64,000 bases of DNA from the NCBI GenBank assembly GCA_029258325.1, contig JARHZF010000187.1:1-64000 (forward strand). Reading direction: 5' to 3'. The notes below the pieces were generated by a model, which saw nothing but the letters and a program-made list of their open reading frames with translations, had not been told where the DNA came from and did no database searches. The DNA comes from Anaerobiospirillum sp. GTDB taxonomy: Bacteria > Pseudomonadota > Gammaproteobacteria > Enterobacterales > Succinivibrionaceae. Numbering within the stretch: the stretch's first letter is position 1; each line of letters opens with the position of its first letter. Below are positions 1 to 64,000 of this stretch, piece after piece. Both the position numbers and the translations under genes were made by a program.

Positions 1-88
1 ACTCAACTTTCCGAGCGATTATTTTTAATAAAATGTAATACGCAAGCCGTACTACAGCTCTTTTAAAATATATATTGATTTATTGGTA
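1..88 (+). repeat. Left terminal inverted repeat of the IS
   Basis: It pairs with 1721-1809 with a small number of mismatches and one single-base gap. Inside it, GTAATACG/CGTACTAC (about 36-56) can form a short hairpin with a 5-base loop; the right arm carries the same structure with a perfect 8-bp stem. Confidence 0.85.
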
Positions 89-257
89 AATTTCAAGTCT
101 ATTTTTGGAAGTGTGTTTTTTAGGTAAGAAAAAATCATCTGAAAAGCAACTAAAAAAAATGTATAAAAATAGCATTAATAAGCCATTTTATGCTGCTTTT
201 GTGACCTTTAAATGTTATAATATAAGTATCCACAAAACACTAAAAGGTCACTTGAAT

Positions 258-1685
258 ATGTTATCACAAACAGAACTCAATAATCAAAAGAATGTATCAC
301 GTATTTTAGATTTTTTTAAAACTTTCAACTTTAACTCAATAGCGAGAAGTTGTGGTTTTACTAAGAGTAATGGTATAGTTGCCACTTATATTTTACAGAT
401 ACTAATCATATTCCAATTTGGTATTTCCAAAAATGTCTATGCTTTATTTAGATCAAGACATAAGAGGGATATAGACTGTTCTCGTTCCACTATGTATGAG
501 CTCTTGTCTAAAGCTAATCTTAATTGGGAAAGGCTACTTACTACATTAGCTTTAAAGCTTATAAAGACAATATTCTCAATAAATGGCACGTCATCTTGTG
601 GTCATCTAGTATGTGATGATACAACTATAAAGCGTCCACGTACTAAATGTGCAGAGCTCTTAACTTTACACTTTGACCATGTAGCAGGCAAATATTTTAT
701 AGGCTATGTTGAACTTAGTGTAGGCTGGACAGATGGTATTAGCTATATACCCTTAAAGATAGGTATACTCTCTGCTAAAAATGATAAGTCTGTTATTAAA
801 GAGGCTAATGATAAGCACAAAAAAAATACTCTTGCAGCAAGACGCCGTTCTTTAGCTAGAATGTCAAAGATAGATGTGCTTATTAAGTTTGTAAAAGAAG
901 CTCTTAAACAAGGTTGTCCTGTTTCATACCTTCTTATAGATTCATGGTATACCATAGATAAGGTTATCTCTGCCATTAAAAAGATGGGTGTTGATGTTAT
1001 AGGTATGATAAAAGGCTTTAAAGGTAATGTCTTCTATGAAAACCTTGGAGATGAAAAAGGCGTACTTCTACAAAAGCTCATTAAAAAATACGCCAAAAAT
1101 AGACGCTCTGATATATGTGGTTCATGCGTTGTATACACTAAATCAGGTATACCTTTAAAGATTGTTTTTATTAAAAATCGTAATGATAATAAAACCATTC
1201 TTTCTATTGGCTCTACTGATATAAGTCTTAGTGAACAAGAAATTGTCAAAAAGTACTCTTACAGATGGAGTTGCGAAGTATATCATGAAATTCAAAAACA
1301 ATATCTTGGCTTAGAAAAAGGCTGCCAAGCTCGCAACTATGACCATATCAATGCACACTGCCATATAGTTTGCATTAGATATATGATAATGCAATACCTA
1401 GAGAGGTGTGATAAAGACTTTAGGCTTGGTGGAGAGCTGTTTGCAGACTTGTGTGAAGAGCTTCGTGCCAATGACTTTAATCAAGCATTAACATATATCT
1501 TCACAACACTTGAAAGTAGTATTGGCATGATAGTATCAAACCATGTAACTAAGAAAGAGGAAAGAGAAAAGATTATCAATGAAATACACGAGCTATTTAT
1601 TAGAATATTTAGTTCGCTTAGTCATTATGTTCGATCATTCTTAGGTTTAGATATAAAACTCAAATATAAAGATCTCATGTTGTGA
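258..1685 (+). CDS. IS4-family DDE transposase
   Basis: The transposase would cut and join the ends of its own element. The first catalytic Asp lies in VCDDTTIKR, the second in LLIDSWYT, and the Glu lies in a YREK signature, Y-x2-R-x3-E-x6-K (YSYRWSCEVYHEIQK), which defines IS4-type enzymes. I chose the ATG at 258 (475 residues) because AAGG precedes it by 10 bases and MLSQTELNN begins the ordered part. An in-frame extension back to 105 runs through the end region and lacks a good ribosome site. A TTG two codons upstream (252) is also possible. No internal stop is seen, so the gene is probably functional. Confidence 0.9.
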   Translation: MLSQTELNNQKNVSRILDFFKTFNFNSIARSCGFTKSNGIVATYILQILIIFQFGISKNVYALFRSRHKRDIDCSRSTMYELLSKANLNWERLLTTLALKLIKTIFSINGTSSCGHLVCDDTTIKRPRTKCAELLTLHFDHVAGKYFIGYVELSVGWTDGISYIPLKIGILSAKNDKSVIKEANDKHKKNTLAARRRSLARMSKIDVLIKFVKEALKQGCPVSYLLIDSWYTIDKVISAIKKMGVDVIGMIKGFKGNVFYENLGDEKGVLLQKLIKKYAKNRRSDICGSCVVYTKSGIPLKIVFIKNRNDNKTILSIGSTDISLSEQEIVKKYSYRWSCEVYHEIQKQYLGLEKGCQARNYDHINAHCHIVCIRYMIMQYLERCDKDFRLGGELFADLCEELRANDFNQALTYIFTTLESSIGMIVSNHVTKKEEREKIINEIHELFIRIFSSLSHYVRSFLGLDIKLKYKDLML

Positions 1686-1720
1686 AAATAGACATTAATT
1701 TTGCAAACATGAGAAAAAGA

Positions 1721-1809
1721 TACCATAAAAATCAATATTTATTTTAAAATAGCTGTAGTACGGCTTGCGTACTACATTTTGTTAAAAAAATTTGCCCGGA
1801 AAGTTGAGT
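1721..1809 (-). repeat. Right terminal inverted repeat of the IS
   Basis: This is the reverse complement of the left arm. The outer 12 bases are identical, and a second near-identical block covers the hairpin GTAGTACG-GCTTG-CGTACTAC and the following TTTTAAAAT tract. The internal hairpin may bind transposase or act as a transcription barrier at the element edge (inference). Confidence 0.85.
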
Positions 1810-1884
1810 TCAATAATAAAAAAATGCAGATATTTTTTCTCTACAAGATCTACTACTTTTCTTTAGTTCAAAAAACTTAAATGA

Positions 1885-1890
1885 TATAAT
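1885..1890 (+). promoter_or_regulatory. Probable -10 box for gpmI
   Basis: TATAAT lies about 78 bp upstream of the gpmI start, outside the IS. The -35 region (TTTAGT at 17 bp) is weak. AGTAGGAT just before the ATG is the ribosome-binding site. Confidence 0.5.
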
Positions 1891-1967
1891 CAAACTGATT
1901 TGAGCTGATTTTAAAACGATACAACTCTAAGAGATTTTTTATATTACACTTTTAGTAGGATAAAACT

Positions 1968-3500
1968 ATGTCAACTAAAAAACCTTTAGCTTTAATAATT
2001 ATGGATGGTTGGGGTGAAAATAAAGAAACTCAATTTAACGCAGTTTCTAATGCAAAAACCCCTGTTTTAGATGATCTTTGCAAACGTTTTGCAAATACAA
2101 CTATTGAAGCATCTGGCATAGATGTAGGTTTACCTGATGGTCAAATGGGTAACTCTGAGGTAGGCCACACTAATATAGGTGCAGGTCGTATTGTTTACCA
2201 AGAACTAACTCGTATTACAAAAGCTATAAAAGACGGCGATTTCTTTGAGAATGAGACTTTATGTAAAGCTGTTGATTTAGCAAAAAATAATGATAAAGCT
2301 GTTCACATCATGGGTCTAATGTCACCAGGTGGTGTTCATAGTCATGAAGATCATATTATTGCTATGATTGAACTTGCAGCAAAACGTGGTGCTAAAAAGA
2401 TTTACTTCCACGCTTTCTGTGATGGTCGTGACGTTCCACCAAGATCAGCTAAAGCCTATATTGCAAAAGTTGAAGAAACATTTAAGAAATTAGGTGTTGG
2501 TCGTTTTGCAACTATGGTTGGTCGTTACTATGTAATGGATCGTGACAATAGATGGGATAGAGTTGAACTTGCTTATGATGTATTAACACAAGGCATTAGT
2601 GAATTTCCAAGCTTTAACAGTGCAACAGAAGCATTAGAAGCTGCTTATGCTCGTGATGAAAATGATGAGTTCGTAAAACCATCTGTTATTGGCGAAAAAG
2701 TTAAAATGGAAGATGGCGATAGCTTAATTTTCATGAACTTTAGAGCAGATAGAGCACGTCAAATTACACGTACTTTTGTAAATAAAGATTTTGATAGTTT
2801 CCAAAGAAAATATGTTCCAAATCTAGCTTCATTTGTAATGTTAACTCAATATGCAGCTGATATTAAGACAGATTGTGCATATCCACCTGAGGATCTAACT
2901 AATACTCTAGGTGAGTGGTTATCAAGCCATCATAAGACACAATTACGTATTTCAGAAACAGAAAAATACGCACACGTAACTTTCTTCTTCAATGGTGGTG
3001 TTGAAACTGTCTTTGATGGTGAAGATAGAATCTTAGTAAAGAGCCCTAATGTTGCTACTTATGACTTACAACCTGAAATGAGTTCTGAGGAACTTACAGA
3101 TAAACTATGTGCTGCTATTGAATCAGGTAAGTATGATGTAATTATCTGTAATTATCCAAATGGCGATATGGTAGGTCATACAGGTATGTATGAAGCTGCT
3201 ATTAAAGCAGTTGAAGCTGTTGACTCATGCCTAGGTCGTGTTGTTGCATCTTTAGAGAAAGTTGGTGGTGAATGCTTAATCACAGCAGACCACGGTAACT
3301 GTGAAAGAATGAAAGATTTAGAGACTAACGAGCCTTATACAGCTCACACAAACCTACCAGTTCCATTTATTTATGTAGGTCGTGAAGCTACTATGAGAGA
3401 AGGTGGTCGCTTATCTGATATTGCTCCTACTATGTTATATCTAATGGGTATGGATATCCCATCTGAAATGACTGGTAAGTCAATTATTACTCTTAAGTAA
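1968..3500 (+). CDS. gpmI: 2,3-bisphosphoglycerate-independent phosphoglycerate mutase
   Basis: It interconverts 3- and 2-phosphoglycerate in the cytoplasm, in lower glycolysis and gluconeogenesis, using two manganese ions. The 510 residues match the family length. The alkaline-phosphatase-like metal site begins with MDGWG (Asp13), and the catalytic serine is Ser63 in [24 protein letters not shown] near residue 445 supplies further metal ligands. The gene stands alone, with its own -10 box and a clear terminator. The cofactor-dependent enzyme (gpmA) is not in the window, so this may or may not be the only mutase. Confidence 0.97.
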
Positions 3501-3519
3501 AAGTAAATAAAAAAAAGAA

Positions 3520-3550
3520 GCCTCATAAATTACTTTTATGGGGCTTTTTT
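3520..3550 (+). terminator. Rho-independent terminator after gpmI
   Basis: A 10-bp stem GCCTCATAAA/TTTATGGGGC (one G-T pair) with a 5-base loop is followed by six Ts. It ends 19 bases before the next gene starts. Confidence 0.9.
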
Positions 3551-3569
3551 ACTAATTGAGGTTTATGTT

Positions 3570-3779
3570 ATGAAGAAATTATTACTAATATTATCCCTAG
3601 CTGCATTTTCACAATATACATTTGCAGTAGACTTTCCAGAGCCTAGTAAGGATGTTTGCCAAGATGCAGATTTACTTACAAAACTAGCAAATCAAATGGA
3701 AAATAATAAAAATACAGATGATTTACAAAAATATTCTGAATTTATTCAAAAATGTACAACAATATTAACTTCTAAATAG
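3570..3779 (+). CDS. Small secreted protein of unknown function
   Basis: The 69-residue product has a clear Sec signal peptide: MKK, a hydrophobic core LLLILSLAAF, and a likely signal peptidase I site after TFA. The mature part is about 50 residues, hydrophilic and probably helical. It has two cysteines (in DVCQD and QKCTT) that could form one disulfide in the periplasm. GAGG precedes the ATG at 8-9 bases. The gene is flanked by two terminators, so it forms its own transcription unit or reads through from gpmI. I do not recognise the family. Confidence 0.7.
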   Translation: MKKLLLILSLAAFSQYTFAVDFPEPSKDVCQDADLLTKLANQMENNKNTDDLQKYSEFIQKCTTILTSK

Positions 3780-3801
3780 TATTTAAATAAGATAGTTAAA
3801 T

Positions 3802-3839
3802 AAAAAACTATAGCTTAAAGTATAAACTATAGTTTTTTT
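3802..3839. terminator. Bidirectional terminator between the small secreted gene and pmbA
   Basis: A 12-bp stem AAAAAACTATAG/CTATAGTTTTTT with a 13-base loop has a T run on both strands, as expected between converging genes. Confidence 0.85.
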
Positions 3840-3846
3840 ACTAAGA

Positions 3847-5208
3847 TTAATTGCCAGATACTGTTATATCATTTACAAGAACAGATCCTGTTTTAATACT
3901 AAATCTATCATCAACATCATTTGCAATTAATTGAATATTCTTAAATATATCTAAAATATTTGATGCAATAGTTATCTCATCTACAGCATGTACTCTCTTA
4001 CCATTTTCAAAGTAATAACCACTTGCACCTACAGAATAATCACCTGTAGTTTCATTAAAGCCACTACCCATTAATGATGTAATAACTAAACCATCTTTTG
4101 CCTCACATAATAAATCAGCAAAATCTAAAGTCTTATCATCATCAAAAGTTACAAATAAATTAGATGTACCACCTGCATGTCCTGTAGGTTTCATATTTAA
4201 CTTTCTAGCACTATATGATGAGAGAAGATATTTTCTAATAACACCTTTTTCAATAATACTATCTTTATAAACTAAACCACCTTCATCATCATAATTTGAT
4301 GAATAAATAGAACCTTTTAAGAAAGGATCTTCATGTAAATTTACAAAGCTAGGTAAAATTTGCTCATTTAACTTATCATTTAAATAAGAGGTCTTTTTAT
4401 AAATACGAGAACCAGCAAGTCCCTTTAAAAGACAACGCCAAAGAGAAATTACAGCACTATCTTTAAAGATAATTTTATATTTATTTGTCTTTACAGCTCT
4501 TGCATCTAACTTACTAATAGTCTCATCATATGCCTCTTTAAAAACAATATCATTACTTGCTATCTTCTTATAATCACAATGTCTTGCAAAACCAGAACCT
4601 TTTTGCATCTTGTCATTACTTACACCAATTAAAGTAATACCTACACTTGAACTTGATGTAGATGAAGCACGACAAAAACCATTAGTATTTGCAAGTACAG
4701 ATGTTACATAACGTGATCCAAAATATGCTCCATCTGAATTTCTAATTAGCGTGTCTTTACAAGATTCAACCATTTTATCTAAATCAATAGCTGTATCTAT
4801 AGCTTTTTTACTATCTTCTAAAGGCTCATATAAATTGTCTAAATCATAATTGAGATCTGATAAATACTCTTTTTCTAAAAGACCTGAAAAAGGATCAGAA
4901 TCTGCATACTTGGATAACTCAAATGCAGCATTAACAGTATCAACTACAGCATCTTCACTTAAATCTGTAGTATGTGCATGACCAGTCTTTTTATTTAATC
5001 TAACTGTTACACTCAAAGATCTATCTTGATTAAATTCAATATTTTCAAGCTCAGCATCACGTGTTGAAATAGATAAACCTTTAGCATAATCAATATCTGC
5101 ACTAGCTTCATCAACACCAAGCTTTTTAGCCTCAGCAATTGCAAATTGTGCAATCTCTTTTAGCTCTTTTTGTTCTTTTTCTATTTTTAAATTAAATTCT
5201 GTATTCAT
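3847..5208 (-). CDS. pmbA: Metalloprotease subunit TldE/PmbA
   Basis: This is the partner of TldD in a cytoplasmic TldD/TldE protease that degrades unfolded peptides and trims some ribosomal peptides such as microcin B17. It has 453 residues, the usual length. The family's C-terminal segment is present (GSGFNETTGDYSVGASGYYFENGK region). It lacks the HExxxH zinc motif, as expected, because the metal site is in TldD (here at 6020-7456). It diverges from darP, the same pairing as pmbA/yjgA in Escherichia coli. Confidence 0.95.
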   Translation of the reverse strand: MNTEFNLKIEKEQKELKEIAQFAIAEAKKLGVDEASADIDYAKGLSISTRDAELENIEFNQDRSLSVTVRLNKKTGHAHTTDLSEDAVVDTVNAAFELSKYADSDPFSGLLEKEYLSDLNYDLDNLYEPLEDSKKAIDTAIDLDKMVESCKDTLIRNSDGAYFGSRYVTSVLANTNGFCRASSTSSSSVGITLIGVSNDKMQKGSGFARHCDYKKIASNDIVFKEAYDETISKLDARAVKTNKYKIIFKDSAVISLWRCLLKGLAGSRIYKKTSYLNDKLNEQILPSFVNLHEDPFLKGSIYSSNYDDEGGLVYKDSIIEKGVIRKYLLSSYSARKLNMKPTGHAGGTSNLFVTFDDDKTLDFADLLCEAKDGLVITSLMGSGFNETTGDYSVGASGYYFENGKRVHAVDEITIASNILDIFKNIQLIANDVDDRFSIKTGSVLVNDITVSGN

Positions 5209-5372
5209 TTATTTAAAACCAATAAAAGATTAATATGTTTTACATATTATACAAAATAGATTTTTAAAATGTAATTTATGAAAACATATAGTTAAAGAAG
5301 ATAAATAATTTAAATTGTTAATATTTAATGTTTTGTTTATACTTAAGACAATTTTAAACAAGAGGCACAATT

Positions 5373-5957
5373 ATGGCAGTACAAGAACATTTTGAAGGTT
5401 TTGATGCTCCTCCTGAGGAATTTAGTAAATCAGCACATAAAAGAGAAGCTCAAGCAATAAGAAAACTTGCTGAAAAAATTGAAGCTTTTGGTCCTATAAC
5501 TTTTAATAAACTTGAGTTTCCAGACGAGTCTATAAAAGAAGCTTTAGTTGTTGCTAGAAAACTAAAAAAGAATTCTGATGAAAAAAGACGTCAGCTTCAA
5601 TATGTAGCAAAACTTATGCGTTCATATGATTTAGATGCTCTTATAAATCAAATTGATAATTTAGGAGCAACACCTAAATCTGATCCTAAAGCTTTAAAGA
5701 TGGAACTTCTACGTGAAAACTTAATTCATGGTGGTACTAAGGCTTTAAATGAATTTACTTCTTTAATTTATGATACAGATAGAAATAAATTAAGAACACT
5801 TATTAAAAAAGCTCGTGAAGAGTTAAATTCAACACTACCTGATAGACCTGCTGCAAGAACATTATTTAAATTCTTAAAAGCAGAAATAAAAAGAGCTAAT
5901 GTAGAAATTCCAGACTCTTTAACAAAAGCAGTTGTCAAAATAGATAATGATGAGTAA
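5373..5957 (+). CDS. darP: Ribosome maturation factor DarP (YjgA)
   Basis: DarP binds late 50S precursors and helps fold the peptidyl-transferase centre. The 194-residue, highly charged, helical protein is close to the family's usual length of about 180. It begins with an acidic segment and a basic KSAHKREAQAIRKLAEKI helix typical of the family. AAGAGG lies before the ATG. Its position next to pmbA is conserved in gammaproteobacteria. A strong terminator shared with tldD follows. Confidence 0.92.
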   Translation: MAVQEHFEGFDAPPEEFSKSAHKREAQAIRKLAEKIEAFGPITFNKLEFPDESIKEALVVARKLKKNSDEKRRQLQYVAKLMRSYDLDALINQIDNLGATPKSDPKALKMELLRENLIHGGTKALNEFTSLIYDTDRNKLRTLIKKAREELNSTLPDRPAARTLFKFLKAEIKRANVEIPDSLTKAVVKIDNDE

Positions 5958-5982
5958 TTATTAAACTGTTTTTAAATATATT

Positions 5983-6014
5983 AAAAAAGCTAGATTTTAA
6001 AACCTAGCTTTTTT
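5983..6014. terminator. Bidirectional terminator between darP and tldD
   Basis: The stem AAAAAAGCTAG/CTAGCTTTTTT around a 10-base loop has T runs in both directions between converging genes. Confidence 0.9.
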
Positions 6015-6019
6015 AATTG

Positions 6020-7456
6020 TTAAACCTTAGTACCACCTACGGTTATACTATCAATCTTTAAGGTTGGCTGACCAATACCAACTGCAACAGATTGACCACC
6101 CTTACCACAAGTTCCTATACCAGGATCAAATTCAAGATCATTACCTACCATAGATACTTGATGCATAATCTCAGGGCCATTACCAATTAAAGTTGCACCC
6201 TTAATAGGAGCATCTATCTTTCCATCTTTAATTAAATAAGCCTCAGATGTTGAGAATACAAAATTACCTGAAGTAATATCAACTTGTCCACCTGAGAAAT
6301 TAACTGCATAAATACCATCTTTAACAGAAGATAAGATCTCTTCTTTAGAATAATCACCTGCCTTTAGATAAGTATTAGTCATTCTAACTTGAGGTAGATA
6401 ATTATAAGCCTGACGTCTACCATTACCTGTAGGCTTCATCTTCATAAGCATGGCATTTTGTCTATCTAACATATAGTTTTTCAAAATACCATTTTCAATT
6501 AAGACATTCTCTTTTGTTTCAATACCTTCATCATCATAGGTTAAAGATCCTTTTCTATTTGCAAAAGTACCATCATCAATAATAGTACATGCACTTGATG
6601 CTACCTTTTGACCCATCTTATCTGAATAAATAGAACTCTTAATACGGTTAAAGTCACCCTCAAGACCATGACCTACAGCCTCATGAATTAAAACACCAGG
6701 CCAACCTGCTCCTAAAATTACAGGCATTTGACCTGCAGGTGCTTCAATTGCATCTAAATTAACTAGGGCAATACGTAAAGCTTCTTTTGTAACTGACTCA
6801 ATAACTTCATCTGTAAATTCAGTTAATAAAAAAGCACCACCACGAGCTGCAAAACCAGATTCTGTTTTACCATTTGCACTAACTATAACATTTACTACAA
6901 GTTGAGATACAGGCTTTATATCAGATGCCATAGTACCATCTGTATTTGCTATAAATACAGTCTTAAAAGCTGCATTTATACTTGCCATAACCTGAATTAC
7001 TCTTGTATCTAAAGAACGAGCTATCTTATCTATTTTAAGTAATATTTCAGACTTTTTAGCTTTACTTATACTACTTAGTGGATTTTCATTTGTATACAAA
7101 GAGTCACGTCTTTTTTCATCACGAATAAAGCTTGCATTACCACTGTGACCACGCGTTATAGATGACACTGCATTTTTACAGTTTAAAATTGACTCTTTAT
7201 CAATAATATTAGAATAAGCAAAACCTGACTTTTCACCTAAAACAGATCTAACACCTACACCTTTTGATATTGAGTAACTTCCACCTTTTACAATAGACTC
7301 ATCTAAAGATAATGACTCAGACATAACTTTTGCAAAATATAAATCAGCAAAATCTATATCTGTATTTTTTAAATCAGTTAAAGTATTTTCTAAAAATACA
7401 AAATCAAGATCGTTATCATCTAATAAGATCTTTTTTGCTTCATCAAAACTATTCAT
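6020..7456 (-). CDS. tldD: Metalloprotease TldD, catalytic subunit
   Basis: This is the zinc-bearing subunit of the TldD/TldE cytoplasmic protease. The zinc motif HEAVGH (His258-His263) sits in GVLIHEAVGHGLEGDF and is the family signature. The 478 residues match the family. It is the last gene of mreB-mreC-mreD-maf-tldD on the minus strand, and its start overlaps the end of maf by 8 bp, so translation is probably coupled. In E. coli, rng and yhdP lie between maf and tldD; both are absent here. Confidence 0.97.
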   Translation of the reverse strand: MNSFDEAKKILLDDNDLDFVFLENTLTDLKNTDIDFADLYFAKVMSESLSLDESIVKGGSYSISKGVGVRSVLGEKSGFAYSNIIDKESILNCKNAVSSITRGHSGNASFIRDEKRRDSLYTNENPLSSISKAKKSEILLKIDKIARSLDTRVIQVMASINAAFKTVFIANTDGTMASDIKPVSQLVVNVIVSANGKTESGFAARGGAFLLTEFTDEVIESVTKEALRIALVNLDAIEAPAGQMPVILGAGWPGVLIHEAVGHGLEGDFNRIKSSIYSDKMGQKVASSACTIIDDGTFANRKGSLTYDDEGIETKENVLIENGILKNYMLDRQNAMLMKMKPTGNGRRQAYNYLPQVRMTNTYLKAGDYSKEEILSSVKDGIYAVNFSGGQVDITSGNFVFSTSEAYLIKDGKIDAPIKGATLIGNGPEIMHQVSMVGNDLEFDPGIGTCGKGGQSVAVGIGQPTLKIDSITVGGTKV

Positions 7457-8039
7457 GTATAGCTCCTAATTTTGCAAAAATATTAAAACTTTCTAATACT
7501 TCTCTTGTTTGACAAACAGGAAGACCTACAACAGAACTTACAGATCCACGTACTTCTTTAATTAAAGATGCACCTATACCTTGTAGTGCATATGAACCTG
7601 ACTTATCATCACTTTCACCTGTGCTTACATAATCTCTTATAAGTTCATCACTAAGATTTGCAAAAGTTACATAAGTTATTTCATAAAAAGTTTTTTCTAT
7701 GTCACCTTTTGTAACACTTACAGCCGTAATCACTTGATGAGTTTTATTTGATAAGGACTTTATCATTAAAAAAGCATCATTACGATCTTTTGGTTTTCCT
7801 AAGATTTTATTATCTAAAACAACTATAGTATCAGCTGCAACAACAACATTATCTTTATAAAGAGAAGCAATCTTTAAAGCTTTGCTCTTTGCCATTCTTA
7901 AAACATAATCTATGGCATTTTCATTTTCCTGTACACTTTCATCAACATCAGGAACACATGTTTTAAAATCAATACCTAAATTTTTAAAAAACATTTGTCG
8001 ACGTGGAGATGATGATGCAAGGATCACTAAATCTGTCAT
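7449..8039 (-). CDS. maf: Maf-family nucleotide pyrophosphatase
   Basis: The enzyme hydrolyses dTTP/UTP and modified nucleotides to monophosphates and is a house-cleaning protein linked with septum control. The N-terminal signature ASSSPRR (residues 8-14) and the following DVDE, AADTIV and GKP motifs identify the family; 196 residues is typical. It overlaps mreD by 4 bp and tldD by 8 bp. The E. coli counterpart at this place is YhdE. The exact substrate class (YhdE or YceF type) is inferred from position. Confidence 0.93.
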   Translation of the reverse strand: MTDLVILASSSPRRQMFFKNLGIDFKTCVPDVDESVQENENAIDYVLRMAKSKALKIASLYKDNVVVAADTIVVLDNKILGKPKDRNDAFLMIKSLSNKTHQVITAVSVTKGDIEKTFYEITYVTFANLSDELIRDYVSTGESDDKSGSYALQGIGASLIKEVRGSVSSVVGLPVCQTREVLESFNIFAKLGAIHE

Positions 8040-8554
8040 GATTGATTTTCCTGATTATTAGTTTCAATAGATAAAGAAGCTTTTAAAATAGAGCAAATAT
8101 AAACTACAGGTATCCAGGCTATAGCTGTAGCTATAGCAGGGTATATAAAACTTGTTTCATAAAATGATTGACCAATTAAATGCTCAAACCAATAAGACAC
8201 AACATGTGCCATATAACAAATTAAACCAATAGTTATAGATTGTTGCCAACTTCTATACTTTATAAAGTTTGTAAAGAACTTAGATAATATATATATTTCT
8301 GCTGCTAAAATTGCTGCATTAATACCAAGAGGAGCTCCTGTTAAAAGATCTAAAATAAGACCAAAAAACCATGCTATCTCAAGACCATATTTTTTCTTTT
8401 CATATAAAGTAAAGTAAATAAGAACTAAAGATAAAAGATCTGGTCTATACTCTTGTAAAAGTACAGGTAGTCCTATAATCTCTAAGATTAAAGTAATTAA
8501 AATCAATATTAAAAACAAAATTAAAGAGGAGCGTTTAACATTATTCAGTTTCAT
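8036..8554 (-). CDS. mreD: Rod shape-determining membrane protein MreD
   Basis: MreD is an inner-membrane component of the rod complex (elongasome). The 172 residues contain about five hydrophobic segments, beginning LILFLILILITLILEIIGL. Its place between mreC and maf is conserved. The start overlaps the end of mreC by 14 bp and the stop overlaps maf by 4 bp, implying coupled translation. Sequence conservation in this family is low, so the call rests mainly on topology and context. Confidence 0.92.
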   Translation of the reverse strand: MKLNNVKRSSLILFLILILITLILEIIGLPVLLQEYRPDLLSLVLIYFTLYEKKKYGLEIAWFFGLILDLLTGAPLGINAAILAAEIYILSKFFTNFIKYRSWQQSITIGLICYMAHVVSYWFEHLIGQSFYETSFIYPAIATAIAWIPVVYICSILKASLSIETNNQENQS

Positions 8555-9569
8555 GAACTACCTCTTCATTTTGAGTTTTTAAATCATCTTCATTTGACTC
8601 TGTGCTTTCTTTATCTTCATCTTGAACTAGATTCTTTTTTAAGTTCTTATTTGTCATAGAGTCAATTAATTTTTTAATCTTAACTTGACGTAATACAACT
8701 TTTGCATCTGTACGTTTTTTAGGTTCTGCATTTGGATTTGAAGCAATATTTCTCTTATACCAAAGCATAAGTACATAACGCATAGTATCAAAATTAACAA
8801 GTGGCTTTGCTTTAACAGCAGCAAAAGCTTGTGTATCAGAAAAACCTACTTCTGTAACAATAGCAACAGGATAACCATCAGGATAAATACCACCAAGACC
8901 TGATGTAACTAATAAATCACCTTCTCTAATATCTACTGTACGTGGCACATTAGTAATATCAAGCTCATCATGAGCACCTGTACCTGTAGCAATAGCTCTT
9001 ACTTGATTTCTAGTATCCATAACAGGAATAGAACTACTTGGATCAGTTAAAAGTAAAACACGAGAGAAAGCATAATTTACAGAGATAACTTGACCTACTA
9101 AACCTTGATCTGATATCACTGGCATATTTTCATAAATACCAGAGTGACCACCTCTATTTACAACAACACGTTTTAAATAAGGATTGGTATCTACGTCAAT
9201 AACTTCAGCAAATACTCTTTTTGAGGTTACATGCAATGGAGAATTTAATAATCTTCTCATTGCTTCATTTTCTTGTTCTAAAGTACGAAGACGTAATAAA
9301 TCTGCTCTTTGTTGGAAGTTTTCTGAGGATAATCTTTCATTTTCATCTAAAAGTTCAGCACGACTTTTAAATTGTGTGGATACGACCTCAGACATGGTTT
9401 TTGGAGAGTCTGCTAAGGCTAGGACTGGATATAAAGTTGTTTCTATATAATAACGAAAATCGCTCAACATCTTAAATCTAACATCGCTAATTATAAGCAC
9501 TGCAGACAATATTAAGATGAGAGCGAAACGTAAATTTATAAAGAAACTAGAAGTTTCTGATGTTTTCAA
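8541..9569 (-). CDS. mreC: Rod shape-determining protein MreC
   Basis: MreC is a bitopic periplasmic scaffold linking MreB filaments to the PBP2/RodA peptidoglycan synthase. An N-terminal membrane helix (about residues 13-28) is followed by a coiled coil (about 65-105, rich in E/L/R) and the beta-rich domain with VSDQGLVGQVISV and TSGLGGIYPDGYPV. The C-terminal 60 residues are a charged low-complexity tail (KKNLVQDEDKESTESNEDD), longer than in many relatives. It has 342 residues. Confidence 0.95.
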   Translation of the reverse strand: MKTSETSSFFINLRFALILILSAVLIISDVRFKMLSDFRYYIETTLYPVLALADSPKTMSEVVSTQFKSRAELLDENERLSSENFQQRADLLRLRTLEQENEAMRRLLNSPLHVTSKRVFAEVIDVDTNPYLKRVVVNRGGHSGIYENMPVISDQGLVGQVISVNYAFSRVLLLTDPSSSIPVMDTRNQVRAIATGTGAHDELDITNVPRTVDIREGDLLVTSGLGGIYPDGYPVAIVTEVGFSDTQAFAAVKAKPLVNFDTMRYVLMLWYKRNIASNPNAEPKKRTDAKVVLRQVKIKKLIDSMTNKNLKKNLVQDEDKESTESNEDDLKTQNEEVVHETE

Positions 9570-9582
9570 TATATAACCTTTA

Positions 9583-9604
9583 AAAGAGGCTTTAAAGCCT
9601 CTTT
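9583..9604 (-). terminator. Perfect palindrome between mreB and mreC, possible attenuator
   Basis: AAAGAGGC-TTTAAA-GCCTCTTT is a perfect inverted repeat; on the minus strand it is followed by a short T run. It may cause partial termination or mRNA processing, so that MreB is made in excess over MreC/MreD (inference). Confidence 0.55.
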
Positions 9605-9616
9605 AACTAAGAATTT

Positions 9617-10666
9617 CTAATCAAAAATCTCGTTATCTTGAGCATCGTACATTTCTAATGCTCTACCACCACCTCTTGCTACACAAGTTAATGGATCTTC
9701 AGCTACTATAACAGGTATACCTGTTTCTTCACGTAATAACTTATCTAAGTTGTGTAATAAAGCACCACCACCTGATAGCATCATACCTCTTTCTGCAATA
9801 TCAGCAGCAAGCTCTGGAGGTGATTTTTCAAGAGCTACACGCACTGCACTTACAATACCCTTAATAGGATCTGATAATGCTTCTAATATTTCATTAGAGT
9901 TTAAAGTAAATGAACGAGGAACACCTTCAACAACTGAACGACCACGAACTTCTTTTTCGTGCATTTCTTGTTCTGCATAAGCAGAACCAATTTCGATCTT
10001 AACTTGTTCAGCTGTAGCTTCACCTATTTCAAAACGTTTAGTATTGCGTACATAATTAATAATAGCTTGATCAAATCTATCACCACCAATACGAACAGAT
10101 GATGAATACACAACACCATTTAAAGAGATAATAGCAACTTCAGTTGTACCACCACCAATGTCAACAATCATAGAGCCTGCGGCTTCTGATACAGGTAAAC
10201 CTGCACCAATTGCAGCTGCCATTGGTTCTGTAATTAAGAATACTTCACTTGCACCTGCACCTTCAACGGACTCACGAATAGCCCTTCTTTCAACTTGAGT
10301 TGCACCACAAGGAACACAAACCAACACACGTGGAGATGGTTTAAATGGTAAGAAAGATGATCCAGATAAAACTTTATCTATAAAGTACTGAAGCATCTTT
10401 TCTGTATATTGGAAATCTGCAATAACGCCATCTTTCATTGGACGTATAACTTCTATATTGTCAGGGCTTTTACCTAACATTACTTTTGCAGCTTTACCTA
10501 CAGCATCAACTTTGCGTTGAGCACCACCATTTCTATCTAATCTTACTGCAACAACAGAAGGTTCATTTAAAACAATACCTTTGTTCTTTACATATACTAG
10601 TGTATTTGCAGTTCCCAAATCGATAGATAAGTCATTTGAGAACATCCCGCGAAGCTTTTTAAACAT
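9617..10666 (-). CDS. mreB: Rod shape-determining actin homologue MreB
   Basis: MreB polymerises on the inner face of the membrane and directs lateral wall synthesis. The 349 residues have the actin-fold phosphate loops [10 protein letters not shown] (16-25) and [11 protein letters not shown], and the adenosine motif GGGALLHNL. An amphipathic N-terminal MFKKLRGMF would bind the membrane. It is the first gene of mreBCD-maf-tldD. An extended -10 promoter lies about 210 bp upstream. This gives a rod-shaped cell as the expected form. Confidence 0.98.
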
Positions 10667-10874
10667 TTATTGCTAAGCCTATATAACCTATGCGGTATAA
10701 ATTAAAACTAATTTCTTATTTTGTGCAAAATAGAAAACCTATCAAATAAATTTTTTTATGACTTTATATTATACAAATATATCTGTATTTTTTATATATA
10801 CAGAGAAATTAATAATACAAAAATATCTGTCATTTGTATTACATTAAAGTCATAAAGATACTTTGTGGCACAAA

Positions 10875-10883
10875 TTATAACAC
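10875..10883 (-). promoter_or_regulatory. Extended -10 promoter upstream of mreB
   Basis: On the minus strand the sequence reads TGTTATAAT: a TG dinucleotide one base before a perfect TATAAT. No good -35 is seen, which is usual for extended -10 promoters. The predicted leader of mreB is about 200 bases and AT-rich. Confidence 0.55.
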
Positions 10884-10887
10884 TAGT

Positions 10888-11010
10888 TAAGTATATGAAA
10901 TAATTTGTCACATCATATACAAAGAACTGCTCACATATGAAAGTACTTTATATGTGAGCTTCTTATAAAAAACTCTATAAGCAATCCCCGTTGTTCTGCA
11001 CGGTTTTTTT
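10888..11010 (+). ncRNA. Candidate small RNA between mreB and ssb
   Basis: Both neighbours are on the minus strand, yet the plus strand shows an intrinsic-terminator-like end: CCGT-8 bases-ACGG followed by seven Ts (10988-11010). It is preceded by a strong hairpin, GCTCACATAT/ATATGTGAGC (10929-10959), whose arms extend through AAAG/CTTT after a single bulge. A TATAAC (10876-10881) could be the -10 box, but its -35 is poor. It could equally be ssb 3'-UTR structure read on the minus strand. The terminator stem is only 4 bp. Confidence 0.25.
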
Positions 11011-11030
11011 AATTAGATAAATCTATCTTA

Positions 11031-11819
11031 TTAAAATGGAAGAGCATCATCTTCTAATGAAGCTTCTTGCTTTTGTGTATTATTAGAGTTGCCATCCTTC
11101 ATTACAGGAGCAGGTGACATATCATCTTGATCATTCATTGAATCATTTTGAGATAACATATCATCATCTAAATCCATAGCATCATTATCAAGTGGATTTG
11201 AGTAGATATTACCCATACCACCCATACCGTTCATGTTACCCATGCCTCCCATATTACCCATGGAGTTCATGCCACCTAAATCATTATCATTGCCATAAGG
11301 CATTTGATTTTGCATTGGGTTCATGCCACCATAAGTGTTTTGAGATGAATTTACACGGTTAAACATTGGATTGTTACCGCCACCATTCATAGGTGCACCA
11401 TAACCACCATTTGGATTCATTGGTCTATTATTTGGACGGAAACCATTTGGATTTGGTTGGTTCATCATACCAGGTTGTACAGGACGACCACCTAGCATTT
11501 GCATTTCATCTGCAACAATTTCAGTTACAGAACGCTTTTGACCTTGCTTATCTAAAAATGTACGTGTACGTAATTTACCTTCAACGTAAATTTGAGAACC
11601 TTTATGTAAATATTGCTTTGCTATATCTGCAAGCTTACCCCACATCACAACCCTATGCCACTCTGCATACTCTGTGCTCTCGCCTGTATCAATATTTCTA
11701 CGAACTTCATTTGTTACCATTGAAATATTAGTAACAGAACAACCACTATGAGTAGATCTGCATAGAGGCTCATCACCTAAATTACCAATTAATATTACCT
11801 TATTAACTCCACGAGCCAT
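11031..11819 (-). CDS. ssb: Single-stranded DNA-binding protein
   Basis: SSB coats single-stranded DNA in replication, repair and recombination and recruits partners by its acidic tip. Residues 1-110 form the OB fold (MARGVNKVILIGNLGDEP start; WHRVVMWGKLA). The C-terminal tip EDDALPF corresponds to the classical DDDIPF. At 262 residues it is far longer than E. coli SSB (178). The excess is a linker dominated by Met, Asn, Gly and Gln with repeated GNMGGMGN-like units. It diverges from uvrA, as in E. coli. Confidence 0.97.
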   Translation of the reverse strand: MARGVNKVILIGNLGDEPLCRSTHSGCSVTNISMVTNEVRRNIDTGESTEYAEWHRVVMWGKLADIAKQYLHKGSQIYVEGKLRTRTFLDKQGQKRSVTEIVADEMQMLGGRPVQPGMMNQPNPNGFRPNNRPMNPNGGYGAPMNGGGNNPMFNRVNSSQNTYGGMNPMQNQMPYGNDNDLGGMNSMGNMGGMGNMNGMGGMGNIYSNPLDNDAMDLDDDMLSQNDSMNDQDDMSPAPVMKDGNSNNTQKQEASLEDDALPF

Positions 11820-12312
11820 ACGTAGTACCCTTTTAATTAAATAAAATATATGTTCCGAATCTTAAAATTTTTAAGTCTAAACTTATATGCATTCTTTTGT
11901 AAACTTCTATTATTCGTATAACAAATAATAACTTCAACTACTACATTATCTACATAATGTAATTAGATCTTATGAGAAATATTATAACAAAAGAAAATGT
12001 GAAATATAAATAAGAACTTATATAAAGATCATAATATTTTCAAACTATGTCACATTGATAGCTAAACTAAAAAAAACATTAGTAATTTTTTTGTATTTTT
12101 TAGATAGAAAATTTTACTTACTTAAAAAATAATTAATAAATCTAAGAGCTTTTATTCACTAATACTAAATTAGTTTTATATGATTTCTAAAGTTAAAATT
12201 TAACCGTAAATTTTTATCTATTTTTCACAATAAAAATTAAAAAAAACTATCATATATACAAATATATATGTAAAAATAAGTTAACTAAAATTTAAAAAGT
12301 GTATAGGAAAAT
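11820..12312. promoter_or_regulatory. Divergent ssb/uvrA control region
   Basis: This 493-bp AT-rich gap must hold the promoters of both genes. I find no CTG or CAG trinucleotide anywhere in it, so a standard LexA box (CTGT-N8-ACAG) is absent. The most obvious operator-like element is the inverted repeat CATATATACAAATATATATG (12251-12270), 42 bp before uvrA. GTATAGGAAAAT precedes the uvrA ATG. Confidence 0.5.
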
Positions 12313-15150
12313 ATGGATAATATTGTCATTCGTGGTGCAAAAACACATAATTTAAAAAACATAAATTTAACCATTCCTCGTGATAAATTATGTGTAATTA
12401 CAGGTCTGTCAGGATCTGGCAAATCTTCTCTTGCTTTTGATACCCTTTATGCTGAAGGTCAAAGACGTTATGTAGAATCACTTTCAGCTTATGCTAGACA
12501 ATTTCTACAATTAATGGATAAGCCTGATGTTGAATCTATAGATGGTCTATCTCCATCTATTTCAATTGAACAAAAGTCAACCTCACATAATCCTCGCTCA
12601 ACTGTAGGTACTATTACAGAAATTCATGACTACTTACGTCTTCTTTTTGCTCGTGTAGGTGTAGCTAAATGTATAAATCATAATACTATACTAAAAGCTC
12701 AAACTATATCTCAAATGGTAGATCAAACCCTAGCATTAGAGACAAATACAAAATATATGCTTTTATCACCTGTAGTGCGTGGCAGAAAAGGTGAGTATAA
12801 ACAATTATTTCAAGAACTTGCTAAAGATGGTTTTATTCGTGTGCGTGTAGATGGTTCTGTCTATGACCTATCAGATCCACCTAGTCTTGATTTACATATA
12901 AAACATAATATTGAAGTTGTAGTTGATAGATTTAAAATAAAAGAGGATATTAAACAAAGACTTGCAGAATCTTTTGAAACAGCTTTACGCCTATCAGATG
13001 GTCTTGCTTTAGTGACACCTATAGACCATGATGGAACTTCATTATCTTTTTCATCAAGATACTCATGCCCTGAATGTGGTTACTCCATTCCAGAGCTAGA
13101 ACCTCGTAACTTTTCTTTCAATAATCCTCATGGAGCATGCCCAACTTGTGAAGGTTTAGGCGTGCAAATGGTCTTTAATGAAAGAAAAATAGTTCCAGAT
13201 GAAAATTTAAGTATTTATGATGGCGCTATTGAAGGCTGGGATAGACGCTCATTTTTCTACTATAAAAGAATTGAAGCTACTGCTAAACACTTTAATATAG
13301 ACTTACATAAGCCTTTTAAAGATCTAAGCAAAAAAGAACGCAAAATTATTTTATATGGTTCTGATAATATTGCTGTAAATATGGAGTTTACATCAAGTGA
13401 TGGTAAAACTACTTATAAGAAACTAACACCTTTTGAAGGTGTTATACCTAACTTTAAAAGACGTTTTACAGAAACAGAATCAGATCTTGTACGTGATGAA
13501 CTTCTAAAACTTATGACAGCCCTCCCTTGTGAAACTTGTCATGGCACACGTCTTAAAAAAGAATATTCTCATGTTTTTGTAGCAGATAAAAATCTTCCTC
13601 AAATTAATGAACTATCTATTGAAGATTGCTATAGCTTTTTTGATAATATAGCCCTCTCTCCTCAAGATGCTTCTATTGCTACACGTATCTTAAAAGAGAT
13701 AAAAGAACGTCTTCAATTTCTACTAAATGTAGGTCTATCTTATCTATCCTTATCACGCTCTGCAGAAACTCTATCAGGTGGTGAAGCTCAAAGAATACGT
13801 CTAGCCTCACAAATAGGTGCAGGTCTTGTAGGTGTTATGTATACTCTTGATGAACCTTCAATTGGTCTACATCAACGTGATAATCAAAAACTTTTAGATG
13901 CTCTAATTCATCTTAGAAATCTAGGCAATACTGTTATTGTTGTAGAGCATGATGAAGATGCTATTCGTCAGGCTGATTGTGTTATTGATATAGGTCCTGG
14001 TGCTGGTGTACATGGTGGCGAAATTGTAGCTCAAGGTACTCCTCTTGAGATCATGGAAAATAAAGACTCTCTTACAGGTCAATATCTATCTGGTAAATTA
14101 AAAATAGAAATACCTAAAAAGAGAATAAAAGCTGATTTAAAAAAAGCTTTAACCCTTAAAGGTTGTACTGGCAATAACTTAAAAAATATCAATGTATCAT
14201 TTCCTGTTAATTGTTTTATAGCTGTAACAGGTGTATCAGGCTCTGGTAAATCTACCCTTATTAACGATACCTTAGTTAATATAGCAACACGTGAACTCAA
14301 TAAAGTAAAAACAAATGATGATCCTGCACCTTTTAAGAAAATAGAAGGTCTTGAACATTTTGATAAGATAATTTGTATTGATCAAAGCCCTATAGGAAGA
14401 ACTCCTCGTTCTAATCCTGCAACCTATGTGGGACTTTTCCAAAATATAAGAGATCTCTTTTCACAAACACATGAAGCACGTGCTCGTGGCTATATGCCAG
14501 GTCGTTTTTCTTTTAATGTTAAAGGTGGACGTTGTGAAGCTTGTCAAGGAGATGGTACTATTAAAGTTGCAATGCACTTTTTACCAGATATCTTTGTTCA
14601 ATGTGAAGAGTGTAAAGGTAAAAGATATAATAGAGAAACTTTAGATATATTATATAAAGGTAAAAATATATCTGATGTCTTAAATATGACAGTTGAGGAA
14701 GCTTATACTTTCTTTGAGGCAATACCTCAAATTGCTAAGAAGTTAAAAACATTAATAGACGTAGGTCTATCCTATATTACCCTTGGACAATCAGCTACTA
14801 CATTCTCTGGTGGTGAAGCTCAAAGAATTAAACTTTCAAAAGAGCTATCAAAAAGATCTACAGGTAAAACATTATATGTTTTAGATGAACCTACAACAGG
14901 TCTTCATTTTCATGATATAAAGCAATTACTTGATGTATTGCTAAGACTGCGAGATGAGGGTAATACTATTATTGTAATTGAGCATAATCTTGATGTTATA
15001 AAAACAGCAGATTATATAATTGATTTAGGACCTGAAGGTGGTGTAGGTGGAGGTCAAATTATAGCTACAGGAACACCAGAGGAACTAGCTAAATGTGATA
15101 AATCATTTACAGGTCAATTTTTAAAACCAATATTAAAACGTGGATATTAA
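12313..15150 (+). CDS. uvrA: Excinuclease ABC subunit A
   Basis: UvrA is the damage-recognition ATPase of nucleotide excision repair and loads UvrB. It has two ABC ATPase halves: Walker A GLSGSGKS (31-38) and a second GVSGSGKST (about 638), with LSGGEAQRI and FSGGEAQRI signature motifs. Two zinc modules are present: CPEC...CPTC (about 253-280) and CEAC...CEEC (about 744-770). The 945 residues match E. coli UvrA (940). It is divergent from ssb. Confidence 0.98.
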
Positions 15151-15166
15151 ACTAAAGGAAAATATT

Positions 15167-15550
15167 ATGAGTGATATTACAGATACAGAATTTGAAGCTG
15201 CCTTAAAATTAAATGCAGACTACAGAGAGGGCTTTTTCTTAAATAAGATAAAAGAATTAAATGGTCTTTATGTAGTAATAGACTCTGATGGTGGTCCTTA
15301 TGTCTTCTCTGATGATGAAGAAGATGAAGATGGTAATAAAGCAGATATCTTACCTGTATTTTATGGTGAAAGATTTGCAGAACACTTTATTAAAATCAAT
15401 AATCTAGAATCATGTTCTGTAAAATTTATAGGAAGTGATGTATATACCAAGGCATGGGATAATCTTCTTACTGAAAATAATATCTTATTAGGTGTTATGC
15501 CTATTGTAGATGAGTTTAATGTAATAGAGGCAAATACTTTATTTAAGTAA
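15167..15550 (+). CDS. DUF2750-like small acidic protein
   Basis: The 127-residue, strongly acidic cytoplasmic protein resembles DUF2750: an N-terminal helix, then GLYVVIDSDGGPYVF, an acidic run DDEEDEDG, and LPVFYGERFAEHF. No enzymatic motif is visible and the function is unknown. I prefer the ATG at 15167 because AAAGGAAAA precedes it; an in-frame start 27 bp upstream would overlap the end of uvrA. It follows uvrA by 16 bp and is probably co-transcribed with it. Confidence 0.75.
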   Translation: MSDITDTEFEAALKLNADYREGFFLNKIKELNGLYVVIDSDGGPYVFSDDEEDEDGNKADILPVFYGERFAEHFIKINNLESCSVKFIGSDVYTKAWDNLLTENNILLGVMPIVDEFNVIEANTLFK

Positions 15551-15556
15551 AGAAAA

Positions 15557-15580
15557 AAGGTGGAGTTTTATCTCCACCTT
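15557..15580. terminator. Terminator for mlaB (minus) and the DUF2750 gene (plus)
   Basis: A perfect 9-bp stem AAGGTGGAG/CTCCACCTT has a 6-base loop. On the minus strand it is followed by six Ts, so it mainly ends the mla operon; on the plus strand the T run is short. Confidence 0.85.
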
Positions 15581-15585
15581 CTAAT

Positions 15586-15831
15586 TTAAACTTCTATAAA
15601 CAAAGACTGTACACATAAAGTTTTGATTAAGGCTCTTGCCACATTATGCATATTCTTAACCTTTAAAAGATTATTCTCTTTTGTCTTTGCCCACTGTACT
15701 AAAAAAGCTATACCAGATGAATCAATCTTTTTTAAGTTTTGCATATCAAAAACATTTTCTTTAAAGATTTCATCTTTTTTTAAAAAAAGTTCTGGCACTT
15801 CTTTTACTGTAAGATTAGTTAAATCTATCAT
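15586..15831 (-). CDS. mlaB: STAS-domain protein MlaB
   Basis: MlaB is the small cytoplasmic STAS subunit of the MlaFEDB phospholipid transporter, and binds and stabilises the ATPase MlaF. The 81 residues include the STAS core NVFDMQNLKKIDSSGIAFLVQW with the conserved Asp-Ser-Ser. It is the last gene of mlaFEDCB, overlaps the end of mlaC by 4 bp (ATGA) and ends just before a terminator. Confidence 0.9.
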   Translation of the reverse strand: MIDLTNLTVKEVPELFLKKDEIFKENVFDMQNLKKIDSSGIAFLVQWAKTKENNLLKVKNMHNVARALIKTLCVQSLFIEV

Positions 15832-16466
15832 TTATTAACCACAGATTGTGAGCTTAATTTCTTATTGTGTTCTTGTAATAAAGCTATTACAGAATCAATA
15901 CCTTTGCTCTTAATTAATGGAGATAATTCTGATGTTTTAGCATCTAACATAGATATATTTTCTGCAATCATATCAAAAGCTTTCCATTCATTAGTTTTTG
16001 TATTCTTTCTTAATTTAAATACTAACTCTAAATCAGGTTTATTAGCCTCTCTAATTAAGAATTTTACAGATATTAATGACTCATTATCTGCAACTTTCTT
16101 ATATTGAGGTGGAACTAATTCTTGATTTTTATAAGAACCAAGAGCATCAGCATAGGTTGCAACAATATATTGAGAAAAAGCTTTAGTAAATTCCTCTCTT
16201 TGTTGTTCTGTAGTTTGTTTTAAATTAGTACCCATTACCTTATAAGCTGCATACTTTACATCTACATAAGGTAAAAGCTCATTATTAATTAAATCTTTTC
16301 TAAAATTAATATCATTAATCTTATCTTGATTATTCTTTAACTTTGTAAATGTTTGCTCTGCTACAGCAGTAACCATCTTATATGGATCTTTTGTATCAAT
16401 GCTTGCATTTGCAATAGAGGTAAAACCTAAGATAAAACATAGTGAGAAAATAAATTTCTTAAACAT
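15828..16466 (-). CDS. mlaC: Periplasmic phospholipid-binding protein MlaC
   Basis: MlaC shuttles phospholipids between the outer-membrane MlaA complex and MlaFEDB. I place the start at 16466 (212 residues): AAGGTG lies 8 bases upstream, and this Met begins a classic signal peptide MFKKFIFSLCFILGFTSIANA. An in-frame extension to 16532 would run 65 bp into mlaD. The mature part matches the tol_Ttg2 family (DPYKMVTAVAEQTFTKLK; YVDVKYAAYKVMG). It overlaps mlaB by 4 bp. Confidence 0.94.
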   Translation of the reverse strand: MFKKFIFSLCFILGFTSIANASIDTKDPYKMVTAVAEQTFTKLKNNQDKINDINFRKDLINNELLPYVDVKYAAYKVMGTNLKQTTEQQREEFTKAFSQYIVATYADALGSYKNQELVPPQYKKVADNESLISVKFLIREANKPDLELVFKLRKNTKTNEWKAFDMIAENISMLDAKTSELSPLIKSKGIDSVIALLQEHNKKLSSQSVVNK

Positions 16467-16467
16467 A

Positions 16468-16971
16468 TTATTCACCTTTTTCATTAGTTTTTGAGTTTTC
16501 AACAGAAGAACTGTTATATAAGAACTTACCAATTAAATCCTCTAATACAACAGCAGAACCTGTATCCTTTATAGAAGAACCATCTTTTAAATATGAAGTA
16601 CCTAAGTCTTCATCATAAAAACCAGGAGTAATACCAATATATTGTTCACCAATAATACCAGCAGTTAAAATAGATGCTTTGGACTCTTCTGAAATTTCAT
16701 TATATTTTTTCTCAATAGATAAAGAAACAACAGGAATTAAATCTTTTTTATCTAATTTAATAGCACTTACACGACCAATAACAACACCACCTATCTTAAC
16801 TGGTGCTCTTAATTTAAGAGAACCAATATTATCAAACTTAGCATAGACAGTATAAGTATCAGATGAGTCATTTAAAACTAAACCTGCTACCTTTAGTGCC
16901 ATAATTACAGAGGCAAGAACGCCTAATATCATAAATAAGCCAACGCAAAACTCAACTTTAGTAAATTTCAT
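16468..16971 (-). CDS. mlaD: MCE-domain protein MlaD
   Basis: MlaD is anchored in the inner membrane and forms a hexameric MCE ring that passes lipid between MlaC and MlaE. One N-terminal membrane helix (about residues 8-30) is followed by a single MCE domain (YTVYAKFDNIGSLKLRAPVKIGGVVIGRVSAIKLD). The 167 residues match E. coli MlaD (183). It starts 8 bp after mlaE ends and stops 1 bp before mlaC starts. Confidence 0.96.
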   Translation of the reverse strand: MKFTKVEFCVGLFMILGVLASVIMALKVAGLVLNDSSDTYTVYAKFDNIGSLKLRAPVKIGGVVIGRVSAIKLDKKDLIPVVSLSIEKKYNEISEESKASILTAGIIGEQYIGITPGFYDEDLGTSYLKDGSSIKDTGSAVVLEDLIGKFLYNSSSVENSKTNEKGE

Positions 16972-16979
16972 ATTAAATC

Positions 16980-17756
16980 CTAAAACATTAACGCTGTTAA
17001 AATAAAATCTAAACCTAAAATAGCAAGAGATGATTGTACAACAGTATTAGTTGTAGCATCAGATATACCCTGTGATGATGGATGACAATCATAACCATTA
17101 AATAAAGCTATCCATACACAAGCTATAGAAAAGATAAAAGCTTTAATAACCATACTGCCAATATCTTCTGTAAGTTCAACAGCAGCTTGCATACCTGACC
17201 AATAAATACCATCATCAAGACCTAGCCAATCTACACCTACAAATTTACCACCATATATACCTACTAAACAAAATAACATAGATAAAATAGGCATAGATAT
17301 TACACCTGCCCAAAATCTTGGTGATATAACACGGCGAAGAGGATCAACTGCCATCATCTCCATAGAACTTAATTGTTCTGAAGCTTTTAATTGACCAATA
17401 CCTGCTGTAAGAGCAGAACCTGCTCTACCTGCAAATAATAAAGCTGTAACTACAGGTCCTAATTCTCTTATTATAGCAAGTGCAACTAGTGGTCCTAATG
17501 ATGCTGTTGCCATAAAATCTTTTAGAATATTAAAACCTTGTAGACCTAAAACCATACCTATAAATAGACCTGATACTATAATAATAATTATAGATTGCAC
17601 GCCTACAAAATAAATTTGCTCTATTAACAAAGGAAAGTGCTTTTTAAAATTAGGCTTACCTACTAAAGCATGAAATAGCATTATAGAAGATCTACCAAAA
17701 GTACCAACCTTAGCTAAAGAATAACGTCCAAACTGACCTATAAAGTTAAACATCAA
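16980..17756 (-). CDS. mlaE: Phospholipid ABC transporter permease MlaE
   Basis: MlaE is the inner-membrane permease of the Mla lipid transporter. The 258 residues have about five to six hydrophobic segments and the family core [44 protein letters not shown]. It overlaps mlaF by 4 bp, which fits coupled synthesis of permease and ATPase. The length matches E. coli MlaE (260). Confidence 0.97.
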
Positions 17757-18547
17757 AGTTCCTCAACTAGTGTTTTATCTGTTTTCATCTTAAATGCATA
17801 AGGACCATCAAAATCTCCATTTATAAATTGAATAACTCTAGGATCTTCTGATTGTTTTATTTCATCTGTAGTACCATGACCTATAACCTTACCATCTGCT
17901 AATATATAAATATAATGAGCTATAGACATAATTTCATGTACATCATGTGTAACAACAAGAGATGTTATATCTAAAGTTTGATTTAGGTCTTTAATAAGCT
18001 TAACTAAGATAGCAAGAGTAATAGGATCTTGACCTACAAAAGGTTCATCATACATGATAAGCTCAGGATCAAGTGCAATAGATCTTGCAAGAGATGCACG
18101 ACGTGCCATACCACCTGATAACTCTTGAGGCATAAAGAAAGCTGCACCTCTTAAACCTACAGCTTCAAGTTTCATTAAAACTATATCTTTTATTAAAACT
18201 TCAGGTAAATTTGTATGTTCTCTTAAAGGAAATGCAACATTATCAAATACATTCATATCTGTAAATAAAGCACCACTTTGAAAAAGCATACTCATACGCT
18301 TTCTTGTTTCATACAACTCTTTACGCTTTAAAGCATGCATATCTATACCATCAAAAAAAACCTGACCACTATCAGGTTTTATTTGAGCACCAATAAGTCT
18401 AAGTAAAGTAGTTTTACCTGTGCCAGATGGTCCTAAAATTGCTGTAATTTTACCCTTAGGAATAGATAGACTTATATTGTCATAAATCTTTCTACTTCCA
18501 AAAGAAAAAGATAAGTTTTTAATTTCAATTAAACTGGAAAAATCCAT
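17753..18547 (-). CDS. mlaF: Phospholipid ABC transporter ATPase MlaF
   Basis: MlaF is the cytoplasmic ATPase that powers MlaFEDB. Walker A is GPSGTGKTT (about 38-46), the signature is [13 protein letters not shown], and Walker B is ELIMYDEPF. The 264 residues match E. coli MlaF (269). It is the first gene of the operon and diverges from kdsD across a 304-bp AT-rich gap. In E. coli the same two blocks (mla and kdsD-lpt-rpoN) are adjacent, although co-directional. Confidence 0.97.
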
Positions 18548-18851
18548 AAAAACTTTTTTTCCTTAATAAAATATATTAATACTAATAATAAAGATTAATA
18601 ACTTTTCTTTAATAATATACAAATTTTCATAACTATACATATAAATTACAAAAAAAGTTTAGCTAAAATTAGCTTTACAAACATAAATCTATAGTAAATC
18701 AAAAGAAAAATTGCTTAATTTTTTTTGTTATCTTTAAAAAATATAATAAAAACACATATAAAAATGTACTTTTATTTAATAATTATAGACCTAAAATTAT
18801 ATAATATTTATAATTAAAACATATAAAAAGGTAGAAAGGAGCTTTTTTTAA
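18548..18851. promoter_or_regulatory. Divergent mlaF/kdsD promoter region
   Basis: This 304-bp gap is very AT-rich and must start both operons. Several TATAAT-like stretches occur (for example near 18800), none with a convincing -35. GGTAGAAAGGAGC before kdsD is a good ribosome-binding site. I see no hairpin or repeat of note. Confidence 0.4.
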
Positions 18852-19820
18852 ATGTTTGTAACAAAGTGTATTGAATCAGGTAAAAGAGTTTTAAAAGAAG
18901 AGGCTCATGCTATTTTAAATTTAGTAGATACTATAGATGAAGACTTTGCTAATGCTATTTCTATTATCTTAAATTGTAAGGGTAAGGTAGTGCTAACAGG
19001 TGTAGGCAAATCAGGTCATATAGCAACTAAGATAGCATCTACTCTTGCAAGTACTGGAACACAATCATTCTTTGTTCAAGCAGGAGAGGCAGCTCATGGT
19101 GATCTTGGTATGATAGGCCAAAATGATGTAGTTATTGCTATATCAAATTCAGGTGAGGGTAATGAACTTAAAATTATGATCCCAAACCTAAGACGTAGAG
19201 AAATTCCTCTTATATCTATTACAGGTAATAAAGAATCATCTCTTGCTAAAGCTTCAAATGTGGCTTTAATAGCTCATGTAGATAAAGAAGCATGCCCTCT
19301 AAACTTAGCCCCTACCTCATCTTCTACAGCTGAACTTGCTTTAGGTGATGCTATTGCTATTGCCCTTGTTGAGGCAAAAGGTTTTTCTGAAAAAGATTTT
19401 GCTCTTTACCATCCAGGTGGTGCTTTAGGTCGTAGACTTTTAGTTCATTGCAAAGATATTATGCATAAAGATATGGAAATTCCTATGATACATGCAGATG
19501 AATCTATTGAAAAAGCTATTTTTGAAATGACTAAAAAATCTCTTGGTATGGTTTGTATTGTAGATAAAGAAAATAAAGCACTAGGTATTTTTACAGATGG
19601 TGATTTAAGACGCACCTTAGGTCAGAAAAAAGATCTAGATACTTTAATTACTGATGTTATGACTACAACATTTACCTATGTATCTGAATTAACCCTAGCT
19701 GCTGATGCACTAACTTTAATGCAAAAAAAGAAAATTACAAGTATGGTAGTTTTAAATGACAATAAAGAATTAGTTGGTGCTTTTAATATGCATGATTTAC
19801 TAAAAGCAGGAATTGTATAA
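18852..19820 (+). CDS. kdsD: Arabinose-5-phosphate isomerase
   Basis: It converts ribulose 5-phosphate to arabinose 5-phosphate, the first step of Kdo synthesis for LPS. An N-terminal SIS domain (VVLTGVGKSGHIATKIASTLASTG; ISNSGEGNELK) is followed by two CBS domains (about residues 200-322). The 322 residues match E. coli KdsD (328). It opens the kdsD-kdsC-lptC-lptA-lptB-rpoN run; kdsC starts one base after its stop codon. Confidence 0.97.
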   Translation: MFVTKCIESGKRVLKEEAHAILNLVDTIDEDFANAISIILNCKGKVVLTGVGKSGHIATKIASTLASTGTQSFFVQAGEAAHGDLGMIGQNDVVIAISNSGEGNELKIMIPNLRRREIPLISITGNKESSLAKASNVALIAHVDKEACPLNLAPTSSSTAELALGDAIAIALVEAKGFSEKDFALYHPGGALGRRLLVHCKDIMHKDMEIPMIHADESIEKAIFEMTKKSLGMVCIVDKENKALGIFTDGDLRRTLGQKKDLDTLITDVMTTTFTYVSELTLAADALTLMQKKKITSMVVLNDNKELVGAFNMHDLLKAGIV

Positions 19821-20372
19821 ATGGCTTTTGAAACTTGTTATGGTGAAATACCTAATAAAACTTTTGATAAATTATCAAAGATAAAATTAGTTGTTTTTGA
19901 TGTTGATGGCACCTTAACTGATAGTGGCATTTATTATGATAATAATGGTAATGAACTTAAAAAATTTAGCACTAAAGATGGCATGGGCATAGCTAACTTT
20001 AATAAATGTGGACTTATAAGTGCAGTTATCACAGGTCGTAAATCTACCATTGTAGAAAAAAGAATGTCAGAACTTGGCTGTAAATATATAGTACAAGGTG
20101 TTAGTGATAAAATAGAAGTTCTAAATGAAATTTTAGAAAAAGAAGGACTTGATTTTAACCATATAGGTTATATTGGTGATGATATAAATGATGCAAAAGC
20201 TATGGATGAAGTATTATTCTCTTGTTGTCCTAAAGATGCACATATATCTATATTAAATCGTGTCCACTATATATCAAACTATAATGGTGGTTTTGGTGCT
20301 TGCCGTGAATTTTGTGACCTTATCTTAATGGCACAAAAAAAACTATCTTTAGATGGTGCTTATCTACTTTAA
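19821..20372 (+). CDS. kdsC: Kdo-8-phosphate phosphatase
   Basis: It dephosphorylates Kdo 8-phosphate in the Kdo pathway. The HAD-type active site is DVDGTLTDSGIYY (about 26-38) with the nucleophile and acid Asp pair. Further motifs are VITGRKS and IGYIGDDINDAKAM. The 183 residues match E. coli KdsC (188). It directly abuts kdsD and is followed by lptC after 13 bp. Confidence 0.97.
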   Translation: MAFETCYGEIPNKTFDKLSKIKLVVFDVDGTLTDSGIYYDNNGNELKKFSTKDGMGIANFNKCGLISAVITGRKSTIVEKRMSELGCKYIVQGVSDKIEVLNEILEKEGLDFNHIGYIGDDINDAKAMDEVLFSCCPKDAHISILNRVHYISNYNGGFGACREFCDLILMAQKKLSLDGAYLL

Positions 20373-20385
20373 TAAAGGTCTTTAA

Positions 20386-20955
20386 ATGAGTACAACACTA
20401 CGTTCTCTAATTATTTCTATACTCTTAGTAATAATTACTGCTATTATCTTTAGATTATCTAATGAAAAAACTGATGTAGATAGTAGTGTTTTAAAAAACT
20501 ATCCTGCTTTTATATCTGAAGATTTTAAAACAAAAATATATGATAAAGATGGTTTTTTACATATGACTTTTGCTGCAGAAAAAGCATCTTATTTTAGACA
20601 AGATGATTTATTTTATGTAGATAAAGCATCTTTAAATTATTTTGAAAAAGTAGATGATAAATTACGTAGCTATCAATTAAAAGCAAATAGCTTTATTGCA
20701 AAACCAGATAGCTATGTAGATCTAAAAGGTGATATTCAAATTTTTCCAAACTTTAATGATAGCTTTTTAGACAAAATAACAGCAACATCTCTTTTTTATG
20801 ATCTAAAAAAACAAGAGATTACATCTAAAGAGCAAGTTTATATAAATGGTAAAAATTTTGAAAATAGTGGTTATAATTTAGATATTAATCTAAAGAATAA
20901 GACAATTGTTATCTCAGGAGAGCCTCATGCGACTTTTTATCCAACTGCTAATTAG
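20386..20955 (+). CDS. lptC: LPS export protein LptC
   Basis: LptC is the bitopic inner-membrane clamp between LptB2FG and the LptA bridge. One N-terminal membrane helix (LIISILLVIITAIIF) is followed by a periplasmic beta-jellyroll (about 40-180). The 189 residues match E. coli LptC (191). Its 3' end overlaps lptA by 29 bp. Confidence 0.93.
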   Translation: MSTTLRSLIISILLVIITAIIFRLSNEKTDVDSSVLKNYPAFISEDFKTKIYDKDGFLHMTFAAEKASYFRQDDLFYVDKASLNYFEKVDDKLRSYQLKANSFIAKPDSYVDLKGDIQIFPNFNDSFLDKITATSLFYDLKKQEITSKEQVYINGKNFENSGYNLDINLKNKTIVISGEPHATFYPTAN

Positions 20956-21427
20956 TAGTGGAATTTTACTTACTTTAAATGCTCATGCTTTAAAAAGTGA
21001 TTTTTCAAAAGCTATAAATGTAGTCTCAAATGAACAAATAGCAGAGCTTAGTAATAATAAGGTTACTTTCTTAGGTAATGTAGAAGTAACTCAAGGTTCT
21101 ATAACTATAAAAGCAGATAAAATTGAGATAAAAAGAGGTAACGATAATAAGCTTGATTATATAAGTGCTTATGGATCACCTGTATCCTTTCAACAAACTT
21201 TAGATAATGGTAAACCTATACATACAAAATCTAGCACTCTTCAATATAAACCAAAAGAAAATTTAATTGTTCTTACAGGTAGAGCATCTATTTGGCAAGG
21301 TGAATCTAAAATGAGTGGTGAGAGAATAGAGTATAATACTCTAACTCAAACTATGAGAGCTAATGATAAACAATCAAAAGGTGGTAGAGTATCATCAACC
21401 TTTATTCCTTCTGAATTAAAAGAGTAA
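20927..21427 (+). CDS. lptA: Periplasmic LPS bridge protein LptA
   Basis: LptA polymerises across the periplasm to carry LPS to LptDE. I choose the ATG at 20927 (166 residues), preceded by AGGAG at a good distance, because it starts a signal peptide [21 protein letters not shown]; the longer frame from 20906 lacks one. The mature OstA-type domain includes [25 protein letters not shown]. Next is lptB after 10 bp. Confidence 0.94.
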
Positions 21428-21437
21428 AAATAACTAT

Positions 21438-22163
21438 ATGAGCATACTTCAAGCATCAAACTTAAAGAAATCATATAAGTCACGTGTAGTAGTGAAAGAT
21501 GTATCCTTATCTGTTGAAAGTGGTACTATTGTAGGCTTACTTGGACCAAATGGTGCAGGTAAAACTACTTCTTTTTATATGATAGTAGGTCTTATTTCTG
21601 CAGATAATGGTTCTGTAAAAATAAATGATGTCGATATGACACATATGCAAATACATGAACGTTCAAAGTATGGCTTAGGTTATTTAACACAAGAAAACTC
21701 CATCTTCCGTAAACTTACAGTAGAAGAAAATATTTTAGGCGTTACTGAATTAATTCCAGGCTTATCTAAAGAAGAAAGAATGCAAAGAACAAATGAACTT
21801 CTTGAAGAGTTTTGCATTACTAAAATTAGACATAGCCTAGGTCAGGCTCTTTCAGGTGGCGAAAGACGCAGAGTAGAAATAGCAAGAGCACTTGCTGCTA
21901 ATCCAAAGTTTATCTTATTAGATGAACCTTTTGCAGGTGTTGATCCTATTTCTGTATCTGATATTAAAAATATTATTATTCAACTTAAAAATAAAGGCAT
22001 TGGTATTTTAATTACCGATCATAATGTTAGAGAGACTTTAGATGTATGTGAAAAAGCTTATATAGTAAGTGAAGGTACTATTATTGCAAAAGGAACTGCA
22101 AATGAAGTACTTGCAAATGAAAATGTAATTAAATCATATTTGGGTAATAATTTTTCGCTTTAG
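21438..22163 (+). CDS. lptB: LPS export ABC ATPase LptB
   Basis: LptB is the cytoplasmic ATPase of LptB2FGC, which extracts LPS from the inner membrane. Walker A is [14 protein letters not shown], the signature is [15 protein letters not shown], and Walker B is [13 protein letters not shown]. The 241 residues are identical in length to E. coli LptB. It lies between lptA and rpoN in the conserved order. Confidence 0.98.
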
Positions 22164-22186
22164 AATATAACTGGTTAATTATATAT

Positions 22187-23731
22187 ATGGCTATTAAACA
22201 TACTTTACAACTTAGACAGGCACAGACTTTAGCTCTAACCCCTCAACTGCAACAAGCTATAAGAATGTTGCAACTATCAACTTTAGAGTTAAGAGAAGAA
22301 ATTCAACAAGCTCTAGATTCAAATCCTTTTTTAGAAGTAAATGAAGAAGTTGAAAATCCTCAAGAAAAATCATTAGAGGAATTTACTAAAGAAGAATCTA
22401 GTGCAAGTGATGATTTTAACCCTTTTGATAATGACTCTTCTATAAATGTAGCTGATGCCTCTTTATCAAATGAAATAAGCCTTAATGAAGATGGTGATAT
22501 AAAATCAGATCTAAGTAATCTTGAGCATAATGAAGTTAAAGATAGTTATGAAAGTTTATCTGATAACTATACACAAAATAGTAGATCATCTAAAGCACTT
22601 AGCATAGATGATGACTCTATTTATGAAGGACATACTCAAGAGACTTTACACGATCATTTAATGTTGCAATTAGAGTGCTCTCCTCTTACTGGTTGCGATA
22701 AAGAAATAGCTATTACTATTATTGATGCTATTAATGATTCAGGTTATCTCACAGAAAGTCTTGAATCTATTCTAGATGTTGTACAAAGAAAGTATGAAGA
22801 TTGTACTATTGAAGATGTTAATATTGTACTTAAAGTAATTCAACATTACGATCCTTTTGGTGTAGGATCTCGCAACATTCAAGAATTTTTACTATTACAA
22901 TTAAAAGAACTGCCAAATAGTAATATTTATAAGAAAAATGCTATTCGTATTATAGAAGAGTTTTTACCCCTTTTAACAAATAGAGATTTTAGACAACTTT
23001 GTCAAAAATTAACTGTAAGAGAAAGTGCTTTAAAAGAAATTATTGCAACTATTACAAGATTAAAACCTCGTCCTGAAATAACTATTGTTAAAGAGAAGTC
23101 TGACTTCATTATTCCTGATGTAATTGCAGTTAAAAATGAAGATGGAACTTATAGAGCTGAATTAAATCCAAGTGCTATTCCTGCAATTAGAGTTAATGAA
23201 CAATATAAACAATTGATGGTTCATGCTAAAAAAAGTGAAGATGTTCAATATTTTAAATCTAATTTGCAAGAGGCTAATTGGTTTTTACAAAGTATTAATA
23301 AAAGAAATGAAACCCTACTTAAAGTTGCAAACTGTATCTTAGAACAACAGCAAGACTTTATGGATAAAGGTGAAAGTGCTATGCAGGCTATGGTTTTAAA
23401 TGATGTAGCTTCACGTATTGAAATGCATGAATCAACTATATCAAGAATAACCACAGAAAAGTATATATATACTCCTCGTGGCACCTTTGAGCTTAAATAT
23501 TTCTTTTCATCTCATGTTAATACAGATGATGGTAATACAGCATCAGCTACAGCTATTAGATCTTATATAAAAGACTTGATTGCAAAAGAAAATCCAAGAA
23601 AACCTCTGTCTGACAATAAAATTGCAGAAGAATTACAAAATAGAGGCATTATGGTAGCAAGACGTACTATTGCAAAATATCGTGAAAGTATTGGTATTGC
23701 ATCATCAAGTCAAAGAAAAAGATTGATCTAA
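22187..23731 (+). CDS. rpoN: RNA polymerase sigma-54 factor
   Basis: RpoN directs polymerase to -24/-12 promoters that need AAA+ activators. Region I is glutamine- and leucine-rich (LRQAQTLALTPQLQQAIRMLQLSTLEL), followed by an acidic linker (about 60-150), the core-binding domain, and the C-terminal RpoN box near ARRTIAKYRESIGI. The 514 residues are usual. I found no -24/-12 promoter in the window. It sits in the conserved lptB-rpoN-hpf-ptsN-rapZ order. Confidence 0.98.
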   Translation: MAIKHTLQLRQAQTLALTPQLQQAIRMLQLSTLELREEIQQALDSNPFLEVNEEVENPQEKSLEEFTKEESSASDDFNPFDNDSSINVADASLSNEISLNEDGDIKSDLSNLEHNEVKDSYESLSDNYTQNSRSSKALSIDDDSIYEGHTQETLHDHLMLQLECSPLTGCDKEIAITIIDAINDSGYLTESLESILDVVQRKYEDCTIEDVNIVLKVIQHYDPFGVGSRNIQEFLLLQLKELPNSNIYKKNAIRIIEEFLPLLTNRDFRQLCQKLTVRESALKEIIATITRLKPRPEITIVKEKSDFIIPDVIAVKNEDGTYRAELNPSAIPAIRVNEQYKQLMVHAKKSEDVQYFKSNLQEANWFLQSINKRNETLLKVANCILEQQQDFMDKGESAMQAMVLNDVASRIEMHESTISRITTEKYIYTPRGTFELKYFFSSHVNTDDGNTASATAIRSYIKDLIAKENPRKPLSDNKIAEELQNRGIMVARRTIAKYRESIGIASSSQRKRLI

Positions 23732-23889
23732 ATAGGAAAAATTTAGCTTTTTTGCATATATGTTTGTAAAATGTGATTTAGTTAAAATTTTTATCCTTTA
23801 TTTTCTAAAAAAAAGACCTATTATATAAATATATAGAGTTTTTAAATTAATCAAATCATCCAAAGTAGATTTGGATTAAGGATCGAAAT

Positions 23890-24177
23890 ATGCAAATTAC
23901 TATTCAAGGTATCGGCGTAAAGGTAACAGATGCTCTAAATGACTATGTCAATGATAAATTTAAAAAATTAGAGAAAAAAGGTGATTTTATTACATCTATT
24001 GCTGTAACTCTTGCTGTTGAAAAACTTGACCAAACTGCAAAAGCAGATATTGCTGTAACAGGTGATAATCTACATGCAGAAGCAACAAGTGATAGTATGT
24101 ATGCAGCTATCGATGCCTTAATTGACAAAGTTGATCGTCAGGTTGTTAAGCATAAAGAAAAATTAAAGCAAGAATAA
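23890..24177 (+). CDS. hpf: Ribosome hibernation-promoting factor, short form
   Basis: Short HPF binds the 30S decoding site in stationary phase and, with RMF, helps form 100S ribosome dimers. The 95-residue sequence has the family's start MQITIQGIGVKVTDALNDYV and the lysine-rich end DRQVVKHKEKLKQE. It lies 158 bp after rpoN, in an AT-rich gap that probably carries its own promoter, and ends at a strong terminator. Confidence 0.95.
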   Translation: MQITIQGIGVKVTDALNDYVNDKFKKLEKKGDFITSIAVTLAVEKLDQTAKADIAVTGDNLHAEATSDSMYAAIDALIDKVDRQVVKHKEKLKQE

Positions 24178-24221
24178 GCCATATTTAGCTCTCCTTGTAT
24201 AATGAAAGAAAAACCAATAAG

Positions 24222-24253
24222 ATAGCACCTATTTTTATAGGTGCTATTTTTTT
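24222..24253 (+). terminator. Rho-independent terminator after hpf
   Basis: A perfect 11-bp stem ATAGCACCTAT/ATAGGTGCTAT with a 4-base loop is followed by seven Ts. Confidence 0.93.
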
Positions 24254-24437
24254 ATAACAATAAATGAAAGTGTCTCTATTACAAATATTTCTTATTGTTT
24301 TATTAATAAAAAAAACATAGTTCTTTCTTATGTATAAACAACACAATCTCACATGAACTACTTTAGTTTATAAAATAAAACTTTTAATGTTTTATTAATA
24401 TGCTTATATTATAATTTCATGTAAAAGGAATTATGAT

Positions 24438-24944
24438 ATGCAAACTGATTTTGAAAATTTACCTACAACAATAATACTAGCACCTATAGTATGCTTTTCC
24501 AAAAAAAGATTATTTGAAGAAGTAGCAGAATGTGCCTCTCATATAGTTAATGGAAATACAAATGTTGTAATACAAGCTCTTAATGATAGAGAAAAATTAG
24601 GTTCTACTGTTTTTGCAAAAGGCATAGCCCTCCCTCATGCACTTCTACCTAATGCTAAAAAATCATTTGCAATTTTATCTTTATTAGATGAACCTATCCC
24701 TTTTTATACTATTGATACTAATGCTAACTCTATAGACATAGCCTATAGTTTCTTCTTAAGTAAAAATGATAATTATGAAGAAATGCAAAATAAACTTATA
24801 AAGATATGTGATATCTTTAGTAATAGTGCTTTATTAACCTCCTTGAGATTATCTCGCTATGATGAAAATAAGATCTATAACATATTAAAAAAAGTAGATC
24901 TTCTTTTATCTGATGATCATAAAGAAGAACATATTGAAGAATAA
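24438..24944 (+). CDS. ptsN: Nitrogen-PTS regulatory protein EIIA-Ntr
   Basis: EIIA-Ntr is a regulator that is phosphorylated on one His by the PtsP-NPr chain and controls potassium and nitrogen functions. His67 in KGIALPHALL is the expected phospho-acceptor. The 168 residues match the family (163 in E. coli). It follows a terminator and a 184-bp gap, and is tightly linked to rapZ (12-bp spacing). The usual third gene, ptsO (NPr), is not found after rapZ. Confidence 0.92.
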   Translation: MQTDFENLPTTIILAPIVCFSKKRLFEEVAECASHIVNGNTNVVIQALNDREKLGSTVFAKGIALPHALLPNAKKSFAILSLLDEPIPFYTIDTNANSIDIAYSFFLSKNDNYEEMQNKLIKICDIFSNSALLTSLRLSRYDENKIYNILKKVDLLLSDDHKEEHIEE

Positions 24945-24956
24945 TAAGGTTTTCTT

Positions 24957-25826
24957 ATGGATAATATGATTGATTTAGTAATAATTTCTGGAAGATCAGG
25001 ATCTGGTAAATCTGTAGCCCTTCGTGTCCTTGAAGATTTAGGTTATTATTGTATAGATAATCTTCCTGTTGTTTTCTTAGCTCAATTAGTAAAAATAGCT
25101 AAAGATAATTATCCAAAACTTGCTGTATCTATTGATATTAGAAATATGCCAACAAATACAGAAAGTTTAGAAAAAGATTATTTCTTTTTAAAAGAAACAT
25201 CAAATTTAAAAACTACTTCAATCTATATTGATGCAGATGATCAAGTTTTAATTAAAAGATATTTAGAAACAAGACGTCTTCATCCTTTATCACGCAAAAA
25301 TCTATCTTTAGATAAAGCTATTGTGACAGAGACTAGAATGTTAGAGTCTATTAGATCTTTAGCTGATATAAGAGTAGATACTTCAAATATGTCTATACAT
25401 CAGTTATCAAACTTTATTACTAACTCTATATTAGGACATCCTGAAAAGAAATTACTTATAGTTTTTGAGTCATTTGGTTTTAAAAATGGTATAGCAAAAG
25501 ATGCTGATTTTGTATTTGACTCTCGTTTCCTACCAAATCCATATTGGGAAGTAAATTTAAGAAAATATACAGGACTTGATCAATGTGTTATAGACTTCTT
25601 TAAAAAATATAAAGAAGTAGATGAATATGTAGATCAAATAGATAATTTACTTATGTCACATCTACCTACTATAGAAAAGAGCAATAGAAGTTATTTAACA
25701 GTTGCTATAGGTTGTACAGGTGGTTGTCATAGAAGTGTTTATATAGCACAATCCTTACATAATAGATTTAATAGTAGAAATATAGTAACGCAGGTTAGAC
25801 ATTGTACTTTAGAGGGTATCTTATAG
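24957..25826 (+). CDS. rapZ: RNase adapter protein RapZ
   Basis: RapZ is an adapter that brings the GlmZ small RNA to RNase E and senses glucosamine 6-phosphate. The N-terminal Walker A GRSGSGKS is at residues 12-19. The C-terminal domain has the family motifs FVFDSRFLPNPYW and AIGCTGGCHRSV. The 289 residues match E. coli (284). It follows ptsN by 12 bp. About 100 bp further on lies the operon's terminator, with no ptsO. Confidence 0.97.
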   Translation: MDNMIDLVIISGRSGSGKSVALRVLEDLGYYCIDNLPVVFLAQLVKIAKDNYPKLAVSIDIRNMPTNTESLEKDYFFLKETSNLKTTSIYIDADDQVLIKRYLETRRLHPLSRKNLSLDKAIVTETRMLESIRSLADIRVDTSNMSIHQLSNFITNSILGHPEKKLLIVFESFGFKNGIAKDADFVFDSRFLPNPYWEVNLRKYTGLDQCVIDFFKKYKEVDEYVDQIDNLLMSHLPTIEKSNRSYLTVAIGCTGGCHRSVYIAQSLHNRFNSRNIVTQVRHCTLEGIL

Positions 25827-25923
25827 TAAAAAACATGAATTACATATTGATTTTTATAATATTTATTAAATAATTAATCTTTGTAATCCTTGTATTTTAT
25901 TGTGATATCACACTTAAAAAATA

Positions 25924-25958
25924 AAAAAATGGCTCCTAGAAATATGGGCTATTTTTTT
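25924..25958. terminator. Terminator downstream of rapZ
   Basis: The 12-bp stem AAAAAATGGCTC/GGGCTATTTTTT (two G-T pairs) around a 10-base loop is followed by Ts. The rest of the 368-bp gap (25827-26194) is AT-rich with no ORF; TATATT near 26155 may be the -10 box of the next gene. Confidence 0.8.
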
Positions 25959-26194
25959 ATTGATACATACATAAATGATAAAAATATTCTTTTTACTTAA
26001 ATTTTACCTAAATTAAACACAGATAAAATGCAGTTTATTATTTTTATAATCACTAATAACAACCAAAATATATTTATATAAATAAACGTTTATTTAATAT
26101 AACTTAATTTTAAAATTCATTAATTTCCCCTAAGTTTACAATAATTAAAAAGTGTGTATATTATAAAAGCCTTTTTTAATGTGGAGTTCTTTTT

Positions 26195-27838
26195 ATGAAA
26201 GATGTCTTTTATAAATTTTTAAATAAAAGTTATCATTTTCTATATGTAATTATTGCCCTCTCTCTTGTCTTTTTTACAATTTATAATCAAAGCTTTATAA
26301 AACATATTTATAATATTTTAAAAGATGATGATGTAGGTATTTTATTTAAAGTATTAGCACCATTTGCTTTATTTACATTATCTACATGTATCTATCTACT
26401 TCTCTTTTCATATAAATATCTACTCAAACCTTTTTTTATATCTTTGTTCTTAATAGGATCTATAACCTTATACATGAGCCTAAATTATGGTGTTATCTTT
26501 GATACATCCATGATTAAAAATGTATTTGAGACAAATACACATGAGGCTTTTTCTTATCTTTCTTTAAAACTAGTTATATATTTTATAGGACTAGGTGTTA
26601 TTCCATCACTTATACTTTATAAAGTAAAAATATACTATCCAAAATTTATAAAAAGTAATATTCAAAGATTACTTGCTCTAATATTTTTCTTTATTTTAAC
26701 TATAGCTATAGTTATAACTTATTATCAGCAATTTTCTTTTATAGGGCGAAAAAATAACACCTTATTAAAAGAAATTATGCCTTTTTCCTATCTTGTATCT
26801 ACAACAAAATATATTAATGAAAAATATCTAACTAAACCTCTTGAATATCAATATCAAGGTTTAGATGCAAAAGAAATAGAAACAACAACAAAAAGAAAAC
26901 TTACCTTTGTCATATTAGGAGAAACTGCTCGTGGTGATCATATGGCATATAATGGTTATGAAAGAGATACTAATTTCTATACTAAAAATTTAAATCTAAT
27001 CTCTTTTAAAAATGTACTTTCTTGTGCTACAGCTACAGCTCAAAGTGTTCCTTGCATGTTTACAAACTTAAATAAAGAAAACTTTTCAAATAGAAAAGCA
27101 AGCTTTCAAGATAATGTATTTGATATTATGCAAAGAGCTAAAGTAAATACTGCTTGGTTTGATAATGATGGTGGCTGTAAAGGTATGTGTGACAGAATAA
27201 AAAATACTGTAAATATAGCCCCTAATTCATCTAAAACAAAATGTAATGGTGATAGCTGTTTTGATAGTATTTTAATTGATTATGCTCAAAACTTTTTAGA
27301 AAGTATAAAGGATACAAAAGAAGATAATATTGCAGTATTTCATTTAATAGGATCACATGGTCCTCGTTATTTTGAACGTTATCCAGAAAAATTTGCTAAG
27401 TTTTTACCTGAGTGCAGACGTGCTGATGTTGAAAACTGCAATCTTAATTCTTTAATTAATACTTATGATAATACCATACTATATACAGACTATATTCTCT
27501 CTGAGTTTATAAAACTTTTAAAAACAAAAGAGGATGAATATGTAGTCTCTTTAATCTATATATCTGATCATGGTGAATCATTAGGTAAAAATGGTATGTT
27601 TTTACATGGAACACCTTATTCTATAGCACCTATAGGACAAAAACATGTACCATTTATGCTTTATTTAGGTAAAGATACTCCACAAGAATTAAAAATTGAC
27701 AGAGCATGTCTTGAAAAGAAAATTAATGAAAAGCTTACACATGACAATCTCTTTCACTCTTTATTATCTTTAATGCAAATAGATACAAAAGAATATAATA
27801 AAGATTTAGATATCTTTACATCATGTAAGTTAAAGTAA
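26195..27838 (+). CDS. Lipid A phosphoethanolamine transferase (EptA-like)
   Basis: It transfers phosphoethanolamine from phosphatidylethanolamine to lipid A, lowering negative charge and giving polymyxin tolerance in known relatives. Five N-terminal membrane helices (about 1-175) precede a periplasmic sulfatase-fold domain. LGETARGDHMAYNGYERDT holds the first metal ligand, and CATATAQSVPCMF the threonine nucleophile. SDHGESLGKNGMFLHG is also a family motif, and several cysteine pairs fit disulfides. The 547 residues match EptA/MCR. EptA cannot be told from EptB or PmrC here. The gene stands alone. Confidence 0.9.
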   Translation: MKDVFYKFLNKSYHFLYVIIALSLVFFTIYNQSFIKHIYNILKDDDVGILFKVLAPFALFTLSTCIYLLLFSYKYLLKPFFISLFLIGSITLYMSLNYGVIFDTSMIKNVFETNTHEAFSYLSLKLVIYFIGLGVIPSLILYKVKIYYPKFIKSNIQRLLALIFFFILTIAIVITYYQQFSFIGRKNNTLLKEIMPFSYLVSTTKYINEKYLTKPLEYQYQGLDAKEIETTTKRKLTFVILGETARGDHMAYNGYERDTNFYTKNLNLISFKNVLSCATATAQSVPCMFTNLNKENFSNRKASFQDNVFDIMQRAKVNTAWFDNDGGCKGMCDRIKNTVNIAPNSSKTKCNGDSCFDSILIDYAQNFLESIKDTKEDNIAVFHLIGSHGPRYFERYPEKFAKFLPECRRADVENCNLNSLINTYDNTILYTDYILSEFIKLLKTKEDEYVVSLIYISDHGESLGKNGMFLHGTPYSIAPIGQKHVPFMLYLGKDTPQELKIDRACLEKKINEKLTHDNLFHSLLSLMQIDTKEYNKDLDIFTSCKLK

Positions 27839-27844
27839 AGAATA

Positions 27845-27896
27845 AAAACCTCTTTTATATAAAAATGTTTAGACTTTTTATTTTAGAAGAGGTTTT
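27845..27896 (+). terminator. Possible terminator after the phosphoethanolamine transferase
   Basis: A 10-bp stem AAAACCTCTT/AAGAGGTTTT with a 32-base loop starts 6 bases after the stop codon. The loop is long and the T run short, so efficiency is uncertain. The 200 bp after it show no ORF or repeat. Confidence 0.55.
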
Positions 27897-28100
27897 ATAC
27901 ATTTTTATAAAAATGTATGTTTAAACTCTTTTATATTTTTGCTCTTTTTATGTATATTTGTAAAAATATGCTATTTATAAGGTAAATAGTGCATTAATTT
28001 AGTGATAGAGATCCTAATATAATAAATTTCATAATTTAATCATTGCTATAAATATATAGTTATATATACTATACACACTATATCTTTTATCTTCGTATAT

Positions 28101-28128
28101 GCCCTTTCTACTATGTTGTAGAAAGGGC
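28101..28128. terminator. Strong hairpin 3' of rpoH
   Basis: A perfect 11-bp stem GCCCTTTCTAC/GTAGAAAGGGC with a 6-base loop begins 16 bases past the rpoH stop. There is no T run on either side. It may be a 3' stability element or a Rho-assisted end rather than a classic intrinsic terminator. Confidence 0.55.
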
Positions 28129-28144
28129 TACTACTTTCTATAAA

Positions 28145-29017
28145 TTAAGATCCTTTTAAAACAAAATCTTTTATTTTAGCTAAAGCTAAATTCTCTAATT
28201 GTCTTACTCTTTCAATAGATACATTATATTTTTTAGCAAGATCTTGTAATGTTGCCTTATTATCTTTAAGCCAACGTTCTTCTATAATATGACGTGATCT
28301 TTCATCAAGACAATCTAAAGCTTGTTTTAATTTTGATAATTCAAAGTTTTGTGACTCTAAAATCTCTATATTTTTTGCAAAATTAGAGTTTTCGTCTTCT
28401 AAATAAGTATTAGGTGATACAACAACAGGCATATATCTATCATTGTTTGTATCATCATCTTCTATATTAAAACCAACATCAGTTCCTGATAAACGTGACT
28501 CCATTTCAGCTACATCTGAAATATCAACACCAAGATTATCAGCTACATCTTTCATTTCTTTTTGTGTAAACCAACCAACACGCTTTTTGCTTTTTCTTAG
28601 ATTAAAAAATAGCTTTCTTTGGGCTTTAGTTGTAGCTATTTTAACCATACGCCAATTTTTAATTACATAATCATGAATTTCAGCTTTAATCCAATGCACA
28701 GCAAAAGGTGCAAGGCGACTTCCTACATCTGGATCAAAGTGCTTTACAGCCTTCATAAGACCTATATTACCCTCTTGAATAAGATCAGATAAAGGCAGTC
28801 CATAACCTAAATAACTTCTTGCTATACTTACAACTAAACGTAAATGAGATAAAACTAACTTTCTTGCAGCTTCAATATCATTATAATCACGCAATCTTTT
28901 AGCTAAAGCAATTTCATCATCTTCTTCAAGCACTGGTAATTTATTAACAACTTTCATATAGCTATCAATATCACCAATAGGAGCTAAAGCTAATGATGAG
29001 GATAGATTTGAATCCAT
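28145..29017 (-). CDS. rpoH: Heat-shock sigma factor RpoH (sigma-32)
   Basis: RpoH directs transcription of chaperone and protease genes. Region 2 (LVLSHLRLVVSIARSYLGYGLPLSDLIQEGNIGLMKAVKHFDP), the RpoH box (QRKLFFNLRK) and region 4.2 (TLQDLAKKYNVSIERVRQLE) are present in 290 residues. AGAAGA precedes the ATG. It lies 19 bp after cydC with no terminator between, so it could be read through from cydABXDC. In E. coli rpoH follows ftsYEX instead. Confidence 0.97.
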   Translation of the reverse strand: MDSNLSSSLALAPIGDIDSYMKVVNKLPVLEEDDEIALAKRLRDYNDIEAARKLVLSHLRLVVSIARSYLGYGLPLSDLIQEGNIGLMKAVKHFDPDVGSRLAPFAVHWIKAEIHDYVIKNWRMVKIATTKAQRKLFFNLRKSKKRVGWFTQKEMKDVADNLGVDISDVAEMESRLSGTDVGFNIEDDDTNNDRYMPVVVSPNTYLEDENSNFAKNIEILESQNFELSKLKQALDCLDERSRHIIEERWLKDNKATLQDLAKKYNVSIERVRQLENLALAKIKDFVLKGS

Positions 29018-29036
29018 TTATTTATATCTTCTTTTC

Positions 29037-30665
29037 TTATAACTCTATTAATTTATCGCAAAGATCTAAGCCTGCTTTTTTATGAGTAATTATAATAATT
29101 CCTTTTTTATAATTCATTATTTTTTCAATAATTCTTTGTTCTTGATTTACATCAAGACCTTCTGCTATTTCATCTAAAATATAAAAATCTCTATCTAAAA
29201 CCAAAGAGCGTGCAGTAGCAAGACGTCTTGCCTGACCTCCTGATAAAGACATACCTGTAACACCAATCCATTCATTTAATTGATTAGGCAAAGAACGCAC
29301 AAAATCTGATAGTTCTACAATATCTAAGGCTTTATAAATTTCCTCTTCAGTAACATCATTTTTAACCATTCTAAAAGTATCTAATAAGCTACAAGAGAAA
29401 AGAGCATTATCTTGAAAAGACATAGATATTCTATTTCTATAGGATGTTAAATCTATATTATTTAAATCAATACCATCAACAAAAATCTTACCATTTTTTG
29501 GTTTTATTAATGATGAGATTAAAAGCATTAGTGTAGTTTTACCACGACCTGATCTACCTTTAATTACATAATTCTTATCACTATCAAAAGTTAAATTTAT
29601 ATCTTTTAATAATTCTTTATCATTATAGCTATAAGATAAATTTTCAAGTTTAATACTTTTTATATGCTCTACCTTATGAGTAGCATCTTGTCTTACATCT
29701 TCTCTTTCTAAAATTTCAAATACACGTAAAGCAGACTGTTTTACATTTTGATAGTTAATAGCAGATGCAGCAAGTGGTGTTACAACCTCAAAAATTGCAA
29801 TACCAATAATAGCAAGCATAACTAAATCAGGTCCTTCCATATCTTTATTTAAAACATATTTATAGCCAAATAAGATAACTAAAAGACATGTTAAATTAGT
29901 AAACACAGTAAGAATTGCTGTATTAATACCTTCAAATAAAACTAATTTACGGCGAGCTTTAGCAAGTTCATCTGAAATAAGAAGTGTACGAGCTTTTAAC
30001 TCTTCTTCTTTGCCCATAGCCATTAAATCAAAAAGACCTTCTATAAAATCAGATGAAATATCATTTAACTCTTTTGCTTTAGTATTGATAAAAAGAGCAT
30101 CTTCTTTTGCAAAGGCTGATAAAAATATAGGTATAAAAACACCTGATAAAGCTACACATAAAAGAATAATAAAAGCAAGTTTAAAAGAATAAGTGCAAAC
30201 AAAAATACCTACTATTAAGGAGGTAAAGAAAGCACAAGTAAAAGGTAAAAATTCTTTTATATAGGCAAATTCTAATTTTTCAATATCAGCACGCATACGG
30301 CGTTCTATATCAGAATTTTTATATAAACTTGATTCTTCATAAGATAGATTTAAAGACTTTTGAAATAACTTTACTCTAAATATTTCAATAATCTTAAATG
30401 TAGCATCATGTGATATTAAACGGTCAAAATAACGAAAAGCTGTTCTCATTATTGAGAAAAGACGAATTAGTGCAGATGGAGTAAAAATATCCAAACTTAT
30501 AGCTAAAAATCCTGCTACACCCATAGCACTAATAAACCAACCTGAAGTTGCCATTAGTGATATAGATGATAAAGATGCAACTAATGAAACTAAAAGACCT
30601 AATAAGGCTGCTGTATATTGCCCTTTCATTAAAGATAAAAACTTAAGAATTAGCATTGTTTTCAT
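29037..30665 (-). CDS. cydC: Heme/thiol ABC exporter subunit CydC
   Basis: CydC is half of the CydDC inner-membrane ABC transporter needed to assemble cytochrome bd; exported thiols and haem have been proposed as substrates. Six hydrophobic segments (about 1-310) precede an ATPase domain with GRSGRGKTT (Walker A), LSGGQARRLATARSL and FYILDEIAEGLD. The 542 residues match E. coli CydC (573). The start overlaps the cydD end by 23 bp. Confidence 0.94.
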   Translation of the reverse strand: MKTMLILKFLSLMKGQYTAALLGLLVSLVASLSSISLMATSGWFISAMGVAGFLAISLDIFTPSALIRLFSIMRTAFRYFDRLISHDATFKIIEIFRVKLFQKSLNLSYEESSLYKNSDIERRMRADIEKLEFAYIKEFLPFTCAFFTSLIVGIFVCTYSFKLAFIILLCVALSGVFIPIFLSAFAKEDALFINTKAKELNDISSDFIEGLFDLMAMGKEEELKARTLLISDELAKARRKLVLFEGINTAILTVFTNLTCLLVILFGYKYVLNKDMEGPDLVMLAIIGIAIFEVVTPLAASAINYQNVKQSALRVFEILEREDVRQDATHKVEHIKSIKLENLSYSYNDKELLKDINLTFDSDKNYVIKGRSGRGKTTLMLLISSLIKPKNGKIFVDGIDLNNIDLTSYRNRISMSFQDNALFSCSLLDTFRMVKNDVTEEEIYKALDIVELSDFVRSLPNQLNEWIGVTGMSLSGGQARRLATARSLVLDRDFYILDEIAEGLDVNQEQRIIEKIMNYKKGIIIITHKKAGLDLCDKLIEL

Positions 30666-32319
30666 CCTTTATATGATTGATTAAACTTACATCTATTACT
30701 GTATCAGAGACATTGATTAAATCTTCTCTATGAGCTACTAATACAACAGTTTTACCTTGTTTTATAACATCTAAAGCTTTTATAAATAAATCTTGTGTCT
30801 CAAAATCAAGACTTGCAGTAGGTTCATCTAATAAAATTATAGGTGAATCTTTAAGCACTGTTCTTGCAAGAGCTATAAGTCTTGCCTCACCACCTGATAT
30901 ACCTTGATTTTGATCGCCAATTTTATGATCTAAACCATGTTCAAATCTATCTAATAAGAATTTAGCACCTACTTTATCAAGAGCATTTATAAGTTCTTCA
31001 TCACTAGCATCTTCTTTTGCTAGTTTTAAATTATCACGAAGAGTACCAAAGAAAAGATGAGGACTTTGTGGAATATAGGATAAATATTCTCTTAATTTTT
31101 TATTTGAAATATCATTAATATTAATTCCACCTATTTTAATAGATCCATCTTTAATATTTATAAAACCCATCAAAGATTGAAGCATAGTAGATTTACCACA
31201 TCCACTAACTCCAACTAAAGCTGTAACTTCACCTTCTTTTATTTTAGTAGATAAATTATTAATACCTATAAAACCATTTGGATATACAGCTTGTACATTT
31301 TCAAAAACTATATCAAATTTATTGATTTCAATATCACTACCTTCTTTTTTAATTAAATCATCTTGAGACATAATATCTGCAATATTTGAGATAGCTCCTA
31401 ATGATTTCATTCTAATATGATAGTTTTGACCTAAAACTCTAAGAGGTAAGAAAAATTCTGGGGCACAAAGTAAAACAAAAAGGGCGTTTACATAAGAAAA
31501 GCCATCATAATAAACTTTAAAGCCTAAAGCTATAGCACAAAAAGCAACACCTACTGTTGCAAAAAATTCAAGAGCAAGAGCTGATAGAAAAGCAATGCGT
31601 AAAATTTGCATTGTTTGCTTTCTCCAACGTCTACTCATACTTGCTATAATTTTTGTTTCTTGATTTTCTAAGTTAAATAATTTTATAAAACTTATTCTTT
31701 GTAATGTTTCAGTAAAGTGTGTTGATAATCTTAAAATACGCACCCATTGTCTTTGATTTAACTTTTCAGCACCTTTTCCTATTAAAATCATAAATATAGG
31801 AATTAAAGGACAAAGACCACCTAAAATCAAAGCATTGATAGGGCTTGCAAAAAATACAGCAATTAAGATAACTAAAGGTAAAGCTAAAGCATATCTTGCT
31901 GATACTAAATAATGTGTAAAGTAAGGGATGATATCATCCATTGCATCAACAAAACTTGCAGATAAGGATGATTCTCTTTTATTTGAAAGAGGACCTATTG
32001 AAATTAATTTATTAGCAAGATCAGATCTTAAATTAGTTTCAACTTTATAAGAAATATCTGAAATTATTTTTGCTTGAATTAACTTAAATAAAAGTCTTAG
32101 AGCAAGAACTATTAGTGCGTAATAAATACTTTCAATACCAGAGTCTGAATAACTTAGTATTAAAGGACCTACAGCACAAGCTATGAGGTAATAAAAAGAA
32201 ACCATTAAAATTGCATCTACTAAAGCTAAAGAAGTTAGTAAATGCAATTTATCTCTAACAAGTCGCCCATAGTTTTTTACTAGAGCGACTGATTTTATTA
32301 AATTATCTTGAGTAGACAA
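30643..32319 (-). CDS. cydD: Heme/thiol ABC exporter subunit CydD
   Basis: CydD is the partner of CydC. An N-terminal membrane domain (about 25-320) is followed by the ATPase domain with GVSGCGKST, ISGGEARLIALAR and ILLDEPTASLDF. It has 558 residues. The only plausible start is TTG at 32319 (MSTQDNL), because the next internal Met is residue 39, inside the first membrane helix. The TTG lies three bases after the cydX stop and in the same frame, so synthesis may depend on re-initiation after cydX. Confidence 0.93.
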   Translation of the reverse strand: MSTQDNLIKSVALVKNYGRLVRDKLHLLTSLALVDAILMVSFYYLIACAVGPLILSYSDSGIESIYYALIVLALRLLFKLIQAKIISDISYKVETNLRSDLANKLISIGPLSNKRESSLSASFVDAMDDIIPYFTHYLVSARYALALPLVILIAVFFASPINALILGGLCPLIPIFMILIGKGAEKLNQRQWVRILRLSTHFTETLQRISFIKLFNLENQETKIIASMSRRWRKQTMQILRIAFLSALALEFFATVGVAFCAIALGFKVYYDGFSYVNALFVLLCAPEFFLPLRVLGQNYHIRMKSLGAISNIADIMSQDDLIKKEGSDIEINKFDIVFENVQAVYPNGFIGINNLSTKIKEGEVTALVGVSGCGKSTMLQSLMGFINIKDGSIKIGGININDISNKKLREYLSYIPQSPHLFFGTLRDNLKLAKEDASDEELINALDKVGAKFLLDRFEHGLDHKIGDQNQGISGGEARLIALARTVLKDSPIILLDEPTASLDFETQDLFIKALDVIKQGKTVVLVAHREDLINVSDTVIDVSLINHIKDENNANS

Positions 32320-32322
32320 AGT

Positions 32323-32415
32323 TTAGAACTGTTCCCATTTCTCAACTAAGTAAGCTACGACCACAGATAATGCTATAGCACCTGCCAAACCTACAGCCCA
32401 TGATAAATAAAGCAT
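32323..32415 (-). CDS. cydX: Cytochrome bd oxidase small subunit CydX
   Basis: This 30-residue single-span subunit stabilises the haem site of cytochrome bd. The frame reads MLYLSWAVGLAGAIALSV... and ends VEKWEQF. One membrane helix followed by a conserved EKWE-type tail is the CydX hallmark. AAGGAG precedes the ATG at about 7 bases. It lies 9 bp after cydB. Its TAA stop is followed by ACT and then the cydD TTG start in the same frame. Confidence 0.95.
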   Translation of the reverse strand: MLYLSWAVGLAGAIALSVVVAYLVEKWEQF

Positions 32416-32424
32416 ATTATCTCC

Positions 32425-33564
32425 TTAATGGTAGCTACTTGTGTTATCAACTGATGCCTTGCCCCACATCTTAGCATATGCCCAAACTGTGTAAGCTAGA
32501 GCGATTGGAACAAAGATAATAACAGTATATAACATCACATTCAATGTATATTGAGAAGAAGTCGCATCCCAAATTGTTAAAGATGATGCTGGGTCTTTTG
32601 ATGATGGCATTACAAATGGGAATAAAGCAACAGCTGCTGTACAGATAGTGAAGGTAATACCTACGCAAGCGTAAATCATACCTTTAACAGCATTACCAAC
32701 TTTACCATTTAAAGCAGCTTGAACCATACCAAAAATAGCTAAAGCAGGAACTGCAATTAGGAAAGGATAGCTAAAGTAGTTGTCAAATAGACCATGTTTA
32801 ACTACTTCTACTGTCTTACCTGTAACTTGATGGAATGAATCAGCTGGAGCTAAAGATACTAAGTTCCAACCATCAAATGTAAATGACCATAGACCTGCAA
32901 CTAAGAATAAGCCAACAGTTGTCATACCAAAGATATAAGATAGTTTCTTAGCTCTATCACCAATTTCAGCTACTGTACGTAATTGAATCCATAAAGCAGC
33001 TTGAGTTAGAAGCATAAAGACACTTACTAAACCACATAAAATTGCAAATGGATTTAATAATGGTAGTAATGCTGTTAGGAAATAGCCTTCATAGTGCCAA
33101 CGAACATTTTCATCAGCCCAGAAAGGTAAACCTTGTAGAAGGTTACCAAAAGCTACACCAAATACTAACATTGGTACAAAAGAACCTACAGTAAGAGCAA
33201 TATCCCATCTCTTTAGCCACTTCTCATCTTCATAATGATTTCTATAATCAAAAGCTAGAGGACGTAGCCAAATAGCAAATAGAACAAGTAACATTGCCCA
33301 ATATAGGCCAGAGAAAGAAGCTGCATATACTTCAGGCCATGCAGCAAAAATAGCACCACCTGCAGTAATTAACCATACTTGGTTACCATCCCAGTGAGGA
33401 ACGATTGTACTAATTAGTACCTTTCTTTCTTTTGAGTCTTTACCTACTACAAATAGTAAGCTAGAAACTGCCATATCAAGACCATTTGTAAGTGAGAAAC
33501 CAACTAATAGAACACCAATTAGCACCCACCAAATGACCTGGAGAGTATCATAATCAAACAGCAT
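32425..33564 (-). CDS. cydB: Cytochrome bd quinol oxidase subunit II
   Basis: CydB is the second large subunit of the inner-membrane quinol oxidase that reduces oxygen to water at low oxygen levels. The 379 residues are the same length as in E. coli, with about nine membrane helices and the start MLFDYDTLQVIWWVLIGVLL. GNQVWLITAGGAIFAAWPEVYA is a family motif. It overlaps cydA by 11 bp and is followed by cydX. Confidence 0.98.
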   Translation of the reverse strand: MLFDYDTLQVIWWVLIGVLLVGFSLTNGLDMAVSSLLFVVGKDSKERKVLISTIVPHWDGNQVWLITAGGAIFAAWPEVYAASFSGLYWAMLLVLFAIWLRPLAFDYRNHYEDEKWLKRWDIALTVGSFVPMLVFGVAFGNLLQGLPFWADENVRWHYEGYFLTALLPLLNPFAILCGLVSVFMLLTQAALWIQLRTVAEIGDRAKKLSYIFGMTTVGLFLVAGLWSFTFDGWNLVSLAPADSFHQVTGKTVEVVKHGLFDNYFSYPFLIAVPALAIFGMVQAALNGKVGNAVKGMIYACVGITFTICTAAVALFPFVMPSSKDPASSLTIWDATSSQYTLNVMLYTVIIFVPIALAYTVWAYAKMWGKASVDNTSSYH

Positions 33565-35128
33565 TTAAGACACCTCCATTTTGTTGTTCATCCTTATTAT
33601 TGTGATCATCACCTTCAGGACCAACTTTTACAGCATTTATCATTAACTTAACTTCAATGATTAAGAAAATTGTATAAATACCAATGAAGCATACTAATGA
33701 TAATAAAATATCAGTAGCTGTTAGTGTTGAAGTTGCAAGGAATGTAGGTAGAACATCTTGGATTGCCCATGGTTGACGACCTAATTCAGCAAGAATCCAA
33801 CCTGCTTCACATGCGATGAAAGGTAATGGTAGACCAAAGAATATTGCCTTTAGAACTAATTCTCTATTAACAAGATCTTTCTTAAACCATAAGAAGAATG
33901 CAGCTGCTGCAAATAGAAGACCCATGATGGTTACACAACCAATCATAACTCTGAATGCATAGAAAGTAATCCATACTGATGGAACTGAGTTACGAGCAGC
34001 AACTTTGATTTCATCTTGAGTTGGATTAAATGGATCTTTTGCATGCTCAACTAAAAGCATACCATAGCCTAAATCTTTCTTATATTCTTCAAAAGTAGCT
34101 AAAGTTTCTTCATCTTTAATGCCAGATCTCATATCATTTAGTGCTTTGTAAGCAATAACACCATTTTCAATACGTTTTTCGTTAGTTGCAACAACGTCAC
34201 GTAAACCTGTAACAGGTGTATCTAAAGATTGAGTTGCAAGAAGACCTAATAACATAGGAATCTTAATTGCAAAAGAGTTTTCCATCTTCTCTTCATTTGG
34301 AATAGCTACGATTGACCAAGATGCTGGAGGTGGATTTGTTTCAAATTCAGCTTCCATAGCTGCAAGTTTAGCTGGTTGAACTTGACCAATATGAACTGCA
34401 GCAATATCACCAGTTAAACCTGATGCACCCATTGCTAATAGACCAAAGGTAATAGCAACTGTCATTGATCTCTTTGCAAAATCAATGTGACGCTTCTTTA
34501 ATAAGAAGAATGCACTGATTGCAAGTACGAACATTGAAGCAGTTATATAACCTGCAGATACTGTATGAGTGAACTTAGCTTGTGCAAATGGTGATAAGAC
34601 TACATCCCAGAAATTATCCATTTCCATTCTCATCTTTTCAGGTGAGAAGGTAGCAGATGTTGGGAATTGCATCCAACCATTAGCGATTAGAATCCACATA
34701 GCTGATAGGTTTGAACCTAAAGCTGTTAAGAATGTAATAACAAGGTGAGTAAACTTATTAAAACGATTCCAACCTGTGAACATTAAGCCAATGAATGTTG
34801 ACTCAAGGAAGAATGCCATTAAGCCTTCAATTGCTAAAGGTGCACCAAAAATATCACCTACATAGTGTGAGTAGTTTGACCAGTTAGTACCGAACTCAAA
34901 CTCCATAGTGATACCAGTTGCAACACCGATAGCAAAGTTAATACCAAACAACTTACCCCAGAACTTGCACATATCTTTATAGATAACTTTGCCAGTTGTT
35001 ACATAAATTAATTCCATAATGAAAATAATCCATGCAATTCCAAGTGTAAGTGGCACAAAGATAAAGTGGTAAAGTGAAGTGACAGCAAATTGCCATCTAG
35101 ATAACTCCACCATAAATCCGTCTATCAT
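33554..35128 (-). CDS. cydA: Cytochrome bd quinol oxidase subunit I
   Basis: CydA carries haems b558, b595 and d. I place the start at 35128 (524 residues; E. coli 522), where GGAG and AGGAC precede the ATG and the protein begins MIDGFMVELSRWQFAVTSLYHF; an upstream in-frame extension is unlikely. The long quinol loop (about 250-390) with NPPPASWSIVAIP places it in the E. coli-like long-Q-loop group. GRQPWAIQ lies near residue 450. It is first in cydABXDC(-rpoH). Confidence 0.97.
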   Translation of the reverse strand: MIDGFMVELSRWQFAVTSLYHFIFVPLTLGIAWIIFIMELIYVTTGKVIYKDMCKFWGKLFGINFAIGVATGITMEFEFGTNWSNYSHYVGDIFGAPLAIEGLMAFFLESTFIGLMFTGWNRFNKFTHLVITFLTALGSNLSAMWILIANGWMQFPTSATFSPEKMRMEMDNFWDVVLSPFAQAKFTHTVSAGYITASMFVLAISAFFLLKKRHIDFAKRSMTVAITFGLLAMGASGLTGDIAAVHIGQVQPAKLAAMEAEFETNPPPASWSIVAIPNEEKMENSFAIKIPMLLGLLATQSLDTPVTGLRDVVATNEKRIENGVIAYKALNDMRSGIKDEETLATFEEYKKDLGYGMLLVEHAKDPFNPTQDEIKVAARNSVPSVWITFYAFRVMIGCVTIMGLLFAAAAFFLWFKKDLVNRELVLKAIFFGLPLPFIACEAGWILAELGRQPWAIQDVLPTFLATSTLTATDILLSLVCFIGIYTIFLIIEVKLMINAVKVGPEGDDHNNKDEQQNGGVLNAV

Positions 35129-35229
35129 TGTCCTATATCTCCAAAAATTGCAAAATTGTATAATTGTAATATGATACATTATGTTAATAATTTTTAACTT
35201 TGTTCTACATTCAATTTTGAAAAAAAAAT
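35129..35229. promoter_or_regulatory. Divergent cydA/exbB control region
   Basis: About 100 bp separates the two operons. GTTAATAATTTTTAAC contains GTTAA-N6-TTAAC and partly resembles an ArcA site (GTTA half-sites), which would suit cydA; this is weak evidence. No FNR site (TTGAT-N4-ATCAA) and no Fur-box match were recognised. Confidence 0.3.
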
Positions 35230-35739
35230 ATGATCAATTTTTATCAACAAGTAGGTTATTCTGGAGTAATAATTTTCCTTTTAGGTTTTATCTCCATATA
35301 TATGACCATTCGTGGTATCGTATTAGTGATACTTATTAAAAAACAAGAAAACCTTGACAACAGTATTATTAAAAATATTGTTAAAAGTGTTTCTAAAGTA
35401 AAAGAAAATGAGAGACAACAGCTTATTTATGCACATATGCAAGTAAAAATGCGTGGTATTTTTACCTCTATGTATTTTTTAAAGCTTTGTGCTGCAATTT
35501 GTCCTTTATTGGGTCTTTTAGGTACTGTTTTAGGTATGGTTAATGTTTTTTCAAACCTAGCAGAAAAAGCAATATCTGACCCTACTCTTTTAGCTGGTGG
35601 TATTTGGCAAGCTCTACTTACAACAGTTATGGGACTTACAGTTGCTATCCCTTGTATTATTGTGCATTATTTTTTAATGCAATCACTTCGTTTTTTAAAG
35701 AATAAAATTTATTTTATGGCAAGAGATACAAATGAATGA
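35230..35739 (+). CDS. exbB: Biopolymer transport protein ExbB
   Basis: ExbB is the proton-channel scaffold of the TonB system. The 169 residues are on the short side (E. coli 244). Helix one is at about 10-35. The conserved pair CAAICPLLGLLGTVLGMVNVF and WQALLTTVMGLTVAIPCIIVHYF forms helices two and three. The gene overlaps exbD by 8 bp and diverges from cydA. Confidence 0.93.
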   Translation: MINFYQQVGYSGVIIFLLGFISIYMTIRGIVLVILIKKQENLDNSIIKNIVKSVSKVKENERQQLIYAHMQVKMRGIFTSMYFLKLCAAICPLLGLLGTVLGMVNVFSNLAEKAISDPTLLAGGIWQALLTTVMGLTVAIPCIIVHYFLMQSLRFLKNKIYFMARDTNE

Positions 35740-36115
35740 TTTAGAAGATGATTTAAATGTTGATTTAACACCATTAATTGATGTTACTTTCATGCTTGTT
35801 ATATTTTTTATTATGACTATGTCTTTTACAACACCAGTCATTGACATAATATTGCCAAGCTCAACTACATCAGAAGTTACAAAGAAAAATAATTTAATCA
35901 ATGTAACTATTAATAAACAAGGTGACATATTTATTGATGAGCAAATCTACACCTTAGATAAGGTCATTAGTTATATAGAAACTAAGGAGAATGTAACTAT
36001 AAATTTATTTATAGATAAAGAGGCATCTTCTCAACACCTTATTGATATGGCAGATATTGCAAGAAAATATGCTCAAGGTAGGCTTGTAATAAATACAAAT
36101 AAGGTTAATCCCTAA
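35732..36115 (+). CDS. exbD: Biopolymer transport protein ExbD
   Basis: ExbD is the proton-responsive partner of ExbB. A single N-terminal helix contains the essential Asp in LTPLIDVTFMLVIFF (Asp17, equivalent to Asp25 of E. coli). The periplasmic part (about 40-127) has the usual alternating beta/alpha pattern. The 127 residues are slightly shorter than E. coli ExbD (141). It abuts tonB with no gap. Confidence 0.94.
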   Translation: MNDLEDDLNVDLTPLIDVTFMLVIFFIMTMSFTTPVIDIILPSSTTSEVTKKNNLINVTINKQGDIFIDEQIYTLDKVISYIETKENVTINLFIDKEASSQHLIDMADIARKYAQGRLVINTNKVNP

Positions 36116-36856
36116 ATGAGTCCTGATTTAGCTAGTAGAAGCTTTGCTTTTGTTGGTGTTTTTATCGCTCTTTTTATCTTTGGGTATGTATCAGATGCCC
36201 AATTTCTTGTTGATCCAGAGGAGCAATTGCCTCCTTTGGTCTTGAATATACAAAATCAAGAAATAAAACAAGAGGCAAAAGAAAATATTATTGAGAAGAT
36301 AGAAAAAGATGATAAAAAAAATCATGAAGATGTTGTAGATGAAAAATCCATACCTAAAAATGATATGGAGCATATGCTAATTCATGATAAAAAAGTAATA
36401 AAAGATAATACAGATATAAAACAAATTACAAAAAATGAGGTAAAACAAACTCCAAAACCACAAGAAAAGCCTAAAAATGAGAATAAAAGTACAAAAACAG
36501 TAAAAAAAGAAGTGATAAAAAGTACACAAAAAGCTGAAAATATTAACAAAAATGTTAATACTGAAAAATTTTTGTTAGAAAAAAAATTATCAGCTTCAGA
36601 TTTTATTTTGAACAAAATTAAATCTGTGACTCATTATCCTAAAAAAGCTATCAAAAGAAAGATTCAAGGTACTGTTATAATTGCTTTTAATTTGGTAAAT
36701 GGACGAATTGTTTCATTTAAAATTGTAAAAAGTTCAGGACATAGAATTTTAGATGAAGCTGCAAATAAACTTGCCTCAAAGCTTATTAATTTAGATACAA
36801 ATGTAAGAGGTGGGAATTTAACTATTAATGTACCTATTAAGTATGCTTTAAAATAA
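36116..36856 (+). CDS. tonB: Energy-transducing protein TonB
   Basis: TonB carries energy from ExbBD to outer-membrane receptors. An N-terminal anchor helix (about 10-28) is followed by a long, highly charged Lys/Glu/Asn-rich periplasmic linker (about 40-155). The C-terminal TonB domain follows (YPKKAIKRKIQGTVIIAFNLVNGRIVSFKIVKSSGHRILDEAA). The linker has only a few prolines, unlike the Pro-Glu/Pro-Lys stretch of E. coli TonB. The 246 residues match. The convergent receptor next door is the likely client. Confidence 0.92.
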   Translation: MSPDLASRSFAFVGVFIALFIFGYVSDAQFLVDPEEQLPPLVLNIQNQEIKQEAKENIIEKIEKDDKKNHEDVVDEKSIPKNDMEHMLIHDKKVIKDNTDIKQITKNEVKQTPKPQEKPKNENKSTKTVKKEVIKSTQKAENINKNVNTEKFLLEKKLSASDFILNKIKSVTHYPKKAIKRKIQGTVIIAFNLVNGRIVSFKIVKSSGHRILDEAANKLASKLINLDTNVRGGNLTINVPIKYALK

Positions 36857-36885
36857 CTTTATAAACTGACTTTTTTAATGACTAT

Positions 36886-36915
36886 AAAAAAAGCAGGATA
36901 AAACCTGCTTTTTTT
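36886..36915. terminator. Bidirectional terminator between tonB and the receptor gene
   Basis: The stem AAAAAAAGCAGG/CCTGCTTTTTTT with a 6-base loop has T runs on both strands. Confidence 0.93.
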
Positions 36916-36934
36916 GTTATGGTTAAATAACTAA

Positions 36935-39079
36935 TTAGAACTTAGCTGCACCACCTAATACGAAGAATAGACCTGGTTCTTCGATTAGCTCAGATGTTTG
37001 ATATTTCTTATCTAAGATATTCTCAACACTTGCATAAATTTGGTATTGCTTATCAGCACCAAAGTTAACACCTGATGTGATATTTACTGTAGCAAAACCA
37101 CCATATGAGTAATCACCTATATGTGATAGACCATTAATGTCTTCAAGTTTTGTCTTAGATGCAAAGGTCATGCTTGGATCGATATATACATCATAGTTAC
37201 CAAATGACATATCATAACGAACACCTATAGTACCTTGAACCTTAGGAATACCTGTGTCCTTAGTTTTTACATTACCCATATCGTATTCTCTTTCAATGAA
37301 AGATAGATTTACATAAGGAGTAAAGTTATTTATTGCATATGAGAAGCCTAACTCAGCACCATAGCTTGTTGCTTCTGAAATATTTTGGAATGAGAATAAT
37401 TTAGGAGCATTACCACCTTGACCACCTTGAGGACGACCACCTGCTCTAGATGAATCTGTCATTGCATAAGTAGTTGGGCGATTACCTTGAGATGGACCTT
37501 GTGAAGGTGCTGCTACTCTTATGGTATCAATATAATCATCAGACTTTTGATAGAATACAGAAACATCTGTTACAAAGCCTTTCTTATTATCATATCTATA
37601 ACCAATTTCAAAGTTATTTGACTTCTCAGGTTTTAGATTTGGATTACCTTGTTGTAACTCACCTGTTGATGTAGTTAAGAATAACTCTTGAATATTAGGT
37701 ACTCTATAACCTTGAGACCAATTAAATCTAAGAGCACTATCATCTGTTATACGAGCAACAATACCAGCTGATCCTACAACCTTGTTATGCACTTGATCTG
37801 TACCATGTGACTTAAACATTGCTGCATGTGATGGAGGATTTGCAGAGGTTTGACCTACTCTTGACTTAACTCTATTCCATCTAACACCTGCATTAAATGT
37901 TACTGTATCTGTAACTTCTTGATTTAATAATGCATATAAAGCATTAGTATCTTGTTTAAAGTCATGATCAGAGAAAGTAAATGCATAAGTTCTATTTGGA
38001 CCTATTGGCATTGCAAAAGCAGTATCTGAGCTAACTTCCTCAAATTTACCATCATAACCTAAAATTAATGATGTGCTATCAGTTAAATCTAAATCAGTTT
38101 GTAAATTTACACCTTTAACTGTTTGCTTATTATTTGTGCCAATAAAAGGACCTCTTTTTGATATTGATGATTTAAAGTCCTTATCATTATCTTGTGTATA
38201 AGCACTTAATTTTATCTTAGCAAGAATATCATTTACATCAGTAGCTTCAACAAATACAGAATGCTTAATTCTCTTCCACTCAGGAATTTCACCTCTATAG
38301 TCTTTATAAGCACCATCAACTGTAGTTGCAGTTTTAGAGTCTAAGTCATAATACTCATTTGCATAACCTACAGATACATTATCTGTAACTTTAGCCTCTA
38401 ATTTAACATTAGTGCCTTTAGCATTAAATTCTGTATTATCTAATCGTCTATGATCACTTAAATAAAGATCATTTTGATTTGTATAAAATGCACCTAAAGC
38501 ATATTTAAATCTATCTAATGTGCCTGTTGCATTTACATAATTTGAAACTGCATTAGCATGAGAACTAAATTGTGAACCTACTTCAGCCTCAAAAGGTTTG
38601 TCAGATGCTTCTTTAGTCTTAACACTAACTAAACCACCAATTGCGTCAGAACCATATAAAACAGAAGATGGACCTTTAACAACTTCAATAGAGTCTATAA
38701 AGTAAGGATTAATTAAAAATGGTGCACCTGATTTTGTCTTTTGATCATCTAGGCGTTGACCATCTATAGAGATAACAGTTCTTGTTGAACTTTCACCTCT
38801 AACGCTAACTCTTTTTACACCTGGAGTACCATCAGATTGTACTCTAACAGAAGGTACATCTCTTAGCATATCAGGAATAGTATTAGCACCTTTTTCTATT
38901 TCCTTTTTTGTATCAACAACAGTAATAGAGTTAGATGCATCTAATATATCTTGATCTATACGGTTAGCACTAACAATAACAGTATCCATTGTTACTTGTT
39001 CTGTAGCAAAAGCACTAGATGTTGTTGCTAACATTGCTAATGAGCAAAGAATATAGCTTTTTTTAAGTTTAAATTGCAT
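36935..39079 (-). CDS. TonB-dependent outer-membrane receptor
   Basis: This is an outer-membrane gated channel, possibly for haem/haemoproteins or iron-siderophore. The signal peptide ends SSAFA (about residue 26). A TonB-box-like MDTVIV follows, then the plug domain (SVRGESSTRTVISIDGQRL; GPSSVLYGSDAIGGLVSV), then a beta barrel ending in Phe. The 714 residues are typical. A Gly/Gln/Pro-rich insert (RAGGRPQGGQGGN, about residue 545) is likely an extracellular loop. It starts 16 bp after ftsY with no terminator, so it may be read from the ftsY promoter. The substrate is not determined by sequence alone. Confidence 0.9.
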   Translation of the reverse strand: MQFKLKKSYILCSLAMLATTSSAFATEQVTMDTVIVSANRIDQDILDASNSITVVDTKKEIEKGANTIPDMLRDVPSVRVQSDGTPGVKRVSVRGESSTRTVISIDGQRLDDQKTKSGAPFLINPYFIDSIEVVKGPSSVLYGSDAIGGLVSVKTKEASDKPFEAEVGSQFSSHANAVSNYVNATGTLDRFKYALGAFYTNQNDLYLSDHRRLDNTEFNAKGTNVKLEAKVTDNVSVGYANEYYDLDSKTATTVDGAYKDYRGEIPEWKRIKHSVFVEATDVNDILAKIKLSAYTQDNDKDFKSSISKRGPFIGTNNKQTVKGVNLQTDLDLTDSTSLILGYDGKFEEVSSDTAFAMPIGPNRTYAFTFSDHDFKQDTNALYALLNQEVTDTVTFNAGVRWNRVKSRVGQTSANPPSHAAMFKSHGTDQVHNKVVGSAGIVARITDDSALRFNWSQGYRVPNIQELFLTTSTGELQQGNPNLKPEKSNNFEIGYRYDNKKGFVTDVSVFYQKSDDYIDTIRVAAPSQGPSQGNRPTTYAMTDSSRAGGRPQGGQGGNAPKLFSFQNISEATSYGAELGFSYAINNFTPYVNLSFIEREYDMGNVKTKDTGIPKVQGTIGVRYDMSFGNYDVYIDPSMTFASKTKLEDINGLSHIGDYSYGGFATVNITSGVNFGADKQYQIYASVENILDKKYQTSELIEEPGLFFVLGGAAKF

Positions 39080-39095
39080 ATTTAAAATATACCTT

Positions 39096-40889
39096 TTAAT
39101 TGTTTTTATCTTCTATTAAAGCATGTACAAAAGGATCAACTTTAAATTCATGAAGATCTTCTGCACGCTCTCCTATTCCAACATAACGTATGGGTAGTTT
39201 ATACTTATCAGCAAGTGCAAATATTACACCGCCTTTTGCTGTGCCGTCTAGTTTTGTTAAAGCAATACCAGTAACGTCAACAGCTTCCTTAAATAGTTTT
39301 GTTTGTGATACTGCATTTTGACCTGTAGCAGCATCTAAAACTAGTAAAACCTCGTGAGGGACAGTCTCATCTTTTTTCTTTAAAACACGAACAATTTTAC
39401 GAAGTTCATCCATTAAATTATCCTTGTTTTGAAGTCTGCCTGCTGTATCACAGATTAAAACATCTGCATTTTTGCTTTTAGCAGATTCTAAAGCATCATA
39501 TAAAACAGAAGCAGAGTCTGCACCTGTTCCTTGAGCTATAACAGGTACATCTATTCTTTTGCCCCATTCTTTTAACTGTTCTACAGCTGCTGCTCTAAAT
39601 GTATCACCTGCAGCTAGCATAACCTTTTTACCTTGTGCTTTATATTTTTGAGCAAGTTTACCAATAGTAGTGGTTTTACCAGCACCATTTACACCTACCA
39701 TTAATATAACAAAAGGCTTATGCTCCTCAATATTTAAAGGAATTTCACAAGGTTTTAGTAAATCAACTAAAATATTATGTAAATTTTCCTTTAATAAATC
39801 AGCATCATGCAAAGCACGAAGTTTAGATTCTGTTCTTAGCTTTTCAATAACATACTCACATGTTTCAACACCTAAGTCTGCTGTTAATAAAGCTGTTTCT
39901 AACTCTTCATATAAGTCTTCATCAATTTTTCTACCTTTGATTAAAGAACTTACACCATAAGCTAAGTTTTCACGTGTCTTTTTAAGCTTAGCAAAGAAAG
40001 ATAATTTAGTTTCTTTTTCTACTTCATCTTTAGAAGCAGCTTCATCTTCTTTAGCTATTGCATCTACATCTTGAAGATCTTCATTTGATGAAATATTTTC
40101 ATTTGAAGATATTTCATCTAAAGTTTTATTTAGATTATCTTGTGTATTTTTTTCTTCAAAAGATATAGCACATGAGCTAAGATTATCATCTAAAACCTTG
40201 TTAGATTCAAGTGATCTATCTTCTAAATTAGAAATGTTATCTATTTTTTCATTATCTAATAATTGAGATTTTTTATTTTCTAAAATCTCTTTTTTTTCTG
40301 CATTTGAAGAATCTTTTTCAATAAGATTTGACTCTAATTTTCCATCTTTTTCTAAATCTTTTTGAATAAAATTATCATATGTATCTTCCTTAACATCTTC
40401 TGTTTTTACTTCAACAGTTTCTTCTTTATTATCTAAAGATACAGATGTTGTCTTATCTTCATCTATATTAGAAGTAATTTTATCTTTTTGATCTTCTTTT
40501 ATAGACTCTTCTTTTTGATCTTCTTTTGTAGATTCATCTTTTTGATCTTCTTTTGTAGATTCATCTTTTTGATCTTCTTTTGTAGATTCATCTTTTTGAT
40601 CTTCTTTTATAGATTCATCTTTTTGATCTTCTTTTATAGATTCATCTTTTTGATCTTCTTTTGTAAGATCTTTAGTTACATCTAAATCAAGATCTAAAGC
40701 CTCTGCTACTTTCTTTAAAATATCATCATGACTATCAGAACTATCAACTAAATCACTTATATCTTTGATTTCTGTTGATTTATCCTCTGATTTTTGTTCT
40801 TGTATAGAACTATTTTCAATACCTTGTTTTTCTTTTTCCTCTGTTTGCTCTACTGTATCTTTTTTCTTAAAAAAACTAAAAAATCCCAT
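39096..40889 (-). CDS. ftsY: Signal recognition particle receptor FtsY
   Basis: FtsY is the SRP receptor GTPase that docks ribosomes making membrane proteins. I place the start at 40889 (597 residues, MGFFSFFKKKD) because GGAGCC lies before it. Residues up to about 285 form a very acidic A domain with a seven-unit KEDQKDES repeat. The NG domain follows, with GVNGAGKTTTIGKLA, DTAGRLQNKDNLMDEL and TKLDGTAKGG. E. coli FtsY is 497 residues; the excess is in the A domain. It diverges from the GNAT-rsmD pair. Confidence 0.96.
   Translation of the reverse strand: MGFFSFFKKKDTVEQTEEKEKQGIENSSIQEQKSEDKSTEIKDISDLVDSSDSHDDILKKVAEALDLDLDVTKDLTKEDQKDESIKEDQKDESIKEDQKDESTKEDQKDESTKEDQKDESTKEDQKEESIKEDQKDKITSNIDEDKTTSVSLDNKEETVEVKTEDVKEDTYDNFIQKDLEKDGKLESNLIEKDSSNAEKKEILENKKSQLLDNEKIDNISNLEDRSLESNKVLDDNLSSCAISFEEKNTQDNLNKTLDEISSNENISSNEDLQDVDAIAKEDEAASKDEVEKETKLSFFAKLKKTRENLAYGVSSLIKGRKIDEDLYEELETALLTADLGVETCEYVIEKLRTESKLRALHDADLLKENLHNILVDLLKPCEIPLNIEEHKPFVILMVGVNGAGKTTTIGKLAQKYKAQGKKVMLAAGDTFRAAAVEQLKEWGKRIDVPVIAQGTGADSASVLYDALESAKSKNADVLICDTAGRLQNKDNLMDELRKIVRVLKKKDETVPHEVLLVLDAATGQNAVSQTKLFKEAVDVTGIALTKLDGTAKGGVIFALADKYKLPIRYVGIGERAEDLHEFKVDPFVHALIEDKNN
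40476..40661 (-). repeat. 27-bp tandem repeat inside ftsY
   Basis: About seven units of 27 bp encode the nonapeptide KEDQKDES(I/T). The units are nearly identical; differences are mainly the last residue and two changed residues in the last two copies. The unit length is a multiple of three, so copy-number change keeps the frame. Confidence 0.92.
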
Positions 40890-41208
40890 ACAAGGCTCCA
40901 CTTATTTATATATTCTTACCTTAATTATTAGTTTTTAATGCTTACATGTAAAACTAAAAATTATGACAAGTATATATTTTATCAATTTTGATATCACTAC
41001 CATAAAAGTTTTATCTAAATCTATATTTTTTTTTATAAAAATCTTGTATACAAAAATATAGAAAAAAGTAAATAACGATTGTAATACAAATTTAGTTATT
41101 GATCTGTTATTAATTCAACAATTTTATAATTTTTATTATTGATTGACTTATATTTTTGTGTATATTTAATTCAAACTCTTACTTATTAATAATTTGGAGA
41201 TAACTTAT
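40890..41208. promoter_or_regulatory. Divergent ftsY/GNAT promoter region
   Basis: This AT-rich 319-bp gap shows no ORF. TTGACT (about 41145) followed 17 bp later by TTAATT is a possible promoter for the GNAT gene. GGAGA precedes its ATG. Confidence 0.35.
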
Positions 41209-41697
41209 ATGTTAAAAGTATTAAAAACCACAACAGATGATATTAATGCTATTTTAGAAATTTTTAGTAATGCTCAAAAATTTATGCAAAAAACAGGAAA
41301 TCCAACACAATGGACTAATGGATATCCATCACGTGAAATTTTAGAAGAAGATATAAAAAAAGATATCAGCTATAAAATAGTAGATGAGAATAATGTAATT
41401 CAAGGAACATTTACTTTTTTTATAGGTGAAGATCCTACATATGCTATTATTGAAGATGGTAAATGGCTTGATGATAGTACTTATGGTGTTATACATCGTC
41501 TAGCATCAAAAGGTCTTGTAAAAGGTATTACTGATGTTTGTATAGATTTTTGTTTTAAAGAATGTCAACATCTTCGTGTTGATACACATGAAGATAATAA
41601 AATAATGCAAAATGCTTTTTTAAGAAATGGTTTTGTATATACAGGCATTATATATGTAAGAGATCATTCAAAAAGAATGGCTTTTGAGAAAATTTAA
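41209..41697 (+). CDS. GNAT-family N-acetyltransferase
   Basis: This 162-residue protein has the GNAT fold: a central strand pair (ENNVIQGTFTFFIG), an acetyl-CoA-binding region that is here poorly conserved, and the C-terminal HEDNKIMQNAFLRNGFVYTGII, which is the typical N-x-x-M-x-x-x-x-x-x-x-G-F ending. The ATG at 41209 is chosen because TTTGGAGAT precedes it. The stop is immediately followed by the rsmD ATG. The acceptor substrate is unknown. Confidence 0.82.
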   Translation: MLKVLKTTTDDINAILEIFSNAQKFMQKTGNPTQWTNGYPSREILEEDIKKDISYKIVDENNVIQGTFTFFIGEDPTYAIIEDGKWLDDSTYGVIHRLASKGLVKGITDVCIDFCFKECQHLRVDTHEDNKIMQNAFLRNGFVYTGIIYVRDHSKRMAFEKI

Positions 41698-42255
41698 ATG
41701 GATAATAAAGTTAGAGTAATAGCAGGAGCTTATAAAGGGCTTACTTTATCTGTATTAGATGCAAATGGTCTAAGACCTACAACAGATAGAGCACGTGAAT
41801 CTTTATTTAATTTAATTCAAAATAAAGTTGTAAATGCAAAAGTTTTAGATCTTTTTGCTGGTTCTGCAATTTTAGGTTTAGAAGCTCTATCAAGAGGTGC
41901 TAAGGAAGCTACTTTTGTTGAATTAAACAAAGATACTTTCTCTTTAATTAAAGAAGAGTTTCTAAAACATAAAATAAAAAATTGTGAAATTATAAATAAA
42001 GATGCTTTATCTTTTTTACAAGAAACTAAAGATAAATTTGATTTAATATTTTTAGATCCTCCCTATCAAAGTGATTTATTAGAAAAAGCATTAGATATCA
42101 TTTTAAAAAGAGATCTTATTTATGATGATTCTATTTTATATGTAGAATATCAAAGTCAATTAAATAAAAGTTTTAAAGGTCTTGAACTTATTAATGAGCA
42201 AAAATTTGGTCAAATCAAATTTGCTTTTTATAAAAAATCATCATTTCTTTTTTAA
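41698..42255 (+). CDS. rsmD: 16S rRNA guanine-966 N2-methyltransferase
   Basis: It methylates G966 of 16S rRNA in the 30S subunit using S-adenosylmethionine. The SAM-binding motif LDLFAGSAILGLEALSRGAKEATFVELN and the catalytic LIFLDPPYQ are present. The 185 residues match E. coli RsmD (198). It is close to ftsY, as in most gammaproteobacteria, and directly abuts the GNAT gene. Confidence 0.95.
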   Translation: MDNKVRVIAGAYKGLTLSVLDANGLRPTTDRARESLFNLIQNKVVNAKVLDLFAGSAILGLEALSRGAKEATFVELNKDTFSLIKEEFLKHKIKNCEIINKDALSFLQETKDKFDLIFLDPPYQSDLLEKALDIILKRDLIYDDSILYVEYQSQLNKSFKGLELINEQKFGQIKFAFYKKSSFLF

Positions 42256-42262
42256 GAACAAT

Positions 42263-42288
42263 AAAAAAAGGGCATTAAGCCCTTTTTT
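42263..42288. terminator. Bidirectional terminator between rsmD and the atp operon
   Basis: The stem AAAAAAAGGGC/GCCCTTTTTT with a 5-base loop has T runs on both strands between converging transcription units. Confidence 0.93.
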
Positions 42289-42310
42289 CATTTTATAATC
42301 TTGATTGAGA

Positions 42311-42739
42311 TTACTTTCTTCTGCTTCTTGCCAATTCGACAACTTTAAGCTGAGCCATAGCTTCTGCAAGTTTAGCAAAGGCAGCTGTGTAATCTTTGTC
42401 ACCATAAGTTTGGCGACTCATAGTATCACGAGCTTCCTTAATTGCTTCTTGAGCCATAGCTTCATCAATATCATCAGCTCGAAGAGCAGTGTCTGCTAGT
42501 ACTGTTACATAGTCAGGTTGAACCTCTAATACACCACCTGCTAAATATATTTGATCTTCTTTACCCTCTTGAGTAACTAAAGATACCATACCTGCTTTGA
42601 TAGTAGTAATTAAAGGTGTATGGCCATGTCTAATACCTAATTCACCTTCAGAACCTGAAATCTGCATAGCACGAACACGTCCTGAATATAGGCTACCAAC
42701 ACCACTAACAACGTCAAGATGGAATGAAATATCTTCCAT
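42311..42739 (-). CDS. atpC: ATP synthase F1 epsilon subunit
   Basis: Epsilon is part of the central stalk and inhibits ATP hydrolysis. The 142 residues have the beta-sandwich start ([36 protein letters not shown]) and a C-terminal helical pair. It is the last gene of the atp operon, 18 bp after atpD, and ends at the terminator shared with rsmD. Confidence 0.97.
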
Positions 42740-42757
42740 AATCTTAACCCCCTCGAA

Positions 42758-44176
<1,419 letters not shown>

Positions 44177-44196
44177 CTAATTCCTCTTTAAATCTA

Positions 44197-45060
44197 TCAA
44201 ACAGCAGCTGCACCAGAAACGATGTCATTAAGTTCCATCGTAATACTGGCTTGGCGAGCCTTATTATAAACAAGCTCTAAGTCATCAACTAATGCTTCAG
44301 CATTATCTGTTGCTGCCTTCATTGCAACCATACGTGCGGCTTGTTCGGATGCTAAATTTTCCAACACAGCTTGATATACAGATTGTTGAATATAACGATC
44401 TAATACAACATTTAAAATAGCTGCTGGATCTGGTTCATAAATATAATCCCAATGATGTTTTGTAATATTCTCATCTTCTGATTTTTGAAGAGGAAGAATA
44501 GGAACAACACAAGGTTCTTGAACCATTGTATTCTTAAAAGCATTAAATGCTAAATAAACAGCATCAATTTCACCTTTTAAGAAAGCTTGTGTCATAACTT
44601 TAATAGCACCAACAAGTTTTTCTGGTTGAGGATTGTCACCAAAACCACCTTTTTGTGCCATTATTTCAACACCAGCATTTCCGAAGAAAGCACCTGCTTT
44701 AGTACCAAGTAGTGCAACCTTAACACCAATATTCTTAGACTTATTCTCAGACATTGCTGTTAATACACGTCTAAATAAATTGATATTAAGACCACCACAT
44801 AAACCTCTATCAGTAGAAACTACTATATAACCTACATTTTTAATAGGTCTTTCTACCATATAAGGATGATGGTACTCTGTATGGCCTGATGCAATATGAC
44901 TAATAATGCGAGATAGACTTGAAGAATAAGGTCTTGCACTTATCATCTTGTCTTGAGCTCTACGCATTTTAGATGCCGCTACCATCTGCATAGCACTAGT
45001 AATCTTCTGTGTATTTTTAACAGAAGCTATTTTAGTGCGTATTTCCTTTGCTCCAGCCAT
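44197..45060 (-). CDS. atpG: ATP synthase F1 gamma subunit
   Basis: Gamma is the rotating shaft. The 287 residues equal the E. coli length. The N-terminal helix [36 protein letters not shown] and the C-terminal [18 protein letters not shown] are the conserved coiled-coil ends. Confidence 0.98.
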
Positions 45061-45073
45061 ATTTCATTACCTC

Positions 45074-46615
45074 TTAATAAGTCTGTGTTGACTTAAATTT
45101 AGTAATTAGGTCGGTTAGGCTCTTTACAACATCATCGTTATATTCTGGTGTTGTATCAATTTGTTTTAAAAGATCAGAAGCTTGATCTCTTGCATAACCT
45201 AATAAAGTTTGCTCAAAAGATTGAATCTTTGAAATATCCACATCTTCTAAGAAACCACGCTCAGCTGCGAAAATAATTAAAGCTTGTTCAGCAACGCTTA
45301 ATGGAGCATATTGTTGTTGCTTCATTAACTCAGTAACTTTTTGACCATGGTCAAGTTGTTTTCTTGTTGCTTCATCAAGATCTGAAGAGAATTGAGCGAA
45401 AGCTGCAAGTTCACGGTATTGAGCTAAAGCTGTTCTAATACCACCAGATAGTTTCTTGATTATCTTAGTTTGAGCTGCACCACCTACACGAGATACTGAA
45501 ATACCTGGGTCAACAGCAGGTCTTACACCAGAGTTAAATAAACTTGTGGTTAAGAAGATCTGACCGTCGGTAATTGAAATTACGTTAGTAGGAATAAATG
45601 CTGATACGTCACCTGCTTGTGTTTCAATAATAGGTAGAGCTGTTAATGAACCAGTCTTGCCTTTTACCTTACCACCTGATAACTCTTCTAAGTATTCTGC
45701 ATTTACACGAGATGCTCTTTCTAGAAGTCTTGAGTGTAAGTAGAATACGTCACCTGGGAAAGCTTCACGGCCTGGTGGTCTACGTAATAAAAGAGAAATT
45801 TGACGATATGCTACAGCGTGCTTTGATAGGTCATCATAAATGATAAGAGCATCTTCACCACGATCCATGAAGTATTCACCCATAGCACAACCTGCATATG
45901 GAGCAATGTATTGAAGAGCTGCAGTATCAGATGCAGAAGCTGCAACGATAATTGTATGACCTAAAGCATCATGCTCTTGTAATTTTCTTACAACACCAGC
46001 AATTGTAGATGCCTTTTGACCAATAGCTACATAAACGCACTTAACACCAGAATTCTTTTGATTGATAATGGTATCAATTGCTAGAGCTGTCTTACCTACT
46101 TGACGGTCACCAATGATAAGCTCACGTTGACCACGACCAATTGGGATCATAGAGTCAACAGCTTTATAACCTGTTTGAATAGGTTGAGAAACACTTTGAC
46201 GTGCAATAACACCAGGAGCGATCTTTTCAACTGGGTAGAAGCCATCGTTTGCGATAGGACCTTTACCATCAATAGGCTCACCTAAAGTGTTAACAACACG
46301 ACCTAAAAGAGCATCACCAACAGGAACTTCCAAAATACGACCAGTACCACGAACCTTCATACCTTCAGATAAGTGAGTATAAGGTCCCATAACAATAGCA
46401 CCAACTGAGTCACGCTCTAAGTTTAGAGCAAGACCAAATAGGCCATCTTGGAATTCCAACATTTCGCCTTGCATAACATTTGCAAGACCATGAATACGAA
46501 CGATACCGTCATTAACTGATACAATAGTACCTTCGTCTCTTGCTTGTGTTACAACCTTAAACTGCCCAATCCTTTCTTTGATAAGATCAGCAATTTCAGT
46601 TGAGTTTAGTTGCAT
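45074..46615 (-). CDS. atpA: ATP synthase F1 alpha subunit
   Basis: Alpha is the non-catalytic nucleotide-binding subunit. P-loop GDRQVGKT (about 169-176), [20 protein letters not shown] and the 513-residue length (identical to E. coli) are diagnostic. Confidence 0.99.
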
Positions 46616-46627
46616 TCTTATTCCCCT

Positions 46628-47158
46628 TTATTTTAGGGTTGAAGACAAGCTTTGAATACTTGTCTTAACACTTGCATCAATTACGTTATCACCGATTTGT
46701 AAAACGGCACCACCAATGATGCTAGGATCAATCTTTTCACTAAGTGAAACTTCAAAACCATACTTACTTGCAAGTTTTGCTTTTATAGCCTCAATATCTT
46801 CTCTTGATAGAGGACGTGCTGATACAACGGTTGCTGTAAGTATTTTTTGATATTCTCTACTTAGTCTTTCAAACTCTTCAAAAATTTCTGGAAGAACCTC
46901 AAATCTAGAGTTCTCACCTAAAATTCTGATAAAGTTTTTACCTGAATCATCTATAAGACCTTCTAAGAGCTTATTAAAAAACTCTATAGCACTGTCAAGA
47001 GATGAGGTGTTCTTTAAAAAAGTTCTAACAAACTCATCTTTATAAGCAATAGACAAAGCTTCTAGCATTGTATGCCAATTAGCTAAAGTCTTTGTTTCAA
47101 CAGCACTATCAAAAGCAGCCTTAGCATAAGGTCTTGCGATTGTTAGGTTCTCAGCCAA
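46628..47158 (-). CDS. atpH: ATP synthase F1 delta subunit
   Basis: Delta joins the peripheral stalk to the top of F1. The 176 residues (E. coli 177) begin with ITIARPYAKAAF-like LTIARPYAKAAFDSA and end with the conserved GGAVLQIGDNVIDASVKTSIQSL. Confidence 0.97.
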   Translation of the reverse strand: MAENLTIARPYAKAAFDSAVETKTLANWHTMLEALSIAYKDEFVRTFLKNTSSLDSAIEFFNKLLEGLIDDSGKNFIRILGENSRFEVLPEIFEEFERLSREYQKILTATVVSARPLSREDIEAIKAKLASKYGFEVSLSEKIDPSIIGGAVLQIGDNVIDASVKTSIQSLSSTLK

Positions 47159-47173
47159 TTAGAATACCCCTCT

Positions 47174-47644
47174 CTATAAGGACTCAATAATCTTCTTGAC
47201 CATTACTTGATCAGATTCTGAGTTAACTTTTTGATCTAGGATCTTCTCTGCACCTGCGATTGCTAAATTGATAGCTTCAGCACGAAGTTCTTCTCTAACT
47301 TTATTTCTCTCAGCTTCAATTTGAGTTTGAGCTGATTGTAAAATACGGTTCTTTTCTGAAGTTGCTTCTTCTACTGCCTTATCTAAAATAACTGTACGTT
47401 GCTTTTTAGCATCTTCAATTATTTTATCTGCTTGTAATTTAGCTTCACGTAATGCTTCGGCTGCACCTGTCTTTGCAAGCTCAAGATTCTTTTTAGCTTT
47501 TTCTGCAGAAGCAAGACCGTCTGCAATTTCCTTTTGACGTTTCTCTAATACATCAATTAGAGGTGGCCATACCCATTTCATGCATAGATATACGAAAATT
47601 GCAAAAGCAACGGCTTGTCCTAAAAAAGTAGCATTGATTTCCAA
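47174..47644 (-). CDS. atpF: ATP synthase F0 b subunit
   Basis: Subunit b is the membrane-anchored peripheral stalk. One membrane helix (about residues 5-23) is followed by a long Ala/Glu/Lys coiled coil. The 156 residues equal the E. coli length, with the usual start [29 protein letters not shown]. Confidence 0.97.
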
Positions 47645-47683
47645 GGTGAAAGCCTCCCTGCTAATACCACCTAATATTTCTTA

Positions 47684-47908
<225 letters not shown>

Positions 47909-47950
47909 TTAAATATCTCCCTTTAATAGATATAAAAGTAAAAAAATAAA

Positions 47951-48931
<981 letters not shown>

Positions 48932-48940
48932 TTAAAAACA

Positions 48941-48966
48941 CTAATAGTATTTTTCAATACTATTAG
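48941..48966 (-). promoter_or_regulatory. Hairpin at the 5' end of the atpB transcript
   Basis: A perfect 11-bp stem CTAATAGTATT/AATACTATTAG with a 4-base loop is followed on the minus strand by TGTTTTT. It lies about 10 bases after the predicted transcription start, so it may protect the 5' end or cause early termination. Confidence 0.6.
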
Positions 48967-48981
48967 ACACTTTAATTACAA

Positions 48982-49010
48982 ATTTTACGACTAGAATTTT
49001 ATTATGTCAA
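48982..49010 (-). promoter_or_regulatory. Sigma-70 promoter for atpB-atpC
   Basis: On the minus strand, TTGACA, a 17-bp spacer and TAAAAT form a near-consensus promoter. It lies between atpI and atpB, so the structural genes need not be read from parAB-atpI. Confidence 0.75.
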
Positions 49011-49194
49011 AGTTTATCAGTAAAACAATAATTAACTTTTATTAAAAATAGAATAACTGTTTTGTTTCTTTTTAATTTATTCTAATTAATATAAGATATT
49101 ATATTTAATGAGTTTTTTATACAAATAAAAACTTATTAATGTAAAAGAGACAAAATGTGAAAAGTGCTATATAGATCTTATAGTTAATAAAACT

Positions 49195-49605
49195 TTAATT
49201 ATTTTTATTTAAATACTTAAAAGAAAAAATATTACTTAAAATTAATGTAAATACAAAAGATAATATAAAGATTTTAAGATCTATAGAAAATAACTTAAAT
49301 ACAAAGAAACAAAAGGCAATAAAGAAGATATATTTTAAAATTACACCAAACACAATCTTAAAAAATGAACTATAAGTATCACCATTTAAATTTGAGACAA
49401 TAATAAATAAATAAAAACTTGAAATAAAAGAGAAAAAACCTAAAATTGCACTTTTTAAGTTTAGTAAAAAATTACTACCTATAAATTGTGTATAAATAAA
49501 AGCACTAACTAATATGATAAAAAAAATCAGTAAATCATATAAAAATCTTTCTTTTATATAAAAAAGAGCACTGTTATATGAATTATTTGATTCTTTTTTT
49601 AACAT
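49195..49605 (-). CDS. atpI: ATP synthase-associated membrane protein AtpI
   Basis: The 136-residue product has four hydrophobic helices (about 25-45, 50-70, 82-105, 110-130), as in AtpI/UncI, which helps assemble the c ring. Sequence conservation is weak and AT pressure is strong (many Phe, Ile, Lys), so the call rests on topology and position between parB and atpB. A 287-bp gap containing the atpB promoter separates it from atpB. Confidence 0.75.
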   Translation of the reverse strand: MLKKESNNSYNSALFYIKERFLYDLLIFFIILVSAFIYTQFIGSNFLLNLKSAILGFFSFISSFYLFIIVSNLNGDTYSSFFKIVFGVILKYIFFIAFCFFVFKLFSIDLKIFILSFVFTLILSNIFSFKYLNKNN

Positions 49606-49623
49606 TTATAAAAACCTAAATAG

Positions 49624-49653
49624 AAAAGGTGATATCTTCTTATATCACCTTTT
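49624..49653. terminator. Terminator-like hairpin between parB and atpI
   Basis: A perfect 12-bp stem AAAAGGTGATAT/ATATCACCTTTT with a 6-base loop lies 20 bp after the parB stop and 18 bp before atpI. It would stop most parAB transcripts; only this short stretch remains for an atpI promoter. Confidence 0.8.
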
Positions 49654-49672
49654 AAATAAAAAATAATAAATC

Positions 49673-50701
49673 TTATTCTAAATTTAATAATTTCATAATT
49701 TCATTAAATTCATCTTCTGATTTAAATGATAATGTAAGTTTACCTTTATTTTCAGATGAAAAAGTAAATTTAACTTTGTTATTTGGAAGTTTAGTTTTTA
49801 ACTTATCTTCAATCATTAAAAACTTCTCAGGAATATCCTTAGCTTTATCTTCTGTATTTTCGTCAGTATTTTCTTCATTTTGCTCTTCAGCTTTTAAAGA
49901 TTTAACTAACATTTCTGTTTGACGTACAGAATACTCTTTCTTTATCACATATTCACATGCTTTAATTTGCATATCACCAGATAAAGAAAGTAAAACTTTA
50001 GCATGACCTAAATCTATTTGATTTGAACGTAAAGCTAATTTTACATAATCAGTTAAAGTATTTAATCTAAGTAAGTTTGCAACAGCAGAACGAGATTTAC
50101 CTAAAGTACGAGCTAGCTCTTCTTGTGTCATATTACATTCTTTTAACATAAGCTCAAAAGCTTCTGCTTGTTCTAAAGGATTTAAATCCTCTCTTTGAAT
50201 GTTTTCAATAAGAGCAATTGCATAGGCGTTTGTTGTTATGTCAGGTCTAATAATACAAGGAACACTCTCTAAACCTGCAAGTTTAGATGCTCTAAAACGT
50301 CTCTCACCACATAAAATCTCATAAATTGAAGCATCTTCTTTTGATTGCTTTACAATTAGAGGTTCTAAAAGACCATGTTCTGCAATTGATTTTGCAAGTT
50401 CACTTAAAGCTTCACCATCAAAATACTTTCTAGGTTGATACATTGAGTCTTTTAATTGAGTAAGAGGTATATAAGATACTCTTACACCATTAGGATTTTC
50501 ATCAACAGTTTCAGGTGCTGCAACTACAGGGTTTACAACTTGTACTTGTGGAGGTACTACTGATTGTACTGCTTGATTTTGTACAGGAGGTTGTTGATTA
50601 AAGTGAACTTCAATTTTTGGTAATTGACTTTCTTCTTTAGCTTCTTTACCTTTACTCAAAAGCGAGTTTAAGCCCATACCTAAACGTTTTTGACCTGCCA
50701 T
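49673..50701 (-). CDS. parB: Chromosome partitioning protein ParB
   Basis: ParB binds parS sites near the origin and spreads as a CTP-dependent clamp. It begins with the ParA-stimulating motif RLGMGLNSLLS and a Gln/Pro/Val-rich linker. The ParB/Srx domain follows (about 75-165; CGERRFRASKLAG, ENIQREDLNPLEQAEAF), then a helix-turn-helix (TQEELARTLGKSRSAVANLLRL) and a dimer domain. The 342 residues are typical. No parS-like TGTTTCACGTGAAACA was seen in the window. Confidence 0.97.
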   Translation of the reverse strand: MAGQKRLGMGLNSLLSKGKEAKEESQLPKIEVHFNQQPPVQNQAVQSVVPPQVQVVNPVVAAPETVDENPNGVRVSYIPLTQLKDSMYQPRKYFDGEALSELAKSIAEHGLLEPLIVKQSKEDASIYEILCGERRFRASKLAGLESVPCIIRPDITTNAYAIALIENIQREDLNPLEQAEAFELMLKECNMTQEELARTLGKSRSAVANLLRLNTLTDYVKLALRSNQIDLGHAKVLLSLSGDMQIKACEYVIKKEYSVRQTEMLVKSLKAEEQNEENTDENTEDKAKDIPEKFLMIEDKLKTKLPNNKVKFTFSSENKGKLTLSFKSEDEFNEIMKLLNLE

Positions 50702-50713
50702 TTATAAGACCTC

Positions 50714-51490
50714 TTATTTGTTTGCTAAATTTGCTTTTTCAATAATCTCACCTGCTAAAGCTAAATAAGCTTTAGAACCTACAGATGATTTATCGTAATA
50801 AATTGCTGGTTTACCAAAAGAAGGAGCCTCAGCAAGTCTTACATTTCTTGGAATAATAGTTTTATAAACTAAATCTCCAAAATTACTCTTTAATTCTTCA
50901 GACACTTCTGTAGACAATCTATTACGATTATCAAACATAGTTCTTAAAATACCTTCAATTTTTAATTTAGGATTAACAGCTTGAGCTAATTGATCTACTG
51001 TATCAATTAAAAGAGTAAGACCTTCAAGAGCAAAATACTCACATTGTAGAGGTACTAAAATACTATCAGCTGCACACATAGCGTTTACAGTTAATAAATT
51101 TAAAGAAGGTGGACAATCGATAAAAATATAATCGTAATTATCTTTAACCTCTTCAAGAGCATTTTTTAATCTAAATTCTCTTGCTAAATAATCCAAAAGC
51201 TTTACTTCTGCAGCTGTTAAATCTTCGTTTGCAGGTATTAAATGAAAAGCACCATTTGTTTTTTCAATAATAGCATCGCGAACATCAACACCATCAATCA
51301 AAATATGGAAAATTGATTTATTTAATTCAAATTTGTTTATACCAGAGGCCATAGTAGCATTGCCCTGAGGATCAGAGTCAATAACTAATACCCTCTTTTG
51401 CATTGCTGCAAGTGATGCGGCTAAGTTCACACAAGTTGTTGTTTTTCCAACACCGCCCTTTTGATTTGAGACTGCAATAATTCTTGCCAT
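50714..51490 (-). CDS. parA: Chromosome partitioning ATPase ParA (Soj)
   Basis: ParA binds DNA non-specifically with ATP and moves ParB-parS complexes. The deviant Walker A KGGVGKTTT (about 11-19), DSDPQGNAT and FIDCPPSLNLLTVNA are intact. The 258 residues lack an N-terminal DNA-binding extension, as in chromosomal Soj proteins. It is in the order mnmG-rsmG-parA-parB that marks origin regions. Confidence 0.97.
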   Translation of the reverse strand: MARIIAVSNQKGGVGKTTTCVNLAASLAAMQKRVLVIDSDPQGNATMASGINKFELNKSIFHILIDGVDVRDAIIEKTNGAFHLIPANEDLTAAEVKLLDYLAREFRLKNALEEVKDNYDYIFIDCPPSLNLLTVNAMCAADSILVPLQCEYFALEGLTLLIDTVDQLAQAVNPKLKIEGILRTMFDNRNRLSTEVSEELKSNFGDLVYKTIIPRNVRLAEAPSFGKPAIYYDKSSVGSKAYLALAGEIIEKANLANK

Positions 51491-51500
51491 TTTCTTTACC

Positions 51501-52160
51501 TTAACTCTTTACCTTTGACAAAAACACAGCTTGTCTTTTAGCATCTAAATTTGGCACATTAAGTTCTAATACTTTATCAATTTTAACACAAGAAGGTATT
51601 TCGCTAAGTTCATTCTCTTCAAGATTTGCTTTCATAGCAAGAAAAACACCATCTTCTTTTAGAAGATTATAACACCAATTAACAATACTTTTTAATGGAG
51701 CAAAGGCACGACAAACAACACAATCACATAGAGTTTCTAATTGAATATTTTCACATCTATCATGAATAATTGTTACATTTTTTAAACCAAGCTCCACAAC
51801 TGCAGTTCTAACAAAAGAAAGTTTTTTTCCTACAGAATCAATTAAAGTAAAGTGCTTATCTTCATTTAAAATCGCAATAACAAGACCTGGAAAGCCTGCA
51901 CCTGTGCCAACATCTGCAATATTTTTACCTAAAAGTAAAGGAGATATCACTGCACAGTCAATAATATGAAGAACAACCATATCATCAGGATCTTTTATAG
52001 CTGTTAAATTAAGGGATTTATTCCATTTTATTAAAAGCAAAACCAATTTAGCTAATTTACTAACTTGTTCATCAGTAAAAGAAAGAGAAGCTTTTTGCAT
52101 AAGAGAGCTTATCTTATCTTCAAGATATGTTTGACTTACTAAAGTTGAATTTGCTTTCAT
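51501..52160 (-). CDS. rsmG: 16S rRNA guanine-527 N7-methyltransferase
   Basis: RsmG (GidB) methylates G527 of 16S rRNA, and its loss gives low-level streptomycin resistance in known bacteria. The SAM motif VGTGAGFPGLVIAI follows WNKSLNLTAIKDPDDMVVLHIIDC, both family signatures. The 219 residues match (207 in E. coli). It follows mnmG by 9 bp. Confidence 0.97.
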   Translation of the reverse strand: MKANSTLVSQTYLEDKISSLMQKASLSFTDEQVSKLAKLVLLLIKWNKSLNLTAIKDPDDMVVLHIIDCAVISPLLLGKNIADVGTGAGFPGLVIAILNEDKHFTLIDSVGKKLSFVRTAVVELGLKNVTIIHDRCENIQLETLCDCVVCRAFAPLKSIVNWCYNLLKEDGVFLAMKANLEENELSEIPSCVKIDKVLELNVPNLDAKRQAVFLSKVKS

Positions 52161-52169
52161 ATATAAACC

Positions 52170-54056
52170 TTAATTTTTACCAAAAAGACCTAATTTCTTA
52201 AGGTGTACTAATAAAATTGAAATTGCAGCAGGTGTAACACCTGAAATTCTTGATGCCATACCTAAAGTTTCAGGTTTGTATTCATTTAATTTTTGAGCAA
52301 CTTCATTAGATAGAGCTTTAATCTCTCTATAGTCAAAATCTAAAGGAAGAAGAGTTCTTTCATTTATTTCACGTTTTCTGATTTCATCTTCTTCATGACT
52401 TAAGTAGCCTTCATACTTAATTTGAATTTCAACTTGTTCATAAGCTTGTGGCTCATTTGCAATTAAATCAAGTTCACAAGCATTTAAAATTACGTCTAAT
52501 TTAGCATCAGGACGTCTTAGTATTTCTTTTAAACTTTGTTCTTTAGATAAAGGAGTTGCTAAAACTTTAGATAGTTCTTTACCAGCTTTTGAACTAGGTT
52601 TTACGCTATACTCGTTTAATCTACTCTTTTCTTTTTCAATAAGCTCACGCTTTTTCTCAAAGAAACGCCATCTATCTTCAGTAATTAAACCAAGCTCATG
52701 TGCTTTTTCAGTTAAACGCAGATCAGCATTATCTTCTCTTAACATTAATCTATATTCAGCACGAGATGTGAACATTCTGTATGGTTCTTTAGTACCTAAA
52801 GTACATAAATCATCCATCATAACGCCCATGTATGAAGTATTTCTTGTTGGGAAGTATAATTCCTTACCCTTAACATATAAAGCTGCATTAATACCTGCAA
52901 GTAAACCTTGTGCTGCAGCTTCTTCATAACCTGTAGTACCATTAATTTGACCTGCAAGGAATAGACCTTTAATTTTCTTTGATTGCATAGAGATACTTAA
53001 TTCTCTTGGATCATAAAAATCATATTCAATAGCATAACCAGGTCTTGCAATAACAGCATTTTCAAAACCTTCAATACTTCTTATGAATTTCTCTTGAATA
53101 TCAAAAGGTAAAGATGTTGAAATACCATTTGGATAAACTAAAGGTGTTGTTAAACCCTCTGGTTCTACAAAGATTTGATGAGAATCTCTTTGTGGATAAC
53201 GCACAACTTTATCTTCAATAGATGGACAATATCTAGGACCTATAGAAGAAATTACACCTGAGTATAAAGGACTTCTATCAAGACCAGATCTAATAATGTC
53301 ATGAGTTTTTTCATTTGTTCTTGTTACATAGCAACAAATTTGCTCTGGATGAACATCAACACTATTTAGATAAGAGAAAACTGGTAAAGGTGATTCTGGT
53401 TCTTGTTTTTGCATAACATCAAAATTAATAGTTGATGCTACAAGTCTTGCAGGTGTTCCTGTTTTTAAACGACCAACTTTAAGACCTAAATCTTTTAGAT
53501 TTTCTGCAAGTTTTACAGAAGCAGGATCTCCTGCTCTACCACCTTGATAATGCTCAAGACCTATATGGATTAAACCATTTAAGAAAGTACCTGCACAAAT
53601 AACAACAGCATTTGCTCTAAATTGAATATTAGCAGCTGTATTAACACCACAAAGAGTTTCACCATCAAATAATAACTCTGTACATGGTTGTTGGAAAACA
53701 GTTAAATTTTCATATTGAGCTAAAGTTTTTCTTATAACTTCTTTGTACAAATGTCTATCAGTTTGAGCTCTTGTTGCTCGTACAGCAGGACCTTTAGATA
53801 GATTTAGAGTTCTAAATTGAATACCTGCTTTATCTATAGCACTAGGGCATACACCACCCATAGCATCAATTTCTCTAATTAAGTGACCTTTACCAATACC
53901 ACCAAAAGCTGGATTACATGACATCTCACCAATAGTTTCAATATTATGTGTTAATAGTAAAGTGTTACATCCAATTCTTGCACTTGCACAAGCTGCTTCT
54001 ATACCAGCATGACCTGCACCAATAACAATTACATCAAATATTCTGAATTTGTTCAT
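52170..54056 (-). CDS. mnmG: tRNA uridine 5-carboxymethylaminomethyl modification enzyme MnmG
   Basis: MnmG (GidA), with MnmE, modifies the wobble uridine of several tRNAs using FAD and folate. The FAD motif [17 protein letters not shown] (about 13-29) and [11 protein letters not shown] are present, and the 628 residues are the usual length. It is the gene that classically flanks oriC in gammaproteobacteria and is read away from the repeat-rich gap to its right, as in E. coli. Confidence 0.99.
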
Positions 54057-54261
54057 TTGTAAACCATAAAAAGATCTTATTAAAAAAGTAAAAGAACATT
54101 TTGATTGAGTCTTAATACTAAATTTATCCCTCTATTTTATGACAAATCTAAAAAAGTTCATATATGACAAAGGCAATTATTTTTCTTAAAAGAGAAGAGC
54201 TGTTTTTGAAAAGTAATAAAGTAAAAAAAAAGAAAATAAATAAATATATATATATAAATTG

Positions 54262-54474
54262 TTATTATTATTAGGAAGCGTTTTTTTGTTGGAAACTCAA
54301 TAAATCATTGATTTTAAAAGAAAACAGCCGTGGGAAACTCTGTGGGATCTTTGTGGGAAGATTGTGGGATAATGTGGGAAACTCAACTTTATAAAAAAAT
54401 CTGTGGGAAAACTATATAGTTTCCCACACACTTCCCACAGCTTTCCCACACGTTTCCCACAATTTATTTTTTAT
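54262..54474. repeat. Origin module A (expanded copy)
   Basis: TTATTATTATTAG (54262-54274) lies 12 bp before box 1 (54287, TGTTGGAAA). Forward boxes follow at 54329, 54341, 54352, 54363, 54373 and 54402. Inverted boxes lie at 54420, 54431, 54442 and 54453, exactly 11 bp apart. Between the two groups GTGGGAAAACTATATAG runs into TTTCCCAC as a near-perfect palindrome. Confidence 0.9.
54301..54313 (-). promoter_or_regulatory. IHF consensus site in module A
   Basis: The minus strand reads AATCAATGATTTA, a full match to WATCAANNNNTTR, 14 bp after the start of box 1. Confidence 0.65.
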
Positions 54475-54804
54475 AAATATCCTTGCTTAATTTTATTAAA
54501 CTTTTATTTTTTTTTATAGCTTTTTATTTCTTTAGTTTCCCACAGCCTATGAATTTTTTCTTTAGCGTATCTAAATTTATAAGAATAAAGTCTTTTTTTA
54601 TCTGTTTTGTGGGTAAATATATAACATTTTAAAATATCTATTTTATAATTTTTAGTTTATACAAATATCTTATTGTTTTTAAAGTGAAATATTTTTAAAT
54701 AAAATTATTTTTATTTATATTTTTACACATACGGATCGTGAGTTTCCCACATCAAGTCCCCCTTTTTGTATTTTTTTATAAAAATTGCATTTTTTTTTAA
54801 AATA

Positions 54805-54951
54805 TGTGGGAAACTTAATAAACTATTGATTTTAAAAGAAATGACCTGTGGGAAAGTCTGTGGGTTATTTGTGGAAAAGCTGTGGGTATTTAAAAAAAAA
54901 TTTTTTATGATTTTAATTTCCCACAAGTTTCCAACAATTTTTTGTGGGAAA
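54805..54951. repeat. Origin module B
   Basis: Forward boxes lie at 54805, 54847, 54859, 54870 and 54881, inverted boxes at 54917 and 54928 (the latter degenerate), and a forward box at 54943. The offsets from box 1 (+42, +54, +65, +76, +112, +123, +138) equal those of module C to within one base. Confidence 0.9.
54819..54831 (-). promoter_or_regulatory. IHF consensus site in module B
   Basis: The minus strand reads AATCAATAGTTTA, a full match to WATCAANNNNTTR, again 14 bp after the start of box 1. Confidence 0.65.
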
Positions 54952-55235
54952 CTTTAAAAAAACAAAATACATAAATTTTTTAAACATACCTCTTTCCCAC
55001 AATTTTAAGATCTTGTTTGTAATTCTAATTTTCCCACTGTTCTCTAATTTGCATTTTTTGCGTCTATTTGGGGGTAATTTTTAATTTGAGTACTTTTATA
55101 CACTTTTTATTAAAGCATATCTCTTCTTGTTTTATTTTGCATTCTTTTTTTAAGTGGCTATCTTTTTCTAGTTTTTATAGTTTTTATTATATTTTTCAAA
55201 AAGTTTGATTTTTCCACAGCCTATAACAATAATAA

Positions 55236-55405
55236 TTATTATTAGTAATTAAAAAATAGTGGGAAACTAAATAACATATTGATATTAAAAGAAAAGAGCT
55301 GTGGGAAACTCTGTGGGATCTTTGTGGGTTATCTGTGGGAAAATAGTTTTCCCAAAATTTACTAACACTTTTCCCACAGACTTTCCCACAGGCTTTTGTG
55401 GGAAA
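55236..55405. repeat. Origin module C
   Basis: TTATTATTAG (55236-55245) lies 12 bp before box 1 (55258). Forward boxes follow at 55300, 55312, 55323 and 55334, inverted boxes at 55370 and 55382, and a forward box at 55397. Offsets are +42, +54, +65, +76, +112, +124 and +139. Confidence 0.9.
55272..55284 (-). promoter_or_regulatory. IHF consensus site in module C
   Basis: The minus strand reads TATCAATATGTTA, a full match to WATCAANNNNTTR at the same 14-bp offset, although the four variable bases differ from those of A and B. Confidence 0.65.
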
Positions 55406-55583
55406 AACAAAATAAAAAAAATTATATTAAAAGTTTTATAAAAACTAGATCTCATATAGTGAAAAATTTCATTTAAATTTTCTTTATTTTTTACTTTTTT
55501 GATGATTTTTCTATAGATCTTTGTGGGAAGTTTGTATGTTTTTATAAAACTTTTTGTGGGAAACTCATATTTTTTGTGGGAAA

Positions 55584-56103
55584 TTATTTAAAATATTTTA
55601 TTTTTTTGTAAAAATTTTTAATAAAAAAATTTATTTTTATAAAAAAAATTGATCCCTTATTTTACATCTTTTAAAAATAATAATTATACTAAGATCTGCT
55701 TATTTGCTAAATTTATGTGTTTAACTTATAAAGTAATCCTTAATAAAAATTATTTTTTTATAGATCAATGTAATCTTTCTCTAGATTAAATATCTTTTTT
55801 AGATGTTATATTAATGTTCTTTCTTTCTATACAAAAGGTCATTTTGCTTTTTGTTTTATGTAAAAAATACTATTTTTCTATCTTATATAGTCAATATATT
55901 TGAAAAATAAAGAGAAATATATTTTTTTAGCTTTATTTATAAGAAATTTAAGCTTAGTCTATGTCTTTTAAAATCATGTAACTTGGCATAATATATTTAT
56001 TTTTATAGCTTTTATTTGTTTTTTTTAAAAGTATAGTTGCTCTCTTATTTTCTTTTTTATTCTATGTTTTTTTTAATATGTGACTATGATTTTTTAGATA
56101 TAA
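55584..56103. other. Very AT-rich gene-free flank of the origin region
   Basis: About 520 bp of A/T-dominated sequence separates the last 9-mer box from the efp terminator. It holds no ORF, no clear hairpin and no further boxes. Three GATC sites (55651, 55693, 55763) occur. It could serve as an unwinding region, but nothing specific supports that. Confidence 0.4.
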
Positions 56104-56129
56104 AAAAAGCCTGTTTGCACAGGCTTTTT
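56104..56129. terminator. Terminator after efp
   Basis: A perfect 11-bp stem AAAAAGCCTGT/ACAGGCTTTTT with loop TTGC has a T run on the minus strand after efp and a shorter one on the plus strand. Confidence 0.93.
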
Positions 56130-56148
56130 ATTTAAGATAAAAATCTTA

Positions 56149-56712
56149 TTAAACTCTCTTTTTGAACTCGTTAGTACGAGTATCAATTTCAATTCTGTCA
56201 CCAATGTTTACGAAATCAGGAACTTGGATCTCAAAACCAGTACCAGCTAAACGAGCAGGTTTTGTTACTTTACCTGAAGTGTCACCACGAACTGCAGGTT
56301 CAGTGTATTCTACATCTCTTACAATAGTAATAGGTAGTTCAACAGAGATTGCTTTACCATTATAGAAAGTAACTTGGCAAACGTCTTCCATACCATCAAC
56401 TAAGAAGTTTAGTACATCGCCTAAGTTGTCTTTTTCAACATCATATTGGTTAAACTCTTCATCCATAAATACATATAGAGGATCGTTAAAATATGAATAG
56501 GTGCAATCTTTACGCTCTAAAATAACGTCTTCTAAACGATCGTCTGCACGGAAAACTGTTTCAGTACCAGAATCATTTAATAAGCTCTTTAGTTTCATTT
56601 TAACTACAGCAGCATTACGACCTGATTTGTTGAACTCAGTCTTTTGAACAACCATAGGGTTGCCATTTACCATGATTACGTTACCAGCACGGATTTCTTG
56701 GGCTATTTTCAT
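56149..56712 (-). CDS. efp: Translation elongation factor P, arginine type
   Basis: EF-P rescues ribosomes stalled at polyproline. The 187 residues comprise an N-terminal KOW-like domain and two OB domains (end [17 protein letters not shown]). The tip residue is Arg32 in FNKSGRNAA, not the Lys of E. coli EF-P. Arg32 EF-P is activated by rhamnosylation by EarP, whose gene lies 226 bp upstream on the same strand. EpmA/EpmB lysine modification should therefore be absent. Confidence 0.97.
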
Positions 56713-56938
56713 TTATGTACCTATAAATTTTTATTTATGATAAGTTGCAAAATTTTTTAATAATTAAGAACTTTATAATATTTCTATTTGTTTGATAACA
56801 AAAGTATTTTTTTAATAAATAATACTTTTAAAAAAAACAAATAGAATGCTTTTATTTATCTTGTAATTATATGAAAAAAATACAAGCCTTTCAAATATCA
56901 ATCATGCAAAAAAATTTAATTTAAAAAGCCTTATTTTT

Positions 56939-58030
56939 CTATTTAGATACATCTTTACAAAATTCTATTAATTTATTTGTTTGTGATCCTAAATTTTGTA
57001 AATGTAAAGACCAAAGTTTTGCAATTATTTGCATATTCTTTTCTTCTTCATCTATATCTACATTTAAAAGGTAATCACCATTACCATTATAAGAATTTAA
57101 TAATTTTATAAAATTATCAATATTTGCCTTATCTTTTACTACATCCTTTATTCTAGATAGCATGGCATTTAATTTTATAATATGTGTATCTTCATCTTGC
57201 ATATAAATTTGCCATAAAAATGGTTTACCACAAAGCATAGCACGAACTATAGAATCCTCTCCTCTAACTAGATTTATATCAGAGTTTAAAAGCACATCAT
57301 CATAGGAGATAATATCTGTCATAGCTACAGCTTTTATAGTTAAATTATCTATGTTATGTGTTTCATTTACCTTTAAATTTAAGTGCAATTTATTATTTAA
57401 GTTATCTAAAGACTTACCTTCAAATACTTGCATTAAAGTACGTTTTTTAGATTTACTAAAAGCATGAACTAGATGCTCTATTCTGTCATTTTCATAACTA
57501 AATACGCTAACTTTACGTTCATACTTATCTTTATCTAAAACATCTAAATTTAAATTGTATTTATTGTCATAATAAGATTTTATTTTCTCTTTAAATGCTT
57601 TTTCTATAACAACAGATCCTGTTTTATCTGTAACACCAGGAAAGAAAAAATAAGCATTTAAATTATTAATAAAAGATGGTCTTAAATGACAACTTTCGAC
57701 AAAATCTTCAGCACTTAAATATTCTAAATTTATAACTGTTGATTTCTTTGCTTTAATTTCATCTAAAAGATTATCTGATACATGACATGAAAAAGCTAAT
57801 ATAACAATATCTGAAGCCTTGTATTGTAAATGCTTATCCCATTTTAAAATATTTAATTTATTATTATCTTTTAATAAATTTTTTGGTTTTATCTTTTCAT
57901 ATGTTTCAAGAGAGTCACAATAAAGAGATACTTTATGACCTAAAGAGCTAAGATCCATACTTAGCCTTAAACAAACTCCTAAATCTCCAAAATTATCGAT
58001 AACATTACAAAAAACATCAAAAGATAGCAT
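56939..58030 (-). CDS. earP: EF-P arginine rhamnosyltransferase EarP
   Basis: EarP transfers rhamnose from dTDP-rhamnose to Arg32 of EF-P. The start MLSFDVFCNVIDNFGDLGVCLR has the two family Asp residues (Asp12 and Asp16, equivalent to Asp13 and Asp17 of Pseudomonas putida). INLVRGEDSIVRAMLCGKPFLWQIYMQ holds the essential Glu (Glu258). It has 363 residues. It precedes efp, and the Arg32 in that EF-P independently supports the call. The dTDP-rhamnose synthesis genes are not in the window. Confidence 0.95.
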   Translation of the reverse strand: MLSFDVFCNVIDNFGDLGVCLRLSMDLSSLGHKVSLYCDSLETYEKIKPKNLLKDNNKLNILKWDKHLQYKASDIVILAFSCHVSDNLLDEIKAKKSTVINLEYLSAEDFVESCHLRPSFINNLNAYFFFPGVTDKTGSVVIEKAFKEKIKSYYDNKYNLNLDVLDKDKYERKVSVFSYENDRIEHLVHAFSKSKKRTLMQVFEGKSLDNLNNKLHLNLKVNETHNIDNLTIKAVAMTDIISYDDVLLNSDINLVRGEDSIVRAMLCGKPFLWQIYMQDEDTHIIKLNAMLSRIKDVVKDKANIDNFIKLLNSYNGNGDYLLNVDIDEEEKNMQIIAKLWSLHLQNLGSQTNKLIEFCKDVSK

Positions 58031-58113
58031 AATTTTTATCCTATTTTGCAGTTTGAAAAATAAAAAAATATTTTCTTTAAAATCAATTAAATATTTTATA
58101 TTTTAAAACATCT

Positions 58114-58142
58114 TGACAAAAGACAATACCATATTTATAAAT
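58114..58142 (+). promoter_or_regulatory. Perfect consensus sigma-70 promoter upstream of nrdD
   Basis: TTGACA (58114-58119), a 17-bp spacer and TATAAT (58137-58142) match the consensus at all twelve positions. Transcription would begin near 58149, giving a leader of about 200 bases before nrdD. Confidence 0.85.
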
Positions 58143-58148
58143 AAAAAA

Positions 58149-58323
58149 AGAGAAAATCACAAGCTGTTGTTTAATAAAATTATACGTGATAAATGATAAA
58201 TTTTTGTATAAAATAGCCTTTACTTTTTTACTATATATATTAGTAAATAGTAAAAAAGAGAGAACACTAATTATTAAATTATATTATTTTTAAAACCGTA
58301 TTAAGATTTCTTGTACGGTTTTT
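58149..58323 (+). ncRNA. Structured nrdD leader or attenuated RNA
   Basis: The predicted leader contains a perfect 12-bp hairpin, CTTTTTTACTAT/ATAGTAAAAAAG (58223-58258). It ends with a terminator-like hairpin 30 bases before the nrdD ATG. If termination occurs there, a small RNA of about 175 bases results; if it is overcome, nrdD is read. No known riboswitch class was recognised. A seven-codon ORF (58194-58217) lies within, without an evident ribosome site. Confidence 0.5.
58292..58323 (+). terminator. Terminator-like hairpin in the nrdD leader
   Basis: A 9-bp stem AAAACCGTA/TACGGTTTT with a 13-base loop has a run of five Ts that overlaps the end of the stem. It lies before, not after, the gene, so it would act as an attenuator. 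Confidence 0.65.
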
Positions 58324-58352
58324 ACTTAAGTAGATATAGGTGCTTGCTTAAC

Positions 58353-60620
58353 ATGATTCAGTACATAATAAAAAGAGATGGTCGTAAAGTTACCTTTAAC
58401 CCAAAGAAAATATCTAATGCAATCTCAAAGGCGATGATTTCATTACATCCTGATGTTGAATTAAATGAGCAAGAACTTGAGCAAATTATTTTATTAACAG
58501 ATGATGTTGTTACTAATCTTGAAAAAGATATAGAAGCTAATATAGATCCAACTGTTGAACACACTCAAGATATTATTGAAAGAGTGTTAATCAAAAATGA
58601 TTTAGCAGATTGTGCTAAAGAATACATCTTATATAGAAAACAAAGAACAGATGTAAGAACATATAATGCTGAACTAACTAAGATTTATAGAGATTTAACC
58701 TCTAAATCTACAGCTGATATGGACTTAAAAAGAGAAAATGCAAATATCGATGCAAACGCTCCTATGGGTCTTATGTTACGTTTTGGTTCTGAAGGTTCTA
58801 AGGATTTTGTTAAAAAGTATGTCCTAAAACCAGAACACTCTTTAGCTCATACTAATGGCATCATACATATTCATGATCTGGATTTTTATTTATTAACTAT
58901 TAATTGTTGTCAAATAGGTCTAAAAGACCTATTTAAAAGAGGCTTTTCAACAGGTCATGGATTCTTACGTGATCCTCAATCAATTTTATCTGCCTCAGCT
59001 TTATGTTGTATAGCTATACAGTCAAATCAAAATGATATGCATGGTGGTCAATCTATACCTATGTTTGAATATGATTTGGCTCCTTATGTAGTAAAATCAT
59101 ATGCAAAACATTTATCAAGTACAATTAAACTAGTATTAAGACTATCTGATTTTGATAGAAATCCTATTCTTTTAAAGGTTAGTGATTTATATGAAAAAGA
59201 AGGTTCTGTTTTAACTGATGAAAGTCAAAAAACTTTAAGAAATTTCATATACTTACATCTTGAAGACTTGCTAAAAGAGGCAGTTTTAGATGACACTATT
59301 GAATATATTTTAAAAGAAGCTATAAATTTAACAGAGCGTGAAACATATCAAGCAATGGAAGCATTGATTCATAATTTAAATTCAATGCAATCAAGAGCAG
59401 GTGCTCAAGTTCCATTCTCTTCAATTAATTATGGTACAGGTACAACACCTGAACAACGCATGATTATGAAGAATATGTTATTAGTAACTGACGCAGGTTT
59501 GGGTCTTGGTGAAACACCTATTTTCCCTGTACAAATCTTTAAGGTAAAAGATGGTGTTAATACTAAAGAGGGAGATCCTAATTATGATTTATTCAAATTA
59601 GCATGTAAGGTGTCAGCTAAACGCTTATTCCCTAATTTCTCTTTCTTAGATGCACCTTATAATAAACAATACTATGTTGAAGGTCATCCTGAAACTGAAG
59701 TGGCTTTAATGGGATGTCGTACTAGAGTTTTTGGTAACGATTACGATAAAACTAAACAAATAATTCCAGGTCGCGGTAATCTATCTTTTACTACTGTAAA
59801 CCTACCAAGACTTGCTATTAATTCACATGGTTCATTAACTAAATTCTACCAAGATTTAGATAGAGTTATTGGTATGGTTTTTGAACAATTAGTAGATAGA
59901 TTCAAAATAATAGCAGATAAGCATGTTTATAATTATCCATTCCTAATGGGGCAAGGTGTTTGGATTGATTCTGAAAAACTTTGTATGGATGATAAGATAA
60001 GTGAAGTTATAAAACATGGTTCCTTATCTGTTGGTTTTATAGGTCTTGCTGAAGCTTTAGTGGCTTTATGTGGTGAACATCATGGTCAAAGTCAAAATGC
60101 TTTAGATTTAGGTCTTGAAATTATTCAACACATGCGTGATTTAGCAGATGAACAAACTAAGAAAGTAGGATTAAATTTCTCGCTATTTTCAACCCCTGCT
60201 GAAGGTTTATCTGGTAGATTCGTTAATATAGATAAAAAGATCTTTGGTGAAATTCCTGGTGTGACCGATAAAGAATACTATACAAATAGTTTCCATATAC
60301 CAGTTAATTTCCCTATATCTGCAGCAAAGAAGATCGAAATAGAGGGTAAATTCCACTCTTTATGTAACGCAGGTTCCATTACATATGTAGAGCTAGATGG
60401 TGATTTAACAAAGAATACCCAAGCTTTTGAAGATATTATTCTTTATATGAAAGATTGTGGTATAGGTTATGGTTCTATTAACCATCCTGTTGATAGATGT
60501 CCTGTTTGTGGCTATGTTGGTATTATTAACGATGTATGCCCTAAATGTGGACGTAAGGATGGCGAGGGAGTAAGTATTGAACGCTTAAGTAAAATTGGCG
60601 TTGAATGTATTTGTAAATAA
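58353..60620 (+). CDS. nrdD: Class III (anaerobic) ribonucleoside-triphosphate reductase lacking its glycyl-radical motif
   Basis: NrdD reduces ribonucleotides to deoxyribonucleotides without oxygen. I place the start at 58353 (755 residues, MIQYIIKRDGRKVTF, an ATP-cone start). The catalytic barrel has CCQIGLKDLFKRGFSTGHGFLRD, SNQNDMHGGQSIPMF and AGAQVPFSSINYGTGTTPE. The C-terminus has a zinc ribbon (RCPVCGY...CPKCGRKDGEGV) but stops at ERLSKIGVECICK. The RxxGY glycyl-radical segment expected there is missing and is encoded in the next small gene. nrdG follows. Confidence 0.95.
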   Translation: MIQYIIKRDGRKVTFNPKKISNAISKAMISLHPDVELNEQELEQIILLTDDVVTNLEKDIEANIDPTVEHTQDIIERVLIKNDLADCAKEYILYRKQRTDVRTYNAELTKIYRDLTSKSTADMDLKRENANIDANAPMGLMLRFGSEGSKDFVKKYVLKPEHSLAHTNGIIHIHDLDFYLLTINCCQIGLKDLFKRGFSTGHGFLRDPQSILSASALCCIAIQSNQNDMHGGQSIPMFEYDLAPYVVKSYAKHLSSTIKLVLRLSDFDRNPILLKVSDLYEKEGSVLTDESQKTLRNFIYLHLEDLLKEAVLDDTIEYILKEAINLTERETYQAMEALIHNLNSMQSRAGAQVPFSSINYGTGTTPEQRMIMKNMLLVTDAGLGLGETPIFPVQIFKVKDGVNTKEGDPNYDLFKLACKVSAKRLFPNFSFLDAPYNKQYYVEGHPETEVALMGCRTRVFGNDYDKTKQIIPGRGNLSFTTVNLPRLAINSHGSLTKFYQDLDRVIGMVFEQLVDRFKIIADKHVYNYPFLMGQGVWIDSEKLCMDDKISEVIKHGSLSVGFIGLAEALVALCGEHHGQSQNALDLGLEIIQHMRDLADEQTKKVGLNFSLFSTPAEGLSGRFVNIDKKIFGEIPGVTDKEYYTNSFHIPVNFPISAAKKIEIEGKFHSLCNAGSITYVELDGDLTKNTQAFEDIILYMKDCGIGYGSINHPVDRCPVCGYVGIINDVCPKCGRKDGEGVSIERLSKIGVECICK

Positions 60621-60652
60621 TTTATATTAGGTAGTTAAGGAGCTTTATTGTT

Positions 60653-60814
60653 ATGGTAACTAGATTACACTCTAAAAATGGCATCGTAGGTGAGGGTGTT
60701 AAATTTGAGAGAATTAGAAGAGTGACAGGTTATTTAGTGGGTACTTTAGATCGTTTTAATAATGCAAAACGAGCAGAAGAACACGATCGCATAAAGCATA
60801 TGCACTTAAATTAG
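60653..60814 (+). CDS. Stand-alone glycyl-radical domain of NrdD
   Basis: This 53-residue gene is too short for routine ORF calling. It reads MVTRLHSKNGIVGEGVKFER, then RRVTGYLVGTLDRF, and ends DRIKHMHLN. The RVTGYL motif and the following NNAKRAEEHDR are the C-terminal radical loop of class III reductases; the Gly of TGYL would carry the radical made by NrdG. AAGGAG lies 10 bases before the ATG. It starts 32 bp after the nrdD stop in another frame and ends 7 bp before nrdG, so it is a true separate cistron. Confidence 0.88.
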   Translation: MVTRLHSKNGIVGEGVKFERIRRVTGYLVGTLDRFNNAKRAEEHDRIKHMHLN

Positions 60815-60821
60815 GTCTTAT

Positions 60822-61343
60822 ATGGATTTATCTATATTAGATGAGACTTATATACGAATAGCAGGTATCGTTGATGAATCTATAGTTGACGGTCCTGGTA
60901 TTCGTTATACCATATTTACACAAGGCTGCCCTTTTCGCTGTAAGGGCTGCCATAATGTACAATCTCAATCTCTAACAGGAGGTTTAGAGGTAACATTACG
61001 TTGTTTATATGATGAAATAAAAGCAAATCCTTTAATAAAAGGTGTTACCTTTTCAGGAGGTGAACCTTTTATTCAAACAAAACCATTAACTATTCTCTCT
61101 AAAATATTAAAAGAAGAAAACTACTCTTTATGGTCATATACTGGCTATATTTATGATAAATTATTAGAAGATAAAGATCGTTTTGAACTTTTAAAATTTT
61201 TAGATGTTGTTGTTGATGGTCCTTATGTTGAAAGTAAAAGATCTTTTGATATAGATTTTAGAGGCTCAACAAATCAAAGACTAATCGATGTTCAAAGATC
61301 TTTAGATGAAAATAAAGTTGTTTTATTAGAAGGTTTTATCTAG
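60822..61343 (+). CDS. nrdG: Class III reductase activating enzyme
   Basis: NrdG is a radical-SAM enzyme that makes the glycyl radical on NrdD. The cluster motif is CPFRCKGC (Cys36, Cys40, Cys43) after GIVDESIVDGPGIRYTIFTQG. The 173 residues match the family (154 in E. coli). TFSGGEPF is the GGE motif. Here its protein substrate would be the separate small glycyl-radical protein encoded 7 bp upstream. Confidence 0.96.
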   Translation: MDLSILDETYIRIAGIVDESIVDGPGIRYTIFTQGCPFRCKGCHNVQSQSLTGGLEVTLRCLYDEIKANPLIKGVTFSGGEPFIQTKPLTILSKILKEENYSLWSYTGYIYDKLLEDKDRFELLKFLDVVVDGPYVESKRSFDIDFRGSTNQRLIDVQRSLDENKVVLLEGFI

Positions 61344-61353
61344 ATCTTACATA

Positions 61354-62580
61354 ATGGAAAAGTCTAACAATAATGATCACAAAATTGTAGTATGTAGAGC
61401 TTGTGATCATATTATTCATGTAACTAATAAAGAAGGCGTAAAATCCTCCTGTCCTATCTGTAAAGCACCTCTTAGTACTTACAATACCTCTCTACAGAAA
61501 GTTGCTATTGTTGCTATTGCTGCCCTTATTTTAATATTGCCAAGCTTATTAGAACCATTTTTATCTGTTAGTGTTTTTGGTATTAAAAAAGATGTTGCTT
61601 TAATTTCTATTTTTTCTATTTTAAAAACAGATTGGTCTATTCTTTTATACGTTTTTTCTTTTTTTGCAATTGTATTGCCTATAGTTATGCTCTACATTAT
61701 TGTACTTGTAGGCTATTTCAATATAAAGGTTACTAAATTTCTTTGCAATTTATACTCTTTCTCCCACTTCTTTTGCATGGTAGATGTATTTGTTTTAGCA
61801 ATATTAGTAAGTCTTATTAAGATAACATCTTTAGCAAAAGTTGAATATCATATAGGCTTTATTTTAAATTTCATCTTTGCTATTTTGCTTATTTATTGTT
61901 ACTCAAGATGTAGACCAAGACGACTTTGGGATATGCTTAAAGCTTCTAATTTAGATGAAAGTCTTATAGGTCATAGAGCTTTAGATAAAAATGTATTTTT
62001 ATGTAATCACTGCTTCTTTGCCTTTAAAGGTGAAAAAGAAATAGAAACTTGCCCTCGCTGTGGTAAAAAGTTAAAAAAAAGAAGCAAACATATATTACAA
62101 AGAGTTTTATCTTTGTTATTTGCAGCTATTATCTTATACTTGCCATCTAATATGTATCCTATTATGTTTACAGAGTATATTGGTAAAAATATGGGATCAA
62201 ACATTATAGATGGTGTAATTGCTCTTTGGAATTTGAATTCAAAATTTGTGGCTATAGTTATCTTAACAGCCTCAATCTTTATTCCAATTTTTAAGATCTT
62301 AGCTATTTCATATTTAATCTATAGTGTTAAATTTACTAATTTAAAAAGACCACATAATTTATCTTTTTTATATAGATTAGTAGCATTTATAGGTAAATGG
62401 TCAATGATAGATGTTTTTGTAGTAGTAATCATGACCTCTGTTGTTAGATTTACAGGTTTAATTGTTATTAATCCAGGTTTTGCCATTATTTCTTTTTGCT
62501 CTGTTGTTATTATTACAATGTTTGCAGCAGAAGAGTTTGATGAGAGATTAATTTGGGATAGGTATTATGAGCGAAAATGA
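61354..62580 (+). CDS. pqiA: Paraquat-inducible membrane protein PqiA
   Basis: PqiA is an inner-membrane partner of the PqiB MCE tunnel, proposed to move lipids between membranes. Two zinc-ribbon-like modules (CRACDH...CPIC and CNHCFF...CPRCGKK) each precede a four-helix membrane unit. The 408 residues match E. coli PqiA (417). It follows nrdG by 10 bp and overlaps pqiB by 14 bp, so it is likely in the nrd transcript. Confidence 0.95.
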   Translation: MEKSNNNDHKIVVCRACDHIIHVTNKEGVKSSCPICKAPLSTYNTSLQKVAIVAIAALILILPSLLEPFLSVSVFGIKKDVALISIFSILKTDWSILLYVFSFFAIVLPIVMLYIIVLVGYFNIKVTKFLCNLYSFSHFFCMVDVFVLAILVSLIKITSLAKVEYHIGFILNFIFAILLIYCYSRCRPRRLWDMLKASNLDESLIGHRALDKNVFLCNHCFFAFKGEKEIETCPRCGKKLKKRSKHILQRVLSLLFAAIILYLPSNMYPIMFTEYIGKNMGSNIIDGVIALWNLNSKFVAIVILTASIFIPIFKILAISYLIYSVKFTNLKRPHNLSFLYRLVAFIGKWSMIDVFVVVIMTSVVRFTGLIVINPGFAIISFCSVVIITMFAAEEFDERLIWDRYYERK

Positions 62581-64000
62581 TAAAAAAGAAGATAATGCAA
62601 AAAGTAAAACATTAGATAATGCAAAGGCTATTGAATCTAAATTAAGAAGTATAGGTTTTATTTGGCTTATACCTTTAATTGCTCTTTTAATTACAGGTAT
62701 TTTAATTTGGGATAATACTATAAATAAAGGTCCTACTATTGAACTACATATTTCAAAGGCAGATGGTCTTGTTGAAGGTACTACCCTTGTTAAAACACGC
62801 TCTGTTCCTGTAGGTCGTGTAGAGGGTATATCCTTATCTAAAGATTATAAAGAAGCTATTGTTAAAGTTCAGATGTATCCAAATACAGATGATCTTATAA
62901 AAAAAGACTCACAATTTTGGATTGTTAAACCAAGAGTTGAAAATACAGGTATTTCAGGATTAGATACATTACTCTCTGGTGCATATATTGAGATGAGACG
63001 AGGGGTATCTGAAGATGAGGATACTTCATTTGAACTTTTAGAAGAACCACCTCTAAATACTGATAATAATGAAGGTATGTTTATAGAACTAGCATCAGAT
63101 GCTAGAAAGAAATTAAATAAAGGTGATGTAGTTTTATATAAAGGAGTTATGGTAGGTTCTGTAACTTCATCAACTCTTGATTTTCTAAATAGATCAATGA
63201 GCTATCAAATTTTTATTAAATATCCATATACAAAACTATTAAACTCAAATACAAAATTTTGGATCTCAAGTGGTATTGATATAAGTTTTGATGCAGATGG
63301 TTTTAAACTTAATACAGAGTCTTTAGATAGTATTATTAAAGGTGGTATTGCCTTTGATAATATTAGAACAGATAGAGAACTTAAGTTTGCAAATAATGAA
63401 GTTCATACCCTTTATGCTGACTATAATAAAGCTCTTCTTAGCTCCTATAGTAATGGTGTTAAGTATGTAATTATGGTTAAAGATACTATAAAAGGACTTA
63501 AAATTGGCTCTCCCGTATATTTTAAAGGTATAAAAGTAGGCGAAGTATCTCAATGTCCTTGGTATAAAAATGAGAAATATGATGTTTATTTAGATGAAGA
63601 ATATATTCCTATTATGATCTCTATTAATGTTGATTATGATAATAAGGAATCTTTAGAGGATTTTCTTGATAAGAAGATAGCCTCAAAACGTCTATGCTCA
63701 TCTATTAGCCTTGCAAATCCTCTTACTGGTGAAAATAGAATAGACCTATCTTATACAGCTGAAAAATGTTATTTATACTCTAAAAAATTTAGAGATTTAT
63801 ATGTAATTCCATCTTTAAATTCAGGCAATTTAATTGCAGAGATGCAAAGTTTAATTGCTAACTTAAATAAGATTGATACAGAAGGAATTTCTAATAATCT
63901 AAATAAATCTCTAGAGAGTTTAAATAAAGCTTTAGATACCTTAACTAATAGTGCAGAGACATTTAATAAAAAAGATGTTCTTGGTAGTTTAAAATCTACA
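62567..64000 (+). CDS. pqiB: MCE-domain intermembrane lipid transport protein PqiB (partial, runs off the window)
   Basis: PqiB forms stacked MCE rings with a C-terminal needle that spans the periplasm. The ATG at 62567 overlaps the end of pqiA. An N-terminal cytoplasmic stretch and one membrane helix (FIWLIPLIALLITGILIW) are followed by MCE units (GPTIELHISKADGLVEGTTLVKTRSV; ELASDARKKLNKGDVVLYKG; YVIMVKDTIKGLKIGSPVYFKG) and the start of a coiled coil (IAEMQSLIANLNKI). 478 codons are open to the window end with no stop. E. coli PqiB has 546 residues, so about 70 should be missing. Confidence 0.93.
   Translation, partial: MSENDKKEDNAKSKTLDNAKAIESKLRSIGFIWLIPLIALLITGILIWDNTINKGPTIELHISKADGLVEGTTLVKTRSVPVGRVEGISLSKDYKEAIVKVQMYPNTDDLIKKDSQFWIVKPRVENTGISGLDTLLSGAYIEMRRGVSEDEDTSFELLEEPPLNTDNNEGMFIELASDARKKLNKGDVVLYKGVMVGSVTSSTLDFLNRSMSYQIFIKYPYTKLLNSNTKFWISSGIDISFDADGFKLNTESLDSIIKGGIAFDNIRTDRELKFANNEVHTLYADYNKALLSSYSNGVKYVIMVKDTIKGLKIGSPVYFKGIKVGEVSQCPWYKNEKYDVYLDEEYIPIMISINVDYDNKESLEDFLDKKIASKRLCSSISLANPLTGENRIDLSYTAEKCYLYSKKFRDLYVIPSLNSGNLIAEMQSLIANLNKIDTEGISNNLNKSLESLNKALDTLTNSAETFNKKDVLGSLKST

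Follow-up and report, generated by a model that had tools for sequence, protein, structure and literature searches.

The window analysed here, a stretch of 64 kb, lies on contig 63 of a metagenome-assembled genome (MAG) that is 94.8% complete, and the relatives of its NrdD belong to the Succinivibrionaceae (Anaerobiospirillum, Succinivibrio and Succinatimonas). Towards the end of the window, nrdD stands divergently to earP and is followed by nrdG, pqiA and pqiB:

56939-58030, minus strand: earP, the divergent neighbour of nrdD (PF10093)
58353-60620, plus strand: nrdD, class III (anaerobic) ribonucleotide reductase of the clostridial type with an ATP-cone (profile and domain searches)
60822-61343, plus strand: nrdG, radical-SAM activase (TIGR02491, above cut-off)
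61354-62580, plus strand: pqiA (TIGR00155, above cut-off; synteny)
62567-64000, plus strand: pqiB (NF008070, E 1e-122, below its cut-off as the gene is truncated by the window end; MlaD domains)

The spacer between the divergent earP and nrdD is 81% A+T. Most of the relatives examined keep this neighbourhood, with a divergent earP and homologues of nrdG and pqiA, and between earP and nrdD a further plus-strand gene that a terminator there could serve was not found. The spacer contains the following predicted elements:

58113-58118, plus strand: -35 hexamer TTGACA of the predicted nrdD promoter (6 of 6 positions)
58136-58141, plus strand: -10 hexamer TATAAA (5 of 6 positions; spacer of 17)
58148-58352, plus strand: predicted nrdD 5' leader of about 205 nt (start placed from the -10; fold z -3.16)
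58186-58214, plus strand: weaker alternative promoter GTGATA-17-TAAAAT (9 of 12 positions)
58223-58258, plus strand: hairpin 1, an AT-rich dyad of 12 perfect pairs with a 12-base loop
58228-58246, no strand assigned: dyad TTACTA-N7-TAGTAA, a possible operator and not an NrdR box (one further copy in the genome)
58292-58326, plus strand: hairpin 2 with its U-tract, an intrinsic-terminator-like element of intermediate strength (fold, terminator scoring)
58338-58342, plus strand: Shine-Dalgarno AGGTG, 10 nt 5' of the ATG

The predicted promoter follows the sigma-70 pattern (TTGACA, 16-18 bases, TATAAT) at 11 of 12 positions with a spacer of 17. The original prediction had counted all twelve positions as matching, but the last T of the -10 is an A; its 17-base spacer was right, whereas its start at 58114 has to be moved one base to the left, to 58113. 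This is the only plus-strand site with at least 11 matches in the window, the minus strand holding two more, and an equally good plus-strand promoter arose in 6 of 200 dinucleotide shuffles of the earP-nrdD intergenic region. The main transcription start would lie near 58148, 7 nt past the -10. In a MAFFT alignment the weaker site at 58186-58214 coincides with the nrdD promoter of Succinivibrio relatives (its -10 being 58209-58214), and because of this an alternative start near 58221 is possible, which would make hairpin 1 the 5' end of the mRNA.

As a whole, the leader folds at -40.6 kcal/mol (z -3.16), a stability that none of 200 shuffles equalled, and both hairpins have a pairing probability of 1.00 in its free fold. 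The perfect 12-bp hairpin that had been described was borne out (arms 58223-58234 and 58247-58258), and its loop does lie inside TTACTATATATATTAGTAA (58228-58246), a stretch that also takes in the 7 innermost bases of the 5' arm. An inverted repeat equal to hairpin 1 was produced in 29 of 2000 dinucleotide shuffles, and five such repeats occur in the window. Hairpin 2 (arms 58292-58300 and 58314-58322) consists of 9 perfect pairs with AAG/CUU inside, then TACTT, and ends 30 bases 5' of the ATG at 58353, as had been described for the terminator-like stem. It shows the intrinsic-terminator pattern of a stable, GC-containing stem with an immediate U-tract, with three GC pairs, a moderate U-score of 3.8 and a dG of -9.3 when counted as far as the U-tract, which is soon interrupted (TTTACTT). 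A terminator matching it in quality arose in 7 of 400 leader shuffles, and its loop exceeds the range of a stock terminator scanner, which missed it. Its strength as a terminator is modest: the window's other terminator-like hairpins span -8 to -20 kcal/mol, and many of them, at -11 to -20, are stronger than hairpin 2. Elsewhere in the window, mnmG and efp are separated by about 2 kb (54057-56148) in which a simple gene call gives no ORF of at least 90 aa and which contains a strong minus-strand terminator-like hairpin (54401-54440, -20 kcal/mol). A near-identical pair of hairpins, TGTAGTACGGCTTGCGTA(T/C)TACA with T-rich tails, is found at 34-56 on the minus strand and 1754-1776 on the plus strand and is possibly a repeated terminator element.

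We tentatively favour a reading in which the nrdD leader acts as an attenuator-like valve through partial premature termination at hairpin 2, a proposal to which we give somewhat less than an even chance. RNA polymerase would start near 58148 at the promoter of an nrdD-nrdG(-pqiA-pqiB) operon, and hairpin 1 followed by hairpin 2 would form by default in the nascent leader. Hairpin 2 with its short U-tract would then stop some transcripts (at about 58322-58326), giving by coordinates an RNA of about 175-179 nt, while the remainder would read through into nrdD; the setting of the valve could be fixed or answer to some signal. The placing of hairpin 2 speaks for a function, because the flanking genes diverge: there is no upstream transcript to end, and the element could act only on a transcript begun inside the gap. 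In an intergenic scan, no other divergent gap in the window held a terminator-like hairpin of -8 kcal/mol or below, whereas the nrdD gap has one. A similar plus-strand terminator also recurs before nrdD in Anaerobiospirillum. Weighing against attenuation are the broken U-tract, the many stronger terminators in the window and the lack of conservation set out below.

The anatomy is compatible with control at the RNA level or a short RNA, as originally proposed, but the hairpins were not found in any relative examined, nor were the parts of a known switch. The leader yielded a single antiterminator pairing, between 58249-58256 and 58319-58326, which is less stable than the free fold by 13 kcal/mol. 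Leader ORFs of 7, 9, 29 and 35 codons exist, the latter two in one frame and the longer of these opening with GTG, and none is a leader peptide with a Shine-Dalgarno sequence. An Rfam scan of the leader gave nothing at the gathering threshold; a mir-454 match by E-value was set aside as chance (18.6 bits versus 60 required). With no useful antiterminator, leader peptide or riboswitch, a classical switch is therefore not supported; a fixed valve would require none of these.

The leader is not conserved within the family. A BLASTN search of the leader against 57 family genomes returned short chance matches only, and the best of these, in the single further genome of the genus (G001), falls inside a dctM-like gene. 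The other nrdD loci examined, that of G001 among them, yielded neither hairpin. In G001, NrdD is 76% identical and the earP-nrdD gap measures about 221 bases without a terminator, and Succinivibrio nrdD loci have no terminator at the corresponding place. The family offers no alignable leader homologue for covariation analysis. Such a pattern would suit an alternative that we regard as doubtful but serious, namely that the hairpins are non-regulatory, at most shielding the 5' end of the mRNA or being partly chance, with nrdD constitutive in an anaerobe. Taken singly, either hairpin would arise by chance in about 1.5-1.8% of regions, which is not extreme when many regions are read, and the conserved nrdD promoter of Succinivibrio lines up with the alternative -10 (58209-58214). 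Protection of the 5' end becomes more likely if transcription starts near 58221, as hairpin 1 would then stand at the very 5' end. A perfect 10-bp hairpin also stands 8 nt past the TATAAT of the genome's own nrdA. What does not fit the absence of regulation is that two separate hairpins and an 11/12 promoter are jointly improbable by chance, and that the features of hairpin 2, three GC pairs in the stem and a U-tract within a divergent gap, are specifically those of a terminator-like element. The nrdA hairpin (L166, about 3290-3330) reads ACTATTTTAT-AAATAA-ATAAAATAGT, and in another genus (L188) a 7-bp hairpin, ACTACCT...AGGTAGT, likewise comes after the nrdA TATAAT.

The recurrence in Anaerobiospirillum takes a different form. 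In species with both ends placed, the earP-nrdD gap is 0.4-1.6 kb long. A plus-strand terminator, GGCGTC-N4-6-GACGCC-TTT(G/A)TT, stands in the gap 100-700 bases before nrdD in 8 of 10 species (loci L032, L034, L004, L036, L038, L040, L015 and L008). An exact-pattern search found it in seven Anaerobiospirillum genomes, with one copy in six and two in one, so that in genomes matching the exact pattern the terminator is nearly locus-specific. Three species have in common a single-copy structured stretch, GCTGACTCAAAGC...AGTCGGCTTTTGTTT, and among the relatives' leaders searched there was no Rfam match. The Anaerobiospirillum gap is a candidate for an unannotated short RNA or an attenuated leader. 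Because its sequences are unrelated to those of the window, the correspondence between these terminators and the window's hairpins is read as analogy and not homology. A separate trans-acting small RNA of about 175-179 nt, running from the 58113 promoter to hairpin 2 and leaving nrdD to read-through, could also be imagined for the window. The unit from promoter to terminator is complete, and a terminator up to about 700 bases before nrdD, as in Anaerobiospirillum, fits a separate transcript there. We nevertheless consider such an RNA unlikely here: it has no sequence homologue in the 57 family genomes and no Rfam match, and the 30 bases from hairpin 2 to the ATG are too short for a promoter, so that nrdD would need that same start in any case.

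Hairpin 1 might also be read at the DNA level, its dyad TTACTA-N7-TAGTAA serving as the operator of a putative repressor that replaces NrdR, with the terminator-like hairpin being secondary. A possible promoter stands just upstream of the dyad, and NrdR is gone from this genome. Succinivibrio nrdD promoters (a conserved TTGAA-type -35, 17 bases and an ATAAT-type -10) hold a conserved TTATTGATTTATATAGA about 30 bases downstream, in a comparable place. The dyad, however, occurs just once more in the genome and not at all in the other genome of the genus, roughly the rate of a reversed control pattern; showing no excess over that pattern, it was rejected as a regulon motif. It is not found before nrdA, and the search for an operator common to nrdD and nrdA was negative, all of which makes this reading improbable. 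In Succinivibrio itself, TTATTGATTTATATAGA (loci L018, L020, L048-L053, L120 and L123) is a candidate operator of some regulator. The Succinivibrio element TTATTGATTTATATA was discarded as a regulon motif, the other exact copies inspected preceding unrelated genes.

NrdR has been described as a universal repressor of ribonucleotide reductase genes in bacteria (PMC12051234), and control of nrdD by paired NrdR boxes would be the conventional expectation. The palindrome does share one of its halves, ACTATATATA, with the E. coli nrdDG box, of which it likewise makes up half (an oligonucleotide in PMC12176259). Under a criterion of two 16-bp boxes spaced by 15-17 bp (or about 26 bp), though, the best pair reaches 22.8 of 33.6 (p 0.10), and no acceptable second box was found before nrdD at a spacing of 15-17 or 25-27 bp. 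For contrast, nrdD of the order-level relative L026 scores 29.4, a value that no shuffle out of 300 reached, and the scan recovers boxes before nrdD of some, not all, of the NrdR-bearing or more distant relatives (L026, L030). The gene is missing as well. In a tally drawn from 57 Succinivibrionaceae genomes, with TIGR00244-positive control genomes, the NrdR model TIGR00244 found nothing in the 36 genomes with a clostridial-type NrdD (about 70-77% identical to that of the window), the source genome included. It was positive in 14 of the 15 with an E. coli-type NrdD (about 37%), where the exception is only 74% complete; one genome with both NrdD types and NrdR (G035) was counted in the latter group. 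The earlier remark that the palindrome resembles an NrdR box without matching one was correct, NrdR being absent from all 36 genomes counted with this nrdD. As far as genome completeness allows, the missing gene and the lack of an acceptable box pair lead us to reject NrdR control, which retains next to no probability. The distribution suggests that the repressor was lost along with the replacement of nrdD by a transferred gene.

The anatomy of the nrdD leader is real but lineage-specific and of a known kind, and its function is a prediction. Literature searches on nrdD in Succinivibrionaceae found nothing. As a clade without NrdR must still match its dNTP supply to growth, it needs some other control, for which the nrdD leaders are the obvious candidates. 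Perhaps, when nrdD was swapped for the clostridial type and NrdR was lost in part of the Succinivibrionaceae, control moved to premature termination through different hairpins in each genus, possibly sensing a dNTP-related signal, but so broad a scenario must be called a long shot. The window is one unconserved example, and its worth lies in pointing to this clade-wide question; the replaced nrdD and the loss of NrdR form a stronger and more useful lead than the leader itself.

Some stem-loops at the 5' terminus stabilise mRNAs, as in the E. coli ompA leader. The nrdD 5' UTR resembles such cases in its strong, AT-rich early hairpin, and differs in that hairpin 1 would be internal unless transcription starts near 58221. 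With the E. coli nrdDG NrdR system (PMC12176259, PMC12051234) the locus has in common a site at an nrd promoter, the palindrome sharing the half-site ACTATATATA, although the source genome is without an nrdR gene and without an acceptable second box. The preferred reading, partial termination at hairpin 2, has a precedent in P. acnes (Propionibacterium/Cutibacterium), where much nrdAB transcription stops before the first gene and where cobalamin riboswitches are annotated in the leaders of both nrdAB and nrdDG (PMC3848588). Unlike those leaders, the one described here has no cobalamin or other Rfam aptamer and no antiterminator of comparable stability, and its termination is a prediction only; like them, it combines a promoter, a structured leader and possible premature termination ahead of reductase genes (PMC3848588).
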